Below, one piece after another: positions 1 through 64,000 of a DNA stretch of 64,000 bases (positions within the stretch are counted from its first letter, which is position 1; the number at the start of each line of letters is the position of its first letter). The stretch lies in assembly GCA_026002855.1 (NCBI GenBank), contig BPGD01000001.1, positions 62,001 to 126,000 of the forward strand, read 5' to 3'. The stretch is from Bryobacteraceae bacterium (GTDB lineage Bacteria > Acidobacteriota > Terriglobia > Bryobacterales > Bryobacteraceae). Both the position numbers and the translations under genes were made by a program. The notes beneath the pieces were generated by a model. That model searched no databases and was not told where the DNA came from. It saw only the letters and a program-made list of their open reading frames with translations.

Positions 1-951
1 CTGCCGCGCAACCGGCTCGGGCTGGCGCAGTGGCTCGTGTCGGAGGAAAATCCGCTGATGGCGCGCGTGACGGTGAACCGTTTCTGGCAGGAGGTTTTCG
101 GCACGGGGTTGGTGAAAACGGCCGAGGATTTCGGCTCGCAGGGCGAGCCGCCGGTCAATCAGGAGCTGCTGGACTGGCTGGCGGTGGAGTTTCGCGAGTC
201 GGGCTGGGACGTCAAGCACATGTTCCGGCTGATGGTGACCAGCGCCGCCTACCGGCAGGCGGCGCTGGCGACGCCGGAGAAACTGGAGAAAGACCCGGAC
301 AACCGGCTCCTTTCGCGCGGCCCGCGGTTCCGGCTGGACGGCGAGGCCATCCGGGACACGGCGCTGGCGGCCAGCGGGCTGCTGGTGCGGCGCATTGGCG
401 GACCGAGCGTGAAGCCGTATCAGCCGGACGGGATCTGGGAGGCGGTGGCGATGCACGGCTCCGACACGCGCTTCTACCGCCGCGACTCGGGCGAAAGCCT
501 CTACCGCCGCTCGCTGTACACGTTCTGGAAGCGGACGGCGCCCCCGGCGCTGCTGGAGATCTTCAACGCGCCCTCGCGCGAGTTCTGCACGGTGCGCCGC
601 GAGCGCACCAACACGCCGCTTCAGGCGCTGGCGACGTTGAACGACGTCACCTTTGTCGAGGCCGCCCGCGCCCTGGCGGCGCAGGCGATGACGGAACCCA
701 CCGCCGAGGCGCGCTTCCAGTTCATGGCCCGCCGGCTGATGGCGCGGCCGCTGGAAGACCGGGAGCTGGACATTGTCCGCGAGGCCTACCGGGCCTTTCT
801 GCGCCATTACGACTCGCGCCCTGAGGACGCGCGGAAGCTGATCTCACTGGGCGAATCAAAACCACCGGAGAATGTTTCGCCGGCCGAGCTGGCCTCGCTG
901 GCGATGGTGGCCAGCCAGTTGATGAACCTCGACGAGGTGCTGAACAAATGA
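1..951 (+). CDS. DUF1553 domain protein, C-terminal part (5' end outside the window)
   Basis: The frame is open from base 1, so the N-terminus lies outside the window; 316 residues are visible. They match the C-terminal DUF1553 region of large exported proteins common in Planctomycetes and Acidobacteria, which usually carry a cytochrome-c-like domain and DUF1549 further upstream. Visible signatures are [14 protein letters not shown] (about residues 17-30), FGTGLV, a DFGSQGEPP stretch, and the late [17 protein letters not shown] segment. The biochemical role of the family is unsettled; a part in extracellular polysaccharide breakdown is usually inferred from context. The stop codon overlaps the ATG of the DUF1501 gene (ATGA), so the two are translationally coupled, which is the normal pairing for these families. 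Confidence 0.9.
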
Positions 952-2360
952 TTCCGCTCGTCTCCCGCCGCCGCATTCTTTCGCTTTCGGCGCAGAGCCT
1001 CGGAGGACTGGCGCTGGCCCAGCTTCTAGAGGCCGAGTCGCGCCCGCAGCTGCCGCACTTTGCGCCCCGGGCGCGGCGCGCCATTTATCTGCACATGGTG
1101 GGCGCGCCGCCGCAGCAGGAGACGTTCGACTACAAGCCGAAGATGGAGGCGATGTTCGACCAGGACCTGCCGGAGTCGATCCGCCAGGGGCAGCGGCTGA
1201 CGACGATGACTTCGGGGCAGAGCCGGTTTCCGATTGCGCCATCGGTTTTCAGGTTCTCGCGGCACGGCCAGTGCGGGGCCGAGATCAGCGAACTGCTTCC
1301 CTACACGGCGCGGATGGCCGACGACATCTGCATCATCCGCTCGATGCACACCGAGGCGATCAACCACGAGCCGGCGATCACGTTCATCCAGACGGGCTTC
1401 ATGATTGCGGGCAAGCCGTGCATCGGCTCGTGGCTGGCTTACGGGCTGGGCTCGATGAACCGCGACCTTCCCACGTTCGTGGTGCTCACCGCGTCGCATT
1501 CGCATCCGCGCGCCAACGTGCAGGCGATTTCGGCGCGGCTGTGGTCGAGCGGGTTCCTTTCGGGCGAATATTCGGGCGTAGCGCTGCGTTCGACGGGCGA
1601 TCCGGTGCTGTTCATCAACAATCCGGAGGGAGTGCCGCCGGAGATCCGGCGCAGGATGCTGGACGGGGTGAAGGCGCTGAATGAAATCGAGGCCGGGCGA
1701 TGGAACGACCCGGAGACGCGCGTCCGCATCGAGCAGTATGAGATGGCTTTCCGCATGCAGACGTCGGTGCCGGAGCTGACCGACCTGAGCCGGGAGCCGG
1801 CCGCGGTGAAACAGATGTACGGCCCCGACGTGGAAAAGCCGGGCACATTCGCCTACTGCGCGCTAATGGCGCGGAGGCTGGTGGAGCGCGGCGTGCGATT
1901 CGTGCAGATCTATCACCGCGGCTGGGACGTGCACGGCGAGCTGCCCGAGGTGCTGCCCTCGCAGTGCCGCGACGTCGACCAGCCCTCTTGGGCGCTGGTA
2001 CAGGACCTGAAGCAGCGGGGGCTGCTCGACGATACGGTGGTCATCTGGGGAGGGGAGTTCGGCCGAACCATCTACTGCCAGGGCAAGCTGACCAAGACGA
2101 CCTACGGGCGCGACCACCACCCGCGGTGCTTCTCGATCTGGATGGCGGGCGGCGGAGTCCGCGGCGGCGTGGTGCATGGCGAAACGGACGAATTCAGTTA
2201 CAACATTGTCCGCGACCCCGTTCACGTGCGCGATTTCCAGGCGACGCTGCTGCACCTGTTCGGCATCGACCACGAGCGCTTCACCTACCGCTATCAGGGA
2301 CTGGACCAGCGGCTGACGGGCGTCGAGAAGGCGCATGTCGTGAAGGCGATTCTCGCCTGA
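948..2360 (+). CDS. DUF1501 domain-containing exported protein (sulfatase-like fold)
   Basis: 470 residues. The N-terminus has arginines followed by a hydrophobic stretch ([15 protein letters not shown]), a Tat-like signal typical of DUF1501 proteins. The family belongs to the alkaline-phosphatase/sulfatase fold group. Expected features are visible: a histidine-containing core with the [10 protein letters not shown] segment (about residues 125-135), [19 protein letters not shown] in the middle, and the closing WGGEFGRT followed by [17 protein letters not shown]. It begins inside the stop codon of the upstream DUF1553 gene and is very likely co-expressed with it. The substrate is unknown; desulfation or dephosphorylation of an exported glycan is an inference from fold and partner only. 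Confidence 0.92.
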
Positions 2361-2431
2361 AGACAGCCGCCGCGCAGGGCGATTTGCGAATTGCCCCGTG
2401 CCGGGCTCAAGCCCTGAGCCACCGGTCTCCG

Positions 2432-2437
2432 TATAAC
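2432..2437 (+). promoter_or_regulatory. -10-like TATAAC, six bases before a start codon
   Basis: TATAAC is followed by six bases and then the ATG at 2444, leaving no room for a ribosome binding site on the transcript. The same arrangement recurs at several other genes in the window and fits leaderless transcription. No clear -35 box is visible. Confidence 0.45.
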
Positions 2438-2443
2438 TGGGGC

Positions 2444-3298
2444 ATGAGAATTACGCTCGCTTTGGCTTGTGCTGTGTTCTGTCTTGTGTTCTTCACGCCC
2501 GCTGTTGCGGGCCAGGAGAGGGCGGATTTCCGGGCCCTGGATCGGGAACCGCCACGGTCCGGAGCGCCGGATCCGGCACTGAAGGCGCAGCCACGGGGGG
2601 CGCTACTGCCCACCGCGGGCGGCGTACTGGCCCATGTGGCCGCGGGCGGACCCTGGCGCACGCGGATCGTGCTTTTCAACAGCGACCCGGACGTGACGGC
2701 CGAGGGCACGCTCACGTTCTACCGCAGCACGGGCGAAACCCTGCGCCTGACGCTTACCAACGGCCGGAAGACGGTGAATGCATCGAGCTTCAGCATCAGT
2801 CTGCCGCCGCGGAACACGATGTTTCTGGAAACGGTGGATCAGACTGCGGCGACTGAGGTCGGCTACGCGGACCTGAAATCGGAAGCGGGCAAGCTCACGG
2901 GCTACGGGATTTTTCGTGCGGTGGTGCCCGGGGCACCGAACCTGGAGGCGGTAGTGCCGCTTGAGTGGGGCGTATCGGATGAAGTGCTGCTTGCCTATGA
3001 CAATACCGGCGGATTCGTCACGTCGGTAGCGGTCGCCAACCGTTGGCTTCTTTTGCCCTTCGATTTGAGGGCGGAGGTCTACACGGAAGATGGCGCGTTT
3101 CTGGCCAGCTATCACAGGCCGCTGGCCGGGGGCACGCACACGGCCTTCGAGACGCCGCGCGAGTGGCCCGCGACGGCGGGCCGCCGCGGAATGGTACGCC
3201 TCAGCCGCATTGGCAGCATTGGCGGATTCGCGGCGCTTGCGCTTCTGTTCAACCCGACAGGCTCAGTGACCACGGCGCCGGTGATCGACCTGCCATAG
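2444..3298 (+). CDS. Exported hypothetical protein
   Basis: 284 residues. I chose the ATG at 2444 because it opens a clean signal peptide (MRITLALACAVFCLVFF, cleavage near AVAGQ). The frame extends upstream to 1964, but that part only overlaps the DUF1501 gene antiparallel to nothing real. The mature part is rich in Gly, Thr and beta-forming residues. It contains a segment (about residues 60-150) that reads like a repeat beta-sandwich (FNSDPDVTAEGTLTFYRSTG) of a type common in acidobacterial secreted proteins. I do not recognise a catalytic motif, so the function is unknown. A strong terminator follows 18 bases after the stop, and a -10-like box sits six bases before the ATG, so this looks like a single-gene transcription unit. 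Confidence 0.75.
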   Translation: MRITLALACAVFCLVFFTPAVAGQERADFRALDREPPRSGAPDPALKAQPRGALLPTAGGVLAHVAAGGPWRTRIVLFNSDPDVTAEGTLTFYRSTGETLRLTLTNGRKTVNASSFSISLPPRNTMFLETVDQTAATEVGYADLKSEAGKLTGYGIFRAVVPGAPNLEAVVPLEWGVSDEVLLAYDNTGGFVTSVAVANRWLLLPFDLRAEVYTEDGAFLASYHRPLAGGTHTAFETPREWPATAGRRGMVRLSRIGSIGGFAALALLFNPTGSVTTAPVIDLP

Positions 3299-3316
3299 GG
3301 ACGCAGCGGCACCCGG

Positions 3317-3352
3317 GCGCGCCGCAGTCGCCTGAGGCTGCGGCGCGCTTTT
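3317..3352 (+). terminator. Rho-independent terminator
   Basis: An 11-bp perfect GC stem (GCGCGCCGCAG at 3317-3327 with CTGCGGCGCGC at 3338-3348), a 10-base loop and TTTT at 3349-3352. It ends the exported-protein gene and separates it from the convergent gene ending at 3356. Confidence 0.85.
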
Positions 3353-3355
3353 GCG

Positions 3356-3988
3356 TCACAGGGTGTGCACTTCGAAGGTGAAACGCTCTGGCGGAAGTGA
3401 AGAGACCGGCTCCGGGGTGAGCGAGGCCCAGGCCTGATAGGCCGCCTGGGCGAGCGTCGAACGCAGGTAGAAGAGGAACTGGTCCGTGACCACCTCGAGC
3501 GGCGGCGGCTGGCGGAAGCTGAGCCGCGTGCCCACGGCCTTCTCCGGATCGAGGCCGCGCGTATCGACGGCCTTGTCGCGCAGCAGCGTGACGAAGCTGG
3601 AACGGCCCGCGTGCGGCCAGATGTCGGGCCGCAGCAGCGGGCGCAGCTCCTGGCGCTGCTCGAAGGTGAGTTCGCACTGGCGGATCCATTCGAGGATCGC
3701 ATCGCCCAGCTTCCAGTGCGACAGCAGCCCGTAGTACTGCTCGACGATCTGAATGGCCAGATCGAGGCGGCGTTGTTCGAAGAGGGGCCCGGTGAGCGCG
3801 GCCTCCTCGGCGGGCATCGGGATGAGCCCCTCCTGGTCGACCAGCTCCTCGGCAATCTCGAGGGTTTTTTCCGTTCGCGGCGACTCGGCGAGCGCCCCGA
3901 TCAGCAGCGGAGGCAGCTCGTGTGTCCGGGTGCCCGGGATCTCGACAAAGCGGCGATTGCCCAGAATCTGCACCGCAATGACCTCCAT
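3356..3988 (-). CDS. Hypothetical protein
   Basis: 210 residues with no signal peptide and no membrane segment. Composition is ordinary for a soluble protein, with helical acidic stretches (EKTLEIAEELVDQEG, LFEQRRLDLAIQIVEQYYG). No motif is recognised. The reading frame has good third-position GC and the antisense frames look like shadows, so I believe the gene is real. It is convergent with the gene ending at 3298 and divergent from the zinc-ribbon gene at 4141, so it stands alone. Function unknown. Confidence 0.65.
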   Translation of the reverse strand: MEVIAVQILGNRRFVEIPGTRTHELPPLLIGALAESPRTEKTLEIAEELVDQEGLIPMPAEEAALTGPLFEQRRLDLAIQIVEQYYGLLSHWKLGDAILEWIRQCELTFEQRQELRPLLRPDIWPHAGRSSFVTLLRDKAVDTRGLDPEKAVGTRLSFRQPPPLEVVTDQFLFYLRSTLAQAAYQAWASLTPEPVSSLPPERFTFEVHTL

Positions 3989-4079
3989 TCCATCTATCGG
4001 CGAACGTGGCCGTTGCAGTATGGGTCCCCTATAGCCTGCCGAGTATAAAGACGGCGGCGGCAGAATGCAAGTTCCACCC

Positions 4080-4134
4080 TTGGCGGCGAGGGCCCTCGGG
4101 GATTATGATGGGGTGAACCAGCCCCCCAAGGAGG
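4080..4134 (+). promoter_or_regulatory. Promoter and ribosome binding site of the zinc-ribbon gene
   Basis: TTGGCG (4080-4085), an 18-base spacer and TATGAT (4104-4109) form a reasonable sigma-70-type promoter. AAGGAGG at 4128-4134 is a perfect Shine-Dalgarno sequence six bases before the ATG at 4141, which fixes that start. Confidence 0.6.
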
Positions 4135-4140
4135 AGCCCC

Positions 4141-4965
4141 ATGAACCACTGCACGAATTGCGGCAGCCCGCTGGCTGCCGGGAGCACATTTTGTACCCGC
4201 TGCGGGGCGCGTGTCGGCGCGCCCTTGCCAGCGGCGCCCCCGCCGCCCTATCCGCCGGCGGCGCCGCCGCCTGCGAAGGGATCCGGCCTCGGCAAGATCC
4301 TGCTGATCGCCGGAGGCATCTTCCTGTTTCTCGGCCTGCTGGTGGTGGGCGGGCTGATCTACGCCGGCTACAAGGTGAAGCAGAAAGTGGAAAACATCAC
4401 GGGCGGGGCCGTTCCGGCCGCCACGGCGCGGGCGCGCCGCGTGAGCGACCCGTGCGCGCTGCTGCCCGCGGCGGAGGCGGCCCGCATCACCGGGTTCGAG
4501 ATCGAGCGCACGGAAGTCGAGGGGCAGGGCTGCGCGTATTTCGGCTCGGCCAGCCGCGCCGCCGAACAGGGCCAGAAGCAGGCCGAAGAGGCTCTGCGGA
4601 AGCTGCGCGCCAATGAACCCAAAGATGAGCGCGAGGGCGCCCGCGTGATGGAGGACTTCATGAAGGGCATGGCCGCCAGCGGCGCCGCCGGAGAGAGCAA
4701 GGAAGTGCTGAAGATCACGGTGAAGTATGGGGATGAGGCGCGGCAGGAGGAATCCGCCGTGCGGCTCGCGCTCGGGATGATGGGCGCGCCGCAGGGCGCC
4801 AAGGGCACGCCGGTGGAAGGCGTGGGCGACCGCGCCTATCTGCTGCCCATGGCCGTGGGACTCCACATGGCGAAGGGCGACGCGTACGTGATGATCGAAG
4901 GCCCGGGGCTCCCGAACCGGGAGGCGCTGGTGGCGGTGGCCCGGGCCATTGCGGGGCGGCTCTGA
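4141..4965 (+). CDS. Zinc-ribbon, single-span membrane protein
   Basis: 274 residues. The N-terminus is a zinc-ribbon knuckle pair, CTNCGSP (Cys4, Cys7) and CTRCGAR (Cys18, Cys21). A Pro/Ala-rich linker (about residues 28-45) and one hydrophobic helix (about residues 52-78, ILLIAGGIFLFLGLLVVGG) follow. The C-terminal domain should then lie outside the cytoplasm. It contains DPCALLPAAEAARITG, which resembles lipoprotein domains with a conserved cysteine (DUF3558-like), but I cannot confirm that. The start is fixed by a perfect ribosome binding site. No neighbour explains the role. A second zinc-ribbon membrane protein lies at 63002..63838 but is a different family. Confidence 0.8.
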   Translation: MNHCTNCGSPLAAGSTFCTRCGARVGAPLPAAPPPPYPPAAPPPAKGSGLGKILLIAGGIFLFLGLLVVGGLIYAGYKVKQKVENITGGAVPAATARARRVSDPCALLPAAEAARITGFEIERTEVEGQGCAYFGSASRAAEQGQKQAEEALRKLRANEPKDEREGARVMEDFMKGMAASGAAGESKEVLKITVKYGDEARQEESAVRLALGMMGAPQGAKGTPVEGVGDRAYLLPMAVGLHMAKGDAYVMIEGPGLPNREALVAVARAIAGRL

Positions 4966-5014
4966 CGCCGCCCCCGGGCGCCAGAACGGAGTTTTCCTCG
5001 CGGATTTTTTTGCT

Positions 5015-5056
5015 TACAATTTATGAAGTGATGCGGACGCCGGCCGCGATGCGGCC
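5015..5056 (+). promoter_or_regulatory. -10-like element and hairpin in the leader of the aminotransferase gene
   Basis: TACAAT at 5015-5020 is a good -10 with no clear -35. About 20 bases later GGCCGC-GAT-GCGGCC (5042-5056) forms a compact hairpin followed by TTTCCTGTTT. It could be a terminator for the upstream gene or an attenuator in the roughly 130-base leader of the gene at 5156. Confidence 0.35.
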
Positions 5057-5155
5057 TTTCCTGTTTGCGTGCGACTAAAGCGCTGCGCGCTTCCCCGCCC
5101 TTCATCTGTCTGCATCCGGAATCCTGAATCCAAGTTCTTGAGAGGAGCTTCCGCC

Positions 5156-6502
5156 ATGTCCACCACCGTGCGCCAGGATCTGCCCCACATCGTTACGCCG
5201 CTACCCGGTCCACGGGCCAGACAGATCGTCGAACGCGATCACGCGGTGATGAGCCCGTCTTACACGCGCAGCTACCCGTTCGTGATTGAGCGCGGCGAGG
5301 GCGCCATTGTCACCGACGTCGATGGCAACCGGTTTCTGGACATGAATGCGGGGATTGCCGTGGTCGCCACCGGCCACAGCCACCCGAGGGTCGTCGAAGC
5401 CATCCGCCGCCAGGCAGAGCGCTTCCTTCACATGTCGGGCACGGACTTCTACTACGAGAACATGGTGACGCTGGCCGAGCGGCTGGCGCGGCTCGTGCCC
5501 GGCGGGGGGCCGCGGCGCGTGTTTTTTGGCAACTCGGGCGCCGAGGCCATCGAGTGCGCGCTGAAGCTGGCGCGGCATGCGACGCGGCGCGACAAGTTCA
5601 TCGCCTTCCTTGGCGCATTCCACGGCCGCACGATGGGCGCGCTTTCGCTGACGGCCTCGAAGACGGCGCAGCGCGAGGGCTTCGCGCCGCTGTTTCCGGG
5701 CGCCACGCACATTCCGTATGCTTACTGCTACCGCTGCGCCTACAACCGAACGCCGGACACCTGCAACGTCGAGTGCGTGCGGGTGCTCGAGGAGGAGCTG
5801 TTCCGTACGATCCTGCCCCCCGGTGAGGTGGCTGCGGTCTTCGTCGAGCCCATACAGGGCGAGGGCGGCTATGTCGTGCCGCCGCAGAAGTTCTTTGACG
5901 AGCTCCAGGCCGTGTGCCGGCGGCACGGCATCCTGCTGGTCGCCGATGAAGTGCAGAGCGGCATGGGACGCACGGGGCGGATGTTCGCCAGCGAGCATTT
6001 CGGCCTCGAGCCGGACATCGTGACCATCGCAAAGGGCATCGCCAGCGGCCTGCCGCTTGGCGCGACGGTGTCGCGTGCCGAACTGATGACGTGGAAGCCC
6101 GGGGCGCACGCCTCCACCTTTGGCGGCAACCCGGTGGCGGTGGAAGCGGCGCTGGCCACGATTGAGCTGCTCGAACAGGAACTGGTGGACAACGCCGCCC
6201 GTATCGGCGCGCGCATGATGGCGCGCATGCGCGAGTGGCCGCGGCGGTTCCCGCATGTCGGCGACGTGCGGGGCCTGGGGCTGATGATCGGCTTTGAGCT
6301 CGTGAAAGACCAGGCGACGCGCGAGCGCGCGCCCGAGCTGCGGGACCGCATTGTCGGGCTGGCGTTTCAGCGCGGGCTGCTGATTCTCGGCGCCGGGCCG
6401 AACTCGATCCGGCTCGCTCCGCCGCTGGTGCTCACGGCCGACCAGGCCGACTTCGCTGTCGAAACGCTGGAGGCCTGCATTGAGGAGGCCGCGCGGGGCT
6501 GA
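5156..6502 (+). CDS. Class III aminotransferase (4-aminobutyrate / acetylornithine aminotransferase family)
   Basis: 448 residues, a PLP-dependent fold-type I enzyme. The start at 5156 follows AGAGGAG at 5141-5147. Visible signatures are GNSGAEAIECALKLAR (PLP phosphate binding), FHGRTMGALS, VEPIQGEGGY, and the internal aldimine region ADEVQSGMGRTG...IAKGIASGLPLGA with the catalytic lysine. The exact substrate is not readable: the family covers 4-aminobutyrate, ornithine and acetylornithine transaminases and amino-acid racemases. A cysteine cluster, C191-x2-C194-x8-C203-x3-C207 (YAYCYRCAYN...TCNVECV), is inserted after the FHGRT region. Such clusters occur in some thermophilic and acidobacterial members and could bind a metal. 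It is not in the arginine operon at 20-22.8 kb, so an argD role is only a possibility. Confidence 0.9.
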   Translation: MSTTVRQDLPHIVTPLPGPRARQIVERDHAVMSPSYTRSYPFVIERGEGAIVTDVDGNRFLDMNAGIAVVATGHSHPRVVEAIRRQAERFLHMSGTDFYYENMVTLAERLARLVPGGGPRRVFFGNSGAEAIECALKLARHATRRDKFIAFLGAFHGRTMGALSLTASKTAQREGFAPLFPGATHIPYAYCYRCAYNRTPDTCNVECVRVLEEELFRTILPPGEVAAVFVEPIQGEGGYVVPPQKFFDELQAVCRRHGILLVADEVQSGMGRTGRMFASEHFGLEPDIVTIAKGIASGLPLGATVSRAELMTWKPGAHASTFGGNPVAVEAALATIELLEQELVDNAARIGARMMARMREWPRRFPHVGDVRGLGLMIGFELVKDQATRERAPELRDRIVGLAFQRGLLILGAGPNSIRLAPPLVLTADQADFAVETLEACIEEAARG

Positions 6503-7282
6503 ACGTTTGCGGAGAGGTGTCTGTTGCAGGCGTTTGGCGATGCAGAACCGCTCCGGCCGCTGACGGACTGGCTCGTCGGTGCGGCCGCCCAGCCGGCCTG
6601 GATTAGCGCTGGAAATCCGACATGCTGTCACGGGCCGGCAGGGCAACTCGAACTCTGGTCGATGGTCTCCGCGCTGCCACGCCACCAACCGCTGGCAAGA
6701 CAGCGAAGCATGCAGGTAGCAGCCGTTCTTCGTCTTTTGTCTGTTTGGAGGAATGGTCTCATCGTCTGGGGTGCAGAGAAACCGGATATCCTCACGCCCG
6801 ACCTATGGGTTGGCTTCATGGGCCCAGCCACGGCCCTCGGCATGTGGGCGGGGGGCCACACCTATCCGCTACTTTCGGCGGAGGGCTTGAAGCTGGCCGC
6901 CGGCCTCTCGCGGAACGGAGGGACGAGGGGAGGATCGACGGAGACAAGCCAGGAGAGAGGCAGCGGTTTCCCAGGCCGAAGACCGGAGAGCTGATGAGGT
7001 GCTGAGAGAAGGCGGGAACAATCAGGCGCAGCGAACCGAAGCCGACGGTGCAATGCGCTGACGGGCTCTGAATCCCGGCGAGGGCCGGGCTCAGCGGTCG
7101 CCCGCATGGGTTGACGCGGCCAGACCAGCAAGGTCGATTGGGCCGTGGTGGAAAAGGCGGACCGGCTCAGCCGCTCCGGCCGCGATTTCGGATGGGGCAT
7201 GGAGTTTTTTGGAGGAGCAATCCGAGAGAAGCCGACGGGAAGTGTGAGCGCCACGTGGTGGCAGAGGGGGCCAGCCCGGATG
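6503..7282. other. 780-base region without a convincing gene
   Basis: Open frames here (for example 6524..6994 +) lack domain similarity, have irregular composition and no ribosome binding site. No tRNA cloverleaf is visible. A short GC hairpin, CCCGGC-GAGG-GCCGGG, lies near 7075-7090 without a T tract. It may hold a decayed gene or an unrecognised small RNA; I see nothing I can name. Confidence 0.4.
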
Positions 7283-8278
7283 CTACCTGGCCCAGGCGAG
7301 ACCGTCGGCGCCTTTGCCCGCTGGAATCAGGGTCTCCAGTTTCCAGTCCGAGGTGCGGATGGCGGCGATCTGGCCGCTGCGGTCGCAGGAGACATAGGCC
7401 ATCCTGCCGTCAGGCCGGATGAGCACCATCTGCGGCGCCGCCGGGACGTCGATGAGGCGCAGGACGGAGCGCGAGTCCATATCCACGATGGCCACCTGGT
7501 TGGCACGCGGCATGGCCACAACGAGGAAGCGGCCGTCGGGCGTTGGGGCGGCGCCGTAGCCGGTGGCGGGCAGGGGAATCCAGTCGACGACGCGGTTGGA
7601 GGCAGCGTCAATGACGGCCAGCCGCGGCGTGCGCTGGTCCGATGTGAAGACACGCCTGCCGTCCGGCGAGATGGAAATGCGCTGGACTTTTTCGGCGACG
7701 GGAATGACGGCGACGAGTTTGCGGGCGCGAAGGTCGAGCACGGACACGCTGCCCGGGCCGACGTTGGCCGTGTAGGCGCGGTGGTTGTCCGGAGCGATGG
7801 CGAGCATGTGGGACTCGGCGGCGCCGGTGGGGATCTCAGCGACCACACGCAGCGTGGCGGGGTCGACCACGGTGACTGAATGGGCGATTTCCGTGGTGAC
7901 GTACAGCAGGCCGTCCCTGGGGCCGAAGAGCGGGCAGTGAGGGCGCACGCCGCGGCCGAGATCGATTTCCGCGGCCAGGCGCCGAGCCGGGACGTCGATG
8001 ACGGCGATGGTGCGGCCGTCGGTGCCCGGGAGGCCGACGCCGGAGTCGCCGAAGACGGGCACGAAGGCGCGGCGGCCGTCCGGGGAGGCGACGACCTCGT
8101 GGCCGGTGACGCCGTTGATGGGAACGTTGGCGATCATGCGGCCGGCTGCGGGATCGATGATGCCAAGGCTGCGGTCGCCCTTGTTGGCAACAAGGAGCAG
8201 TCCGCCGGTGGAAGTCTGCGCGGCCATGCCAGCAGCACTGAAGCAGACGGCGGCGATCCCGAGGAAGAAGCGGGTCAT
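7283..8278 (-). CDS. Exported YVTN-family beta-propeller protein
   Basis: 331 residues. The start at 8278 opens a signal peptide (MTRFFLGIAAVCFSAAGMAAQ). The mature protein is made of repeating blades of the YncE/YVTN type: GLLLVANKGDRSLGIIDPA, IAVIDVPARRLAAEIDLG, VTVVDPATLRVVAEIPTG, VSVLDLRARKLVAVIPV and VAIVDMDSRSVLRLIDVP. Such proteins fold into a seven-bladed propeller and act as periplasmic or extracellular binding scaffolds, sometimes near oxidoreductases. No enzyme motif is visible. The next gene on the same strand starts upstream at 10122 and ends at 8335, so the two could form one transcript with a 56-base gap. Confidence 0.87.
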   Translation of the reverse strand: MTRFFLGIAAVCFSAAGMAAQTSTGGLLLVANKGDRSLGIIDPAAGRMIANVPINGVTGHEVVASPDGRRAFVPVFGDSGVGLPGTDGRTIAVIDVPARRLAAEIDLGRGVRPHCPLFGPRDGLLYVTTEIAHSVTVVDPATLRVVAEIPTGAAESHMLAIAPDNHRAYTANVGPGSVSVLDLRARKLVAVIPVAEKVQRISISPDGRRVFTSDQRTPRLAVIDAASNRVVDWIPLPATGYGAAPTPDGRFLVVAMPRANQVAIVDMDSRSVLRLIDVPAAPQMVLIRPDGRMAYVSCDRSGQIAAIRTSDWKLETLIPAGKGADGLAWAR

Positions 8279-8334
8279 GTTGGATCGATGGTAGCGGGCT
8301 GCGGGGACTGGCGTCAAACAACGCACGTGCGGGG

Positions 8335-10122
8335 TCACAGAGGCGGCGGAGGTACGACGGGGGGCTTGAGCAGGTCCTCGGAGGGCGGCTCGAGTTCGAG
8401 TTCCTCGAACAGCAGCGACGGGGCGACGACGGAACAGCCGACGACATAATTGCCGGCGCCCTCGAGGGCGAGCGCGGCGCCGTTGTCGAGGTAATCGAAC
8501 GGATGATGCCTGTCGCCGGCGGCGAGGATATCGCGGAACTGGCGGACGCCAAGGGCGCGGATCCGCAGGCCGCGCACCAGCTCCTCGCGGCCGTCGGGAT
8601 AGACCCGGTAGGCGAGAACGGGGGCCGAGATGAGCCGTCCGCCGGCGCCGGAGCGGCCCGCCTGCATGGCGCGCTGGCGCAGATTTTCCATGGATCCCTG
8701 AGAAGGAAAATCCATTTTCCGGATTACAATCGCGTAATTCCGTCCCATTTGTTGCGCCAAACGGATGAGACGCTGCTTCAGCGATGCCTCGCTTTCGGTG
8801 GAGGCGGCCTGGACAAACAGGTTGGAAATTCTGGGAATTTTAGTCCCAAAGGGTCCGGGCAGGCGCGCGCGGCCATTCGGCCCGTCCATGCCGCGCACGG
8901 GCTGGCGCGTGGTGAGCAGCGCCTTGAGGACGCCCTTCTCGACGACGGTCAGCCGCGAGGGACGCACACCGTCGAGATCGACGAGATAGAAGCCGAGCAG
9001 GGGCCGGCCCTGGAAATCCCGCGCGCCGGGATCATCGATCACATCCATCCACTCCGGCAGCACGCGCAGGCCGAGCCGCGCTTCGAGCTCGCTGCCCGGC
9101 ATTGCCAGCCGCCGGCCCGGCTCAGAGACGGGCTGCCGCGTCACGCCGAGGTTGGCACCGAAGACTTCCGCAAAGATCTGTGCCGCGGCCACTCCTTCGA
9201 ACAGGACCGGTCCGGTGTAACTGTCCCCCACGGGAGCGCGGGCGAGCGCGTCCAGATTCCTGGCCACGGCTTCCACGTGCTGGCGCAGCGCATCTTCTGA
9301 CGGCATCTGTGCCGGATCGAGGGACTCGACGGTATCCCCGTCATAGAGGATCATTCCATCGGGTGCCTGTAAAGACCCGCGCACGCGCAGGAATGCGATG
9401 CGGTCATTGGTGCGGACGACGCTGCCTTCGGTGTTCAGGTAGTAAGAGGCGCCCTGGGAGACCTGGAAGTCGACGGCGGACGACGTGACGGAGGGGTAGG
9501 CGGCGAAGACGGCCGACAACCGTTTGACGCGCCCGGTCCAGGCTGTCTCGTCGATCCGCGTCCGCGCCGGCGTTTCCAGGACGATGACGGGCGGCGCGGG
9601 CCAGAAGTCGGGCATCGGCTCGGACTGAGTCACGCCGCGCAACGCGGCCGCCTTGCGCCCCAGCGCCTCGTAGGCGGTCTTGTAGGCGCGGTCGAAGGCG
9701 AGCCAGAGCACATGACGCAGCGCGGGCACGCTGTTGTCGAGCGGGAGGGCGCCCGGATCAAACCGCGAACCGGAGAAGACATCGGCATAGATAGAGCCGG
9801 TGTTGTCAAAGCGCGGGCTTCCGACGCGCACCATGGGGCGGTAGGGCCGCAGCCGGTTGCGCTGCGGAGCGAACGAGGCTCCCAGCATGGCGCCCACGCT
9901 GAATGTCTCGGCGTCGTCGGCGGAGATTTCGGCGAAATAGACGGCCTCGCCAAGGGCGCGCAGGTTGCGGGCGCGGGAGAGCTCCTCGGCCATGGCGCGG
10001 AGGATGGGGTCGGAGTTCAGCGCCGCATTGAGCTTCTGTAAAACGGCGGGATCGGGCGCCGGCGGCTGGGCCGGGGCGCGCAGCGCCAAAAACAGAATCC
10101 AGGCAATCTGTCTGGTTCTCAT
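8335..10122 (-). CDS. TldD/TldE-like exported protein lacking the HExxxH metal motif
   Basis: 595 residues. The start at 10122 overlaps the stop of the upstream TldD-like gene (ATGA) and opens a signal peptide (MRTRQIAWILFLALRAPAQ). Overall layout matches the neighbour: an N-terminal TldD-like domain, RVGSPRFDNTGS, a central GVAAAQIFAEVFGANLG, and a C-terminal RVYPDGREELVRGLRI. At the place of the catalytic motif (about residues 316-321) it reads AEVFGAN, where the neighbour has HEIFGH, so both zinc histidines are lost. In the known TldD-TldE protease one subunit carries HExxxH and the partner lacks it. The coupled pair here probably repeats that arrangement as an exported heterodimer. The target peptide is unknown. 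Confidence 0.85.
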   Translation of the reverse strand: MRTRQIAWILFLALRAPAQPPAPDPAVLQKLNAALNSDPILRAMAEELSRARNLRALGEAVYFAEISADDAETFSVGAMLGASFAPQRNRLRPYRPMVRVGSPRFDNTGSIYADVFSGSRFDPGALPLDNSVPALRHVLWLAFDRAYKTAYEALGRKAAALRGVTQSEPMPDFWPAPPVIVLETPARTRIDETAWTGRVKRLSAVFAAYPSVTSSAVDFQVSQGASYYLNTEGSVVRTNDRIAFLRVRGSLQAPDGMILYDGDTVESLDPAQMPSEDALRQHVEAVARNLDALARAPVGDSYTGPVLFEGVAAAQIFAEVFGANLGVTRQPVSEPGRRLAMPGSELEARLGLRVLPEWMDVIDDPGARDFQGRPLLGFYLVDLDGVRPSRLTVVEKGVLKALLTTRQPVRGMDGPNGRARLPGPFGTKIPRISNLFVQAASTESEASLKQRLIRLAQQMGRNYAIVIRKMDFPSQGSMENLRQRAMQAGRSGAGGRLISAPVLAYRVYPDGREELVRGLRIRALGVRQFRDILAAGDRHHPFDYLDNGAALALEGAGNYVVGCSVVAPSLLFEELELEPPSEDLLKPPVVPPPPL

Positions 10123-11834
10123 GGACGCGCCTCCGCCGCCGGACGCGGCAGGATGGGGGGCGCGTCGCGCGACTCCGGCTTGCGCTGGATTTCGATTTCG
10201 CCCACAAGCAGGGCTGGCGTGACCACGGAGACGGGCACGCTGCCGGACTCGGCGCCGCAATATCCGTTAAAGACTTCCGGCCGGTTCGAGGCGGCCAGGA
10301 TGCGGGAAAAGCTGGCCAGGGGCGTGCCGACGATATCGGCGCCGCGGATCAGTTCGTCCGGCCGCCCATCGGGGTACACGCGGTAGACGACGAGCGGGAT
10401 CACCGTGAAGGCCTGCACGCCGGCGCGGCGCGTCGACGTGAATCCGCCCACCACCTGCTCGAAATAGAGCCCGTATGGGCGGTTCTGCTTGCGGATTTCG
10501 GCCCGCAGGAGGTTGCGCAGCTCTTCCGGGGAGACCTGGCGCGATGATTCAATGACCAGGTTCGCCTGGCGCGAAACCGGCTCCATGCCGGGCTGCGCGC
10601 GTCCATGTCCGTTGGAATGGAGGAAGCCGGGAACGGGAAGCCGGGACATGAGGAAGTTGCGGAGAATGCCGTTTTCGACCAGCGTCACGCGGCGCGCCGG
10701 GATCCCCTCGTCGTCAAAATCATACCAGCCGTTGAGATCGGCGCCGGCGGCGCGGCGGAGCGTGGGGTCTGAGAACACGGAGAGAAACTCGGGCAGCACC
10801 GGCTTGCCCACGGACTTGCTGAACGTCTGCCCCTCGGTTTCATCGCGCTGGCGGTGGCCTTCGATGCGGTGGCCGAAGATTTCGTGGAAGAAGACGCCGG
10901 CGGCGCGGCCGGAGAGGATGGCCGGACCGACGTAGGGCTCCGCCGCCGGCGCGCGCAGCAGGGCGGTGAGCTGTGATCCGATGCGGCGCGCGGCCCTTTC
11001 CAGCAGGTCGTCGGACGGCAGCCGGGAGGGATCTTCCGCGTCGAACAGCTCATACGTGTTCAGGTCATTGCCATCGTAGCCTTTCGCCCGTGCGCTGATT
11101 TCCAGGTGAAACCAGTTCCGGCCGTGCTGAATCCGGGCGCCTTCGGTGCTGAGAAACGTGCGCGCTTCCCGCCGCCATTGCAGGGTAACGCTGGAGGTAA
11201 TTACGGCCGGAAATTCGGAAAAAACCGCAGAAATTTTCCTGAGCCGCGCATTCCATGGATCCGGAGAAAAACGGTAATCAGGGACAGGCAGGAAGGTCAC
11301 CGCGGGCTCCTCGCGGGAAAAGTCCGGCAGATCGCTGATCTCCGGATCCGAGGTCTGCATTTTCACGGCGGATTGAACCTGGACCAGGCGTTGAGCGGCA
11401 GCGCGCCAGCCGCGGTCGGTTTCCCGCCAGGCGATGCGCGCGAGCGCAGCCGGCACGTCTTCCACCGGAAGCGGGGCGGAGGCGGTGAAGCGCGGCCGCT
11501 CGCCCTTCAACAGATGGAAGTTGTCCATCTGCGGCGAGCCCACGCGCACGGAGACATCAAGCTGGCGGCGACGGTTCTGGTTCTGCTGGACGATGGCGCC
11601 GAGCGAGGCCGAAACAACGCCGCTGTCGGATTCCGTCACCCGGTAAGCAATGAAGTACGGCGGTGGATCGGCCTTTTCGCGCAGGACGGCAAAGTTTCTG
11701 TCCAGCTCGGCGGCGAGGATCCGGACGAGGGGCGGCTCGGGAGGGGCCTGCGGCGCTTTCCGGGCCGCAAGGAGCGCGCCGGCGGCCAAGGCGGCAGACG
11801 CCAGGCAGGCTGCGGCAGATGGAAGCAGACGCAC
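10119..11834 (-). CDS. TldD-like exported metallopeptidase with intact HExxxH
   Basis: 571 residues from a GTG at 11834. I prefer this start to the TTG at 11900 because it opens directly into a signal peptide (MRLLPSAAACLASAALAAG) and a -10-like TATTCT lies seven bases upstream. The catalytic HEIFGHRIEGH motif is at about residues 312-322, the standard TldD zinc site. RVYPDGRPDELIRGADIVG near the C-terminus is a family signature. Classical TldD/TldE is cytoplasmic and trims peptides such as microcin B17 precursor; a signal peptide is unusual for that pair but is seen in acidobacterial paralogues. It is translationally coupled to the inactive paralogue that follows. No RiPP precursor or cyclase gene is nearby. 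Confidence 0.87.
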   Translation of the reverse strand: MRLLPSAAACLASAALAAGALLAARKAPQAPPEPPLVRILAAELDRNFAVLREKADPPPYFIAYRVTESDSGVVSASLGAIVQQNQNRRRQLDVSVRVGSPQMDNFHLLKGERPRFTASAPLPVEDVPAALARIAWRETDRGWRAAAQRLVQVQSAVKMQTSDPEISDLPDFSREEPAVTFLPVPDYRFSPDPWNARLRKISAVFSEFPAVITSSVTLQWRREARTFLSTEGARIQHGRNWFHLEISARAKGYDGNDLNTYELFDAEDPSRLPSDDLLERAARRIGSQLTALLRAPAAEPYVGPAILSGRAAGVFFHEIFGHRIEGHRQRDETEGQTFSKSVGKPVLPEFLSVFSDPTLRRAAGADLNGWYDFDDEGIPARRVTLVENGILRNFLMSRLPVPGFLHSNGHGRAQPGMEPVSRQANLVIESSRQVSPEELRNLLRAEIRKQNRPYGLYFEQVVGGFTSTRRAGVQAFTVIPLVVYRVYPDGRPDELIRGADIVGTPLASFSRILAASNRPEVFNGYCGAESGSVPVSVVTPALLVGEIEIQRKPESRDAPPILPRPAAEARP

Positions 11835-11841
11835 GGTGTTC

Positions 11842-11847
11842 AGAATA
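11842..11847 (-). promoter_or_regulatory. -10-like TATTCT before the TldD-like gene
   Basis: Read on the minus strand, TATTCT is followed by seven bases and GTG at 11834. The spacing matches the other apparent leaderless genes in the window and supports the GTG start. Confidence 0.4.
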
Positions 11848-11892
11848 GCAGAGCATTGCGCCACGCGCGCTGGCGGCCGCCTCAGGCCGGGC

Positions 11893-12570
11893 TCAGGCAA
11901 CTTCGGCGCGCTGGGCGAGCCCCGTGTCTTTCCGGGTCATCAGGTTCAGGGCGAGCGAGTAGCGGCCATGAATGCCGGTCTTTTCGAAAATGTGCTTCAG
12001 GTGGATCTTCACCGTGCCGGGGCGGATGCCGAGAGCGGCGGCAATCTCGCGGTTTCTCAGCCCCTGGCGGACCAGCTCGAGCACCTGGCTTTCCCGCGGT
12101 GTCAGTTGCGGCAGGCCGGTGTCTTTCCGCTCCGGCATGGATGGCTGCACAGCCTCATCCACCCAGATGCCGCCCCCGGCGACCGTCCGCAGGCACTGCT
12201 CGATGGTGGTCAGGCTGGCGGTCTTGCGGAGAAGCCCGCGGGCGCCGGCCTGGAGGAACCGCAGCGCCTCGGCCTCGGTCATGGAAGCGCCCCAGACAAT
12301 GATGGCGGTGGCGGGGCAGGTGTTGGCCAGATCCTCGATGGCGCGCACGACAAGCTGCTGGCCGAAGTGCTTGTCGAGCAGCAGAACGTCGACGCTGGCC
12401 TGGCGGGCCAACTGAATGGCGAGAGGCAGATGGGGCGCGGCCCAGGCGCATTGCAGCCCTTCGGCCTGTTCGATGACGGAACGGACACCCTCGGCCGTGG
12501 CCGGCTGGGTCTCGCAAAGCGCGATCTTGCACGGGTTCATCATGGCAGAAGTCATCGGCTTCATCCACAC
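11893..12570 (-). CDS. LuxR/NarL-type response regulator
   Basis: 225 residues. The receiver domain (about residues 11-125) keeps the phosphoacceptor aspartate in VDVLLLDKHFG and a lysine in GLLRKTAS. The usual first acidic pair is reduced to one glutamate (ALCETQP), which may weaken metal binding. The C-terminal HTH (about residues 150-215) has LTPRESQVLELVRQGLRNREIAAALG and GTVKIHLKHIFEKTGI, typical of NarL-family DNA binding. No histidine kinase gene is adjacent, so the partner is unknown. A start at the second ATG (12540) is possible. It is divergent from the CpaE-like gene at 12732 and ends 58 bases before the TldD-like gene on the same strand. Confidence 0.9.
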   Translation of the reverse strand: MWMKPMTSAMMNPCKIALCETQPATAEGVRSVIEQAEGLQCAWAAPHLPLAIQLARQASVDVLLLDKHFGQQLVVRAIEDLANTCPATAIIVWGASMTEAEALRFLQAGARGLLRKTASLTTIEQCLRTVAGGGIWVDEAVQPSMPERKDTGLPQLTPRESQVLELVRQGLRNREIAAALGIRPGTVKIHLKHIFEKTGIHGRYSLALNLMTRKDTGLAQRAEVA

Positions 12571-12731
12571 TTCCGGCGGCGGAAGAGGAACCGCCGGGCT
12601 GCTCCGGGCGCCGCTGGGGGCCCCATGGAATAGTTGCCGGAGCGCGGCGTGACTCTCAAGTTTTTCTCCGACAACGACGATAGGGCTTATAGACAGGAAA
12701 GGAGGCGCGCCGCGCTCCCGCCGAGACGCTC

Positions 12732-13934
12732 ATGTCAAACGCACGCCGGAACTTCGGTCAGTGGAAAATCCTGTTGATCTGCCCGGACGCGGAACTGCGC
12801 GCAGGCATGATTCCGCTTCTGGAAGAGCTGCTGCCCTTTTCTCCCGTCCTGACGCTGGAGGACTATCCGACGCGCGCCATGCTCGAGGAAGCCCTGTCCG
12901 GCCAGGGCACAACGCTCTGCTTCGTCGACATTACGTCCAGGGACGAATGGGCGCTGGCTCTGCTGAGCGATCTGGCGTTGCTGAACCCGAAACTGCCCGT
13001 GGTTGCGCTGCACGCGGCCAGCAACCCGGAGCTGATCCTGAAGTCCTTGCGGCAGGGAGCGACGGAGTTTCTCTGTCAGCCTCTCAGCGAGGACCAGTTC
13101 TGCGCCGTCATGGAGCGCATCTCGGCGCTGCACCGGAGCAAGGAGACGTCCCGGGCCAAGGTGGTGTGCTTCATGCCGGTCAAAGGCGGCTGTGGTGCCT
13201 CCACGCTGGCCTTTAACGTGGCCTCGCACTGGAAGAAGCTGGCCCAGGGAAGGATCGTGCTGGCTGATCTGGATCCGCTCACCGGCACGGTGGCCTTCCT
13301 GGCCAAGGCCAAGCAGAGCTATTCCTTCATGGACGCCCTTAGCCGGGCTGGCGAGCTTGACGAAGATATCTGGAAAGGGCTGGTTACAGGGAAAAACGGG
13401 CTGGACGTGCTGGCGGCCCCGGAACAGCCGGTGCATGGCCTGGACCAGGCAAGCAATCCGGGAGCCCTGATTGATTTCATGCGAAGTGTTTACGAGGTGG
13501 TTCTGGTCGACGCCGGCGGGACGTTCGGCGCGTGGAACCTGGGCCTGGCGCGGCTCTGCGACGAGCTCGTGCTGGTAACCTCCAACGAGCTGCCCGCGCT
13601 GCACGCCGCGCAGCGTGTGCTGTCGCAGTTTGACCGGCAGCGGGTGGAGTTCGGCAAGATCCGGCTGGTGGTGAACCGATTCCGCCGCGAGATCGGAATC
13701 CAGAAGGATATCATCGAGGCAGCGCTCCACATGGAGGTTTTCCACCTGATCCCCTACGCGCCAGAGGACCTGCAACGGGCCCTTGTCGAGGGCAAGCCGG
13801 TGCCCGTAAGCAGCCCGGCAGGCAAGGGGTTCCTCCAGGTGGCCGAGAAGCTGGCAGGCCGGAGCGCAGAAGAACCCGAAGCGCCGGCCAAGGCCGGCGG
13901 GCTCGCCGGCATCCTGTCCATTTTCAGGCGATAG
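12732..13934 (+). CDS. CpaE/TadZ-like ATPase with N-terminal pseudo-receiver
   Basis: 400 residues. The first 130 or so form a receiver-like domain with a retained aspartate (CFVDITSRDE) and the closing GATEFLCQPLSEDQF. The rest is a MinD/ParA-type P-loop ATPase with deviant Walker A KGGCGASTLA (about residues 150-159), the Walker-A' aspartates LADLDPLTG, and the later LVVNRF and IPYAPEDLQRALVEGKPV segments. CpaE/TadZ proteins localise Tad pili at the pole or septum. No cpaF, tadB/C, secretin or pilin gene is within the window, so a pilus role is unproven. Expression divergent from the response regulator at 11893..12570 suggests joint control. Confidence 0.88.
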   Translation: MSNARRNFGQWKILLICPDAELRAGMIPLLEELLPFSPVLTLEDYPTRAMLEEALSGQGTTLCFVDITSRDEWALALLSDLALLNPKLPVVALHAASNPELILKSLRQGATEFLCQPLSEDQFCAVMERISALHRSKETSRAKVVCFMPVKGGCGASTLAFNVASHWKKLAQGRIVLADLDPLTGTVAFLAKAKQSYSFMDALSRAGELDEDIWKGLVTGKNGLDVLAAPEQPVHGLDQASNPGALIDFMRSVYEVVLVDAGGTFGAWNLGLARLCDELVLVTSNELPALHAAQRVLSQFDRQRVEFGKIRLVVNRFRREIGIQKDIIEAALHMEVFHLIPYAPEDLQRALVEGKPVPVSSPAGKGFLQVAEKLAGRSAEEPEAPAKAGGLAGILSIFRR

Positions 13935-14342
13935 ACGGCCGCGGCTCGAGTTCCAGGCCAGGGCTGGGACGTTTCTTCCGCAACTCGCGCTTGTGGTGGA
14001 GGCAAAGGCCTCCCGTTCTGCCCCTGGCGCCCGCCCCGCACGGGACAGGGCGCGGCGGGTGAGGGCGCCGCGCCCTTTGAAGTGCGGCTCCCGGGCAGGC
14101 CGCCAGAGACACCCCGCCCGCCACACACCAGCCTCTGAATGCATCCGGCAACGCGGACTCCGAGTGGACCCTTGCGCCGCGACGGGCGGAGCGCAGGCCG
14201 GGCAGACGGAGCGGAGCTCCCATAGAAGAGTGCCGTCCGAACACCCGGATTCTCGCCGATTCTGTTCGGGGCAGCCACTCCAGATGCATCCTGCCGGGCG
14301 CGCTCCGGCCTTCTCAACGGCAACGCGAACCCGGGCTATCCA
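13935..14342. other. Intergenic region, no gene seen
   Basis: About 400 bases between two convergent genes. Short GC hairpins occur near 14000-14090 but none has a T tract. The minus-strand frame 13924..14289 looks like noise: no start signal, and rich in Arg and Gly. Confidence 0.4.
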
Positions 14343-14894
14343 TCAGGACGCGCGTTTTCGGACTGCCCCTGCGGCTGCATTGCGCTTGCGCGCGGCCGCT
14401 CGCCTTCGCCCTTCGCGCGGCGACCGGGGCTCCTTCCTGAGGTTGATGGTGCCGCGGCAATTGGGCGCCCCGCAGCGGCAGCTCACCTGTTCGACGTCGG
14501 GATCGAACCGGTAGTCGACGGTCAGCTCCTCGCCGGGCTGGATGTCCCGCGCGGCAAAGTACAGGATGTGCCCCCTGACGATCCGCGCCACGCAGTTGGG
14601 CTCGCAGGAATGGTTGATGAATTCGGCCCCGCTGCCGCCGACGCCGCCGTCGATGGTCCAGTAGCTGTCGAGGGTGAAAAGGTAGTTATAACGGCGGGAA
14701 CGCGCCCTTCGGGCGGTCTCCACGCGGCTGATTTTCTCTCCGGTATATTCAATAATTTTCCGCCCTTTCGGGATGAATTCCTCGGCAAATACGCCCCAGC
14801 GGTGAATGCGCGAGGGGCGGATGGAGAGGCGAAAACAGGCGTATTTTTCAGAAATCTGAGGCGTTTTTTGCGGGCTTTTCTGGTTCGCTGGCAT
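14343..14894 (-). CDS. SET-domain protein (lysine methyltransferase-like)
   Basis: 183 residues from the ATG at 14894. The SET core is complete: RIHRWGVFAEEFIPKG with KIIEYTGEKIS, then the S-adenosylmethionine/pseudoknot motif FINHSCEPNC (about residues 91-100), and GEELTVDYRFD (about residues 120-130). It closes with a post-SET zinc cluster, CRCGAPNCRGTI, and a basic tail. Bacterial SET proteins are known; some methylate host histones, others act on endogenous proteins, and in free-living Acidobacteria the target is unknown. The basic C-terminal tail could bind nucleic acid. A histone-deacetylase-family gene lies 2.4 kb away (17264..18187) but is not in the same operon. Confidence 0.9.
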   Translation of the reverse strand: MPANQKSPQKTPQISEKYACFRLSIRPSRIHRWGVFAEEFIPKGRKIIEYTGEKISRVETARRARSRRYNYLFTLDSYWTIDGGVGGSGAEFINHSCEPNCVARIVRGHILYFAARDIQPGEELTVDYRFDPDVEQVSCRCGAPNCRGTINLRKEPRSPREGRRRAAARKRNAAAGAVRKRAS

Positions 14895-14947
14895 ACATGG
14901 ATATTCTGGAGACGCGGCGCTGCGGGCCCGGCGGCGCTCATCCAGGC

Positions 14948-15058
14948 TCAATTCTCCGGCGGATTTCCGGTCTTGCGCCGCGCCCTGCGGCGGAGCAGCA
15001 GCAGGAAGCACAGGACCGCCAGCGCTCCGCTGATCATCCGGATGGTTGAATCGTCCAC
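14948..15058 (-). CDS. 36-residue single-span membrane protein
   Basis: A short gene with GGAGG about eight bases before a GTG at 15058. The product, MDDSTIRMISGALAVLCFLL followed by a run of leucines and arginines, is one transmembrane helix (about residues 7-22) with a strongly basic cytoplasmic tail. Codon use and the clear ribosome binding site make it credible. It lies 53 bases upstream of the SET gene on the same strand. Function unknown. Confidence 0.6.
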   Translation of the reverse strand: MDDSTIRMISGALAVLCFLLLLRRRARRKTGNPPEN

Positions 15059-15112
15059 CGAGACACCTCCGCGGGATTCTGTATTGTACCCCGAACTTTG
15101 GCGGAGGCGGAA

Positions 15113-15136
15113 GCCCGCCCGCTGTGCCGGGCGGGC
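15113..15136 (-). terminator. Terminator-like hairpin after mdh
   Basis: GCCCGCCCG (15113-15121) pairs with CGGGCGGGC (15128-15136) across a six-base loop, 29 bases past the mdh stop on the minus strand. The following tract is only TTCC, so termination efficiency is uncertain. Confidence 0.5.
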
Positions 15137-15165
15137 TCCGGGAGGGGCCGGCGCCGGGACTGGAA

Positions 15166-16110
15166 CTACACTCCCAGACCGGCCTTTTCCTTCAAAACGT
15201 TGATCAGCTCCTGAACGGCGGCGGCGCTCTTTTCCAGTTGCGCTTTCTCCTCGTCGCTGAGGGAGAGCTCGTAAATCTTTTCGATGCCGTTGGCGCCGAT
15301 TTTCACGGGCACGCCGACAAAGAGCCCGTGCAGACCGTATTCGCCCTCCAGGTAGGCCGCGCAGGGCAGAACCTTCTTCTTGTCTTTGAGGATCGACTCG
15401 GCCATTTCCACAGCCGCTGCCGACGGTGCATAGTAAGCGCTGCCCGTCTTGAGCAGTTTGACGATTTCCGCGCCGCCGTCGCGCGTGCGCTGGACGATGG
15501 CGTCGATCCGATCCTTCGGCAACAGCTCCGGCAGCGGGATGCCGCCGACGGTGGTCAGGCGCGGCAGCGGGACCATCGTGTCGCCGTGGCCGCCGAGCAC
15601 CAGCGCCGAGATGCTCTCCACCGAAACACCGAGCTCCATGGCAAGGAAGGTCCGGTAACGCGCCGTGTCCAGCACGCCGGCCATACCCATGACGCGGTTC
15701 TTGCTGAACTTTGACACCTGGTAGGCCACCCAACACATCGCATCCAGCGGGTTGGTTACCAGGATGAGGAAAGCGTCGGGAGAGTAGCGGACGGCCTCTT
15801 CGGTGGCCTTTTTCACGATCTCGTAGTTGGCCATGAGCAGGTCGTCGCGGCTCATGCCCGGCTTGCGCGGGAATCCTGCGGTGATGATGACGATGTCGGA
15901 GTTGGCGGTGGGTGAATAGTCGTTCGAGCCGGTGACCATGACGTCGTAGCCTTCCACCGGACCGGACTGGAGGATATCGAGAGCCTTGCCCTGCGGCATG
16001 CCCTCCACAATGTCTACCAGGACAACATCGGCCAGCTCCTTGCCGGCAATGCGCAGCGCGCAGTTGGCGCCGACGTTGCCGGCGCCGACGACCGTGATTT
16101 TTTTCCGCAT
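15166..16110 (-). CDS. mdh: Malate dehydrogenase
   Basis: 314 residues, the length of the LDH-like group of malate dehydrogenases. It converts malate and NAD+ to oxaloacetate and NADH in the TCA cycle. Visible are the Rossmann glycines [12 protein letters not shown] (residues 6-17), the NAD-binding acidic VLVDIVEG, the substrate-binding loop [16 protein letters not shown] with its arginines, VTNPLDAM, and the catalytic histidine region [19 protein letters not shown] lies a few bases before the ATG. The leader carries a hairpin and a -10-like box. Confidence 0.97.
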
Positions 16111-16152
16111 GGGAGGATCCTTTCTTTAAGAACTAGAACGGGACTGCGGCGC

Positions 16153-16188
16153 GTCCGCCCCGAGGGCGGACAATCCTTTTCGATTGTA
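16153..16188 (-). promoter_or_regulatory. -10-like element and leader hairpin of mdh
   Basis: On the minus strand TACAAT (16188-16183) is followed by GTCCGCCC-TCG-GGGCGGAC (16171-16153), a stable eight-bp hairpin in the roughly 70-base mdh leader. No recognised riboswitch class fits. Confidence 0.4.
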
Positions 16189-16220
16189 GACCGGCCGCTG
16201 CCGCGGAGGCGAAGCAGGGA

Positions 16221-16248
16221 TTGGAGAGACCGCGGCGGGCGCTAGAAT
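16221..16248 (+). promoter_or_regulatory. Promoter of the phosphate acetyltransferase gene
   Basis: TTGGAG (16221-16226), a 16-base spacer and TAGAAT (16243-16248), nine bases before the ATG at 16258. Transcripts would be leaderless or nearly so. Confidence 0.5.
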
Positions 16249-16257
16249 GAGAGGTTC

Positions 16258-17253
16258 ATGCAGGTTCCCGAGTCGGCACGGCGCTTCTTTGAGGAGCAGA
16301 CGGCGAGGCTCCGCCGCCAGATCCGGAAGAAGCGGATCGTTTTCCCGGAAGGCGAGGATCCGCGGGTGATCGCCGCGGCGAACCGCCTCTGCACCGAGGA
16401 GCTGCTGATTCCCGTTTTGATGGGCCGGCCCAGCGGCCATGTGGCTTCCTGCGTGGTGGTCGAACAGCCGGAAAACAACCCGAAGCTGAACGACTACGCG
16501 CGCCTGCTTTATGAGAAGCGCCGCGCGCGCGGCATTACCGAGATGGAGGCGCGCCGCATGGCGCTCGATCCGCTGGTTTTTGCCGGGCTGATGGTCGCGG
16601 CCGGCGATGCGGACGGATTTGTGGGCGGCGCCGCCACCACCACCGCCGACACGTTCCGCGCGGCGCACCGCACCATTGGGATGCGCACCGACATCAAGAC
16701 CGCTTCCGGCGTGATGATCGTCTGCACGCACGCCGAAGAATGCGGCGCCGGCGGGGTGCTGGCGATGGCGGACCCAGCGCTGGTGATCGAGCCCACGCCC
16801 TCGCAACTGGCCGACATCGCCATTGCCACGGCGGACACGGTACGCAACGTGATGGGCGTGGAACCGATTGTCGCCCTGCTCTCTTTTTCGACCAAGGGCT
16901 CGGCCAGACACCCGCTGGCTTCGAAGGTGATCGAGGCACGGCGCATCGTGGAGGCGCGCCGTCCCGATCTGCACGTGGATGGCGAACTCCAGGCCGATGC
17001 CGCACTTGTAGAGAGCGTCGGCCGGTCCAAGGCGCCCGGTTCCACGGTGGCGGGCAAGGCCAACACGCTCATCTTCCCTGACGTCGGCAGCGCCAACATC
17101 GGCGTGAAGCTGGTGGAGCGCCTGGGCCGCGCTGTCTGCACCGGCCCGCTGTTTCAGGGCTTCGCAAAGCCCGCCAACGACCTGTCGCGCGGCTGTTCGG
17201 CCGAAGACATCTACCGGCTCGGCATTCTCACCGCGCTCCAGGCCGGCGATTGA
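16258..17253 (+). CDS. pta: Phosphate acetyl/butyryltransferase family protein
   Basis: 331 residues, the size of the short single-domain Pta without the N-terminal DRTGG region. It interconverts acetyl-CoA plus phosphate and acetyl phosphate plus CoA. Visible are RIVFPEGEDPRVIAAAN near the N-terminus, DGFVGGAATTTADTFRAA (about residues 120-137), the later VEPIVALLSFSTKGSARHP, and ANTLIFPDVGSANIGVKLVERLG. The N-terminal 120 residues follow the malic-enzyme/Pta style arrangement. No acetate kinase is adjacent. A phosphobutyryltransferase is the main alternative. The HDAC-like gene starts ten bases after its stop, so they share a transcript. Confidence 0.88.
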   Translation: MQVPESARRFFEEQTARLRRQIRKKRIVFPEGEDPRVIAAANRLCTEELLIPVLMGRPSGHVASCVVVEQPENNPKLNDYARLLYEKRRARGITEMEARRMALDPLVFAGLMVAAGDADGFVGGAATTTADTFRAAHRTIGMRTDIKTASGVMIVCTHAEECGAGGVLAMADPALVIEPTPSQLADIAIATADTVRNVMGVEPIVALLSFSTKGSARHPLASKVIEARRIVEARRPDLHVDGELQADAALVESVGRSKAPGSTVAGKANTLIFPDVGSANIGVKLVERLGRAVCTGPLFQGFAKPANDLSRGCSAEDIYRLGILTALQAGD

Positions 17254-17263
17254 GGCGCCCGCC

Positions 17264-18187
17264 GTGTTGCCGTACAAACTCGTCTATCACGAGCGCTACG
17301 ACCTGAACTTCGGCTCGCACATCTTTCCGGCCGTCAAGTACCGCCTCATCCGGGACCGCCTTCTCGGCGAGGGGCTGGCAGAGGAAGCTGACTTCATCAG
17401 GCCGGAGCCGATCTCGCGCGAGCAGCTTCTGCTGGTGCACACGGAGGAGTGGATCAACAAGCTCGAACGCGGCACGCTGAGCTATCACGAGGTGCTGAAG
17501 CTGGAAGCGCCCTATTCCCGCCGGATGGCGGAAGCAGCGTTTCTGGCTGCCGGAGGAACGCTGCTGGCCGCGCGGCGCGCACTCGCCGATGGGGCCGGCT
17601 TCAATATAGGCGGCGGCTTTCATCATGCCTTCCCGGACCACGGAGAAGGTTTCTGCGCGATTCATGATGTCGCCGTGGCCATTCGCGCGCTTCAGCGCGA
17701 GGGCGTCGTCCGCAAGGCGCTGGTCGCCGACTGCGACGTCCACCACGGCAACGGAACGGCCGCCATTTTTGGCGGCGACCGCAGCGTGTTCACGCTCTCC
17801 ATCCACCACTTCAACAACTATCCGGCGGTGAAGCCGCCCTCGACGATCGACATCCACCTGGAGGACGGAGTCGGCGATGAAGAGTATCTCGCACGCCTGC
17901 GGCCCGCCTATGAAGCGGCCGTGCTCGGCTTCCGCCCGGAGATCGTGTTCTACGTCGCCGGCGTGGATCCGTATGAAGACGACCAGCTCGGCGGGCTTAC
18001 GCTCACGCGGGAAGGGCTCTACGAGCGCGACCGGCTCATCTTTGACATTGCGCTGCGCAAGCACGTTCCCGTCGTGGTGACCCTGGCGGGCGGCTATGCC
18101 CGCAAGACGGAGGACACCGTTGCGCTGCACGTGCAGACGGCAGTAGCACTGAGAGACAGCATGAAGGAGTGGGCCCGGCGATGGTAG
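17264..18187 (+). CDS. Histone deacetylase family protein (class IV-like)
   Basis: 307 residues, GTG start ten bases after the pta stop. The deacetylase core is intact: GGGFHHAFPDHGEGFC (general-base histidine pair), LVADCDVHHGNGTAAIF (zinc-binding Asp and His), SIHH, YVAGVDPYEDDQLGG (third zinc ligand), and LAGGYA with the transition-state tyrosine. Bacterial members remove acyl groups from protein lysines or from small acylated amines; acetoin-utilisation AcuC is a relative. Location right behind pta suggests a link to acetyl phosphate or acetyl-CoA balance, perhaps reversing chemical acetylation, but that is inference. Its end overlaps the sulfatase start by seven bases. Confidence 0.9.
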   Translation: MLPYKLVYHERYDLNFGSHIFPAVKYRLIRDRLLGEGLAEEADFIRPEPISREQLLLVHTEEWINKLERGTLSYHEVLKLEAPYSRRMAEAAFLAAGGTLLAARRALADGAGFNIGGGFHHAFPDHGEGFCAIHDVAVAIRALQREGVVRKALVADCDVHHGNGTAAIFGGDRSVFTLSIHHFNNYPAVKPPSTIDIHLEDGVGDEEYLARLRPAYEAAVLGFRPEIVFYVAGVDPYEDDQLGGLTLTREGLYERDRLIFDIALRKHVPVVVTLAGGYARKTEDTVALHVQTAVALRDSMKEWARRW

Positions 18188-19551
18188 ACCGCAGGACGTT
18201 TCTGGCTTCCACGGCCGCTGCGCTGACGCCGGCAGCGAGCACCGCCCAGCCGGCGCCGCGGCCGAACATCATCCTGATCCTTGCCGACGATCTCGGCTAC
18301 GGCGACCTGGGCTGCTACGGGCAGACCCGCATCCAGACCCCCAACCTGGACCGCATGGCGGCCGAAGGCATCCGCTTTACCTCCGCCTATGCGGGCTCCA
18401 CCGTGTGCGCGCCTTCGCGCTGTTCGCTGATGACGGGCCTGCACACCGGCCATGCGCGGACGCGCGGCAACCGGTCGCCGGACCTGCCGCTGCGGCCGGA
18501 AGACGTCACCGTGACGGAGGTCCTGAAGCAGGCCGGCTACCGGACGGCGCTGTTCGGCAAGTGGAGCCTCGGCGAGCTCGGATCCAGCGGGTACCCGACG
18601 CGCAAGGGCTTCGACGAATGGTTCGGTTTTTTTTCGCAGCTTCACGCCCACAACTACTACCCCGAACACGTGCTGGACGGCGAAACCGCCTGGCTCTGCC
18701 GCGGCAATATGGGCATGCAACGGCGCGATTATGCGCCGGACCTGTTCACCGAACGGGCGCTGCGGTTTTTGGAAAAACAAAACCGTGCAACTCCGTTTTT
18801 TCTGCATCTGTGCTACACCGCGCCCCACGCCAACAATGAAATGGGCCGCGACACGGGCGACGGCATGGAGGTCCCATCCTACGGGCCATACGCGAACCGT
18901 CCCTGGCCGCAGCCGGAGAAGGGCTTTGCGGCGATGATCACCAGGATGGACGCGGACATCGGCCGGATCCTCGCTGCTCTCAAAAGCAGGGGGCTGGACG
19001 AAAACACGCTGGTGATCTTCACTTCGGACAACGGCCCGCACCGTGAAGGAGGCCACGACCCGAGATTTTTCGAGTCCAGCGGCCCGCTGCGCGGCATCAA
19101 GCGCGATCTTTACGAGGGCGGCATCCGCGTGCCGATGATCGCGCGCTGGCCTGCGCGGATCCGCGGGGGGCAGACGAGCGATTTTCCGTGGGCCTTCTGG
19201 GACGTGCTGCCTACGCTTGCCGAGCTGGCCGGCGCCAAGATGCCGCCGGGACTGGACGGCATCTCGGTGGCAGCCGCGCTCACTGGTCAGGCGCAAAAAT
19301 CACACGAACATTTCTATTGGGAATTTCACGAGGGCGGGTTTTCGCAGGCCGTGCGGATGGGCCCGTGGAAGGGCGTGCGGAAAGGAGTCGAGGGCCCCAT
19401 CGAGCTTTACAACCTGGAAGAGGATCTGGGCGAGCGGCGGGATCTTGCCAGTGACCGGCCCGAGATCGTCCGCGAAGTGGCGCGGCTGATGCGCGAGTCC
19501 CGCACCGAAAGCGAATTCTGGCCGGTGAAGCGCGCGGCCACGGGCGCGTGA
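18181..19551 (+). CDS. Sulfatase (arylsulfatase family), Tat-exported
   Basis: 456 residues. DRRTFLASTAAALTPAAS at the N-terminus is a Tat-like signal. The type I sulfatase motif CAPSR lies in STVCAPSRCSLMTGLHTG (about residues 76-93). Its first cysteine would be oxidised to formylglycine by a maturase that is not in this window. Metal ligands are in ILADDLGYGDLG and FTSDNGPH, and LFGKWSLGELG is the usual second signature (with S for H). It hydrolyses sulfate esters, probably on environmental glycans. The start overlaps the end of the deacetylase gene, so the three genes from 16258 are likely one operon. Confidence 0.93.
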   Translation: MVDRRTFLASTAAALTPAASTAQPAPRPNIILILADDLGYGDLGCYGQTRIQTPNLDRMAAEGIRFTSAYAGSTVCAPSRCSLMTGLHTGHARTRGNRSPDLPLRPEDVTVTEVLKQAGYRTALFGKWSLGELGSSGYPTRKGFDEWFGFFSQLHAHNYYPEHVLDGETAWLCRGNMGMQRRDYAPDLFTERALRFLEKQNRATPFFLHLCYTAPHANNEMGRDTGDGMEVPSYGPYANRPWPQPEKGFAAMITRMDADIGRILAALKSRGLDENTLVIFTSDNGPHREGGHDPRFFESSGPLRGIKRDLYEGGIRVPMIARWPARIRGGQTSDFPWAFWDVLPTLAELAGAKMPPGLDGISVAAALTGQAQKSHEHFYWEFHEGGFSQAVRMGPWKGVRKGVEGPIELYNLEEDLGERRDLASDRPEIVREVARLMRESRTESEFWPVKRAATGA

Positions 19552-19568
19552 GCGGCTCGCAGGCGCAG

Positions 19569-20012
19569 TCAGGAAACCGAACGGACGGCGGCCAGAATGG
19601 TGTCGATGGGGGGATCTCCGCGCCAGGCGGCGCCGATGCGCCCCTCCGGCGTGACGACGTAGACGGTGCGCCGCACGATTCGCCAGCAGCCGGCCCGCCA
19701 GACGCGCGCGATGCGGCCGCCCTCGTCCACAAGCAGCGGGAACGGCAGCGCCAGCCGCGCGGCAAAACGCGCGTGACTTTCGGCCGATGCAGGATTGACG
19801 CCGTAGACCACGGCGTTGACGGCCTCGAATTCCGGAAACCGATCCGCAATCCGGCCGAGCTGCTCCGTTCAGCCCGGGGAGTTGTCCGCCGGGTAAAACA
19901 CGATGACGACCGGCTGCCCTCGCTGCTCGCGAAGGCGCACCGTGTAACCCTGATGGTCGCGGGCCTCGAAATCGGGCGCCGGCGCGCCGGCGGGCAGCGT
20001 GGGGCCGAACAT
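19569..20012 (-). CDS. Peroxiredoxin with in-frame TGA at the peroxidatic site (candidate selenoprotein)
   Basis: Read through one TGA (19871-19869), this is a complete 147-residue AhpC/TSA or BCP-type peroxiredoxin starting at the ATG at 20012. The text before the stop ends PVVIVFYPADNSPG; the text after resumes TEQLGRIADRF. The family motif is P-x3-T/S-x2-C, so residue 48, coded by TGA, is exactly the peroxidatic cysteine. The catalytic arginine is in RRTVYVVTPEG, and there is one later Cys in WRAGCW. The frame is uninterrupted for 47 codons before and 99 sense codons after the TGA. A hairpin suitable as a bacterial SECIS begins ten bases after it. The gene starts eight bases after the argR stop, so it ends the arginine operon. 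Alternatives are a recent nonsense mutation or a sequencing error; conservation around the site argues against decay. Confidence 0.8.
19824..19859 (-). promoter_or_regulatory. Candidate SECIS hairpin
   Basis: Starting ten bases after the in-frame TGA, CTCG pairs with CGAG and, inside, CCGGA pairs with TCCGG around a 13-base loop that contains G residues. An alternative fold pairs CCGgAT with ATCGG around a TGCGG loop. Both place a G-bearing apical loop about 20-32 bases from the TGA, as expected for SelB recognition in bacteria. Confidence 0.55.
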
Positions 20013-20020
20013 GGCAGCGC

Positions 20021-20455
20021 CTACTGATTGACGTACGACAGCAGCCGCTCGTGCACGGTCTTGGCGCGCTGGTTGTCCCAACAGGCGACAAAGACGGTGT
20101 CATCGCCGGCGACCGTACCGGCGATCTCGGGCCAGTCTTCCTGGTCGAGCGCAACCGCAAGAGAATTGGCGCTGCCGGTGGAGGTCTTGAGGATCACCAG
20201 GTGCTGAGCCAGCCTGACGTCGAGCAGATACTCGGCCATCACCTGAGCGAGACTGGGCCCGGTCGGGTCCGGCAGAATCTCCCGGTAACCGTCGGCGGTC
20301 TTGACGATCCCCATTTCGCGCAGGTCGCGCGAAAGGGTGACCTGGGTGACTTCAATGCCAAGCGCGCGCAGCTCCTGCGCGAGCTCTTCCTGCGTGTTGA
20401 TCCTTTTTGAACGGATCAGTTTCAGGATCTGCCCCTGGCGGTAATTCTTCGTCAT
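20021..20455 (-). CDS. argR: Arginine repressor ArgR
   Basis: 144 residues, normal length. The N-terminal winged helix has INTQEELAQELRALGIEVTQ followed by TLSRDLREMGIVK, the recognition helix. The C-terminal arginine-binding and hexamerisation domain has TGSANSLAVALDQ and GTVAGDDTVFVACWD. It binds L-arginine and ARG boxes. One such box lies upstream of argF, the first gene of this operon, so autoregulation is likely. Its ATG overlaps the argH stop (ATGA). Confidence 0.96.
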   Translation of the reverse strand: MTKNYRQGQILKLIRSKRINTQEELAQELRALGIEVTQVTLSRDLREMGIVKTADGYREILPDPTGPSLAQVMAEYLLDVRLAQHLVILKTSTGSANSLAVALDQEDWPEIAGTVAGDDTVFVACWDNQRAKTVHERLLSYVNQ

Positions 20456-21825
20456 GAGAGTGACTCCAGGCGCCGCCGGGCCTCTTCGAGCGCGGCGGAG
20501 ACGGTCTCCGGCGCCGCGCCCCCGGGCACGGCGCGCGTTTTCAATCCTTCCTCGGGTTCCAGCAGCCGCGCCATGTCCGGCGTGAAACGCGGATCGAAGG
20601 CGTGCAGCTCCTCGCCTGTCCAGTGCTGGGGCTGCCGGCCCTGGCGGAGGCTTTCGAGCACCAGCCGGCCGACCAACCGGTGGGCGTCGTGAAAGGGAAC
20701 GCCCGAGCGGGCGAGCGCCTCAGCCAGGTCCGTGGCCACCAGCCAGCCTTCTGCGGCCGCACGGCGCGCCGCCTCCGGCCGCAGGCGCGCCGTCTCCACG
20801 ACGGCCCGGGCCATTTCGAGTGACGCGGCCGTCTGGTCGGCGGCCTCGAAAAGCGGCTCCTTGTCCTCCTGCATGTCGCGATTATAGGTGAGCGGCAGGC
20901 CTTTCATCGTCATGAATAATGACGTAAAACAGCCGAAAACCCGTCCGCATTTTCCGCGGATCAGTTCCAGAGAATCCGGGTTCTTTTTCTGCGGCATGAG
21001 CGAGGATCCGCTGGTGACGCCGTCGGACAGCTCGAGCCAGCCGAACTCGTCGGACGAATACAGGATCCAGTCCTCGGCCAGCCGCGACAGGTGCATCATC
21101 AGCAGCGAGGCGGCCGACAGGAAATCGAGCGCCCAGTCGCGGTCGGCGGAGACGTCCATGGAGTTTGCGGTGATGCCGTCAAAGCCGAGCTCGCGCGCCA
21201 GCGCCTCGCGGTCGATGGGGAAGCCGGCGCCGGCCAGCGCTCCCGAGCCGAGCGGCATGCGGTTGACGCGCTGCCGCGTCTGCGCCAGCCGTTCGTGGTC
21301 GCGCCAGAACATCTCAAAGTAGGCCAGAAGATAATGCGCCCAGGTCACCGGCTGCGCGCGGCGCAGGTGCGTGTAGCCGGGGATCACCGTCGAAACATGC
21401 GCGTCGGCCTGCCCGAGCAGCGCTCCCATCAGGCCCCGCAGCAGGCCGGCGATGCGGTCGATTTCGCCGCGGAGCCAGAGGCGCGTGTCAAGCGAGACCT
21501 GCTCGTTGCGCGAGCGCCCGGTGTGGAGCTTCGAGGCGAGCCCGCCCGCCAGCTCTCCCAGCATGCGGATGACGTAGGTGTGGACGTCTTCATCGGGCGC
21601 ATCCGGCGGAGGCGGCGGGACCCGGTCCAGCGCTGCGCAGATGGTTTCCGCCTCCGGTCCGGTAAGAATGCCGGCGCGGGCCAGCGCGCGCGCCCATGCC
21701 TTCGAGCCCGCAATGTCGGCTTCGAACAGCCGGCGGTCGAAGTGCAGCGACCAGGAAAACCGCTGGAACGTCTCCGAGGGTCCTTCCTGAAATCTGCCGC
21801 CCCAGAGTTTCAATGGCGCCTCCAT
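20452..21825 (-). CDS. argH: Argininosuccinate lyase
   Basis: 457 residues. It cleaves argininosuccinate to arginine and fumarate, the last step of arginine synthesis. Visible are WGGRFQEG at the N-terminus, HTGRSRNEQVSLDTRLW (about residues 103-119), the TVIPGYTHLRRAQPV segment with the catalytic histidine, and the fumarase/lyase signature GSSLMPQKKNPD (about residues 277-288). It starts three bases after the argF stop and overlaps argR, so the order argF-argH-argR is tightly coupled. Confidence 0.97.
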   Translation of the reverse strand: MEAPLKLWGGRFQEGPSETFQRFSWSLHFDRRLFEADIAGSKAWARALARAGILTGPEAETICAALDRVPPPPPDAPDEDVHTYVIRMLGELAGGLASKLHTGRSRNEQVSLDTRLWLRGEIDRIAGLLRGLMGALLGQADAHVSTVIPGYTHLRRAQPVTWAHYLLAYFEMFWRDHERLAQTRQRVNRMPLGSGALAGAGFPIDREALARELGFDGITANSMDVSADRDWALDFLSAASLLMMHLSRLAEDWILYSSDEFGWLELSDGVTSGSSLMPQKKNPDSLELIRGKCGRVFGCFTSLFMTMKGLPLTYNRDMQEDKEPLFEAADQTAASLEMARAVVETARLRPEAARRAAAEGWLVATDLAEALARSGVPFHDAHRLVGRLVLESLRQGRQPQHWTGEELHAFDPRFTPDMARLLEPEEGLKTRAVPGGAAPETVSAALEEARRRLESLS

Positions 21826-21828
21826 CTT

Positions 21829-22782
21829 TTAGTGTGCCGGACCGTCCAGCAGCATGAGCAACAGCGCCTTCTGCGCGTGCAGGCGGTTTTCGGCCTGTTC
21901 AAAGACCAGCGAGACCGGAGATTCGATCACCTCCGTCGTCACCTCCTCCTCGCGGTGGGCCGGCAGGCAGTGCATGAAAAAGGCGCCGGGCAGCGCCCTG
22001 GCCATCAGTTCGCGGTTCACCTGATAGGCGGCGAACACGCGGGCCCGCTCGGCCGCCTCGTGCTCGAAGCCCATCGAGGCCCAGACGTCGGTGTACACGG
22101 CGCCCGCCCCGCGCAGGCCTTCGTCCAGGTCGTTGGTGACCTCGATGAGAGCTCCCGTCTCCACGGCGAACTCGCGCGCTTTCGCCACAATTTCGGGGCG
22201 CGGTTCGTAGCCGGGAGGCGTGATGCAGGCAAAATCGAGACCCAGCCGCGCCGCATCCAGCATCAGCGAATGGGCCACGTTGTTGCCATCGCCGACGAAG
22301 GCCAGCTTGTGTCCCCGCCATTCGCCCCACTGCTCGCGCAGCGTCTGCATGTCGGCCAGCGCCTGACAGGGGTGATAGAGGTCGCTCAGGGCATTCACCA
22401 CCGGGATCTTCGCAAAGCGCGCCAGCGCGTCCACCGTCTCCTGCGAAAAGGTGCGCGCCACGATCAGGTCCGTCCATCGCTCCAGATTGCGCGCGACATC
22501 TTCCACTGGCTCTCTCCCGCCGACCGGCCCCGTGTTTAAAATTGCATCGCCGCCCAGCTGCTTTGCCGCCACCTCAAATGTCATCCGCGTGCGCAGCGAA
22601 GGTTTTTCAAACAGCAGACTCAAGATCCGGCCCCGCAACGCGAGACGGTAGCGCTCCGGGTGGCGCTTCACGCGCCCCGCCAGATCCAGCAACTGGCGCA
22701 ACTCTTCTGCGGTGATGTCGAGGTCCGACGTCAGGTCCCCCGCCCGCACGCGGGGGAAAGTCGAGGGAGGCGGCTCCGTCAT
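21829..22782 (-). CDS. argF: Ornithine carbamoyltransferase
   Basis: 317 residues. It joins carbamoyl phosphate and ornithine to form citrulline. The carbamoyl-phosphate loop reads FEKPSLRTRMTFEVA (about residues 54-68), a variant of the usual STRT. The ornithine site has HCLPAHREEEVT (about residues 268-279) and DLYHPCQALADMQT in the middle. I favour ornithine over acetylornithine as substrate because of HCLPAHR, though this cannot be settled by eye. First gene of the operon, with an ARG box about 30 bases upstream of its ATG. Confidence 0.94.
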   Translation of the reverse strand: MTEPPPSTFPRVRAGDLTSDLDITAEELRQLLDLAGRVKRHPERYRLALRGRILSLLFEKPSLRTRMTFEVAAKQLGGDAILNTGPVGGREPVEDVARNLERWTDLIVARTFSQETVDALARFAKIPVVNALSDLYHPCQALADMQTLREQWGEWRGHKLAFVGDGNNVAHSLMLDAARLGLDFACITPPGYEPRPEIVAKAREFAVETGALIEVTNDLDEGLRGAGAVYTDVWASMGFEHEAAERARVFAAYQVNRELMARALPGAFFMHCLPAHREEEVTTEVIESPVSLVFEQAENRLHAQKALLLMLLDGPAH

Positions 22783-22810
22783 GGCCGTGTGGCACCGTCC
22801 TGGAGTTGGG

Positions 22811-22835
22811 TTGAATAAGTATTCAGCAAATTGTA
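22811..22835 (-). promoter_or_regulatory. ARG box and -10 element of the arginine operon
   Basis: TTGAATAAGTATTCA (22811-22825) contains the inverted repeat TGAAT-AAGT-ATTCA, a match to the classic ArgR operator. On the minus strand a -10-like TACAAT (22835-22830) lies just upstream of it, so bound ArgR would cover the start site. A second, weaker palindrome, TGTA-TATT-TACA (22832-22843), is adjacent, as is usual for paired ARG boxes. Confidence 0.8.
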
Positions 22836-22871
22836 TATTTACACAGTCCAGGCAAACCGGTCAAGCCTGGC

Positions 22872-25064
22872 TCAGCGGAGCGCCTCCTCGAAGAACCGTG
22901 TCTGTTCCTGCCACCGGTGCTGGCTCGCCTTGCCCATCAGCCCGTGGCTTTTCTGCGGGTAGATCAGGGTCTGAAAGGACTTGCCCGCCGACTGGAGCGC
23001 GTTCATCATTTGCAGTGCATTGGCGAACAGCACATTGTCGTCCTCGATGTTGTGGATCAGTAGCAGCCGGCCCTTCAGGTTGGCCGCGTGATGGACTGGC
23101 GAGCTTTCGCGATATCCTTCTTCGTTTTCTTCCGGCAGCCCGAGATATCGTTCGGTGTAGATGGTGTCGTAGTTTCGCCAATCGGTGACGGCGGCGCCGG
23201 CGGCGCCCGCCCTGAACACTTCAGGCGCGTGCAGCAGGCAATAGAGCGTCATGAACCCGCCATAGCTCCAGCCCTGCACCCCGATCCGCTCCGGATCGAC
23301 GAATCCGAGGCCAGTGAGATAGCGGATGCCCTCGAGCTGATCGGCCAGCTCCTGCCGGCCGAGCCGGCGGTAGAGCGGCGTCTCAAAACGGTGGCCGCGG
23401 CCGCTGGAGCCACGGTTGTCCATCTGCCAGATGACGAAGCCGCGGTGAGCCATCACCTGTTCCCAGTTGATGCCTCCGGGCCAGGCGTTGCGGACGCTCT
23501 GGGCGTGGGGTCCGCCGTAAATGGTGACAATCGCCGGGTATTTTTTCTTCGGATCAAAATGCACGGGCCGGATGAGACGGCCGTAAAATACCGTGCCGTC
23601 GGAACCCTGAAACCGGTGGATTTCCGTCTTGAGAATTTCGTATTCTTCCAGAATTTTCGTATCCGCTTCGCGCCAGACGCGGAGCTGTTTTCCGCTGGAA
23701 TCATGAAGCGTGGTCCGCGGCGGCGAGTCCAGGCTGGAGAACGTGTCGAGGTAATCATCGCAGGCAGGGCTCATCTGGATCGAGTGCGTGCCCGCTGCCT
23801 CGGTCAACCGCCGGGGCGGTCCGCCCTGGAAGTCCGTCCGGTACAGATGCCGTTCGAGCGGGCTGACCTCGGTGCTGGTGAAGTAGACGGCTTGGCGGGC
23901 GGCGTCAACGCAGGCGATGCCGGTCACTTCCCAATCGCCGCGGGTGAGCTGGCGGAGGAGCTTTCCGGACGCATCGTGCAGGTAGATGTGGCGGAAGCCG
24001 CTCTGTTCGCTGGTGCGGAGGATGCGGCCGTCGGGCAGCACGTGAAAATCGTCAGTGATGTTGATCCATGCCGGATCGGTCTCTTCGATCAGCAGCCGGG
24101 ACTGCCCGGAGCCGGCGTCGGCCGCAAGGATCCATAGATGGTTCTGGACGCGGTTGAGCCGGTGCGCGAGGACGGATCTGGAGTCCGGGCTCCAGTGCAC
24201 GCGCGCGACGAGGTGGTCGCGGGTTTCGCCGAAGTCCATCCAGCGCGTGGGTCCGCCAGCGGCCGCAACGACGCCCACGCGCACGTCGGCGTTTGGCTGG
24301 CCCGCCTTGGGATAACGCTGCGGCTCGCCGACGGCCTGGATCCTGAGGAAATCGCCGTGCGGATAGAGCGGCTCGCGGCTGACGTCAAACTGCATGTAAG
24401 CGATGCGCGTGGAGTCGGGCGACCACCAGTGCGCCGTGCCGAGGTCGAGCTCTTCCGGATAGACCCAATCGAGCATGGCGTTCCAGCGCGTCTCGGAGCT
24501 GTCGTGAGTGAGTTGGATCACCTTTTTCGACGCGACTTCGAGCACGAAGAGCTCGCGGCCGCGGCGGAAGCTGACTTTGGTTCCGTCAGGCGACAGCTTC
24601 GGGTCGCGTTCGGGTACGGGAGTCGATGTCAGCTGCTCGACCTGGCCCGCCGCCTCGTCCCAGAGGAAGAGATCACCGCCGGCCAGGATCAGCAGCTTCG
24701 TGCCGTCCTGGGACCATGCGACGCGCTGCTCGCGCACGCGGCGGTTCTCCCACATCATTGCCTCGGGTTGTGCGTAGGGCGCCGCCCGTTTGCCGAGTTC
24801 GGCCAGCGAAGCGATTTCCTTTTCCTCGCCGCTGGCCGCGTCCTGAAGCAGCAGCCTGTCGCCGCGGATCACCGCCAGGCGCCCGCCGCGGGGCGACCAG
24901 AAGGGCTGGGCCATGGGCGGCCCCACGCGGCCGCCGGCCTGCGCCAGCGCTTCCAGGGTCACCGGCTTCTTTGTCTGCGCGCGGCCAGGCGCGGCCAGAG
25001 GCAGCAGCGTGAGGAAACTGACCAGTGCGGCGTGCAATAGCGGCGAGACTCTCAGACGGTTCAT
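22872..25064 (-). CDS. S9 family prolyl oligopeptidase (dipeptidyl peptidase IV-like), exported
   Basis: 730 residues from the ATG at 25064, which opens a signal peptide (MNRLRVSPLLHAALVSFLTL, cleavage near GRAQ). Residues about 60-440 form a DPP-IV-type propeller with repeated WSPDS and ASGK elements. The C-terminal alpha/beta hydrolase has the nucleophile in GVQGWSYGGFMTLY (about residues 600-613), the aspartate in HNIEDDNVLFANAL, and the histidine in PQKSHGLMG. It removes N-terminal dipeptides, mostly after proline, in the periplasm. The longer frame upstream overlaps the divergent ruvX gene and is rejected. Confidence 0.94.
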   Translation of the reverse strand: MNRLRVSPLLHAALVSFLTLLPLAAPGRAQTKKPVTLEALAQAGGRVGPPMAQPFWSPRGGRLAVIRGDRLLLQDAASGEEKEIASLAELGKRAAPYAQPEAMMWENRRVREQRVAWSQDGTKLLILAGGDLFLWDEAAGQVEQLTSTPVPERDPKLSPDGTKVSFRRGRELFVLEVASKKVIQLTHDSSETRWNAMLDWVYPEELDLGTAHWWSPDSTRIAYMQFDVSREPLYPHGDFLRIQAVGEPQRYPKAGQPNADVRVGVVAAAGGPTRWMDFGETRDHLVARVHWSPDSRSVLAHRLNRVQNHLWILAADAGSGQSRLLIEETDPAWINITDDFHVLPDGRILRTSEQSGFRHIYLHDASGKLLRQLTRGDWEVTGIACVDAARQAVYFTSTEVSPLERHLYRTDFQGGPPRRLTEAAGTHSIQMSPACDDYLDTFSSLDSPPRTTLHDSSGKQLRVWREADTKILEEYEILKTEIHRFQGSDGTVFYGRLIRPVHFDPKKKYPAIVTIYGGPHAQSVRNAWPGGINWEQVMAHRGFVIWQMDNRGSSGRGHRFETPLYRRLGRQELADQLEGIRYLTGLGFVDPERIGVQGWSYGGFMTLYCLLHAPEVFRAGAAGAAVTDWRNYDTIYTERYLGLPEENEEGYRESSPVHHAANLKGRLLLIHNIEDDNVLFANALQMMNALQSAGKSFQTLIYPQKSHGLMGKASQHRWQEQTRFFEEALR

Positions 25065-25070
25065 GGCAAC

Positions 25071-25083
25071 AGCATGGCACAAT
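25071..25083. promoter_or_regulatory. Back-to-back -10-like elements between the S9 peptidase and ruvX
   Basis: Only 25 bases separate the two start codons. Minus strand: CATGCT (25076-25071), six bases, ATG at 25064. Plus strand: CACAAT (25078-25083), six bases, GTG at 25090. Each -35 region would lie inside the opposite gene. Confidence 0.4.
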
Positions 25084-25089
25084 CGGGTT

Positions 25090-25524
25090 GTGGGAAGGAT
25101 TCTTGCGCTCGATGTGGGCCGCCGGCGCATTGGCCTCGCCATTGCGCTGGAGGGCGCGGCCGTCCATGGCCTGGCTGCGCTGGTGCGCCGCTCGCCGGCG
25201 GAGGACATCGCGCGTCTGAGGCGCATCGCCGGCGAGCGCGGAGTCACGCGTTTCGTCGTGGGTCTTCCTCTGAACATGGACGGCACGGAGAGCGAAATGA
25301 CCCGGGAGGTGCGCTCATTGGCCGAGCGCCTGGCACGCGAGACGGGGATCGAGGTGGTTTATCAGGACGAGCGGCTGACTTCGTTCGAGGCAGAAGAACG
25401 CCTTCGTCAGCGCGGCATGAATCTGAAAAAGATGCTGGCGGCGAAGCGCCGTGGCGCGGTGGACGAGCTGGCTGCGGTGCTGATCCTTGAAGACTATCTC
25501 GCCAGGATGAGCTGCCCGGAATGA
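25090..25524 (+). CDS. ruvX: Putative pre-16S rRNA nuclease YqgF / RuvX
   Basis: 144 residues from a GTG at 25090, the normal length for YqgF. The RNase H-like fold is clear: ILALDVGRRRIGLAI (first catalytic aspartate), TRFVVGLPLNMDGTES, VVYQDERLTSFEAEERL (catalytic glutamate region) and AVDELAAVLILEDYL (last aspartate). The family processes the 5' end of 16S rRNA; a Holliday-junction role has also been proposed. An ATG at 25063 in frame is possible, but the family normally starts just before ILALD. Its stop overlaps the mltG start (ATGA); ruvX-mltG adjacency is common. Confidence 0.93.
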   Translation: MGRILALDVGRRRIGLAIALEGAAVHGLAALVRRSPAEDIARLRRIAGERGVTRFVVGLPLNMDGTESEMTREVRSLAERLARETGIEVVYQDERLTSFEAEERLRQRGMNLKKMLAAKRRGAVDELAAVLILEDYLARMSCPE

Positions 25525-26528
25525 GCAAGCGCCTGATGCTGGCCGCGGCAGCCCTTGTGGCTGGCGCGGGCGCCATTTTTTATTTCGTGCACGCGGACCG
25601 TTACGCTGCGTTTTCCGGCGAAGTGTTTGTCGATATCCCTCTCGGCACTTCCACGCCGCGCGTGGCGGCGATGCTGGCCGACGCCGGCGTCGTTCGCCAT
25701 CCGTTGGTGTTTCTGGCAGCGCGGGCACTGCATCCGCGCCTCAGACCGCAGGCGGGCGAATATCGATTTGCGGAGCCTGCCGCGCCCGCCGAAATTCTGC
25801 GGCGGCTTGCACGCGGCGACGTCTACACGATTGAGCTCCGCGTGCCCGAGGGCACGGATGTCTTCGACCTTGCGCAACTGGTGGAGGCCGCGGGGCTGGG
25901 CCGCGCGGAGGAGTTTCTGCGGCTGGCGCTGCCGCATGAGGGTTACCTGTTCCCTTCGACGTACTTCTTTCGCCGCCACACGCGGCCGGAACAGATCGTG
26001 GAGACCATGCGGGCACAGTTCGAAAAGGTCTGGCGCGAGCTGGGCGGGCCGGAGGACCGGAAGCGCGAGATCGTGATCCTGGCTTCGCTGGTCGAGGCCG
26101 AGGCGGTGAAGGACGAAGAGCGCGCCCGCATCGCCCGCGTCTTCCTGAACCGCCTGAGGAAAGGCATGCGGCTGGAGTGCGACCCGACGGTGAAGTACGC
26201 GGCCAGGCGGGAGGGCCGCTGGCGCGGCGTGATTCACCGCAGCGACCTGGAGAGCCGGAACCGTTACAACACCTACGTCTGGTATGGGCTGCCGCCCGGA
26301 CCGATCACAAACCCCGGGCGCGCGTCGCTCAAGGCCGCGCTGCACCCGGCCGAAACAAATGAGCTCTATTTTGTCGCACGCCCGCGGGGCAACGGAGAAC
26401 ACGTCTTCAGCGCGGACTACGAATCCCATCAGAAGGCGGTGCGAGAATATCGGCGGGGGCAGAACCATGCGCAGGCGCCGCGCGGAGATTCTCGCCTGGC
26501 TCCGCAGCCAGGGCGCAGGCCGCGTTGA
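25521..26528 (+). CDS. mltG: Endolytic murein transglycosylase MltG
   Basis: 335 residues, one N-terminal membrane anchor (about residues 5-25). It cleaves nascent glycan strands and ends their elongation. Family motifs are LRVPEGTDVFDLAQLVEAAG (LysM-like part), LPHEGYLFPSTYFF, ILASLVEAEA with the catalytic glutamate (about residue 193), RLECDPTVKYA, YNTYVWYGLPPGPITNPGRASL, and LYFVARPRGNGEHVFS. The C-terminus runs 62 bases into the next gene, longer than usual, and its last 20 residues are low-complexity. Confidence 0.95.
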   Translation: MSKRLMLAAAALVAGAGAIFYFVHADRYAAFSGEVFVDIPLGTSTPRVAAMLADAGVVRHPLVFLAARALHPRLRPQAGEYRFAEPAAPAEILRRLARGDVYTIELRVPEGTDVFDLAQLVEAAGLGRAEEFLRLALPHEGYLFPSTYFFRRHTRPEQIVETMRAQFEKVWRELGGPEDRKREIVILASLVEAEAVKDEERARIARVFLNRLRKGMRLECDPTVKYAARREGRWRGVIHRSDLESRNRYNTYVWYGLPPGPITNPGRASLKAALHPAETNELYFVARPRGNGEHVFSADYESHQKAVREYRRGQNHAQAPRGDSRLAPQPGRRPR

Positions 26529-26898
26529 CGAGGCGCTCGCCGCGCGCCTTCGCGCGGCGTTTCCGGACGTCTCGGCAGCCACGGTGCGCCGGGCTCTGCT
26601 CGAAAGCGGCCTCAAGCTGGATCCGCTGGTGGAGGGCGTCCGGCAGGACTCGCTCGATCATCTCGAACGAACGCTACTCGCGCTTGCGCGGGAGTATGAG
26701 CGCGGCGATGCGGTCCAGCGGGCCCGGATCCGGCAGATGGTGATCACCGCACGCGACCACGCGCGCCTGGCCAGCCGCCGCAGGCCGAAGCACGAGGAGC
26801 TGCTGTGGCTGCGCACGTGGCTGGAAAATCCGCTGATTTTCACTGAATGGGTGCGGCTGCGCCGTCGCGCTTGCTCCGAAGGCCGGGATGCGGTTTGA
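26467..26898 (+). CDS. Hypothetical protein overlapping mltG
   Basis: 143 residues, mostly helical and Arg-rich, with no membrane segment. The first 60 residues (ILAWLRSQGAGRVDEALAAR, then DVSAATVRRALLESG) look like a small helix-turn-helix-type domain. The rest is a charged helical region (HLERTLLALAREYERGDAVQ, ITARDHARLASRR). The ATG at 26467 has a G-rich upstream sequence and lies inside the end of mltG. Function unknown; the arrangement suggests co-expression with ruvX-mltG. Confidence 0.65.
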   Translation: MRRRRAEILAWLRSQGAGRVDEALAARLRAAFPDVSAATVRRALLESGLKLDPLVEGVRQDSLDHLERTLLALAREYERGDAVQRARIRQMVITARDHARLASRRRPKHEELLWLRTWLENPLIFTEWVRLRRRACSEGRDAV

Positions 26899-26905
26899 TG
26901 GACGC

Positions 26906-28117
26906 ATGCAGTTCGACCGCAGGCAGTTCGTCGCCCTGCTGGCCGCCACGCCCGCCGCCGGCGCGGGCCGGCAGGTCTGGCTCTACATTGGCGCTTACAC
27001 GAATGAGAGGAACCGCGGCATTTCCGCGGCGCGCCTCGATCTCGACACGGGCGCGATTACGGACATGTTTCTCGCCGCCGAAACGCCGAACCCGACGTTC
27101 CTCGAGATCCACCCCAACGGACAGTGGCTCTATGCGGTGAATGAGATCGGCAACTACGAGGGCCGCCGCGAGGGCTCGATCACCGCATACCGCATCGACC
27201 GGCAGACCGGCAGACTCGAGCTGCTGAACCGCGTCTCGACGAAGGGGCCTGGCCCCTGCCATGTGAATCTCGACCGCACCGGGCGCATGGCGATGATTGC
27301 CAACTATGGCGGCGGCAGTGTCGCGTCGTACCGGATCGGGTCGGACGGCCACCTGAGCGAAGCGGTGAGTTTCTTCCAGCATGAAGGCAAGAGCGTGAAT
27401 CCGAAGCGGCAGGAAGCGCCCCATGCGCACTCCGTCAATCCGGCTCCTGACAACCGCTTCGCCGTCGTCTGCGATCTCGGAACGGACGAGATCGTGATCT
27501 ACGCCATCGATCCGGCGGCCGGATCCATGGCGCGTCACGGCGCGGTGAAACTGGCTCCGGGCAGCGGACCGCGGCATTTCGCCTTCCATCCGAACGACCG
27601 CTTCGGTTATTCGGTGAACGAGCTGCTCTCAACGGTGACGGCGTTTGAATACAGGGCGGGAGCCCTGAAAGAGATCCACACGGTCCCGACGCTGCCGCCG
27701 GGCTTTTCCGGGCCGAACACGACGGCCGAAATCCGCGTCCACCCGAATGGCCGCTGGCTGTATGCCTCGAACCGCGGCGAAGATTCCATTGCATTTTTCA
27801 CAATTGACGCCAAAAGCGGCCGCATCACGCGCGTCGAAAACACGCCGACCCAGGGCGTGATGCCGCGGAATTTCTACATTGAACCCTCAGGCCGCTGGCT
27901 GCTGGCCGCCAACCAGCGCTCGGACAATGTCGCGGTGTTCGAGATCGATGCGAAAACCGGCAGGCTGCTCGCCGCCAGGCAGGGGATCACGGTGGGCCAG
28001 CCCGTCTGCCTGCGCACCGTCGGCCAAGCGAACAGAGCAGGCCTGGCAGGACCGGCAGGGCTGGAGCCTGCGACCACGGGCTTCGAGGGGAAAAGCGTCA
28101 ACACTTTTCCTCGATAG
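26906..28117 (+). CDS. Lactonase family protein (6-phosphogluconolactonase-like propeller) with abnormal tail
   Basis: About 403 residues; the ATG at 26888 is an alternative start. DRRQFVALLAATPAAGAG is a Tat-like signal. The body is a seven-bladed lactonase propeller: VWLYIGAYTNERNRGIS, FLEIHPNGQWLYAVNE, GPGPCHVNLDRTGRMAMIANYGGG, EAPHAHSVNPAPDNRF, GSGPRHFAFHPNDRFGYSVNE and MPRNFYIEPSGRWLLAANQ. It hydrolyses sugar lactones. Family members end soon after a PVCL/PVCV strand. Here the frame runs on for about 35 residues (ending GLEPATTGFEGKSVNTFPR) encoded by a tRNA-like 3' half on the other strand. The original stop appears lost. Confidence 0.9.
   Translation: MQFDRRQFVALLAATPAAGAGRQVWLYIGAYTNERNRGISAARLDLDTGAITDMFLAAETPNPTFLEIHPNGQWLYAVNEIGNYEGRREGSITAYRIDRQTGRLELLNRVSTKGPGPCHVNLDRTGRMAMIANYGGGSVASYRIGSDGHLSEAVSFFQHEGKSVNPKRQEAPHAHSVNPAPDNRFAVVCDLGTDEIVIYAIDPAAGSMARHGAVKLAPGSGPRHFAFHPNDRFGYSVNELLSTVTAFEYRAGALKEIHTVPTLPPGFSGPNTTAEIRVHPNGRWLYASNRGEDSIAFFTIDAKSGRITRVENTPTQGVMPRNFYIEPSGRWLLAANQRSDNVAVFEIDAKTGRLLAARQGITVGQPVCLRTVGQANRAGLAGPAGLEPATTGFEGKSVNTFPR
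28044..28090 (-). pseudogene. Possible remnant of a tRNA 3' half
   Basis: On the minus strand the sequence has a 5-bp T-stem (GCAGG/CCTGC) with a 7-base loop CTCCAGC, then seven bases (CGGTCCT), a G and CCA. This matches the layout of the 3' end of a tRNA gene. No matching 5' acceptor strand lies within 120 bases, and the loop departs from TTCRANN. It overlaps the tail of the lactonase frame. Confidence 0.3.
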
Positions 28118-28815
28118 AACGATTTTCTGGCTGTTCCATAATTCAGCGGACATTCTCTGCCGTTGCGCAGACTGTTTCTGGAGCATGAAAAAAATATGCG
28201 GATCTTTTCCGGCGTCCGCAACAGTTTTTTCCCTGCTCTCGACATTTGCCGTCCCGGTTCGCGCCTGTCCGAAATCACTTTCTTTCCGGCGGCGGGTGTT
28301 TTGGCTTCCCGCCAGACGGGCTCGTCCGGTTTCAGCTCCGCTAGGTCTGGCGGCGAGTAAAACAACCGGAGCCGTACCTGGTTCTCCTCTGGGGATTTCC
28401 CTGCAAGCAGGCGCGGGTGCGGGACAGCGTGAGTATGCGTTGTTCAGCCTGCGTGAGCATGCCGCCCAAGCGCCCGCCGCCATAAGGCGGAGTCCGGGGA
28501 AGCCCGGCCGCTGATTTGAAGGTAGCCTCCGCTGCCCCGTGTAGGCCAATCCTTCTCCGTTGCTCAAGTGTGGTCGGGTACGGTGACTTTCATTCTGCCG
28601 GCGCCGGAATTGCGCCGGAACCGCCAGGCCCTTCGAAGGCTTGTCCTGGCTCTGTATCCCAGAGTTCTCCAGGTCACAGCCGGCCCGGGTCTTCTGGGCA
28701 GGTGTGAACCGTCCAGAGATGGGAGGCAGTGATGGGCCCGCTCCTGAACCTGCCGCGCCCGCAGGCGGCGGGGGATCCCGACGATGGATCCTCGCTCATC
28801 CCGCGGGCGCGCCGG
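28118..28815. other. 700-base region without a convincing gene
   Basis: A hairpin, CGAGG-AAAAGTG-TTGA-CGCTTTT-CC-CCTCG on the minus strand, covers about 28084-28113. A frame at 28185..28514 (+) begins MKKICGSFPASATVFSLL, which looks like a signal peptide, but its later part is low-complexity and it may be a decayed gene. The tract is more A/T-rich around 28100-28250 than its neighbours. No tRNA cloverleaf was found. Confidence 0.4.
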
Positions 28816-30099
28816 CTAGCGGAGCTGGCCTTTGGAGTCGATGATTTCGGCGTTCAAATAAGGACGCAACGCCTCTGGCAGCACCACCGAGCCGTCGGCC
28901 TGCTGGAAGTTTTCGACCACGGCGACCCAGGTGCGCCCCACCGCCAGGCCGCTGCCATTCAGCGTGTGCGCATACTCGGCCTTGCCTTTGCCCGAACGGA
29001 ACCGGATGCCTGCCCGGCGAGCCTGGAAGCTTTCAAAGTTCGAGCAGGAGCTGATTTCGCGGTAGGCCTGCTGGCCGGGCATCCAGACCTCGAGATCAAA
29101 CGTCTTGGCCGAGGCGAAGCCCATGTCGCCCGTGCACAGCACCACGCGCCGATAGGGCAGCCCGAGACGCTCGAGGACGTGCTCGGCGCTCTCGGTCAGC
29201 CGCTCCAGCTCCTCGTAACTCTTTTCGGGATGGGCGAAGGCGACCAGCTCCACCTTCTGGAACTGGTGTTGACGGATGATGCCGCGCACGTCGCGTCCGT
29301 AGGAGCCCGCTTCGCTGCGGAAACACGGAGTGAAGGCGCAATAGCGGACGGGGAGCGCGTCGGCATCCAGCGTCTCCTCGCGGTGGAGATTGGTCACCGG
29401 CACCTCCGCGGTGGGGATCAGCCAGAAATCGTAGTTCTCGCACTTGAACAGGTCGGCGGCGAACTTCGGCAACTGGCCGGTGCCGAACAGCGAGGCCGAA
29501 TTCACCAGAAACGGCGGAAGCACCTCGGTGTAGCCGTGCTCGCGCGTGTGAAGGTCGAGCATGAAGTTGATGAGCGCGCGCTCGAGCCTGGCGCCGGCGC
29601 CCATATAGACGGCGAAACGCGCGCCGGTGATTTTGGCGGCGCGCTCGAAGTCGAGGATGCCCAGTTGGGGACCGAGATCCCAGTGCGCCTTCGGCTGGAA
29701 GGGAAACTCACGCGGCGCGCCCCAGCGTTTGATTTCGACATTGTCTTCGCTGGAGGCGCCCTTCGGCACGGACTCGTGCGGCACGTTGGGCACGGAGGCG
29801 AGCTTCGAGCGGAACTCCTCATCGAGCGCGCGCGCCTGTTCTTCGAGAGCGGCGATGCGGTCGCCGAGCGCGCGCACTTCGGCCTGCAAGGCGCTGGTGT
29901 CCTGCCCCGCCTTTTTCAGTCGGCCGATTTCCTGGCTCTGCACATTCCGTCTGGCGCGGAGCTGCTCGGCCTCAGTGATGGCGGCGCGTCGGCGTTCGTC
30001 GAGCGACCGAAAGTCTTCCACATCGAGGACGTAGCCCCGGTCGGCCAGCCGCCGGGCGATCGCTTCCAGATTGGCGCGGAAGTAGGCCAGGTCGTGCAT
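28816..30099 (-). CDS. serS: Seryl-tRNA synthetase
   Basis: 427 residues. The N-terminal coiled-coil arm that contacts tRNA-Ser spans about residues 30-105 ([20 protein letters not shown] onward). The class II core shows motif 2 ([29 protein letters not shown]) and motif 3 ([17 protein letters not shown]). It charges tRNA-Ser, and also tRNA-Sec in organisms that use selenocysteine. That is relevant to the peroxiredoxin at 19569..20012, although no selA, selB, selC or selD is in this window. Confidence 0.97.
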
Positions 30100-30109
30100 C
30101 GGAACTCAC

Positions 30110-30168
30110 ATTGTAGCGCCTTGACGGGATTGGCGATGCCCGTTGAACGGGTAAACTGTGGAGAGGGA
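30110..30168. promoter_or_regulatory. Divergent promoters of serS and the E1 fusion gene
   Basis: Minus strand: -10-like TACAAT (30115-30110), ten bases before the serS ATG. Plus strand: TTGGCG (30130-30135), 16-base spacer, TAAACT (30152-30157) and a purine-rich ribosome binding site GAGAGGGA (30161-30168) before the ATG at 30178. Confidence 0.5.
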
Positions 30169-30177
30169 CGCAAGCCG

Positions 30178-32286
30178 ATGGCGACCGCCAGACCTGTGAC
30201 CGTGCCCGCAAAGACCTCAACACCTGACTACTGCGGCCTGGACCGCGAAGACTTCCAGCGCGCCTTCCGCATCATGCAGACCTCGCGCCGGCTCGACGAC
30301 CGCGAGGTGATGCTGAAGCGGCAGAACCGCATCTATTTCCAGATCAGCGGCGCCGGCCATGAGGCCATCCAGACGGCCGCCGGCATGGCGTTGCGGCCCG
30401 GCTATGACTGGTTCCACCTCTACTACCGCGACCGCGCCCTGGCGCTCGCCCTTGGGGTCACACCCGAGCAGATGCTGCTCGAAAGCGTTGGCGCCGCGGT
30501 GGGGCCGGCCTCCGGCGGACGTCAGATGCCCTCGCACTGGTCGAGCCCCGAGCTGCACATCTTCACCGGATCCTCGCCCACGGGTACGCAGTACCTGCAT
30601 GCGGTCGGCTGCGCCGAAGCCTCGCGATTTTATGGCAACCACCCGGACGAGGTGACGCTGGTCTCCGGCGGCGAGGGCTCCACCAGCGAGGGCGAATTCT
30701 GGGAGGCGCTCAACGCTGCCTGCCTGAACCGCCTGCCGGTGTTGTTTCTGATCCAGGACAACGGCTGGGCCATTTCCGTGCCGGTGGAAAAGCAGACTCC
30801 CGGCGGCAGCATCTCACGGCTGGTTACCGGATTCCCGCACCTGAAAATCATTGAGTGCGACGGCACCGACTTTCTCGCCTCGTACCGGGCGATGACCGAG
30901 GCGGCCGCCTGGGTTCGCGGCGGCGCCGGGCCGGCGCTGGTGCACGCCCACTGCATCCGCCCCTATTCGCACTCGCTGAGCGACGATGAACGGCTTTACA
31001 AGACCGAGGCGGAGCGGGCCGCCGAAGCGGCGCGCGATCCGATCATCTGTTTTCCGCGCTGGCTGATCACGGAGAACCTGCTCGAAGAGGTCGCTTACAA
31101 GCGCATCTGCCACGAAGTGGACATGGAGATCGCCGAGATCACCGAGCGCGTGCTCAAGGCCGAGCCGCCGCACCCGTCCACGGCGCTGCGCTACCTCTAC
31201 TCGCCGGACGTGGATCCCTGCTCGGACAGCTTCCTTCGGGAGCCGCAGCTCGAAGGCGAGCCGCGCACGATGGTCGAGGAGATCAACCTTACGCTGGCTG
31301 AAGAACTGGAACGGAACCCGCACATGGTCATCTTCGGCGAGGACGTGGCCGATTGCAGCCGCGAGGAGAACCTGCGCGAGGTGAAGGGCAAGGGCGGCGT
31401 CTTCAAGGCGACGCACGGCCTGCAAACACGCTTTGGCTCGCGGCGCGTCTTCAATGCGCCCATCGCCGAGGCGGCCATCGTGGGCCGCGCCATCGGCATG
31501 GCCAGCCGCGGCATGAAGCCGGTGGTTGAAATCCAGTTCTTCGATTACATCTGGCCGGCGATGATGCAGATCCGCGACGAGCTGGCCAACATCCGCTGGC
31601 GCTCGAACAACGCCTGGAAGGCGCCGCTGGTCATCCGCGTTGCCATCGGCGGCTATCTCAACGGCGGCGCCATTTACCACAGTCAGTGCGGCGAGGTCGC
31701 TTTCACGCACATCCCCGGCCTGCGCGTCGTCTTCCCGTCCAACGCACTCGACGCCTGCGGCCTGCTCCGCACCGCCATCCGCTGCGACGATCCAGTACTG
31801 TTTCTCGAGCACAAGCGCCTCTACCGCGAGCCGTACAACCGCAGCCCGCATCCGGGCCCGGACTTCACCATCCCCTTTGGCCGCGCCCGCATCGTCAAGC
31901 CCGGCCACGATCTGACGATCATCACGTACGGGATGACGGTGCAGAAGTCGCTGGTGGCGGCCAGCTGGATTGAGCAGAAGAACCCGGAGCGCACGATCGA
32001 AATCATCGACCTGCGCACGCTCGCTCCCTACGACTGGGAGACGATCGCGCACAGCGTGCGGAAGACGAACCGCGCACTGGTGGTGCATGAAGACATGCTC
32101 AGCTTCGGCTATGGCGCGGAAATCGCCGCGCGCATCGCCGGCGAGCTGTTCGAGCATCTGGATGCGCCCGTGGCGCGCGTGGCCGCGCTGGACACCTGGG
32201 TCGGCTACCACCCGGACCTCGAAGACGCCATCCTGCCGCAGACGGCCGACATCCAGCGCGAGGCGGAGCGGCTGCTGGCCTACTGA
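30178..32286 (+). CDS. Branched-chain 2-oxoacid dehydrogenase E1, alpha and beta subunits fused
   Basis: 702 residues. Residues 1 to about 350 are the E1-alpha half: [31 protein letters not shown], and the thiamine-diphosphate site [16 protein letters not shown]...QDNGWAIS, where the usual GDG is GEG. From about residue 365 the E1-beta half starts ([20 protein letters not shown]) with [42 protein letters not shown] and [16 protein letters not shown]. The complex decarboxylates branched-chain 2-oxoacids from Val, Leu and Ile and passes the acyl group to E2 lipoamide. No E2 or E3 gene is next to it. The frame is open upstream to 28729 but that part is antisense to serS. Start fixed by the ribosome binding site. 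Confidence 0.93.
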
Positions 32287-32891
32287 GGCCAGCGCACGCC
32301 GCGGGCGGCGAGCTCGCGTTCGAGCGCCGGCTGGCCCTCGAAGACCACCGCGTCGATGCCGAAGCGGCGCGCCGCCTCCACGTATTCCGGAATGTCGTCG
32401 GTAAAGAAGCATTCCCGCGGGGCGCAGCGCGCCGCCTCGACGGCGGCCGCGTAGATCTCCGGCTCCGGCTTCATCGCGCCGACTTCGTAGGAGAGCGTGA
32501 AGGCGTCAAAATGGCGGAGCAGCGGGTAGCGGGCGCGGATCATTTCAAAATGGATGGGATTCGTGTTTGAGAGCAGAACCAGCCTGTAATTGACGTGCAG
32601 TCTGGCAAGAAAATCGCAGGAAATCAGCGTCTCCGGAAGAAATATTGAGAACCAGATTTCTTTGAATTCTTCGATTTCGACGTCGGTTTCCAGCAGCTCC
32701 TGCACGCGGCGGTGGAAGTCGGCGGCCCCCATGCGGCCGGATTCAAATGCGCGGACGAGACCGTCGGCGGCCAGCCGGGCGCGGAGCTGCTCCGGCGGCA
32801 GTCCGCAGCGGCGGCTCATGGCCTCATAGGCGCGGCGGAAATCGAAGGGAACGATCACCCGGCCGAGGTCGAAGATCAGCGTGCGGATCAC
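32280..32891 (-). CDS. HAD-family phosphatase (YihX-like)
   Basis: 203 residues from a GTG at 32891, which puts the first HAD motif at the N-terminus. Motif I reads [13 protein letters not shown]: the nucleophile aspartate is present and the second is replaced as in the glucose-1-phosphatase YihX group. Motif II is [13 protein letters not shown]. Motif III and IV are [16 protein letters not shown] and [18 protein letters not shown]. Probably a sugar-phosphate phosphatase. It overlaps the upstream hydrolase by four bases and converges with the E1 gene, overlapping its stop. Confidence 0.9.
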
Positions 32892-34759
32892 TGTCTTATT
32901 GTAGCGGCGCGGCCGGCTGGAGAGGTCTCGCGCCGGGCCAGTTGAAGCGCGATGGCCAGGCCGCCGGCATAGGCGACTCCCGGCCGCATCAGATATTCCT
33001 GGACGCTCTCGGGGAACGGCGGGCGCACAACCAGCGAAGGATCGAGCCGCAGATCTCCGGGTGCGGCAGCGAGCGCCAGCAGGCACCAGGCCTGGGCGTC
33101 GCCGTGGCATACCAGGCGGATCGGCCTGTCTCCGGCGAAGCCTTTCATATAGGAGACGGCGGCGTAGATATCCTGTATGCGCTCGGCGAGAAGGCTCCGG
33201 TGAAAAGTGGCACGCTCCAGGTCGAAAGGCGGCGAGGGCGCCGAGGCGCGGAAAGCTTCAATCACCAGGCGCACCGGCGGCGGCGATTGCCCGGCGGGAG
33301 AGACACGGGCGCAGTCGGCACAGTCGAGCCCCTCCGGGCTGACGGCGATTTCGTATGCCGGTGCCGCGGGCGCTGGCGGCACGGCCCAGCGCGCCCGCAC
33401 GGGTGTTCCCGTGTCCGTGCGGACCAGGACCAGCTCGGGAGCCGAGGCAGGAACCGTCACCTGCGCCGGCACGGAGACATGCAGCAGCGCGGCCAACCGC
33501 TCCCGCAGCTCGTCTTCCGTCATGGAAGCGGTGCGTTCCACCGCCAGGCGGCGCCAGGCGGCGAAGATCTCCGCGCGGCCGGCGACAGCCTTCTCGTGGA
33601 ACTCGTCGCCGATCAGCAGTTCCTCCCGCGAAGGCAGCGGCAGCGCGGAGTTCTCCCCCGGCGCCGGTGACAGCCAGAAGCGCCGCATCAGTGTGCGGTG
33701 AAAGAATCCATAGACGGCCTCGCGGCTCTGCCGGTTGGAATTGTGCCCGGCGTCGATCATTGCCGCCCAGGCGCGGCGTTCCTGCCGGTACAGAGCATAA
33801 ACGGAGCGGATCGCCGGCAGCTCCAGTTGCGGCGTGTAGCGCGTCCAGTCGCGGGTGGCCGCTACCAGCATCAGGTAGCGTGGTGCGATCAGCGAGGTCA
33901 GCTCGACGTTGTTGGTGTCGATCCGCAGCCCGGGGGCCATTTCGCAGACGTCGTCGCCCTGAAAGATCGCCGACACCATGCCGCCCGGCGCGGCCGCACG
34001 GATCCGCTCGTCGATGGCGGCCAGCAGATAGGTCTGCGTGCCGCCGCCGGATGTGCCGGTCATCCCTATGAGAAAACGGTTGACTTCCGGCAACGATTCG
34101 ATGAAATCCAGCGCCCGGATTGCATTCCACAATTGCAGGCTGAAGGGCGAAAACAGCCAGGCCAATTCTTCCCTGGAATGGCCGAAATCATGCGGCAATT
34201 GCCGCGTATCGCCATATCCAACCATGTCCCAGGCCAGGACCACATAGCCCTGCGCCGCCAGGTTGGCGCACAGGGCAGGCACGGAATAGTCCGGAGCGTG
34301 GTGCGTGCGGCCGTATTTCCAGTGACCGTGCGCCACCAGGACCGCCGGTGCCGGGCGCTGCAGGCGCGCGGGCCGGTAGAGGTTCGCGCCCACGAGGAAG
34401 CCCGGCAGCGTTTCCAGGGCGATTTTTTCCACCGTGTAAGGGCCCTTGGTCACAGCACCGAAGCGGTGAACCGGAACCGGGGGCCGCGGGCGCAGCGGCC
34501 AGAGTCCGGCGGAGACGAGGATCTGCCGCCGCAAGTGTTCACGCCGCGCTTCCCAGATCTTCAGGTCCGAATAGTATTTTGGGGTGAAACGGGTTTTGGA
34601 GGTGAGGTTCAGCGATTCGCGGGGGTCGGCCAGTTGGGCGGCCGCCGTTCCCTGAAAGGTGAAGACGAGGAGAGCGGCCATCCCGAGGAGACACCCGGCC
34701 CGTCGAGCGAATCCGCCATTCAGGCTCAGGCCGCCGTGTCCGCGCTTGAAGGCGCCCAC
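32888..34759 (-). CDS. Large exported alpha/beta hydrolase (acetyl xylan esterase / dienelactone hydrolase-like)
   Basis: 623 residues with an N-terminal export signal (GCLLGMAALLVFTFQGTAAAQ). The hydrolase core has VLVAHGHWKYGR, YVVLAWDMVGYGDTR, the nucleophile elbow GMTGTSGGGTQTYLLAA (about residues 225-241), the acid in TNNVELTSLIAPRYLML and the histidine in MIDAGHNSNRQSREAVYGFF. A second region (about residues 420-610) has weaker, esterase-like features of its own, which suggests a two-lobe or duplicated structure. Likely substrate: esters on plant polysaccharides. Its stop overlaps the GTG of the HAD gene. Confidence 0.82.
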   Translation of the reverse strand: MGAFKRGHGGLSLNGGFARRAGCLLGMAALLVFTFQGTAAAQLADPRESLNLTSKTRFTPKYYSDLKIWEARREHLRRQILVSAGLWPLRPRPPVPVHRFGAVTKGPYTVEKIALETLPGFLVGANLYRPARLQRPAPAVLVAHGHWKYGRTHHAPDYSVPALCANLAAQGYVVLAWDMVGYGDTRQLPHDFGHSREELAWLFSPFSLQLWNAIRALDFIESLPEVNRFLIGMTGTSGGGTQTYLLAAIDERIRAAAPGGMVSAIFQGDDVCEMAPGLRIDTNNVELTSLIAPRYLMLVAATRDWTRYTPQLELPAIRSVYALYRQERRAWAAMIDAGHNSNRQSREAVYGFFHRTLMRRFWLSPAPGENSALPLPSREELLIGDEFHEKAVAGRAEIFAAWRRLAVERTASMTEDELRERLAALLHVSVPAQVTVPASAPELVLVRTDTGTPVRARWAVPPAPAAPAYEIAVSPEGLDCADCARVSPAGQSPPPVRLVIEAFRASAPSPPFDLERATFHRSLLAERIQDIYAAVSYMKGFAGDRPIRLVCHGDAQAWCLLALAAAPGDLRLDPSLVVRPPFPESVQEYLMRPGVAYAGGLAIALQLARRETSPAGRAATIRQ

Positions 34760-34849
34760 CAGACACTAAGATGCGATTTTCGGCGACGAAGTTTCTCCAT
34801 GTGGCGCCGCTGGTACGTCTGAGGGCCGGGAAAACGGCGAACGCGGGCC

Positions 34850-36109
<1,260 letters not shown>

Positions 36110-36114
36110 TCGCC

Positions 36115-37290
36115 TCAGCCCTCCTTCACCACCTGATTGCCGAGCATCGAGCCGAAAAGGATTTCCTTCACCGTGCCGTTCAGGCTGTTCAGGATGCGGT
36201 CTTTCAGGTCCAGATAACGCTGGGTTCCGGCGAAAAGGTCCTGCACAATATCGCGCATCCGCGCCGAATGCCGCATCAATTCAATCATTCTGGCAGGAAC
36301 GCTTGAAAAAAGAATTTCCTGGAGGAAAAACCGCTTGGCCAGCCCGGCCCCGAAGACCAGGTCTTCCAGAAATTCCCCGTGGAGCAGCGCCTCGTAGGCG
36401 GTGTGCCGGCGCTCGGGCTCGAGCCGGTCCTGGAGGATCGCCTGCGCGGCCAGGTCGCCCGAACGGATGGCGTAGTAGAGCCCTTCGCCGGTGACGGGAT
36501 CGACGAGTCCGGCGGCGTCGCCGGCGGCCACCCAGTGCGGCCCGCTGATGCGGTTCGAGCGCCACGAAGGGCGCTCGAGGGCGGGAATCAGGTGGGCGTA
36601 GAACCGGGCTCCGGCCCGCGAAATTCCGTGTTCGTCCATGTAACGGTGCAGCAGCTCGCGCGCCTTCTGCGAGGGCACGCCCTTGCCGCAGATGCCGACC
36701 GAAAGATGGTCGCAGCGCGGAAAGACCCAGACGTAGCCCTCGAAATTCGGGAAAAACTGGATGTCGACGCGCGGCTGCGTGCCGGGCACGTAATAGCCGA
36801 GAGCGCACATCGTGTCGCCGGGCTTCCACTCGGTGCCGAGGTGCCGAAGGGTGTTGCGCGCGCCGGTGGCCAGCACCAGGTAATCGGCCTCGAGCGTCCC
36901 GCTCTTTGTGCGAATGCGCCAGCCGCGGTCGCGCGGCTCGGCGTCGAGGACGCGTTCGCGTTCGATGGCGGCTCCGGCGCGCGCCGCGCGGTCGAGCAGC
37001 ATCTGATTCAGGTCGCGGCGCGAGTATATGAGCAGGGGGCGCCGCAGGCGCATGGTGACGCTGCCGCCGCGCGGCTCGGACAGGCGGGTCTCCACCACCT
37101 GCTTTTTCGGGACCTCATTGTCGAGGAGAAACGGATACTGGCGGTAGGCCTTGTAAGTAATGCCGCCGCCGCAGGGCTTTTCCCAGGCGAGCTTTTCATC
37201 GAACAGGACCGTGCGCACGCCTGCCGCAGCGAGCCCCGCCGCGGCCATGGCGCCGGCCGGCCCGCCACCCAGCACCGCCACGCGCTTCAC
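36115..37290 (-). CDS. Geranylgeranyl reductase family flavoprotein
   Basis: 391 residues from a GTG at 37290. The FAD-binding dinucleotide fold [18 protein letters not shown] is at the N-terminus, [11 protein letters not shown] and [14 protein letters not shown] follow, and [26 protein letters not shown] is the second FAD motif. Members reduce isoprenoid chains of quinones or lipids; in organisms without chlorophyll the substrate is often unknown. The start overlaps the stop of the lipoprotein gene (GTGA). An operon with hemL is a known pairing in some genomes, but the functional link is unclear. Confidence 0.88.
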
Positions 37291-37688
37291 TGTTTCCGCT
37301 CCGCGCCGCCCACCGGCGGGTGGCCAGGAGGGAGCGCGCCCTCCGGTTGCTTCGGCTCGCCGCCCGATGGCGGCATCATGCCGTGGCCCATGCCCGAATC
37401 CATCTTTTTCTTCACCACCCACTCATTGCCCTTGCGCTCCAGGGTGTAGCGCATCGACATGCCGCTCATCGCCCCTCCGCCCCTGGGCTTGAAGCCGACC
37501 ACGGCGTCCGCCTCGTTGTCGCGGAATGTCACGCTGGTCACTTCAATATCCATGGATGCCAGATTCAGGCCGGAGTTCTTTGAAAGATGTTTGATGATTC
37601 CCTCGCGGACGGCCTCGTTCGTCTGGATGTTCTTTGAGCAGCCGGCCAGCAGGGCCAGCGCAAGGGCGAGTGTGCACCGGGCAGTCAT
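37287..37688 (-). CDS. Putative lipoprotein
   Basis: 133 residues from an ATG at 37688 with a lipobox LALALALLAGCS (Cys about residue 17), so it should be anchored to a membrane by lipid. The mature part has GIIKHLSKNSGLNLASMDIE and TSVTFRDNEADAVVGFKPRG, and a Pro/Gly-rich, His-containing C-terminal tail (GMGHGMMPPSGGEPKQPEG). No domain recognised. First gene of the operon with the flavoprotein and hemL. A -10-like TATAAT lies seven bases before the ATG. Confidence 0.78.
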   Translation of the reverse strand: MTARCTLALALALLAGCSKNIQTNEAVREGIIKHLSKNSGLNLASMDIEVTSVTFRDNEADAVVGFKPRGGGAMSGMSMRYTLERKGNEWVVKKKMDSGMGHGMMPPSGGEPKQPEGALPPGHPPVGGAERKQ

Positions 37689-37695
37689 CACAACG

Positions 37696-37725
37696 ATTAT
37701 AGCGGCCCGGCCGTTGCGGTAGACT
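37696..37725. promoter_or_regulatory. Divergent -10 elements (lipoprotein and DUF1080 genes)
   Basis: Minus strand TATAAT (37701-37696) is seven bases from the lipoprotein ATG. Plus strand TAGACT (37720-37725) is six bases from the DUF1080 ATG at 37732. Both would make leaderless transcripts. Confidence 0.55.
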
Positions 37726-37731
37726 CTCCGC

Positions 37732-38661
37732 ATGCGGATGTTACGCAGATGGATCCCCGCCGCGCTGGCCGCCGCGGCCCTGATGGCTGCCCAGCCGGGC
37801 CCGTTCCTCGGCCGGTGGAACTTCAACATTCAGACGCCCGGAGGCCAGCGCGCCTGCTGGCTTGGCATCCAGGACCGCGACGGTACGCTCGAAGTCTGGT
37901 ACCAGCCCCCCGGCGGGAACGTGTATCCGTTAAAGGACGTGAACCTCGAGAGCGGAAAGCTGGTTCTGAATGTCTCGCCGGCGGGGCCGAACCGGCCTGC
38001 CGTCGTCTGGGAGCTGGAGCCGCGCGGCGGCCGGCTGGTCGGCCAGATGCGCAGGGGCGACAACGTGACACCGCTGGAAGGCAAGCGCGCGCCAGAACTG
38101 AAGCGCCCGGAACCGAAGGCCTGGAGCGAACCGCGGCCGCTGTTCAACGGGCGCGACCTCAGCGGCTGGGAGCCCGCCGGAAATCCGGCCAGCAACCACT
38201 GGAGGGCGGTCGACGGCGAGCTCGTCAATGAAAAGCTGGGATCGAACCTGAAAACCACGGAGAAATTCGACGATTTCCAGGTGCATTTCGAGGTGCTGAT
38301 GCCGAAAGGCACGAACAGCGGGTTTTATCTGCGCGGGCGATATGAGCTCCAACTGGAAAATGACGAGGAAATTCACAGTCCGCCCAACCGCCGAATGGGC
38401 TCCATTTACGGCCGCATCGCCCCGAAACCCGCGCCGGCGAACCGGCCGGGCCAGTGGGACGTCTTCGACGTGACCCTGGTCGGCCGCACCGTCACCGTGG
38501 TGCAGAACGGCGTGGTGACCATCGACCACGCGGAGATCGAAGGCATTACCGGCGGCGCGCTGGATGCCGACGAGGAGCTTCCCGGCCCGTTCCTCATCCA
38601 GGGCGACCATGCGGGCGGCGTGCGCTTCCGCAACATCACCGTGCGCGTGCCGAAACAGTAG
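37732..38661 (+). CDS. DUF1080 (3-keto-disaccharide hydrolase-like) exported protein
   Basis: 309 residues with a signal peptide (RRWIPAALAAAALMAAQ). Residues about 25-105 form a small beta domain (GRWNFNIQTPGG, VWELEPRGGRLVGQM). The DUF1080 concanavalin-like domain follows from about residue 135: LFNGRDLSGWEPAG, FDDFQVHFEVLMPKGTNSGF, YLRGRYELQLEND and GQWDVFDVTLVGRTVTVVQNG. Some DUF1080 proteins act as 3-keto-glycoside hydrolases; others only bind sugars. Confidence 0.9.
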   Translation: MRMLRRWIPAALAAAALMAAQPGPFLGRWNFNIQTPGGQRACWLGIQDRDGTLEVWYQPPGGNVYPLKDVNLESGKLVLNVSPAGPNRPAVVWELEPRGGRLVGQMRRGDNVTPLEGKRAPELKRPEPKAWSEPRPLFNGRDLSGWEPAGNPASNHWRAVDGELVNEKLGSNLKTTEKFDDFQVHFEVLMPKGTNSGFYLRGRYELQLENDEEIHSPPNRRMGSIYGRIAPKPAPANRPGQWDVFDVTLVGRTVTVVQNGVVTIDHAEIEGITGGALDADEELPGPFLIQGDHAGGVRFRNITVRVPKQ

Positions 38662-38668
38662 CGCGCGC

Positions 38669-38674
38669 TATGCT
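38669..38674 (+). promoter_or_regulatory. -10-like TATGCT, six bases before the class V aminotransferase
   Basis: TATGCT, then GAAGGC, then the ATG at 38681. The spacing fits a leaderless transcript, although GAAGG could also serve as a weak ribosome binding site on a longer transcript. Confidence 0.4.
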
Positions 38675-38680
38675 GAAGGC

Positions 38681-39931
38681 ATGAACCGAAGGGACGCCCT
38701 TGCGCTGTCGCTGTTCGGCGTGACTGCCCGGGGCCTGGCGGCCGACGTCCGGCCGCTGCCGGATCCGGCGCTGCTCGAAAAGGACGCCGAAAAGTACTGG
38801 CTCCAGGTGCGCCGCGAGCAGTTTCTGTTGCCCGGCTGGCGCGCTTTCCTCAACAACGGCAGCCTCGGCGTGGCCCCGCGGCCGGTTGTGCGCGCCGTCA
38901 CCGAATATCTGGAAACGGCGGCGGCGCTGATCCACGACGAATACCCGCGCTGGGGCTACGAGGACCTGGATGCCGAACGCGCCGAAATGGCGGCGTTTGT
39001 CGGGTGCAGGAAGGAAGAACTGGCCTTCACCCATTGCGCCACCGACTCGATGAACGTCATCGCTCACGGTATCGACCTCAAGGCGGGCGACGAGGTGCTG
39101 CTGACCGACCACGAGCACCCGAGCGGCATCGCCCCGTGGATGCTGCGTGCGCAGCGCCACGGCATCACCGTGCGCGAGGTGAAGCTCCCCCATCCGCCGC
39201 AGAGCCCCGAACAATGGGCTGACATCCTGATTTCGTCCATTGGCCCGCGCACGCGCGTGTTGAGCTTCTCCGGCATTCTCAGCCCCACCGGCGTGCTGAT
39301 GCCGGTGCGCGAGATCTGCCGCGCCGCCCGGGCCAAGGGCGTGCTCACCGTGGTCGACGGGGCGCACATGAATGGCCAGGTGCCGCTGCGGCTCGCCGAG
39401 CTGGAATGCGATTACTTCGCCGGCAGCCCGCACAAGTGGATGTTCGCGCCCGCCGGCTGCGGGCTGCTCTATGTCCGCGAGGAGCACCTCGACCGCCACT
39501 GGCCGCTCGTCGTCACCGGCGACTGGGACCGGAAGGACCTGAAGGCGGCGCGCTTCATGAAGATCGGCACCAACAACCGCGCCATCATCGCCGGCATGAT
39601 GGCGGGCAAGCGGTTTCTCGAATCTCTCGGGCCGGAAAAGGTCTATGCACGCATCCACGAGCTGGCCCGGCGCGTGTACGCGATGGCGAAACAGCGGCCG
39701 TACCTGAAGCTGCTCACTCCAGAGGACGACCGCATGTACGGTGCGCTGGTGACGATGACGTTTCCTGAAAATTTCCGCTTCGACGAGCTCTGGCGCAAGG
39801 CGCGCGAGCGCCGCATCTGGCTGTATGGAGGGCAGCGGCTGCGCATCTCGACGCCCATCCATCTGCGCATGTCGGACATCGAGGCCGCGTTCGAGCTCTT
39901 TGACGAAGTGGCCGGCTACAGGGCGGCATGA
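38681..39931 (+). CDS. Class V aminotransferase, exported (isopenicillin-N epimerase-like)
   Basis: 416 residues from the ATG at 38681. NRRDALALSLFGVTARGLAA is a Tat-like signal, so this PLP enzyme is probably exported with its cofactor bound. Signatures are FLNNGSLGVAPRPVV, AFTHCATDSMNVIAHGIDL, LLTDHEHPSG, LTVVDGAHMNGQVPL and the PLP lysine in YFAGSPHKWMFAPAGCG (about residue 255). Family members include cysteine desulfurases, isopenicillin-N epimerase and ergothioneine-pathway lyases. The substrate is not readable. Next gene overlaps by four bases. Confidence 0.88.
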   Translation: MNRRDALALSLFGVTARGLAADVRPLPDPALLEKDAEKYWLQVRREQFLLPGWRAFLNNGSLGVAPRPVVRAVTEYLETAAALIHDEYPRWGYEDLDAERAEMAAFVGCRKEELAFTHCATDSMNVIAHGIDLKAGDEVLLTDHEHPSGIAPWMLRAQRHGITVREVKLPHPPQSPEQWADILISSIGPRTRVLSFSGILSPTGVLMPVREICRAARAKGVLTVVDGAHMNGQVPLRLAELECDYFAGSPHKWMFAPAGCGLLYVREEHLDRHWPLVVTGDWDRKDLKAARFMKIGTNNRAIIAGMMAGKRFLESLGPEKVYARIHELARRVYAMAKQRPYLKLLTPEDDRMYGALVTMTFPENFRFDELWRKARERRIWLYGGQRLRISTPIHLRMSDIEAAFELFDEVAGYRAA

Positions 39932-40389
39932 AAGACCCGCTTGCCGAGGCCGCGCTGCTGCTGGACTCGCAGCGCGCGATGGTGCTCAGCGTGGCCACCG
40001 CGGAAGGAGGCAGCCACGCCGCGCCCGTCTACTACGTGCGCGGCGAAGGATTTGCGCTGTACTGGCTTTCTTCGCCGGAGAGCCTGCACAGCCGCGAGGT
40101 CGCGCGCACGGGCGCGGCCGCGGCCGCCGTGTTCCGGCCCTCGCGGCGCTGGACCGACCTGCGCGGCATCCAGATGCGCGGCCGGGCCGCCCGCGTGCGG
40201 AAAAGCGGCGCGATCATCGCAAAATACAGGGAGAAATTCAAGCTGGGCCGCGAGCTGGACGCCGTCATCGCACGCAGCTCGCTTTATGTGCTTGAGCCCG
40301 TCTGGATGCGGTTCATCGATAACCGCCGGGGGTTCGGCTGGAATATGGAGTGGGAATTTTCCGAGGACCAGCAGAGAAATAAAAAATGA
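39928..40389 (+). CDS. Pyridoxamine 5'-phosphate oxidase-like FMN/F420-binding protein
   Basis: 153 residues with a split-barrel fold: MVLSVATAEGGSHAAPVYYV, LYWLSSPESLHSREVA, RWTDLRGIQMRGRAARV and the C-terminal YVLEPVWMRFIDNRRGFGW. This group binds flavin, F420 or haem and is often a small reductase. It overlaps the upstream aminotransferase (ATGA) and the downstream M28 peptidase (ATGA), so the three are translationally coupled. Substrate unknown. Confidence 0.82.
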   Translation: MKDPLAEAALLLDSQRAMVLSVATAEGGSHAAPVYYVRGEGFALYWLSSPESLHSREVARTGAAAAAVFRPSRRWTDLRGIQMRGRAARVRKSGAIIAKYREKFKLGRELDAVIARSSLYVLEPVWMRFIDNRRGFGWNMEWEFSEDQQRNKK

Positions 40390-41846
40390 AATTTCGTTGG
40401 ATCGCTGTTGTATCTCTTGCCTCCTTTGCCACATATGCGGCGCTGACGCCCGCCGAGTCGCGACTGCTGGACCCAATCACCGCCGACCTGCTGCGGGCGC
40501 ACGTTTCCTTTCTGGCCGCCGACGCGCTCGAAGGGCGCGATACACCCTCGCGCGGCCTGGATGCGGCCGCTGAATACATCGCCAGCCAGTTCCGCCGGCT
40601 CGGGCTGAAGCCCGCCGCCGGCGCGAGTTACTTCCAGACGGCGGCCATGGACGCGGTGCGTCAGCCGATGGAAGGCTTCCGGCTGGAGCTTGCCTGGAGC
40701 GGAGGGCGCTACACGGCCGACGCCGGCCGCGCCGCGGTGATGACCGGCCAGGCGCTGGAGCTCGAGGCGGCCCCGGCGGTGCGCGTCGTCTGGCACTCGA
40801 CGGAAGATCCGCTGCCGCCGCGCGAGGCCGTTGCGGGCAAGGCCGTGCTGCTGAGCGCTCCGGCGCGCGGCGCCGGCTGGGCGGAGAAGCGCCGGCAGCT
40901 CCTGGCGCTGGGCCCGGCGCTGCTGATCGCACCCGGGCCGACCTTCCGGCCGCGCACGCTGCTCGAAGAGAGACAGGCGCCGGGCGCCGCGCAGACTCCG
41001 GTGGTATTCATTTCAGATGCCGGATTTGCGGCAGCGGTGGAAGCCATCGACGGGCCGGTCACCGCCACGGTGCGGATTCCCGCGCCCGAGCGCCAGCCGG
41101 TGGAGCTGAAAAACGTTGCCGCCGTGCTCGAGGGCGGCGATCCGGAACTGAGCCGTGAATATATCCTGCTGACGGCCCATTATGACCACGTGGGCGTGCG
41201 CGAAAGCGGCGAAGGCGACCGCATCTTCAACGGCGCCAATGACAACGCCAGCGGCACGGCCACCGTGCTCGCACTGGCCGAGGCCTTTGCGCGCCAGCCG
41301 GAGCGGCCCCGGCGCACGCTGGTCTTCCTGCTCTATTTTGGCGAGGAAAAGGGTCTGGTTGGCTCGCGCTATTACGCCCGGCACCCGCTGTTTCCGCTTG
41401 AGCGCACGGTGGCCAACCTGAATTTCGAACAGATGGGCCGCACCGACGACAACGCGGGTTCGCGCGCCGGCAGGCTCACCGCGTCAGGCTTCGACTACAC
41501 GACGCTGGGCGAGTTGCTGACGCAGGCCGGCCAGGAGACGGGCGTCGATGCCGGCAAGGACGGCGCCAACAGCGACTCCTTTTTCGCCCGCAGCGACAAC
41601 CAGGCGCTCGCCGACGCGGGCGTGCCCGCCATCACCGTGACGGTGGCGTGGACCTTCCCGGACTATCACCGCCCCGGCGATGAATGGGACAGGCTGGACT
41701 ACGCCAACATGGAGCGGGCCGTCCGCACGTGTGCGCTGGCCGTGTGGCGGGCCGCCAATGCCGACAGTGCCCCGGCCTGGATCGAGAGCCACCCCAATGT
41801 GCGCCGCTTCGTGGAGGCGGCGCGCCGGCTCCACGCCTCCCGCTGA
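40386..41846 (+). CDS. M28 family zinc aminopeptidase, exported
   Basis: 486 residues with a signal peptide (MKFRWIAVVSLASFATYAAL). A protease-associated-type insert spans about residues 110-235. The M28 zinc ligands are in YILLTAHYDHVGV, GANDNASGTATVLAL, LYFGEEKGLVGSRYYA, NFEQMGRTDD and TFPDYHRPGDEWDRLDY. It removes N-terminal residues from peptides in the periplasm. Last gene of the coupled set that starts at 38681. Confidence 0.93.
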   Translation: MKFRWIAVVSLASFATYAALTPAESRLLDPITADLLRAHVSFLAADALEGRDTPSRGLDAAAEYIASQFRRLGLKPAAGASYFQTAAMDAVRQPMEGFRLELAWSGGRYTADAGRAAVMTGQALELEAAPAVRVVWHSTEDPLPPREAVAGKAVLLSAPARGAGWAEKRRQLLALGPALLIAPGPTFRPRTLLEERQAPGAAQTPVVFISDAGFAAAVEAIDGPVTATVRIPAPERQPVELKNVAAVLEGGDPELSREYILLTAHYDHVGVRESGEGDRIFNGANDNASGTATVLALAEAFARQPERPRRTLVFLLYFGEEKGLVGSRYYARHPLFPLERTVANLNFEQMGRTDDNAGSRAGRLTASGFDYTTLGELLTQAGQETGVDAGKDGANSDSFFARSDNQALADAGVPAITVTVAWTFPDYHRPGDEWDRLDYANMERAVRTCALAVWRAANADSAPAWIESHPNVRRFVEAARRLHASR

Positions 41847-41872
41847 GCGGATGCTACGCTGGATTTTTCCGG

Positions 41873-44047
41873 ATGTCCACGCTTCGCTACACGACGCCGC
41901 ACGGCATCACCGTGACGCGCACCCGCAGCCGGATGCCCTACCGGCGCGGGCTGGACCGCATGCTCGAGGAACTGGACCGCCGCCGCGGCATTTATCTCTC
42001 ATCGGGATACGAGTACCCGGAGCGGTACTCGCGGTGGGACATCGCCAGCATCAACCCGCCGCTGGAGATCTGCGGCGCCGGCCGCGAGATCGAGTTCCGC
42101 CCGCTGAACCTGCGCGGGCAGATGCTGGCGGAAATGTTTTATCACGTGCTGCGCGGCCATCCCCACTGGGCATCCTTCGAGCGCCACGGGGGCCTCGTGC
42201 GCGGCCGGCTGAAGCCCATGGCCGCCTTCTTCCCGGAAGAGGAGCGTTCGCGCCAGCCGTCGTTTTTCTCGATCCTCCGCGCGCTGGTTGAAGAGTTCCG
42301 CCATCCGCGCGATACGCGGCTGGCGCTGGTGGGCGCTTTCGGCTACGACCTGCTGTTTCAGTTCGACCCGATCCACCTGCGGCTGCCGCGCACGGGCCAG
42401 AAAGACCTGCGGCTGTTCCTCTGCGACGACATCTGCTTCATGGACCGCAAGAAGGAGATCATCGAGCGGTTCGAATACGACTTCGACTTCGAGAGCCAGT
42501 CGACGCTCGGCCTGCCGCGCGACGGCGAAGACATCGCCCCCGCGCCCGCGGCCGCTCCGCCGGAAATCACAAGCGACCACACGCCGGAAGAGTACATGGC
42601 CAAGGTGGAGCGCGTGCGCGAGGGCATGAAGCGCGGCGACTACTACGAGGTGGTTCTGCGCCAGACCTTCTCGGCGGGCTTCGCCGGCAGCGTGGCCGGC
42701 CTGTTCCGCCGCATCCAGAAGGGCAGCCCGAGTCCGTACGAGTTCCTCCTTCAGTTTGGCGACGAGCAACTGGCCGGCGCCTCGCCGGAGATGTTCGTGC
42801 GCGTCGAAGGCCGCCGCGTGGAGACCTGCCCGATCTCCGGCACCGTGCGCCGGACGGGCGACCCGCTGCGCGACCACGATCTGATCCGCGAGCTGCTCAA
42901 CTCGCCCAAGGAGGAGAGCGAGCTCACCATGTGCACCGACGTCGACCGCAACGACAAATCGCGCGTCTGCAAACCTGGTTCGGTGCGCGTCATCGGCCGG
43001 CGGCTCATCGAGCGCTATGCCGGGCTGTTCCACACGGTGGATCACGTCGAGGGCGAGCTGGCCGAGGGCTACGATTCGCTCGACGCGTTTCTGTCGCACA
43101 TGTGGGCGGTCACTGTGATCGGCGCGCCGAAGAAGGCCGCCGCCCAGGCCATCGAGGATCTCGAGAAGGACGCGCGCGGCTGGTACGGCGGCGCCGTGGG
43201 CATGCTGTCGCTCCACGGCGACATCAACACCGGCATTCTCATCCGCACCGTCCATCTGAAGGACGGCCTCGCCCGGTACGGCGCCGGGGCCACCATCCTG
43301 TATGACTCCGACCCGGCGGCGGAAGAGCGGGAAACGAGGCTGAAGGCGACGGGCTTTTTCCGCTCGCTCGAGCAGGAGCCCGCGCGCGCCCGCGCCCCGC
43401 GGCGCCCGCTGCCCGGCCGCGGCATGCGCGTGCTGCTGGTGGACAATGACGACTGCTTCATCCAGACGCTGGCCAACTACGTCCGGCAGACCGGCGCGCA
43501 GGTGACGACCTACCGGGCCGGATTCCCGCTGGATCTCATTGAAACATTTCGGCCGGATTTTGTGCTGATCTCGCCCGGCCCCGGCCGCCCCGAAGATTTC
43601 GGCGTGCCCGAGGTAGTCCGCTACTGCGCCGCCCGCGGCGTTCCGGTCTTCGGCGTCTGCCTGGGCCTTCAGGGGGTGGTCGAGGCCTTCGGCGGCGAGC
43701 TCGGCGTGCTGCCCTATCCGATGCACGGCAAGCCCTCCCGCGTCCGGCACGACGGCCGCGGCGTCTTCGCCGGCCTGCCACAGGACATCAAGGTGGGCCG
43801 CTACCATTCGCTGTACGCCATTCGCGAGAAGCTCCCCGGCGAACTGGAAATCACTGCTGAAAGCGACGACGGCGTGATCATGGGCGTCCGCCACCGGACG
43901 CTTCCCGTGGAGGCGGTGCAGTTCCACCCGGAAAGCCTGCTTTCGCAGGACGGCGATCACGGGCTGAAAATGATCGAGAACGCGGTGAAGATGTTTCGCG
44001 TCCGGCGGCGGGAAATTCCTGCCGCGGCACAGGGAAATCCGGGATGA
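41873..44047 (+). CDS. trpE(G): Anthranilate synthase, fused TrpE-TrpG
   Basis: 724 residues from the ATG at 41873, close to the length of rhizobial TrpEG. The TrpE half has the chorismate site: GDYYEVVLRQTFSA, ETCPISGTVRRTGDPLRDHD, LTMCTDVDRNDKSRVCKPGS and VTVIGAPKKAAAQAIEDLE. The glutaminase half begins near residue 520 (MRVLLVDNDDCFIQTLANYV) and has FVLISPGPGRPEDFG, the nucleophile in FGVCLGLQGVVEAFGG and the His-Glu in VQFHPESLLS. It makes anthranilate from chorismate and glutamine, the first step of tryptophan synthesis. No other trp gene is adjacent. Phenazine PhzE has a similar fusion, but no phz genes are present. Confidence 0.93.
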   Translation: MSTLRYTTPHGITVTRTRSRMPYRRGLDRMLEELDRRRGIYLSSGYEYPERYSRWDIASINPPLEICGAGREIEFRPLNLRGQMLAEMFYHVLRGHPHWASFERHGGLVRGRLKPMAAFFPEEERSRQPSFFSILRALVEEFRHPRDTRLALVGAFGYDLLFQFDPIHLRLPRTGQKDLRLFLCDDICFMDRKKEIIERFEYDFDFESQSTLGLPRDGEDIAPAPAAAPPEITSDHTPEEYMAKVERVREGMKRGDYYEVVLRQTFSAGFAGSVAGLFRRIQKGSPSPYEFLLQFGDEQLAGASPEMFVRVEGRRVETCPISGTVRRTGDPLRDHDLIRELLNSPKEESELTMCTDVDRNDKSRVCKPGSVRVIGRRLIERYAGLFHTVDHVEGELAEGYDSLDAFLSHMWAVTVIGAPKKAAAQAIEDLEKDARGWYGGAVGMLSLHGDINTGILIRTVHLKDGLARYGAGATILYDSDPAAEERETRLKATGFFRSLEQEPARARAPRRPLPGRGMRVLLVDNDDCFIQTLANYVRQTGAQVTTYRAGFPLDLIETFRPDFVLISPGPGRPEDFGVPEVVRYCAARGVPVFGVCLGLQGVVEAFGGELGVLPYPMHGKPSRVRHDGRGVFAGLPQDIKVGRYHSLYAIREKLPGELEITAESDDGVIMGVRHRTLPVEAVQFHPESLLSQDGDHGLKMIENAVKMFRVRRREIPAAAQGNPG

Positions 44048-44151
44048 TTTCCGGGTCTTTTGCCTGGGGATTCGCGGGCAAGGCCCCGGGGTACTGGTAC
44101 CGGCAGGCCATTGCGCTTCCGGCGGAACGGAAGGAGACTGGATCCAGAGGC

Positions 44152-44268
44152 ATGTCGATTTCTGACGCCATTTACCTTCTGTTCCTGCTGATCTGCGCCT
44201 GGCTTGCCCTGAACTGGGACTCGGAGGGCGGCGGCGGCAAGCGGGCGCGGCTGCCGTTGCGCGGCTGA
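44152..44268 (+). CDS. 38-residue membrane protein upstream of hpnE
   Basis: MSISDAIYLLFLLICAWLAL followed by NWDSEGGGGKRARLPLRG: one transmembrane helix and a Gly/Arg tail. The stop is directly followed by the hpnE ATG at 44269, which suggests translational coupling. The frame is also open from an ATG at 44044 that overlaps the TrpEG stop (ATGA), giving 74 residues; I favour the short form because only that part looks protein-like. Function unknown. Confidence 0.5.
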   Translation: MSISDAIYLLFLLICAWLALNWDSEGGGGKRARLPLRG

Positions 44269-45585
44269 ATGGCGCGGATCGCCATTGCCGGCGGCGGCCT
44301 GGCGGGCCTGGCGGCCGGGGCTGCGCTGGCGCAGTCGGGACACGAGGCGACGGTGCTCGAGGCGCGCGCCTGGACCGGCGGCCGCGCCTCCTCCTGGCCG
44401 CTGCCGGGCGGCGATGAAGTCATCGATAATTGCCAGCATATTCTGCTGAAATGCTGCGTAAATCTTCTGGATTTTTATCGCCGAATCGGGGCGGAAAATG
44501 AGATTGAATTTTATCGCCGCTTTTATTATGTCGAGCCCGGCGGGCGTACCAGCGTTTTCAGCGCCGGCCTGCTGCCCGCCCCGCTCCATTTCAGCGGCAG
44601 CTTTGCCGGGCTGAAATTTCTCTCGGCCGGCGAGAAGCTGGCCGCGGCGCGGGCGCTGGCCGCGCTGCTGCGGGAATCCGGGCGGCGGCGCGACCTCGAC
44701 GCGATCACGATGCGCGCCTGGCTGGAGGAGAAGCGGCAGGGCGGGCGCCTCATCAGCCGCTTCTGGGCGCCGGTGCTGGTGAGCGCCATCAACGAAGAGC
44801 TCGACCGCATGGCCGCCGGCCACGGCTTTCAGGTCTTCCGGCTCGCATTTTTCGCGTCGAAGGACGGCTACCAGATGGGCGTCCCGCGCGTGCCTCTCGG
44901 CGAGCTGTACGGGGCGGGGCGCCTGCGACGGATCCATGGGCTGGACGTCCGGCTGAGAACCAAAGTGAACGCCGTCCGGATGGAAACGGACCGGGTGATG
45001 GCGCTCGAAACCGACGCCGGGCCGGTGGAAGCCGATGTCTTCATTCTGGCGCTGCCATTCCATGTGCTGCGCACGTTGCTGCCCGAGGCCGTGCCGGACT
45101 GGGACGCCTTCACGCACTCGCCCATTGCGGGCATCCACCTGTGGTTTGACCGCCCGGTGACGGAACTGCCCCATGCAGTGCTGCTCGATTCGCCTTTCCA
45201 GTGGCTGTTCAACAAGGGCGAAGGCCGCCAGGTGCAGCTTGTGGTGAGCGCCGCGCGCTTTCTGCTGGACTGGCCGCGCGAACGGGTGATTCAGGAAGCC
45301 GTGGCCGATCTGGCGAGGTATTTTCCGGCCGTTCTGAAAGCGCGTGTCGAAAAGGCGCACGTTGTCAAGGAAGTGCGCGCCACATTTTCCGCCGCGCCCG
45401 GTCTGGAGGCGAAACGGCCGCGGGCCGAGACGCGGTGGCGGAACCTGTTTCTGGCAGGCGACTGGACGCAGACGGGCTGGCCCTCGACGATGGAGGGCGC
45501 GGTGCGCAGCGGTTATCGCGCAGCCGAGGCCGCCTGCCGGCTGCTCGGCGAGCCGCGGCGGTTCCTGCTGCCGGACATCGGCTGA
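44269..45585 (+). CDS. hpnE: Hydroxysqualene dehydroxylase-like FAD enzyme
   Basis: 438 residues. FAD-binding IAIAGGGLAGLAAGAALAQS and VLEARAWTGGRASSW are at the N-terminus. DNCQHILLKCCVNLLDFYRR and LLPAPLHFSGSFAG match HpnE, the third enzyme in the HpnC-HpnD-HpnE route to squalene for hopanoids. The closing FLAGDWTQTGWPSTMEGAVRSG is the phytoene-desaturase/amine-oxidase FAD signature. hpnC, hpnD and a squalene-hopene cyclase are not in the window, so a related phytoene-desaturase-like role is an alternative. Confidence 0.82.
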   Translation: MARIAIAGGGLAGLAAGAALAQSGHEATVLEARAWTGGRASSWPLPGGDEVIDNCQHILLKCCVNLLDFYRRIGAENEIEFYRRFYYVEPGGRTSVFSAGLLPAPLHFSGSFAGLKFLSAGEKLAAARALAALLRESGRRRDLDAITMRAWLEEKRQGGRLISRFWAPVLVSAINEELDRMAAGHGFQVFRLAFFASKDGYQMGVPRVPLGELYGAGRLRRIHGLDVRLRTKVNAVRMETDRVMALETDAGPVEADVFILALPFHVLRTLLPEAVPDWDAFTHSPIAGIHLWFDRPVTELPHAVLLDSPFQWLFNKGEGRQVQLVVSAARFLLDWPRERVIQEAVADLARYFPAVLKARVEKAHVVKEVRATFSAAPGLEAKRPRAETRWRNLFLAGDWTQTGWPSTMEGAVRSGYRAAEAACRLLGEPRRFLLPDIG

Positions 45586-45608
45586 AGCCCTTGCGAAAGC
45601 GCCTGCCC

Positions 45609-45614
45609 TAGAAT
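45609..45614 (+). promoter_or_regulatory. -10-like TAGAAT upstream of the 45621 gene
   Basis: TAGAAT is followed by GGAGGT and the ATG at 45621. Either GGAGGT is the ribosome binding site of a readthrough transcript, or transcription starts at the ATG; both may operate. Confidence 0.4.
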
Positions 45615-45620
45615 GGAGGT

Positions 45621-45998
45621 ATGGGAGCCAGAATCCGGCTGTTGTTGCTGGCGATGGTCATGCTGGCGCCGCTGCGGGCGGACCCGCCGATGACGAATCT
45701 GCGGATCGAAGTCAAGAGCCACACCGGACGGCCGATTCCGCAGGCCAGCGTGGTGGTCAAGTTCGTGCGCGGGCGCAACTACCTGAAGCTGGGCAAGAAA
45801 GTGTACACGAGCTGGCAGACGCGCACCAACCAGGAAGGCGTGGCCAAGATCCCGCCCCTGCCGCAGGGCAACATTCTCGTGCAGGTGATCGCCAAAGGCT
45901 ACCAGACCTTCGGCCAGACGTTCGAGGTCAACGAGGAAGAGCGGACGATCGAGGTCAAGCTGAACCCGCCGCAGCCGCCTTTGAGCGTCTACCAGTGA
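45621..45998 (+). CDS. Exported carboxypeptidase-regulatory-like (beta-sandwich) protein
   Basis: 125 residues. Signal peptide IRLLLLAMVMLAPLRA. The rest is one Ig-like fold: LRIEVKSHTGRPIPQASVVV, TRTNQEGVAKIPPLPQGNIL and VIAKGYQTFGQTFEVNEEE, the classic CarboxypepD_reg pattern (ground beta-strand, turn, transport-like loop). Such domains bind or hold partners on the cell surface. The following exported gene begins 49 bases later on the same strand. Confidence 0.78.
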   Translation: MGARIRLLLLAMVMLAPLRADPPMTNLRIEVKSHTGRPIPQASVVVKFVRGRNYLKLGKKVYTSWQTRTNQEGVAKIPPLPQGNILVQVIAKGYQTFGQTFEVNEEERTIEVKLNPPQPPLSVYQ

Positions 45999-46047
45999 CG
46001 CCGCCGGAAGCCTAAACTTTGCCGGTGGAAGCGCCGATGGAGGAGGT

Positions 46048-46980
46048 ATGTGGCGCGCGCTGATGGTGTCCCTGCTGGCGGCGGGGGTCTGGGCCCAGCA
46101 GAAGGAATCCCGGACGTACGTCTTTGACCCGAATGGCCGCCGCGTGGAATGGAGCGCCTCGACGCAGGGCGCGGGATTCAGCTCGGAGACGATTCGCGAC
46201 GTAAACGGGCGCGCCGTGCCCGTGGAAAGTGTCGAGGAGCGGGTCCTCAGGAAAGAGCAGGGTCTCCAGGTCACCGAGCGCCTCATCCGACGTTACACGC
46301 CTGACGGGCGGCCGCTGCCACCGGAGAAAGTGCTGGTGGAAACCGTGACCCGGCCCGACGGAACCATCACGGAAACCTCCACTGTCTACCGTGGCGACCT
46401 GAACGGGAACCTGCGCCCGGCCGAGCGGACCTACTCGGAAACGCGGAAGAGCGGCGAACAGGCGGTGACGGAGACGCGTGTGGAGCGGGCGTCGCTGAGC
46501 GGGGGATTTACGCTGGTCGAGAAGCGCGCGGCCACCGAAGTGGTGCGCGAGGCGGACAAGAGCAGCCAGCGGGAAGAGACCGTCTACGTGCCGGACACGA
46601 ACGGCCGACTGATAGCCGCGCAGCGGCGCGTCGTGCACACACGCGAGCGCGACGGCACGGTGGAGCAACAGACCGAAGAGTACGAAGCGGCCACCACGGG
46701 CGCTCTGCGGCTGAGCCGCCAGCTCACGAGCGTTACGCGCAGGAACCCGGATGGCACCGAGGACACGGTGGTCGACGTGTACGGTGTGAACGCTCCGGGA
46801 CGCCCCATTGAACCGGGCGCCAGGCCGGAGCTGCGCGAGCGGCAGATCTACCGCTCCACGCAGAGCCCGGACGGAAGCGTGGTCACGGTGTTTGCCGTGC
46901 AGCGCCCCTCGCTGAACAGCCCGAAGGAGCTGGGCCCGCCGGAAAAGGTCAGCGAGACGGTGACGCGCGTGAAGAAGTAG
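46048..46980 (+). CDS. Exported hypothetical repeat protein
   Basis: 310 residues. Signal peptide MWRALMVSLLAAGVWAQ. The mature protein is made of degenerate repeats of about 55 residues containing a (V/Y)-x-D-x-N-G-R/N element (TYVFDPNGRRVEWS, IRDVNGRAVPVES, YRGDLNGNLRPAERTYS, YVPDTNGRLIAAQR) alternating with charged strands rich in T, E and R. This looks like an extended beta structure. No enzyme motif. GGAGGAGGT before the ATG is a strong ribosome binding site. A TAAACT near 46012 may be its -10 element. Confidence 0.72.
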   Translation: MWRALMVSLLAAGVWAQQKESRTYVFDPNGRRVEWSASTQGAGFSSETIRDVNGRAVPVESVEERVLRKEQGLQVTERLIRRYTPDGRPLPPEKVLVETVTRPDGTITETSTVYRGDLNGNLRPAERTYSETRKSGEQAVTETRVERASLSGGFTLVEKRAATEVVREADKSSQREETVYVPDTNGRLIAAQRRVVHTRERDGTVEQQTEEYEAATTGALRLSRQLTSVTRRNPDGTEDTVVDVYGVNAPGRPIEPGARPELRERQIYRSTQSPDGSVVTVFAVQRPSLNSPKELGPPEKVSETVTRVKK

Positions 46981-47553
46981 GAGAACCTGTCGTCGGGAGG
47001 GTTCCCCTGCATCGGGGCCTCGTTGCGGGGCTGCATTCGGGAAACGCCGTTGTCTTGATCCCGCCCGGGACGATGGAAACAGTCGAGGAAACGGGCTGGA
47101 CGAAGCAAGCGCAGAGCGCACCCGCCTCGGGCCGTTTCGCGCGCGGCGCAGGAGGGAGAAATTTTTTGAGGAGACGGGCGCGGCCCATTCCGCGCGCGAG
47201 CCAGGAACAGCCCGCTCGAAAATCGCCCGGGAGTGCGGTCGGATGCGCTGTGAGGCAAACGCTGACTTCGGCCGGGTAACCCGACTGTTGTCCGCGGGAG
47301 AGCTCCCCGCCGGCATGCGGCGAGTTTCATCCCTGCTCATGCCCCGCAGGGACGTGGACGCGCCATCAGCTCGCCCTGGCGAGCCCGCGCGAGTCGGGGG
47401 CATGGAAGCGCCCTCACGGCCAGAACTCGTCTCTGTCCGAAAAGGGCCAGTGGGAGGAAAGGCGTCTCCCGCGGGCATGTTCGTGTGCCGTCTGAGGATT
47501 CCTGCCCCGGTCCCAATCTCCTCCCGAATTCCGGAGCCGGTATAATTTCGTAG
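46981..47553. other. 570-base region without a convincing gene
   Basis: The only signal is a consensus TATAAT at 47541-47546, seven bases before the presumed start at 47554. Frames such as 47243..47545 have no ribosome binding site or domain. Confidence 0.4.
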
Positions 47554-48927
47554 TTGCGGCTTCGTCCGGCTGGGCTCGAAAACGGCACATTGCGCGCTCC
47601 TCTTGCCACGGCGCTGCTTGACGTCCAACCGCGGCCGCGGCCGCTTTCCTTCCTCGCTTCCGTTGCCTTGCATGCTGCGGCCGTATGGGCGATGCTGCAC
47701 GTGCCGTCGGCCGGCCGACGCGTCCTCCAATTGGAGAATTACCGGGTTCTGCCCGCTCCGAGCAGCGAACGCAAGATTGTCTGGTACCGGCTCAACACAC
47801 GGATGCCGGACTTATCCATCGGCAGGAAGTACGGCCAGCGGCCTCCGCGGGCGCGCGTCAGATCCCGGGAGGTTTCGATTCAGGCCTCCGTACCTGGGGC
47901 CAAGGCGCAGGATCAGCTCATTTCTCAGCCGGCTGCGGCGGCTGATTTGCCCAAGCCGGCGCCGCTGCCCAACATGGCCGCCTTTCAGACTCCGCCCCCG
48001 GAGCTTCCGACGCCGGCGCCTCAGCCTGCTCATCCTACGCCAGAGCCAGCGCCACAGTCCGCTTCGCCCAAACCCAGGCCTGCTGTCCGCGCCTTCACGC
48101 CGCCCCCGCCGCCTGGGCCCCGCAAACCCCGACCTGTGGAGCTGACCGACATCCCGGCCGACGTGCTGCCGAATCCTGCGGCCCTGGGTCAGCTCACTGC
48201 CGTGGTCGCCAGCGCCCGGCCGCTGCCTTCCGCTCCGCCGGCCCTGCCGGAGGGCCAGCGCCCGGCCTCCGTGTCCGTAGGACCTGAGACGCGCGGCTCC
48301 GGCGGCGGCGCATTGAATCCGTCGCCGGCCTCGGGGGTCGAACTGATTTCCAGTGGCAACGGCACGGGCGCGGGCAGGACGGGCAAGCCGACGTTCGTCA
48401 GTCAAACCGTGATGTTTACGCGCGCGGAGATCGAGCAGCGCCGCGCCAATATCTCCGTCCCCGTCCGTCTGGCGATGGTTCCCGACATCGCGCAAAAACT
48501 TTTCGGCGACCGCACCGTCTATCTCGCTTTTCTGGAGAAGCCGAATCCCCGCCACTATACGGGTGACATTTTGCTGTGGTTCGCCGAGCGGGGCCAAACG
48601 GCCGCCGGCGGCCAGGCAATGCATGCGCCCGTCCCGTTCCGCCAGACGGATCCATTTGGGCCCGCCTCCCGCTCCCCGCGTCCCATCCGCGGCACGCTCC
48701 GGTTGTTGGCCGTCATCAGCGTTGACGGTTTTCTGGCCGATCTGCGCATTCTCGACAGTCCCGATGACGACCTGAACGCCCCGCTGCTCGAAGCGGCCTC
48801 GCGCTGGACTTTCCTGCCGGCCCTTCGCGGCGCGGTTCGCGTGCCGGTCGATGCCCTGTTCGAAATCCCCGTCTCGTTCCAGACGTCGTCTGCATCGGCG
48901 GGCGCGCCAACGGCCCCGACGCGATAA
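47554..48927 (+). CDS. TonB-like energy-transducer protein
   Basis: About 457 residues. A membrane helix (about residues 32-48, LSFLASVALHAAAVWAMLH) anchors a long Pro/Ala-rich periplasmic linker (about residues 120-240, with repeated PAPQPAHPTPEPAP-type text). A C-terminal TonB-like domain ends it (GTLRLLAVISVDGFLADLRI, then SRWTFLPALRGAVRVPVDAL). TonB proteins pass proton-motive energy from ExbB/ExbD to outer membrane receptors; no exbB, exbD or receptor gene is near. The start is uncertain: TTG at 47554 sits seven bases after a consensus TATAAT, and a TTG at 47590 is also possible. Confidence 0.78.
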   Translation: MRLRPAGLENGTLRAPLATALLDVQPRPRPLSFLASVALHAAAVWAMLHVPSAGRRVLQLENYRVLPAPSSERKIVWYRLNTRMPDLSIGRKYGQRPPRARVRSREVSIQASVPGAKAQDQLISQPAAAADLPKPAPLPNMAAFQTPPPELPTPAPQPAHPTPEPAPQSASPKPRPAVRAFTPPPPPGPRKPRPVELTDIPADVLPNPAALGQLTAVVASARPLPSAPPALPEGQRPASVSVGPETRGSGGGALNPSPASGVELISSGNGTGAGRTGKPTFVSQTVMFTRAEIEQRRANISVPVRLAMVPDIAQKLFGDRTVYLAFLEKPNPRHYTGDILLWFAERGQTAAGGQAMHAPVPFRQTDPFGPASRSPRPIRGTLRLLAVISVDGFLADLRILDSPDDDLNAPLLEAASRWTFLPALRGAVRVPVDALFEIPVSFQTSSASAGAPTAPTR

Positions 48928-48981
48928 ACCGGCTGCTTGACACCCGTCCCGCCGGGCGATAGCGTCGGCCGGGAGGACAAA

Positions 48982-49608
48982 ATGCCGTGGCAAAATGCCG
49001 CAGCCCGTGGCTCCGGCGGGCTGTTCTGGCGGGTCTGGGAAAAATCCTGGCAGCTTTTCGCGGTGATTTTCATCGCGGTGAACGTTTGGGCAAGTCATCG
49101 TTTTGGCGCTTTCGCGCTGCTGCGCTTCTGGGCGGCGTTCTTCGCCGTCCTGGGCGCGTTGCTTCTGGTTCACGCGCGGCGCGCGCGGCGCCTGGCTGAG
49201 GAGAGTCTTCAGTGGCCGACGGTTCGGGCCACGGTGCTGCGCTCGGAGGTGGTGCACGAGGAGCAGACCGCGGCGGACAGCGAGCCGCAGTCCACCGGGA
49301 ACACGATGCATTTCTACCATCCGGAGATCGAATACGAGTACGAGGCCGACGGCCGAAGGTGGCGTTCCCACCGGCTGCTCATGGTTCAGGTGAATTTTCC
49401 GAAGGCCGAGGCGGAAGCCTGGATTGCCCGATATCCCGCCGGTTCGATTGTCACGGCCCGCCGCCATCCGCAGAAGCCGGGACTGGCCATCCTTGAGCCC
49501 GGGCTTCATGGGTTGGAGACCCGCTATTGGATTCCGTTCCTTGTTGGAGGCGTCTTCCTCGTGGCGGGCGCCGCAGGCTGGGCGGTTCTCTCACGCTGGC
49601 CGGGCTGA
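48982..49608 (+). CDS. DUF3592-like membrane protein
   Basis: 208 residues from the ATG at 48982, preceded by GGGAGGAC. Two N-terminal helices (about residues 20-65, QLFAVIFIAVNVWASH and FAVLGALLLVHARRARR), a central soluble beta part with WPTVRATVLRSEVV, YHPEIEYEYEADGRRWRSH and YPAGSIVTARRHPQKPGLAIL, and a last helix (about residues 182-203). This is the DUF3592 layout. Function unknown. Its 3' end overlaps the convergent gene ending at 49591. Confidence 0.8.
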   Translation: MPWQNAAARGSGGLFWRVWEKSWQLFAVIFIAVNVWASHRFGAFALLRFWAAFFAVLGALLLVHARRARRLAEESLQWPTVRATVLRSEVVHEEQTAADSEPQSTGNTMHFYHPEIEYEYEADGRRWRSHRLLMVQVNFPKAEAEAWIARYPAGSIVTARRHPQKPGLAILEPGLHGLETRYWIPFLVGGVFLVAGAAGWAVLSRWPG

Positions 49609-50010
49609 GCGCCCGGTGCCAGCCCGTCCGGCGCGCACCGCCTGCACGAGCCCCCACGCTCGGCGCATCCAGCGCTGACGCCCCTTTTCATTTCGCAGCT
49701 CGAGCCACATCCAGGGCGCGCCCCAGGCCGCATGGCGGACGATTTCCCAGGCGGTGCGCGCCTGCGCTTCTCCGGCGGGGTCCTGTTCTGCGGCCAACCG
49801 CATTGGCAGCCACCGGAATTCCTCGGCATGGCGCACGGCCGTCTCCAGCAGATCCAACAAATCGTCGCTGTTTTGTTCCATCTGGATGCGCCGCAGCCGC
49901 AGCCGCAGCTTCGCGGCGCGCAGCTCCGGCCAGAGCTCGAAAGTCACCCACCCGGCCAGCGTCCACGCCATCAGCGTGAATGAGACGGCGGTCGCACCCC
50001 CTTCGCTCAT
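49591..50010 (-). CDS. Small membrane-associated hypothetical protein
   Basis: 139 residues from the ATG at 50010, which overlaps the stop of the upstream gene (ATGA). One N-terminal helix (SFTLMAWTLAGWVTFELWPE), then a charged helix (LRAAKLRLRLRRIQMEQNSD) and a soluble part rich in Trp and Arg (EFRWLPMRLAAEQ, AWGAPWMWLELRNEKG). No recognised domain. Confidence 0.6.
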   Translation of the reverse strand: MSEGGATAVSFTLMAWTLAGWVTFELWPELRAAKLRLRLRRIQMEQNSDDLLDLLETAVRHAEEFRWLPMRLAAEQDPAGEAQARTAWEIVRHAAWGAPWMWLELRNEKGRQRWMRRAWGLVQAVRAGRAGTGRSARPA

Positions 50011-50294
50011 CCGCGGCGCCGCTCCTTCAGACACTCGGCCAGCGTTTTCTCGATCTCCCGCCGCAGGGCGCGCTGCTCAAGCCCGTAAGCGACGCCCGCC
50101 AGGCCGAACAGGATCGCGGAGATCCGGGTCACGCGCGCGTTGGACATCCATGCGATCCACACCTCCAGCATCGAGTCCCTGCCCAGCAGACCCGATGCCG
50201 TCTCCCGGATCATCCACAGCGCCGCGAGCAGGGCCACCCACGGCAGCGCCTTCCGGATCAGCCACAGCAGGATCCGCTCCCAGTCCAGCGTCAT
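50007..50294 (-). CDS. Small two-span membrane protein
   Basis: 95 residues. Helices at about 13-30 (LIRKALPWVALLAALWMIRE) and 54-72 (ARVTRISAILFGLAGVAYG), then a charged tail (LEQRALRREIEKTLAECLKE). Coupled to the gene ending at 49591. The pair may form one membrane complex; no function is known. Confidence 0.6.
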   Translation of the reverse strand: MTLDWERILLWLIRKALPWVALLAALWMIRETASGLLGRDSMLEVWIAWMSNARVTRISAILFGLAGVAYGLEQRALRREIEKTLAECLKERRRG

Positions 50295-50403
50295 CAGGCC
50301 ACCTCAGGCGGCATCATAGCGAATTGACGAAGGGGACAGGGGACGGCCTGAGGCGGCGTCTTCGCGACCAGAGTGTCGTTGCCCGATGCCCGGGCCGGCG
50401 GCC

Positions 50404-52596
50404 TCACTTCATGAACCGCAGCACCCGCACGCTCTGGCCCGGCAGCAGGAAGGCGGCCTGTCCGGGCCCGCCTTCCAGCAGGTCTTCGATCTTCCAGTGC
50501 GCCGCTTCCCGCCAGCGCAGCCGCACCGGCCTCTGCTCGCGCCCGTGGTTGAACACGAAGACGATGCGCTCGTCTCCCCGCTCCAGCCACCGCGCCTCCA
50601 CGCCGCCTTCGGCCACGAGCGGGCGCTCGACGCCCGCCCAGTCCAGAAGCGAGACAAGCCACCGCCTCGAGTCTTCCTCGGGATTCTGGGAGTAGGCCGC
50701 CGCCACGTAAGATCCGACGAGCAGCGCCCGCCCCTTTCCATAGGGCGACTCCACCGCCGCCGGCGCGCCATCCTCAAACCGCGCCACCACCCGGCCGCCG
50801 GCCGGCTCCAGCACCTCGCGAAACCACCGCCCCGAAACCCGCAGGCCGCCATCGAAAATGAGCACGGGCCGTCCCCGCACGGTTTCCACCGCTGCCTCCC
50901 GAGCGCCGAACAGCTCGTGCAGCCCCATGCCAGGGATGATCTCCGACGCGCGCCCAAGCTCGCTGTTCCAGCCGGCGCGCGCCTCCGCCACAAGATGCCC
51001 GCCGGCGCGGACGTAAGCGCGCAGCACCTCCCCGAGACCGGAAGGCAGCATCGGCGGATACGGGAGATACACAAGGCGGTACTGCGCCAGCGACCCGGCC
51101 GTGAGCGAACCGGCGTGGAGAAAATCGACCGGAACATTTTCCGGCCAAAATGCTTTATAGACGCCCAGCAGCGAGTCCCTTTCAATGCCTGCCACCTCGC
51201 CCTGCGGCCCGCCATAGGGCGTCTGCCGCTGCCGGCCGCCGACGAAGTGGGCCAGCGGATTATAAACGACCGCCACCTGCGCGCGCGGCGGCCGCGCCTC
51301 CAGAAACAGTTCTTCATGCCGCGCCACGGCCTGCGCGAAGCGTCCCGCCTCCCGTGCCCGCTCCGTGATCGTCCCATCCAGGCCAATCAGCCCGAAGCCG
51401 CCGGATTCATAACCGGTGCTCATCGGGTAGAGGGCGTAAAAGTGGATCCCCTTGGCCCCGCGCGCCAGCGCCGACCACGCCCACATGCGGATGTCGGCGG
51501 CCGTCACCCGCGGGCTCACATTCAGCGCCACCGTTCCAAAGCCTGCCTGCAATTCGCCGATCACAAACCCGTTCCGCCCTTCCGCGAACCCGAAGCTCCG
51601 CGCAAAGTCGAGCAGCGCCGCCCGCCACGACGGTTCGCGGTCGACAAACGCCCAATGCTTCGGGTAGAAACTGGTGCCGTAGTAATCCACCTGCCGCGCC
51701 ATGGTCCAGTCATCGCTCTGGCCCTCCCACCAGTGCGGCGAGCTGAACAACCCGACGCCCGCCGCGTGACTGGTGGCCACCGTCCGCGGCGCCGCTTCTT
51801 TTACCGCTTCATAGCGCTCGCGCAGGTCCTCGCCCAGTTTGTCGGCGATGAACATTTTCCAGTCGATGTAGTCCGTGTAGCTCAGGATGGTGGACAGGCG
51901 GTTCGGCTCCACTTCTTCCCAGGCGCGATAGCGCCGGTACCAGGCGCGGTTCAGCAACTCCAGCGTTCCGTAGCGCTTCTTCAGCCATTCGCGGAACCGG
52001 CGCTTCGTGTGCGGGCAGAAGCAGAACTCGGGGTTGGGGATGTAGGTGGGGTTGGCCCAGTTGATGACGTGCGGCTCGCTCCAGAGGTCCCAACCGATCA
52101 GCGCCCGGCTGCGCGCCGCATGCTGCGCCAGCGCGCGGTAAAACGCGGTGTCGGCGCGCCGCACGGCGGGATGGTCGCGGCAGTAGCCCGGGGCGGACTC
52201 GGGCTGGACGGTCTGCCCGTTCGAGGAGACGAACAGCGAGTCCGGGAATTGTCTGCCCACCCACTCCGGCGCCGAGTCCATGTAGACCTGCACGAAGACG
52301 CGCATGCCCTCCTGCTCGGCGAGCTCGAGCAGGACGTCCAGGGTCGAGAAGTCATAGCGGCCCGGCTCGGGCTCCGCCGACGCCCAGTCCACCCAGCAGC
52401 GGAACGCGCGGAAGCCGAGATCGCGGATCCTGCGAATGTCGGCGCGCCAGGCTTCCTTCTTTGCCCGCGCATCGGGTTCGAGCATCGGCGCGCGCGCTTT
52501 GCCCCCGCCGTACCACACCGAGACCGGCAGCACACGCTCCGGCTGCGCCGCCGCGGAGGCGGCCAGAAAAAACAGAACCAGCGAAAATTGTTTCAT
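50404..52596 (-). CDS. GH42-like beta-galactosidase, exported
   Basis: 730 residues. Signal peptide MKQFSLVLFFLAASAAAQ. The TIM barrel shows GFRAFRCWVDWASAEPEPG, the acid/base glutamate in IGWDLWSEPHVINWA (about residue 174), and a cysteine-containing FCFCPHTKRRFREWLKKRYG with ELLNRAWY, all typical of GH42. Later comes IGELQAGFG with the probable nucleophile, a trimerisation-like domain (YLPYPPMLPSGLGEVLRAYV), and a C-terminal beta domain. It probably removes beta-galactosyl or related residues from oligosaccharides. Third gene after aroF and the beta-domain gene, and its ATG overlaps the preceding stop. Confidence 0.85.
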   Translation of the reverse strand: MKQFSLVLFFLAASAAAQPERVLPVSVWYGGGKARAPMLEPDARAKKEAWRADIRRIRDLGFRAFRCWVDWASAEPEPGRYDFSTLDVLLELAEQEGMRVFVQVYMDSAPEWVGRQFPDSLFVSSNGQTVQPESAPGYCRDHPAVRRADTAFYRALAQHAARSRALIGWDLWSEPHVINWANPTYIPNPEFCFCPHTKRRFREWLKKRYGTLELLNRAWYRRYRAWEEVEPNRLSTILSYTDYIDWKMFIADKLGEDLRERYEAVKEAAPRTVATSHAAGVGLFSSPHWWEGQSDDWTMARQVDYYGTSFYPKHWAFVDREPSWRAALLDFARSFGFAEGRNGFVIGELQAGFGTVALNVSPRVTAADIRMWAWSALARGAKGIHFYALYPMSTGYESGGFGLIGLDGTITERAREAGRFAQAVARHEELFLEARPPRAQVAVVYNPLAHFVGGRQRQTPYGGPQGEVAGIERDSLLGVYKAFWPENVPVDFLHAGSLTAGSLAQYRLVYLPYPPMLPSGLGEVLRAYVRAGGHLVAEARAGWNSELGRASEIIPGMGLHELFGAREAAVETVRGRPVLIFDGGLRVSGRWFREVLEPAGGRVVARFEDGAPAAVESPYGKGRALLVGSYVAAAYSQNPEEDSRRWLVSLLDWAGVERPLVAEGGVEARWLERGDERIVFVFNHGREQRPVRLRWREAAHWKIEDLLEGGPGQAAFLLPGQSVRVLRFMK

Positions 52597-53009
52597 GGTT
52601 CAACCCGGAACAGCGCGCAGGCTCCGGGCTCCAGACGATGCGCGAATCCGCCGTGGACTTTGCCCAGGTTTCTGCGGCGCAGGACGTCGAAGACGCGGAG
52701 CGTAGCCCGCGTTCCGCCCAGCCCCAGCTCTTTCCAGATCACGTCCACGCTCACCGGGCGCGCCGTGCGGTTCACCAGCAGCAGCGCCGTTTCGCCGTCG
52801 TTGAGCGGGCGCAGCCAGATCTCGCTGTCCGGGTCCTGCCAGGCCAGCCGCGCCGGCCCGGCCGCGCGTTCCTCCACCTGCATGACGGCCACGTCCAGCA
52901 CATCAGGCCGCGCGGCGCGCCCCATGGCCCATTGCGCCAGCGCACAGGAGGGCGCTGCCGTTTCGCCCGTCAGCAGCAGGAATGCAAGAAAAGGCGCCGC
53001 CGCCAGCAC
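52593..53009 (-). CDS. Stand-alone glycosidase-type C-terminal beta domain with signal peptide
   Basis: 138 residues from a GTG at 53009; a GTG at 53048 gives 151 but overlaps aroF. Signal-like VLAAAPFLAFLLLTGETAA. The mature part reads like the C-terminal beta-sandwich of GH27/GH36 alpha-galactosidases: EIWLRPLNDGETALLLVNRT, ARPVSVDVIWKELGLGG and a final HRLEPGACALFRVEP. The catalytic barrel is missing, so this is either a remnant of a larger enzyme or a small binding protein. Overlaps the GH42-like gene (ATGA), which suggests they are made together. Confidence 0.6.
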   Translation of the reverse strand: MLAAAPFLAFLLLTGETAAPSCALAQWAMGRAARPDVLDVAVMQVEERAAGPARLAWQDPDSEIWLRPLNDGETALLLVNRTARPVSVDVIWKELGLGGTRATLRVFDVLRRRNLGKVHGGFAHRLEPGACALFRVEP

Positions 53010-53016
53010 GTCATCA

Positions 53017-54387
53017 TCATATCCGGCCGGCGGCCTGGTGACGATCACCGTTCGTCTTCCACCGCCGCGCCACCAGCAGGGCGAGCTCCAGCGCCTGTTC
53101 GTAATTCAGGCGGGGGTCGACCTCGCTCTCATAGGCCCGGGCCAGATCAGCTTCGCACAGGCCGCGGGCGCCGCCAGTGCATTCGGTGACGTTCTCGCCG
53201 GTCACCTCGATGTGAATGCCGCCGAGAATGGAGCCGCACCGCTGGTGGATGTCCAGGGCCTGGCTCAGTTCGCTTTCGATGTCATCGAAGCTGCGCGTCT
53301 TGAAGCCGTTCCTGGTGCGCCGCGTGTTGCCGTGCATCGGGTCGCAGATCCAGAGCACCGTGCGCCCTTCGCGCCGTATCGCCTCAATCACAGGTGGCAG
53401 TTCTTCGGCGATGCGCGCCGCACCGTAGCGGTGAATGAGCACGAGCCGGCCCGGTTCGTTGCCCGGGTTCAGCTTCTCGGCGATCCGCAGGATGTCGTCC
53501 AGCGAGAGCCCCGGCCCGATCTTGACGCCTACCGGGTTCGCGATGCCCCTCATGTACTCGACGTGCGCTCCGTCCGGCGAGGCGGTGCGGATGCCCACCC
53601 ACGGAAAATGGGTTGAAAGATTGAACCAGCCCGGCCGGTGTGGCACGCGCCGCGTCTGCGCCTGTTCGTAAGGCAGCAGCAGCGCTTCGTGCGACGTATA
53701 GAAGTCGATCCGGTCGCTGCCAGCCGCGCTCGTCCCGAGGATGTTCTCCATGAAACGCAGACTTTCGGTGATCGAGCGCAGCATGCGGCGGTACTCTTCG
53801 GCCTGCGGTGAGTGCTTCGTCCAGTCGAGATCCCAGTATTCGGGATGGTGGAGGTCCGCGAATCCGCCCTTCACCAGCGCGCGAATGAAGTTGAGCGTGA
53901 GCGCGGCGCGCTCATAGCCGCGAAGCATCAGCGCCGGGTCCGGCTGGCGCGCTTCCGGGGTCGGCTCGGGCCGGTTCACGAGGTCGCCGCGATAGGCCGG
54001 CAGCCGCTGCCCGTTCACGACTTCGAAGTCCTCCGAGCGCGGCTTGGCGTATTGGCCCGCAAACCGGCCGACGCGCACCACCGGCTTGCCGGTGCCCTGA
54101 ACGAGCACGAGGCTCATCTGGATGAGCACCTTGAGCTGGTTGGCGATGCGACGCGAATTGCAGTCGGCGAAGCGTTCCGCGCAGTCGCCGCCCTGAAGGA
54201 CGAAGCAGCGGCCGGCTGACGCCTGGGCGAAATGCTCCTTCAGCGCGACGATCTCCCAGCTCGTCACCAGCGGCGGCAGCGCCGCCAGCTCGGTCAGCAC
54301 CCGCTCGAGCGCCTCCGGATCCGGGTATTCCGGCTGCTGAAGCGCAGGGAAGCGCCGCCAGGAATCCGGCGACCAGTCAACTCCCAT
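53017..54387 (-). CDS. aroF: Class II 3-deoxy-7-phosphoheptulonate synthase
   Basis: 456 residues, plant/actinobacterial-type (class II) DAHP synthase. It condenses phosphoenolpyruvate and erythrose-4-phosphate as the first step of the shikimate pathway. Motifs: FVLQGGDCAERFADCN, VRVGRFAGQYAKPRS, the metal-binding TSHEALLLPYEQA, GVKIGPGLSLDDIL, LIHRYGAARIAEELPP, WICDPMHGNTRRTRNGFKTR and GGIHIEVTGENVTECTGG. The two genes that follow on the same strand are glycosidase-like, so the operon is functionally mixed. Divergent from the patatin gene. Confidence 0.96.
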   Translation of the reverse strand: MGVDWSPDSWRRFPALQQPEYPDPEALERVLTELAALPPLVTSWEIVALKEHFAQASAGRCFVLQGGDCAERFADCNSRRIANQLKVLIQMSLVLVQGTGKPVVRVGRFAGQYAKPRSEDFEVVNGQRLPAYRGDLVNRPEPTPEARQPDPALMLRGYERAALTLNFIRALVKGGFADLHHPEYWDLDWTKHSPQAEEYRRMLRSITESLRFMENILGTSAAGSDRIDFYTSHEALLLPYEQAQTRRVPHRPGWFNLSTHFPWVGIRTASPDGAHVEYMRGIANPVGVKIGPGLSLDDILRIAEKLNPGNEPGRLVLIHRYGAARIAEELPPVIEAIRREGRTVLWICDPMHGNTRRTRNGFKTRSFDDIESELSQALDIHQRCGSILGGIHIEVTGENVTECTGGARGLCEADLARAYESEVDPRLNYEQALELALLVARRWKTNGDRHQAAGRI

Positions 54388-54415
54388 TTGTATTTAGCGT
54401 AACATTGTAGGATTC

Positions 54416-56596
54416 ATGCAGCTTTTGCGCGCGGCCCTGCTTGCCCTGGCGCTCTCCGGTTCGGTGGCCGCGGCCCAGAGTCCTTCGCAGCTGTCCCGGA
54501 AGAAGATTGGTCTTGCTCTGTCCGGCGGAAGCGCGCTCGGACTGGCGCATATTGGCGTCATCCAGTGGATGGAAGAGCACCGCATCCCGATCGATTACAT
54601 CGCCGGGACCAGCATGGGCGCGCTTGTAGGGGGACTGTACGCGACCGGCCGCGACGGCCGCCAGATCGAGCAGTTCGTGCGCGAAATCGACTGGAGCGCG
54701 GCCTTCGCCCCGTCGGTGCCCTTCCGTGATCTCGCGTTCCGCCGCAAGGAGGACCGCCGCGAGTTCCCTTCCACCATTGAATTCGGGATTCGCAGAGGGC
54801 TGAGGCTGCCGCCGGGCGTTTCCCCCGGCCACGGCGCCGGGATGGCCATCAGCCGCTTCGCCGCCGCCTATGACATGCTGCCTTCATTTGACGACCTTCC
54901 CACGCCCTTCCGCTGCGTTGCGACGGACCTGCGGCAGGGCCGCGAGGTGGTCTTTTCGGAAGGCCCGCTGACGCTTGCCCTGCGGGCATCGATGAGCCTG
55001 CCGGCGCTGTTTGCTCCGGTCGAGATGAATGGCATGCTGCTTGTCGATGGCGGGCTGCTCAACAACCTTCCGGTCAATGTCGTGAAAGCGATGGGCGCCG
55101 ATATCGTCATCGCCGTCGCTCTGGAAAAGCCCTACGACGCGGATCAGATCAGCTCCATGCTTGGCGTCGCCAGCCGCAGCATCACCGTGATGGTGGAGGC
55201 CAACGAGCGCCGGAGCCTGGGCCTGGCGGACCTCGTCGTGATGCCGGACCTCGCGGGTCTTCAGTCGGACGATTACGCGAAAGCGGATGAGTTCATCCGG
55301 CGCGGCCGCGAGGCCGCCGCGCGCAAGGCCATGTGGCTCGAACAGCTCTCCGTGCCCGGCGAGGAATACGGCCGCTATCTCGCCGTGCGCCGCAGCCGCC
55401 TCCAGCCGGAAACGGTGAAGCCTCAGATGATCGTCATCGAGGGCGCGCTCGCCGAAAAGCGCCGGCGCGCGCTGGTCGAATCGTTAGCAGCCGATGCGAA
55501 ACAGCCTCTGGACCAGCGCCGCCTGGAGATGGAGCTCAACAAAATCGCCGGCATGGGCCGTTATGACTCCGTGTCTTATTCCCTTTTCCGGCGCGAAAAT
55601 ACCGAGGGAATTATCATTCGGCCGCATCAGAAACCACACGGTCCTCCGTTCCTGAATCTGGCGTTTCTGCTGGACGCCTCGCGCCAGGAGGGTTTCCGTT
55701 TCGGCATCGGCGGCCGTCTGACGTTCCTCGATTTCGGCGGCCCGGCCTCCGAATGGCGCACCGATCTCTCGCTGGGCCAGATCAGCCGCGCATCGAGCGA
55801 ATATTATTACCGCATCGCCGGCGGCAAATGGTTTTTTGCGCCGCGCGCCTTTTACCACGAAGACACCCGCCCGCTGTACCGCGGCAAGGACCAGATCGCC
55901 GACTTTTTCACCCGCCAGGGCGGCGCGGCCTTCGATGTCGGCTACGCCTTCGGGCGTTTTCAGGAGCTGCGCATGGGAGTCTCGACGGGCCGCGCACGCA
56001 TCGCCATCACGAAAGGCCCCGAGTTGCTGGAGCCCCTCAGCGGCCGTTTTTCCGACCTCCATCTTCACTGGAGATATGAAGGCCAGGACAGCGCACTCGT
56101 GCCCCGCCGCGGCGTGCGGGCGTCGATGCTTGCCTCGTGGCTGCTTAATCATCCTGGCGTGCATGGCCGCAGGCCGCTGGCCGAAGCATCGTTCAGCTAT
56201 GCCCGCCCATTCAGCGCCCGCTGGTCGTTGCTCGCCAACACGGAGGCGGGCATCACTGGCTGGGACGAGGGGCTCAACAACCGCTTCACTGTCGGCGGCG
56301 TGGCCCGGCTCGACGCCCTTGGCCGTGGCCGCGAGACCGGCAACCGCTACTATTACGGCGGCCTCCGTCTGCTGCGCTTGCTCACCAATCAGACGCTGGG
56401 CCTGTTTGGCCGCTTCTATCTGTTCACCGCCGCGGAAAGCGGCAACGCCTGGCGTGCAGGCATGAGTTCCCTGCCCCGCTACAGCGGCTCGGCCGGGCTG
56501 ATGGGAGAAACGGCCTTTGGCGTGGTCTATTTCGGCGGCGGTCTGGGCGACCGCGGCGACCGCCGCTTCTTCTTCCGGCTCGGCCGCGTCTTCTGA
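54416..56596 (+). CDS. Patatin-like phospholipase with C-terminal outer-membrane barrel (PlpD-like, type Vd)
   Basis: 726 residues. Signal peptide LLRAALLALALSGSVAAAQ. The patatin domain (about residues 28-300) has KKIGLALSGGSALGLAHIGV, the nucleophile in IAGTSMGALVGGLYATG (Ser about residue 64), and LVDGGLLNNLPVNVVKAMGA with the catalytic aspartate. The first motif lacks the usual arginine of GGGxRG. Residues about 340-400 may be a POTRA-like domain, and the rest is a beta-barrel ending in a terminal phenylalanine (FFFRLGRVF), as in type Vd autotransporters. Likely a secreted or surface lipase. Confidence 0.9.
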   Translation: MQLLRAALLALALSGSVAAAQSPSQLSRKKIGLALSGGSALGLAHIGVIQWMEEHRIPIDYIAGTSMGALVGGLYATGRDGRQIEQFVREIDWSAAFAPSVPFRDLAFRRKEDRREFPSTIEFGIRRGLRLPPGVSPGHGAGMAISRFAAAYDMLPSFDDLPTPFRCVATDLRQGREVVFSEGPLTLALRASMSLPALFAPVEMNGMLLVDGGLLNNLPVNVVKAMGADIVIAVALEKPYDADQISSMLGVASRSITVMVEANERRSLGLADLVVMPDLAGLQSDDYAKADEFIRRGREAAARKAMWLEQLSVPGEEYGRYLAVRRSRLQPETVKPQMIVIEGALAEKRRRALVESLAADAKQPLDQRRLEMELNKIAGMGRYDSVSYSLFRRENTEGIIIRPHQKPHGPPFLNLAFLLDASRQEGFRFGIGGRLTFLDFGGPASEWRTDLSLGQISRASSEYYYRIAGGKWFFAPRAFYHEDTRPLYRGKDQIADFFTRQGGAAFDVGYAFGRFQELRMGVSTGRARIAITKGPELLEPLSGRFSDLHLHWRYEGQDSALVPRRGVRASMLASWLLNHPGVHGRRPLAEASFSYARPFSARWSLLANTEAGITGWDEGLNNRFTVGGVARLDALGRGRETGNRYYYGGLRLLRLLTNQTLGLFGRFYLFTAAESGNAWRAGMSSLPRYSGSAGLMGETAFGVVYFGGGLGDRGDRRFFFRLGRVF

Positions 56597-56695
56597 AGGA
56601 GGCCCCCATGCCCCTGCGGGACATCCGCCGGGGTGAGAATCGCCGGGGATGATTTTCGAAGGAGCGAAGGGGCTGTTCTTCCGCACCCGGTCGTT

Positions 56696-56701
56696 TATAG
56701 T
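56696..56701 (+). promoter_or_regulatory. -10-like TATAGT, seven bases before the aldo/keto reductase start
   Basis: TATAGT, seven bases, ATG at 56709. Fits the leaderless pattern and supports this start over the upstream ATG at 56649. Confidence 0.45.
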
Positions 56702-56708
56702 TGAAGAC

Positions 56709-57632
56709 ATGGATCGCCGTACGTTTGTTGCTGCCAGTGCCGCCGCGCCCCTTGCGCGCGGAGCCGCCGCGCCCCTGCCGCGGCGCGCTTACAAGGATGG
56801 CGTCGAACTGTCCATCATCGGCTTCGGCGGCATCGTCGTCATGGGCCATGAGCAGAAGGAAGCCAACCGGCTTGTCTCATCTGCCTGGAACCGCGGCGTC
56901 AACTACTATGACGTCGCCCCTTCCTACGGCGACGGCGAGGCGGAGACCAAGCTCGGCCCGGCGCTCCAGCCTTACCGCAGGAACGCGTTCCTCGCCTGCA
57001 AGACCACCCGCCGCGACGCTGCCGGCGCGCAACAGGAGTTCGAGCAGTCGCTGCGCCGTCTCCGCACGGATTACTTCGACCTCTATCAGTTCCATGCCGT
57101 CTCCTCCATGGATGACGTGCAGAAAATCCTTGCTCCCGGCGGCGCCGGTGAGTTTTTCCTGAAGATGAAGAAGGAAGGCCGGGTCCGTTTTTTGGGATTT
57201 TCCGCCCACCACGCCGGCGCAGCGCTGGAATTGATGGATCAATTCCCGTTGGATTCAGTTCTTTTTCCGGTAAATTTCGTCTGCTGGCATGAAGGACATT
57301 TCGGCCCGCAGATCCTGGAAAAGGCCCGGGAAAAGAAGATCGCCCGGCTGGCCCTCAAGGGGCTGGCTCACACCACCGGGCCGAAAGACCTGCCCGCCGC
57401 CCAAAGGAAATACCGGAAGTGCTGGTACGAGCCGCTCGACGAGCCGCAGAAGGCCCGTCTCGCCCTGAGCTGGACCCTGTCTCAGGAGGTTACCGCCGCC
57501 ATTCCGCCGGGTGAGGCCGCGCTGTTCGAGCTGGCCCTTTCCATCGGATCTTCCTTCGTGCCGCTTACCCGGCCCCAGATGGAGGAGGCCGCCCGCATGG
57601 CCCGCAACCGCGAGCCGATCTTCCGCGCCTGA
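56709..57632 (+). CDS. Aldo/keto reductase, exported
   Basis: 307 residues. DRRTFVAASAAAPLARGAAA is a Tat-like signal. Family features: the N-terminal strand VELSIIGFGGIVVMG, GVNYYDVAPSYGDGEAETKLGPAL (catalytic Asp and Tyr), FLACKTTRRDAAGAQQ (catalytic Lys), and SLRRLRTDYFDLYQFHAVS (the usual His, here FHAVS). Only the Tat export is unusual. The expected cofactor is NADPH. Substrate unknown. Confidence 0.87.
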   Translation: MDRRTFVAASAAAPLARGAAAPLPRRAYKDGVELSIIGFGGIVVMGHEQKEANRLVSSAWNRGVNYYDVAPSYGDGEAETKLGPALQPYRRNAFLACKTTRRDAAGAQQEFEQSLRRLRTDYFDLYQFHAVSSMDDVQKILAPGGAGEFFLKMKKEGRVRFLGFSAHHAGAALELMDQFPLDSVLFPVNFVCWHEGHFGPQILEKAREKKIARLALKGLAHTTGPKDLPAAQRKYRKCWYEPLDEPQKARLALSWTLSQEVTAAIPPGEAALFELALSIGSSFVPLTRPQMEEAARMARNREPIFRA

Positions 57633-57958
57633 GGCTGGCGACTGCGGATTCGCGACGATTGCGTCTCACAGGGTCGCGAGTCAGCCGCTCAAAGCGACGC
57701 GCTGCTGGGCTGCGTCTGGAGCGAGTCCTTCAGGGCGAGCGGAGCGGGCGGTCTATTGCAACTCCATTCGTGGCCCGGAAGGCGCTTTTGTGCGCAGGGC
57801 ATCCTGATGCCCGGCGCGAATCCATTCGGGCGAGTGGCGGCCGCCCGCCGTTCACGGGGCGCAAGGAGGCGTCGATGATTTTTCTCCACGCCATCCTGCC
57901 CGCCAACCGGAATGATCCCCACAGCGGTGCGGGACGAGACGAAGGCAGCGGGGCGGAC
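57633..57958. other. Intergenic region, no gene seen
   Basis: About 325 bases between two convergent genes. No terminator with a T tract, no credible frame and no RNA fold that I can name. Confidence 0.4.
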
Positions 57959-58810
57959 CTATGGCCGTGGCGCCTGGCGCGAGCGGGCGCGGCGCCGCCA
58001 CCAGGCGGCGACGATCAGTCCGGCACCGGCGGGAATCCAGAATGACGGCTCGGGAACGGGCTGGATGTTGTAAGTTCGCAACAGGACAGTGGAAGTCGGG
58101 ATCGTGAAATTCCCGGTGCGGATCTGAAGATTGTCCATTTCGAACCCGGTGGCAGTGACGCCCGAATTATCAAAAACGACCCGGTTGAAGGTCAACCCGC
58201 TGACGCGGAACATCGTGTACACGTAGTACTCGCCTGGATTCTGGCGTGGATTCGTGCCGGGCTTGCCCAGGTAGGCTGACGTAGTATAAATGGTTCCGTT
58301 CTGGGCCGTCAGGGCCGGCGTCGCCGAAAAGATGGAAATCAGGTCGGCGCCGGAGAAGCGCACCAGCAGGTCGTTGTTGTTGTAAAGACTGATCCCGTTG
58401 TTGGCGTCGATGGCGGACCACCAGAGGCCGAAATAGGTGGTCGGGTTGCTCAGGTTCAGCGTGATGGCTCCAGCGGTATTGGATTGAGCGCCGAAAGCGG
58501 CGTAGCGGCTGTTGGTGGCGCCGCCGTACTGATCCGCGTTCTGAATGCGGAGAGCACTGGAAGTGGACAGCTGAAATGTGCCTATGGGGCGCGTGACCGG
58601 CTGGGTGTGGACTCCCACGAACCAGGCATTGCCTGCATTGATGAAGTTTTCCGTCCACGCCGTTCCACCCGATGCGGGACTGCTTACGACTGCCGGGGCC
58701 GCAGCGTACACGTTGATCGTGTACGCACCGGCTGGAGTCGTCAGGCCGATGCCAACCAGGAGGAGCCACTTCCAGTTGTCAGAGGCACACCGTCTGGGCT
58801 TTAAATCCAC
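57959..58810 (-). CDS. PEP-CTERM sorting-signal protein
   Basis: 283 residues from a GTG at 58810. Signal-type N-terminus WKWLLLVGIGLTTPAGA. The mature part is Asn/Thr/Ser-rich with beta-strand text (NAGNAWFVGVHTQPVTRPIG, TYFGLWWSAIDANNGISLY). The C-terminus has the PEP-CTERM tripartite signal PVPEPSFWIPAGAGLIVAAW followed by arginines, which directs processing by an exosortase (EpsH/XrtA type) and surface display. No exosortase gene is in the window. Upstream DNA near 58800-58870 is A/T-rich. Confidence 0.85.
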   Translation of the reverse strand: MDLKPRRCASDNWKWLLLVGIGLTTPAGAYTINVYAAAPAVVSSPASGGTAWTENFINAGNAWFVGVHTQPVTRPIGTFQLSTSSALRIQNADQYGGATNSRYAAFGAQSNTAGAITLNLSNPTTYFGLWWSAIDANNGISLYNNNDLLVRFSGADLISIFSATPALTAQNGTIYTTSAYLGKPGTNPRQNPGEYYVYTMFRVSGLTFNRVVFDNSGVTATGFEMDNLQIRTGNFTIPTSTVLLRTYNIQPVPEPSFWIPAGAGLIVAAWWRRRARSRQAPRP

Positions 58811-59020
58811 TTCATTTTTATGTTGCCATATGTTCGCCCCATTTCGTAAGCAAATAAAAGGCGAACAAACCTCGGTCGATCCTCTGAGTCGAAGGCAGGA
58901 ATCCTCCCAAGAACTTCCACCGGGAACGGCTGGCATTCACAACAGGCTGTCGGCGCCGCGGCGCCCCTGCCCTGCGGGGCGGCAGCCCGGTGCAACTGGC
59001 TGCGTGTTTTCCAGGCATGC

Positions 59021-59066
59021 TATACTGCGGAAAGTGACCTTGGCCCCTCCGCCCGCCGAGGGGGCC
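59021..59066 (+). promoter_or_regulatory. -10 element and leader hairpin of rpmI-rplT
   Basis: TATACT at 59021-59026 is a good -10 without a clear -35. The transcript leader folds GGCCCCTC (59042-59049) with GAGGGGGCC (58-66 of the 59000s), a GC-rich hairpin that ends 17 bases before the rpmI ATG. L20-controlled leaders are known in other bacteria; whether this is one cannot be told by eye. Confidence 0.45.
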
Positions 59067-59083
59067 CTCCGCAGGATAAATTC

Positions 59084-59284
59084 ATGGCCAAGCTGAAACT
59101 GAAGACCCATAAAGGCGCCGCCAAGCGCTTCAAGAAGACAGCGACGGGCAAGATCAAGCGGAACCGCGCCTTCGCGCGGCACATCTTCACCACAAAGAGC
59201 CCCGCGCGCAAGCGCCGCCTGCATCAGGCGACGCTGGTGGATCCGGCTGACAAGGCCCGTGTGCTGGAAATGATCCCCTATTGA
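59084..59284 (+). CDS. rpmI: 50S ribosomal protein L35
   Basis: 66 residues, normal length. [20 protein letters not shown] at the N-terminus and [19 protein letters not shown] near the end are family-typical. It binds 23S rRNA in the large subunit. infC, which usually precedes rpmI, is absent here; the gene has its own -10 element and hairpin leader. Confidence 0.97.
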
Positions 59285-59403
59285 GATCCGCGTTGTGGCG
59301 TGCGAGCCGGCGCGTTGGCATGTGCCCGAGCCGCCGCCCGCAGCGCTGCCGCCCCGGAGGGGCGATGGCGCTGGCAAGCAATAACTGTTAAGGAGAAAGA
59401 AAC

Positions 59404-59760
59404 GTGCCAAGAGTCAAACGATCGACCAACCGCCGGGACTACCGGCGCAAGACCCTCAAGCTCGCCAAGGGCTATTTCCTCACCAAGAGCAAGCTGTACA
59501 GGGCCGCGCAGGAGGCAGTGGAGAAGGCGCTGCGCTATGCCTACGTGGGGCGCCGCCGCAAGAAGCGGGATTTCCGTGCGCTATGGATCCTGCGCATCAA
59601 TGCCGCCTGCCGCACGCATGGCATCTCCTACTCGAGGTTCATCGGCGCGCTGAAGAAGTGCGGGGTGGAACTGAACCGCAAGATGCTGGCTGACCTGGCC
59701 GTGAATCAGCCGGCCGCGTTTGCCGAGCTGGTGCAGAAAGCGAAGTCCGCGCTGGCCTGA
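59404..59760 (+). CDS. rplT: 50S ribosomal protein L20
   Basis: 118 residues from a GTG, preceded by AAGGAG. Signature [39 protein letters not shown] and [20 protein letters not shown]. It is an early assembly protein of the large subunit and often represses its own operon. It is 119 bases after rpmI. Confidence 0.98.
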
Positions 59761-59779
59761 GAGGCGGGAGGATCTCTGC

Positions 59780-60070
59780 ATGAACGCCATCCGGGACGAC
59801 GACGACGTATTGGCCCGGCTGGAAGCGCGCATCGAGGCAGTCGCCCGGCTGGTCTCTTTGCTGACCCGGGAAAAGGCGGAGTTTGACGCGCGCCTGCGCG
59901 CCCTCGAGGCCGAACGCGACAACGCCGTGGAAGAGGCCCGGGCGGCGCAGGAAGAGGCGGCCCGCCTGCGCGAGGAGAACGAACAGCTCCGCGCCCGGCA
60001 GAGGGAGGCCTTCGCGCGCATCAAGGCGCTGCTCGCCCAGGTGGAGCAGATGGAGTTGCCCGAGGCCTGA
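59780..60070 (+). CDS. Coiled-coil protein upstream of zapA (ZapB-like)
   Basis: 96 residues from the ATG at 59780. Almost entirely a charged coiled coil (about residues 10-90): LARLEARIEAVARLVSLLTR, RLRALEAERDNAVEEARAAQ, REENEQLRARQREAFARIKA. Its position 14 bases before zapA and 19 bases after rplT suggests a part in Z-ring assembly, like ZapB, but sequence alone cannot prove it because coiled coils look alike. Confidence 0.75.
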   Translation: MNAIRDDDDVLARLEARIEAVARLVSLLTREKAEFDARLRALEAERDNAVEEARAAQEEAARLREENEQLRARQREAFARIKALLAQVEQMELPEA

Positions 60071-60084
60071 GCAGGGAGGAAGGC

Positions 60085-60393
60085 GTGGACTCGAGCGGCG
60101 CGGACAAGAAGGTGGTGCGGGTCACCATCTTCCAGCAGCCATACGCGCTGCGCACCTCAGGCGACCCGGCCGAAACGGAGGCCTTGGCCCAGGCGGTGGA
60201 CACGCTCATGAACCAGATCGCGATGCGCACCTCCGGGGCCGATGCGGCGCGAGTGGCGGTGCTGGCCTGCCTGCATCTGGCCGACCAGGTTCGCCAGCTC
60301 GAACGGGGCCTGGCGCACCTGAAGGATCGGATGGCCGCCCTGGACCGCCGCCTGGCGGAACTCACTGGCGACGGCGCGCCGGCCGGCGAGTAA
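60085..60393 (+). CDS. zapA: Cell division protein ZapA
   Basis: 102 residues, GTG start. It binds FtsZ and bundles protofilaments in the Z ring. VVRVTIFQQPYALRTSGDPA is the N-terminal ZapA domain, LAQAVDTLMNQIAMRTSGAD and ARVAVLACLHLADQVRQLER follow, and the C-terminal helix forms the coiled coil. In many bacteria pheS-pheT lie between rplT and zapA; here they are missing. Convergent with lptD, whose stop is 12 bases away. Confidence 0.9.
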   Translation: MDSSGADKKVVRVTIFQQPYALRTSGDPAETEALAQAVDTLMNQIAMRTSGADAARVAVLACLHLADQVRQLERGLAHLKDRMAALDRRLAELTGDGAPAGE

Positions 60394-60405
60394 GCGGACC
60401 CGCGT

Positions 60406-62880
60406 TCAGAAGAGCCGCTCCTGCCGCTTCAGTGTGCCGAAGCTGCCGATGTTGGCGATGACCAGCGCCAGGCGAAACTGGTTTTCGCCACGACGCGCGC
60501 CGAAATTGAAACGCCGGTACTGGCCGCTGAAAGCGCAGCACTCCGTGTTGTAAGTCACCTGCGTGTTCATATACTGGAGCACGCCGATCGAGTAGTCGTA
60601 AACCCCGTAGACGCCGGCGTTCCAGCCGCGCCGGTTCTCGTTGCCCAGCCCGAGAGTGCCGCGGAACTGGTTCGAGGGGGGCGAGAGAATCTGCCCCGAT
60701 GCCGCCGTGCGGCAGAAGGTTTCCCGTTCGAGCGCTTCCACAGGGGTGAGCGGGACACAGGAGACGCGGGTGTGTCCGAAGGAAAGAAAATAGACGGGCG
60801 AACGCGTGTCGAGCGTGAAGCTGGAATTGGTGAAGCGGCCACGCAGCGGGTCATAGTCGGCGCGCCATTCGAAGCCGAGCGAACCATAAGGCTGGGCGCG
60901 CAGCGTGCTGACCACCGGCGATGAATGGCGGGGCCGGTCGAGGAATGCATACCCGGTCAGTTCGGCAGCGCTCGAGATCACGTTGCGCTGGCCGGCGATG
61001 ACGGCGCCGCCGAAATCGGGGTCGAAGAACCGCTTCTGGCGGACCTCCCAGGTGAGACGGTCGCGGACGACGTTGTCGCCTCCCTTGCTCCAAAGCCGCT
61101 GGGTGAGCGACCACTCGAGTTCGGTGGTGTTGGAAAGAAGCTCAAACTCGTCGAAGCGAACCAGGCGGTCGAATGCGGTGGCGCCGGCCACCGTGCGGAA
61201 GGAGATGCGCGGCTCGACGCTGTGCTTGAGCCGGCGTCCCATCCAGGAAGGGGCGTCGAAAATGCGCACGAGCGCAGGAAGCGCCAGATCCGCGCCCACC
61301 TCGCGCGTAAACCGGTTGAGGCCCTGGCCTGTGACCAGAAGGCCCTGCTCCTTTTCGGCCGCCGTGCGGAACGAGGATCCCCAATGTGTTTCGCGCAGGG
61401 AGACGTAGGGAACCAGATGGAACTCCTTCCAGCGCAGGGCGGTCATCAGGCGGGGGACCAGATCGAAACGCTCGACAAACTGACGGGTCTGGAACAGCGG
61501 CTGCGTGCGCTGCAACAGGCCGGCGCTGGCCGACCAGCTGACCCAGACGGGCAGCGGGCCGCGCGCCAGTTCGCGGTCGCGGCTTTCGAACTCAAACTGC
61601 GGCAGCTTGCGGATCATGATTGTATCGCCGGGCGCGGCGCTCTGAAAGTTTTGCTGCCGGGTAAAGACGGCGTTGAAGCTGTAAGTGGACCAGTCGCGGC
61701 TGACGTTGACGGCGGAGTTGACTTCGCTGAACACCGCTTCGTTGAAGCTTTCGGTGAAGGCCTGGCGGAAGGCGAAATTGCTCAGGTAATTTACGGCGCC
61801 GCGGGCGTAGAAGCCGGCCGGCAGCGTGGCGCGCCCCTGGACGGTGACCAGATAACCACCTTCCTTGACGAGCTGGCTGCCGATCTGGCGGCCGCGGTCC
61901 CGGATTCCGTAAACGAAGGCGCTCAGCTCGGAGCCCTGGGTGGGACGCGCCCGGAAATCGACCGTATGTGCCAGACCGCGCTGGGTGAAGTACTGCGGAC
62001 GGTAGGTGAGGTCGTAGCTGCGGTTGATGGCCCAAAAGTAGCCGATGCCGTACATCAGTCCGCGGCGGTTGCTGTTGCCGATGCTGGGCGTGAGGAAGCC
62101 GCTGCGGCGCGCGCCTTCGCGCAGGTCCTTGTAAAAGGCCGGCGCGTACAGGATGGGCACGCCGCGGAGACGGAACCAGGTATGCTGCGCGATGGCCCGC
62201 TGCCCGGGAATCAGGTCAATCACCGGAGCGTCCAGCCGCCACCACGGATTGATGCCGCTGCAATTCGTGATGGAAGCCTTGTGAAGGATATATTTCTGCT
62301 GGATCTTTTCCGCCCAATCGCCCTGAAAGAAAAATGGATTTTCCGTTCTCAGGATGCCCGGCCGGTAGTCGATTTTTCCGTAGGCAGCGCCGCGGACGGT
62401 GTAGAAGGCGCCGCTGGAATCCTTCGTGTTGTAGTCGATCCGCTCCGCCCAAAGTTGTTCACCGGTGGTGAATTGGACAAAGTGAACGTGGCCGCGGGCC
62501 TCGGCAATGCCGGTTTCCTGGTCGTAGTCGATCTCATCGGCGCGAAGGAGCATGTCGGCGGTTTCGATCTCCGCCTTGCCTCGGAGCCTGTATTTGGGAC
62601 CTTCGCGCTCCTGTTGCAAGGCGCGAACCACGACGATGCCGGCGGGGGGGACGTCGCGCCGTTCGATGGCGGCAGCCCGCTCGTAGTTGGGAAGCTGGGC
62701 GGCCAGCGGGCCGGCCGGCAGCAGGGCCGTGAGCGATGCAAGGAGGGGGCCGGCGGGGCGAAATGAACCCGCCGGCGAAAAAAAGACGTGACAAATTGCT
62801 CTGATTATGTTACTTACATAGTGATACGCACGGCGCAGACGTGCCTCGGAACGCCGTCGAAGGAACAAAGAAGCGCTCAA
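60406..62880 (-). CDS. lptD: LPS-assembly protein LptD
   Basis: About 824 residues if it starts at the TTG at 62880; the true start is unclear, and the signal peptide is around GPLLASLTALLPAGPLAAQ. The N-terminal OstA/jellyroll part (about residues 90-200) has KYRLRGKAEIETADMLLRAD and ARGHVHFVQFTTGEQLWAER. The barrel part follows, with LRGVPILYAPAFYKDL and SGFLTPSIGNSNRRGLMYGI typical of LptD, and the late cysteines C-x...CC near TYNTECCAFSGQYRRF. It inserts lipopolysaccharide in the outer membrane with LptE. Proof of a diderm cell envelope. Confidence 0.9.
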   Translation of the reverse strand: MSASLFLRRRSEARLRRAYHYVSNIIRAICHVFFSPAGSFRPAGPLLASLTALLPAGPLAAQLPNYERAAAIERRDVPPAGIVVVRALQQEREGPKYRLRGKAEIETADMLLRADEIDYDQETGIAEARGHVHFVQFTTGEQLWAERIDYNTKDSSGAFYTVRGAAYGKIDYRPGILRTENPFFFQGDWAEKIQQKYILHKASITNCSGINPWWRLDAPVIDLIPGQRAIAQHTWFRLRGVPILYAPAFYKDLREGARRSGFLTPSIGNSNRRGLMYGIGYFWAINRSYDLTYRPQYFTQRGLAHTVDFRARPTQGSELSAFVYGIRDRGRQIGSQLVKEGGYLVTVQGRATLPAGFYARGAVNYLSNFAFRQAFTESFNEAVFSEVNSAVNVSRDWSTYSFNAVFTRQQNFQSAAPGDTIMIRKLPQFEFESRDRELARGPLPVWVSWSASAGLLQRTQPLFQTRQFVERFDLVPRLMTALRWKEFHLVPYVSLRETHWGSSFRTAAEKEQGLLVTGQGLNRFTREVGADLALPALVRIFDAPSWMGRRLKHSVEPRISFRTVAGATAFDRLVRFDEFELLSNTTELEWSLTQRLWSKGGDNVVRDRLTWEVRQKRFFDPDFGGAVIAGQRNVISSAAELTGYAFLDRPRHSSPVVSTLRAQPYGSLGFEWRADYDPLRGRFTNSSFTLDTRSPVYFLSFGHTRVSCVPLTPVEALERETFCRTAASGQILSPPSNQFRGTLGLGNENRRGWNAGVYGVYDYSIGVLQYMNTQVTYNTECCAFSGQYRRFNFGARRGENQFRLALVIANIGSFGTLKRQERLF

Positions 62881-63001
62881 GGCTCAAACCTAGCACGAGC
62901 TCAAAGAAGCCCGCAAGACGGGCGAAAAAGACTGGGGGAGCCACGGCGCAGGAAGACAAACGGCCGCGCGAAGAGCGGATCCGGCGTTGCGGAGGCATGG
63001 T

Positions 63002-63838
63002 ATGCGTTGCAGGTACTGCGGAGCGGAAATTCATCCCAGACAGGCGCGGTGCGGGAGGTGTCAGCGCCGCCTGTCAGAATCCGGGCAGGAGCTGCGGGAA
63101 GTTCCATCCTACGTCCACGGAGCGCTGGCGCCCGAGACGGCCCCAGAGCCTGCGCCGGCCTCGCCTCGCCGCTTCACTGTGGCCGAGGGAGGCGCTGGTG
63201 CGCGCCGCCGCCCGGCGGTGCAGCCGCCGCTGTTCCCCAGCGAATCGAACATCGTGGGACTCGAAGACTACCGTCCCGCTGGAACACCGCGGCGGCGCAG
63301 CGCCGCCTCGAGACGTCCGCGTCCGGCCGCGGCGGGCGAGGCCTCCTGGCAGATTGCGTTCGATTTTGACGCGCCCCCGCTCACCCCAAGGGAGCTCGAG
63401 GAGCGGCGGGAACGGCTCCGGGCGGCGCCACTTGGGCGGCGCGCGGTGGCCTGCGTGGCCGATCTGGCCGTGGCGGCGGCCGTCGGCGTGCTGCCGTTTT
63501 TGATCGCCGTGCGGGGTGTTCTGGGCGCCTCCTGGCCGGCGGATCGTTCCATGGGGCTGGCGCTCGGGGCGTGCTGCTGGGTCATCCTCGCCCTCTATCA
63601 TCTGCTATTCGCCGTCAGCGGCCGGTCCACGTTGGGGCAGCAGCTGGCAGGGCTGCGGCTGGTGACCCTGGAAGGGCGCCCCGGCGAACCCACGCACCGC
63701 GTGGCCAGAGTCCTCTTCTACATGATTCCTCCGGCATGTCTGCTGGGAACCGCGTGGGCGGCGGTCACCGAGGAACGCTTTTCCTGGGCCGACCAGATCA
63801 CACGGACATACTTCGCCACGTCCGCGCGGCGACGCTGA
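63002..63838 (+). CDS. RDD family membrane protein with N-terminal zinc ribbon
   Basis: 278 residues from the ATG at 63002. Zinc-ribbon CRYCGAEIHPRQARCGRCQ at residues 2-20, a disordered Pro/Arg-rich linker to about residue 140, then the RDD domain: RRAVACVADLAVAAAVGVLP (first helix with the Arg-Asp pair), SMGLALGACCWVILALYHLL, STLGQQLAGLRLVTLEG and the last helix (RVLFYMIPPACLLGTAWAAV) with SWADQITRTYF. RDD proteins are poorly understood; ion transport has been proposed for some. Confidence 0.85.
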   Translation: MRCRYCGAEIHPRQARCGRCQRRLSESGQELREVPSYVHGALAPETAPEPAPASPRRFTVAEGGAGARRRPAVQPPLFPSESNIVGLEDYRPAGTPRRRSAASRRPRPAAAGEASWQIAFDFDAPPLTPRELEERRERLRAAPLGRRAVACVADLAVAAAVGVLPFLIAVRGVLGASWPADRSMGLALGACCWVILALYHLLFAVSGRSTLGQQLAGLRLVTLEGRPGEPTHRVARVLFYMIPPACLLGTAWAAVTEERFSWADQITRTYFATSARRR

Positions 63839-63909
63839 GAGGCCGCGCCCGGATGCGGCGCGGAGAGATTCTGCGGCGACAAAATCTAGCATCGGATCCG
63901 AAAATCTGA

Positions 63910-63928
63910 TATACAATCTGTAGGGAGG
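63910..63928 (+). promoter_or_regulatory. -10 element and ribosome binding site of the last gene
   Basis: TATACAAT (63910-63917) and GGGAGG (63923-63928), 12 bases before the ATG at 63941. Confidence 0.5.
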
Positions 63929-63940
63929 CGTTCCGCCGGC

Positions 63941-64000
63941 ATGCGGAGAAAGTCCTACCGCCTGGACTCGGGCGGCCTTTCGGCGATCATCGGCAGATTA
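63941..64000 (+). CDS. Start of a gene cut by the window end
   Basis: Twenty codons are visible, MRRKSYRLDSGGLSAIIGRL, after a clear -10 element and a purine-rich ribosome binding site. The product cannot be identified from this fragment. Confidence 0.5.
   Translation, partial: MRRKSYRLDSGGLSAIIGRL

Follow-up and report, generated by a model that had tools for sequence, protein, structure and literature searches.

A very probable selenocysteine peroxiredoxin encoded behind argF-argH-argR in a Bryobacteraceae bacterium

PrxU of Eubacterium acidaminophilum is, by the title of a paper, reportedly a selenocysteine (Sec) peroxiredoxin, and a paper of 2001 is said to deal with a Sec peroxiredoxin; the NCBIfam model NF040737 (peroxi_PrxU) presumably represents the PrxU of this organism. 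Sec peroxiredoxins of COG1225 (Bcp) with the motif TxxU are described from 43 Sargasso Sea sequences (PMC1088965, 2005) and as 12 selenoproteins (PMC1794560, 2006), the latter source counting five Cys-to-Sec events for the family, and they are also tabulated in PMC9312934 and PMC13188914. The initial annotation of the present locus had noted that Sec peroxiredoxins of this type occur in other phyla. The PrxQ/BCP subgroup motif is given in PMC5302317 as (D/A)xTxGC, with Gly preceding the peroxidatic residue, and that of AhpE as PxAF(T/S)xxC. A literature search on selenoproteins of Acidobacteriota returned little; the deep-Sep paper names one acidobacterium with three known selenoprotein genes (PMC12013277). 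Searching by title and the start of the abstract, nothing was found on Bryobacterales Sec peroxiredoxins or their arg operon, which does not prove that such work is absent.

In the window, i.e., the whole stretch of 64,000 nucleotides analysed, which belongs to a genome consisting of a single contig of 4,437,915 bases, the following features were assigned.

20012-19569, minus strand: predicted gene of a Sec-containing peroxiredoxin (AhpC/TSA, PrxQ/BCP-like; prx), 147 residues including Sec48; from frame, Pfam, homologues and fold
19871-19869, minus strand: TGA, very probably selenocysteine 48, at the peroxidatic position; homologous codon TGA, TGC or TGT in 67 and 80 loci
19878..19892, minus strand: Pro41-Ser45 of the P-x3-T/S-x2-C/U active-site motif; from the frame and a 29-sequence alignment
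19668..19670, minus strand: Arg115, probable active-site arginine; at least 90% in 29 aligned sequences
19854..19856, minus strand: Gly53, at the +5 place of the PrxQ resolving cysteine; from the locus readings at +5
19857-19820, minus strand: probable bacterial SECIS hairpin in the mRNA, loop 19842-19837; from folding, synonymous recodings and codon freezing
20021..20455, minus strand: argR, arginine repressor (PF02863, PF01316)
20452..21825, minus strand: argH, argininosuccinate lyase (PF00206, PF14698)
21829..22782, minus strand: argF-type carbamoyltransferase (PF00185, PF02729)

The prx frame starts with ATG, ends with a terminal TGA at 19571-19569 and contains a single internal TGA, codon 48, in the context Y-P41-A-D-N-S45-P-G-TGA-T-E-Q-L. 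GC content by codon position is similar before and after this TGA. The initial annotation was correct in describing a frame that is otherwise intact on both sides of one TGA, in placing this TGA at the peroxidatic cysteine of a P-x3-S-x2-C motif and in stating that the catalytic arginine is kept, which was confirmed by the conservation of Arg115 in the alignment. It had also expected conventional gene finding to split the frame in two or to call a pseudogene; without recoding, the only part of this frame among open reading frames of at least 80 aa is an 80 aa fragment with a GTG start (19569-19811). Eight bases separate the argR stop from the prx ATG in the order argF-argH-argR-prx, and prx is probably transcribed together with these three genes. 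No plasmid match was found at E ≤ 1e-20. Elsewhere in the window, a gene with a histone-deacetylase domain (17264-18187, plus strand) overlaps with its end the start of a sulfatase gene (18169-19551).

Analysis of the window protein against Pfam AhpC-TSA (PF00578) gave 110.8 bits, passing the gathering score of 26. The NCBIfam PrxQ equivalogs NF053650 (73.8 bits, cut-off 260) and NF006960 (63.9 bits, cut-off 140) were both missed, as was PrxU NF040737 (38.9 bits, curated cut-off 270); because these scores lie well under the curated cut-offs, the protein is termed PrxQ-like and not a PrxQ or PrxU equivalog. The fold was predicted with a mean pLDDT of 94.5, and its best PDB matches were PrxQ/BCP and AhpE peroxiredoxins, the same groups being nearest by sequence. 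Among 29 aligned sequences, the window protein included, Pro41 is invariant and Arg115 nearly so (≥90%). Compared with the subgroup motif (D/A)xTxGC, the window sequence D-N-S-P-G-U keeps the Gly, with Ser replacing Thr and Sec replacing Cys; most relatives read have Thr, not Ser, at the position of Ser45.

Codon 48 was read in relatives from a search of 151 genomes, at least 120 of which gave matches at E ≤ 1e-15. The 67 loci read, including the window gene, comprised the 30 best matches, 17 picked for an internal stop and 20 picked without one; codon 48 was TGA in 21, TGC or TGT in 46 and any other codon in none. TGA was present in 8 of the 30 best, unselected matches, and none of the 21 TGA loci contains a further in-frame stop ahead of the C-terminus. 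A second scan covered the best 80 of 499 relatives in named genomes and gave 9 TGA and 71 TGC or TGT codons; 31 of the 80 duplicate genes already read in the first set (5 of these with TGA). The nine TGA loci belong to metagenome-assembled genomes titled Bryobacteraceae, Bryobacterales, Candidatus Solibacter or Acidobacteria, which would put the window in Acidobacteriota, close to Bryobacteraceae. The alignment proposed in the initial annotation thus revealed a Cys or Sec codon at position 48 in every locus of both sets, and since other genomes also have TGA here (20 more of the 67 loci; 9 of the 80), a sequencing error is very unlikely. TAG or TAA occurs in some relatives' matches, never at codon 48; where these could be placed, they are terminal stops. 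Ten loci picked for their stops (L059-L068), from other families of the class, carry TGA at the same codon and lie in a separate part of the tree.

A tree of 116 different proteins (25 Sec, 91 Cys) implies at least seven Sec/Cys changes, of which only one is forced by well-supported branches. Comparison of the window gene with its sister from the same genus gave a dN/dS of 0.07 before the TGA and 0.15 after it, showing purifying selection on both sides. Decay in related strains, against which the initial annotation had cautioned, was not seen: the sister genome has the same TGA and no other stop before the end of the gene.

The Sec-decoding genes named in the initial annotation are all present in the window genome: selA (494.6 bits, cut-off 267.9), selB (356.1 bits, cut-off 242.25), selD (356 bits, cut-off 125) and tRNA-Sec (72.8 bits, gathering score 47; ARAGORN assignment SeC, anticodon tca). 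The selD gene (L011:1501-2406; G000:C1:2807112-2808017) has an in-frame TGA of its own, in the context AAG-U-ASK, and is a second selenoprotein candidate. Among the genomes searched, selB scored above its cut-off in 130 of 151, and in 19 of the 21 with a TGA-containing prx. The two TGA-prx genomes in which selB was not found at E ≤ 1e-70, G007 and G123, were among 15 genomes checked for selA and tRNA-Sec, 12 of them TGA-prx genomes; both genes were present in all 15. In G007 the selA match starts at a contig edge and G123 is 88% complete, so the missing selB is likely due to gaps in the assemblies.

Folding of the mRNA downstream of the TGA yielded a minimum-energy stem at 19857-19820 of -20.4 kcal/mol; its loop comprises six bases and begins at a distance of 26 bases from the TGA. 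It is near to, but not identical with, the hairpin at 19824-19859 of the initial annotation; a hairpin is present and has been kept in the sister gene, but its energy does not separate Sec from Cys homologues. Compared with dinucleotide shuffles its energy is ordinary (37 of 200 as good), and compared with synonymous recodings it is rare (0.4% of 1000 as good). The rule for bacterial SECIS elements in PMC13188914 gives a 3-9 nt loop whose first two positions include G, a stem of 4-16 bp, a distance of 16-37 nt from UGA and an MFE of at most -7.5. Distance and energy of the window hairpin lie within this rule. The minimum-energy loop UCGGUU has its first G in third place, and a G within the first two places is found only in the alternative window pairing with loop GGAUCG (less stable, -14.2) or in the sister-gene loop CGGU.

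No difference in hairpin energy separated the 21 Sec from the 46 Cys homologues (p = 0.44; z-score, p = 0.17). Under a slightly looser rule, a G-looped hairpin reaching -7.5 kcal/mol was present in 40 of 46 Cys controls versus 20 of 21 Sec genes, with no difference in energy (p = 0.51) and a weak one in z-score (p = 0.02). Four of the ten arg-linked Sec genes (the window gene, L090, L091 and L094) fell below 5% of the synonymous null and six did not; a consensus fold over the ten hairpins gave no structure, and those of three smaller subsets were weak (-6.3 to -8.7).

Over the 16 codons that follow the TGA, 13 of 13 same-residue codons are identical in window and sister gene, versus 55 of 106 elsewhere (p = 4e-4). 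This difference of 0.48 compares with a mean of 0.065 (sd 0.17, maximum 0.5) in 418 Cys pairs. Among 14 Sec pairs of at least 65% identity, which share members, 10 point in the same direction and 4 in the opposite one, with 4 of the 14 at p < 0.05. Because the first 26 codons of prx are nearly as frozen as those after the TGA, codon freezing supports a SECIS element without proving it; it is better evidence for the element than hairpin energy.

The position five residues after the catalytic one (+5) is usually Cys in the PrxQ relatives read and Gly53 in the window protein. Among the arg-linked genes, Cys is present at +5 in L094, L108 and L113. Gly or Ser takes its place in the window gene and in seven of the nine named TGA loci. 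When cysteines were counted with start codons chosen by rule, five (L090, L091, L093, L098, L099) of the eight proteins formed by the window protein and seven named Sec proteins had none, Sec standing alone. Cysteine is entirely absent from the sister protein, which has Phe at the place of Cys109, the one cysteine of the window protein. Plain counts associate Sec with loss of the +5 Cys, which is kept in 9 of 21 Sec versus 44 of 46 Cys loci (Fisher p = 3e-6) and missing in 16 of 25 Sec versus 2 of 91 Cys proteins among the 116, partly picked, rows; these loci are, however, related to one another, and some had been chosen because of their stops. Tested on the tree, the association was not significant, supported branches giving one independent pair and all branches together seven.

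In the catalytic cycle that these residues suggest, the selenolate of Sec48 would attack the peroxide to give a selenenic acid. Because Gly53 occupies the place of the resolving cysteine and the sister protein is free of cysteine, the oxidised Sec would be reduced directly by an outside thiol, either thioredoxin or a small thiol, in a one-Sec cycle analogous to the mechanism of one-Cys peroxiredoxins. We consider this cycle rather likely, its one basis being the absent cysteines, and the window protein itself has Cys109.

Neighbourhoods were retrieved with approximately 3 kb on each side of the 80 named loci. Both argR and argH lie near prx in ten of the 80, namely in every one of the nine TGA loci and in L113, which has Cys; L092 and L096 have further DNA between argR and prx. 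A 49-row tree grouped L113 and eight named Sec genes with the window gene (93/82) and placed L108 elsewhere, the +5 column being included in the trees. L113 looks as if Sec had reverted to Cys. A single clade of all arg-linked copies including L108 was neither shown nor clearly rejected (p-AU 0.062). In the L113 genome (G009, 84% complete), the selB frame is interrupted towards its C-terminus by an in-frame TAG (L170, G009:C361:7000-9900); this is no more than a hint, and either a decaying Sec-decoding system or a faulty assembly could account for it. Three of the five genus genomes searched (G002, G003, G004) have no peroxiredoxin behind argR; these genus-mates have argH-argR and the end of argF (L175, L176, L177), followed by other sequence after argR, and G002 and G004 carry a more distant peroxiredoxin match elsewhere in the genome.

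With a frame broken only by TGA, sel genes and tRNA-Sec in the genome, the exchange of Sec and Cys among homologues and a dN/dS of 0.15, there is little doubt, on sequence grounds, that prx encodes a genuine selenoprotein, with selenocysteine inserted at UGA codon 48 (probability approximately 0.94). SelB and tRNA-Sec would decode this codon, helped by the hairpin just downstream. Any lone in-frame TGA also permits reading the gene as a formerly Cys-coding one struck by a nonsense mutation, or as a sequencing error, and the three genus genomes without such a gene behind argR would fit this. The same codon is, however, TGA in other genomes and never another stop, dN/dS remains 0.15 after the TGA and no further stop precedes the C-terminus; given the Sec/Cys alignment and dN/dS, we reject both a pseudogene and a sequencing error as extremely improbable. 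In bacteria, Sec insertion competes with termination, so UGA 48 might act as a stop or switch, with a 47-residue peptide as the main product and accidental or occasional read-through. This is very improbable, since purifying selection acts on the 99 residues after the TGA, which include a large part of the fold as well as the conserved arginine.

Given the selenoprotein reading, the protein might not act mainly as a peroxidase but have a redox-sensing or regulatory role connected with arginine synthesis. The location of all nine TGA loci of the 80 named relatives within approximately 3 kb of argR and argH and the loss of the resolving cysteine in most of them speak for such a role; the peroxidase active-site residues are kept, though, and neighbourhood alone is a weak guide to function, which makes it unlikely. 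For the selenoprotein as a peroxidase, we tentatively suggest a distinct Bryobacterales lineage of Sec-only peroxiredoxins fixed behind argF-argH-argR, in which, after a change from Cys to Sec, the resolving cysteine and then all cysteines were lost; turnover would involve a single selenium atom together with an external reductant, and arginine synthesis might in this way be coupled to peroxide or selenium status.

Recognition of this gene corrects one that standard annotation would break up or label as a pseudogene, and Acidobacteriota gain a lineage of Sec peroxiredoxins. Relatives form a natural series (Sec with the resolving Cys, Sec without it, Cys with it, no gene behind argR) that lets one ask what Sec benefits a peroxiredoxin and whether the resolving cysteine becomes dispensable; the Sec-only variant in this lineage is the part worth testing.

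Compared with described systems, PrxQ/BCP structures (PDB 5enu; Xanthomonas PrxQ, 5iiz) have a fold and active site like those of the window protein, but with Cys instead of Sec and approximately 30% identity; 5enu likewise lacks a Cys at +5 in its alignment. AhpE of Mycobacterium tuberculosis (1xxu, 4x0x), by entry title a 1-Cys peroxiredoxin, shares the fold with a TM-score of up to 0.93 and differs by its Cys and an identity of 26-28%. PrxU of Eubacterium acidaminophilum is, reportedly, a Sec peroxiredoxin like the window protein, which reaches only 38.9 of the 270 bits set for the PrxU model. The COG1225 Sec family has the same domain, peroxidatic Sec and P-x3-T/S-x2-U arrangement, whereas the window protein has SxxU instead of TxxU, Gly at the place of the resolving cysteine and a location behind an acidobacterial argR. 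Sec peroxiredoxins as a kind are already known; less ordinary here are the linkage to arg genes and the relatives without any cysteine.
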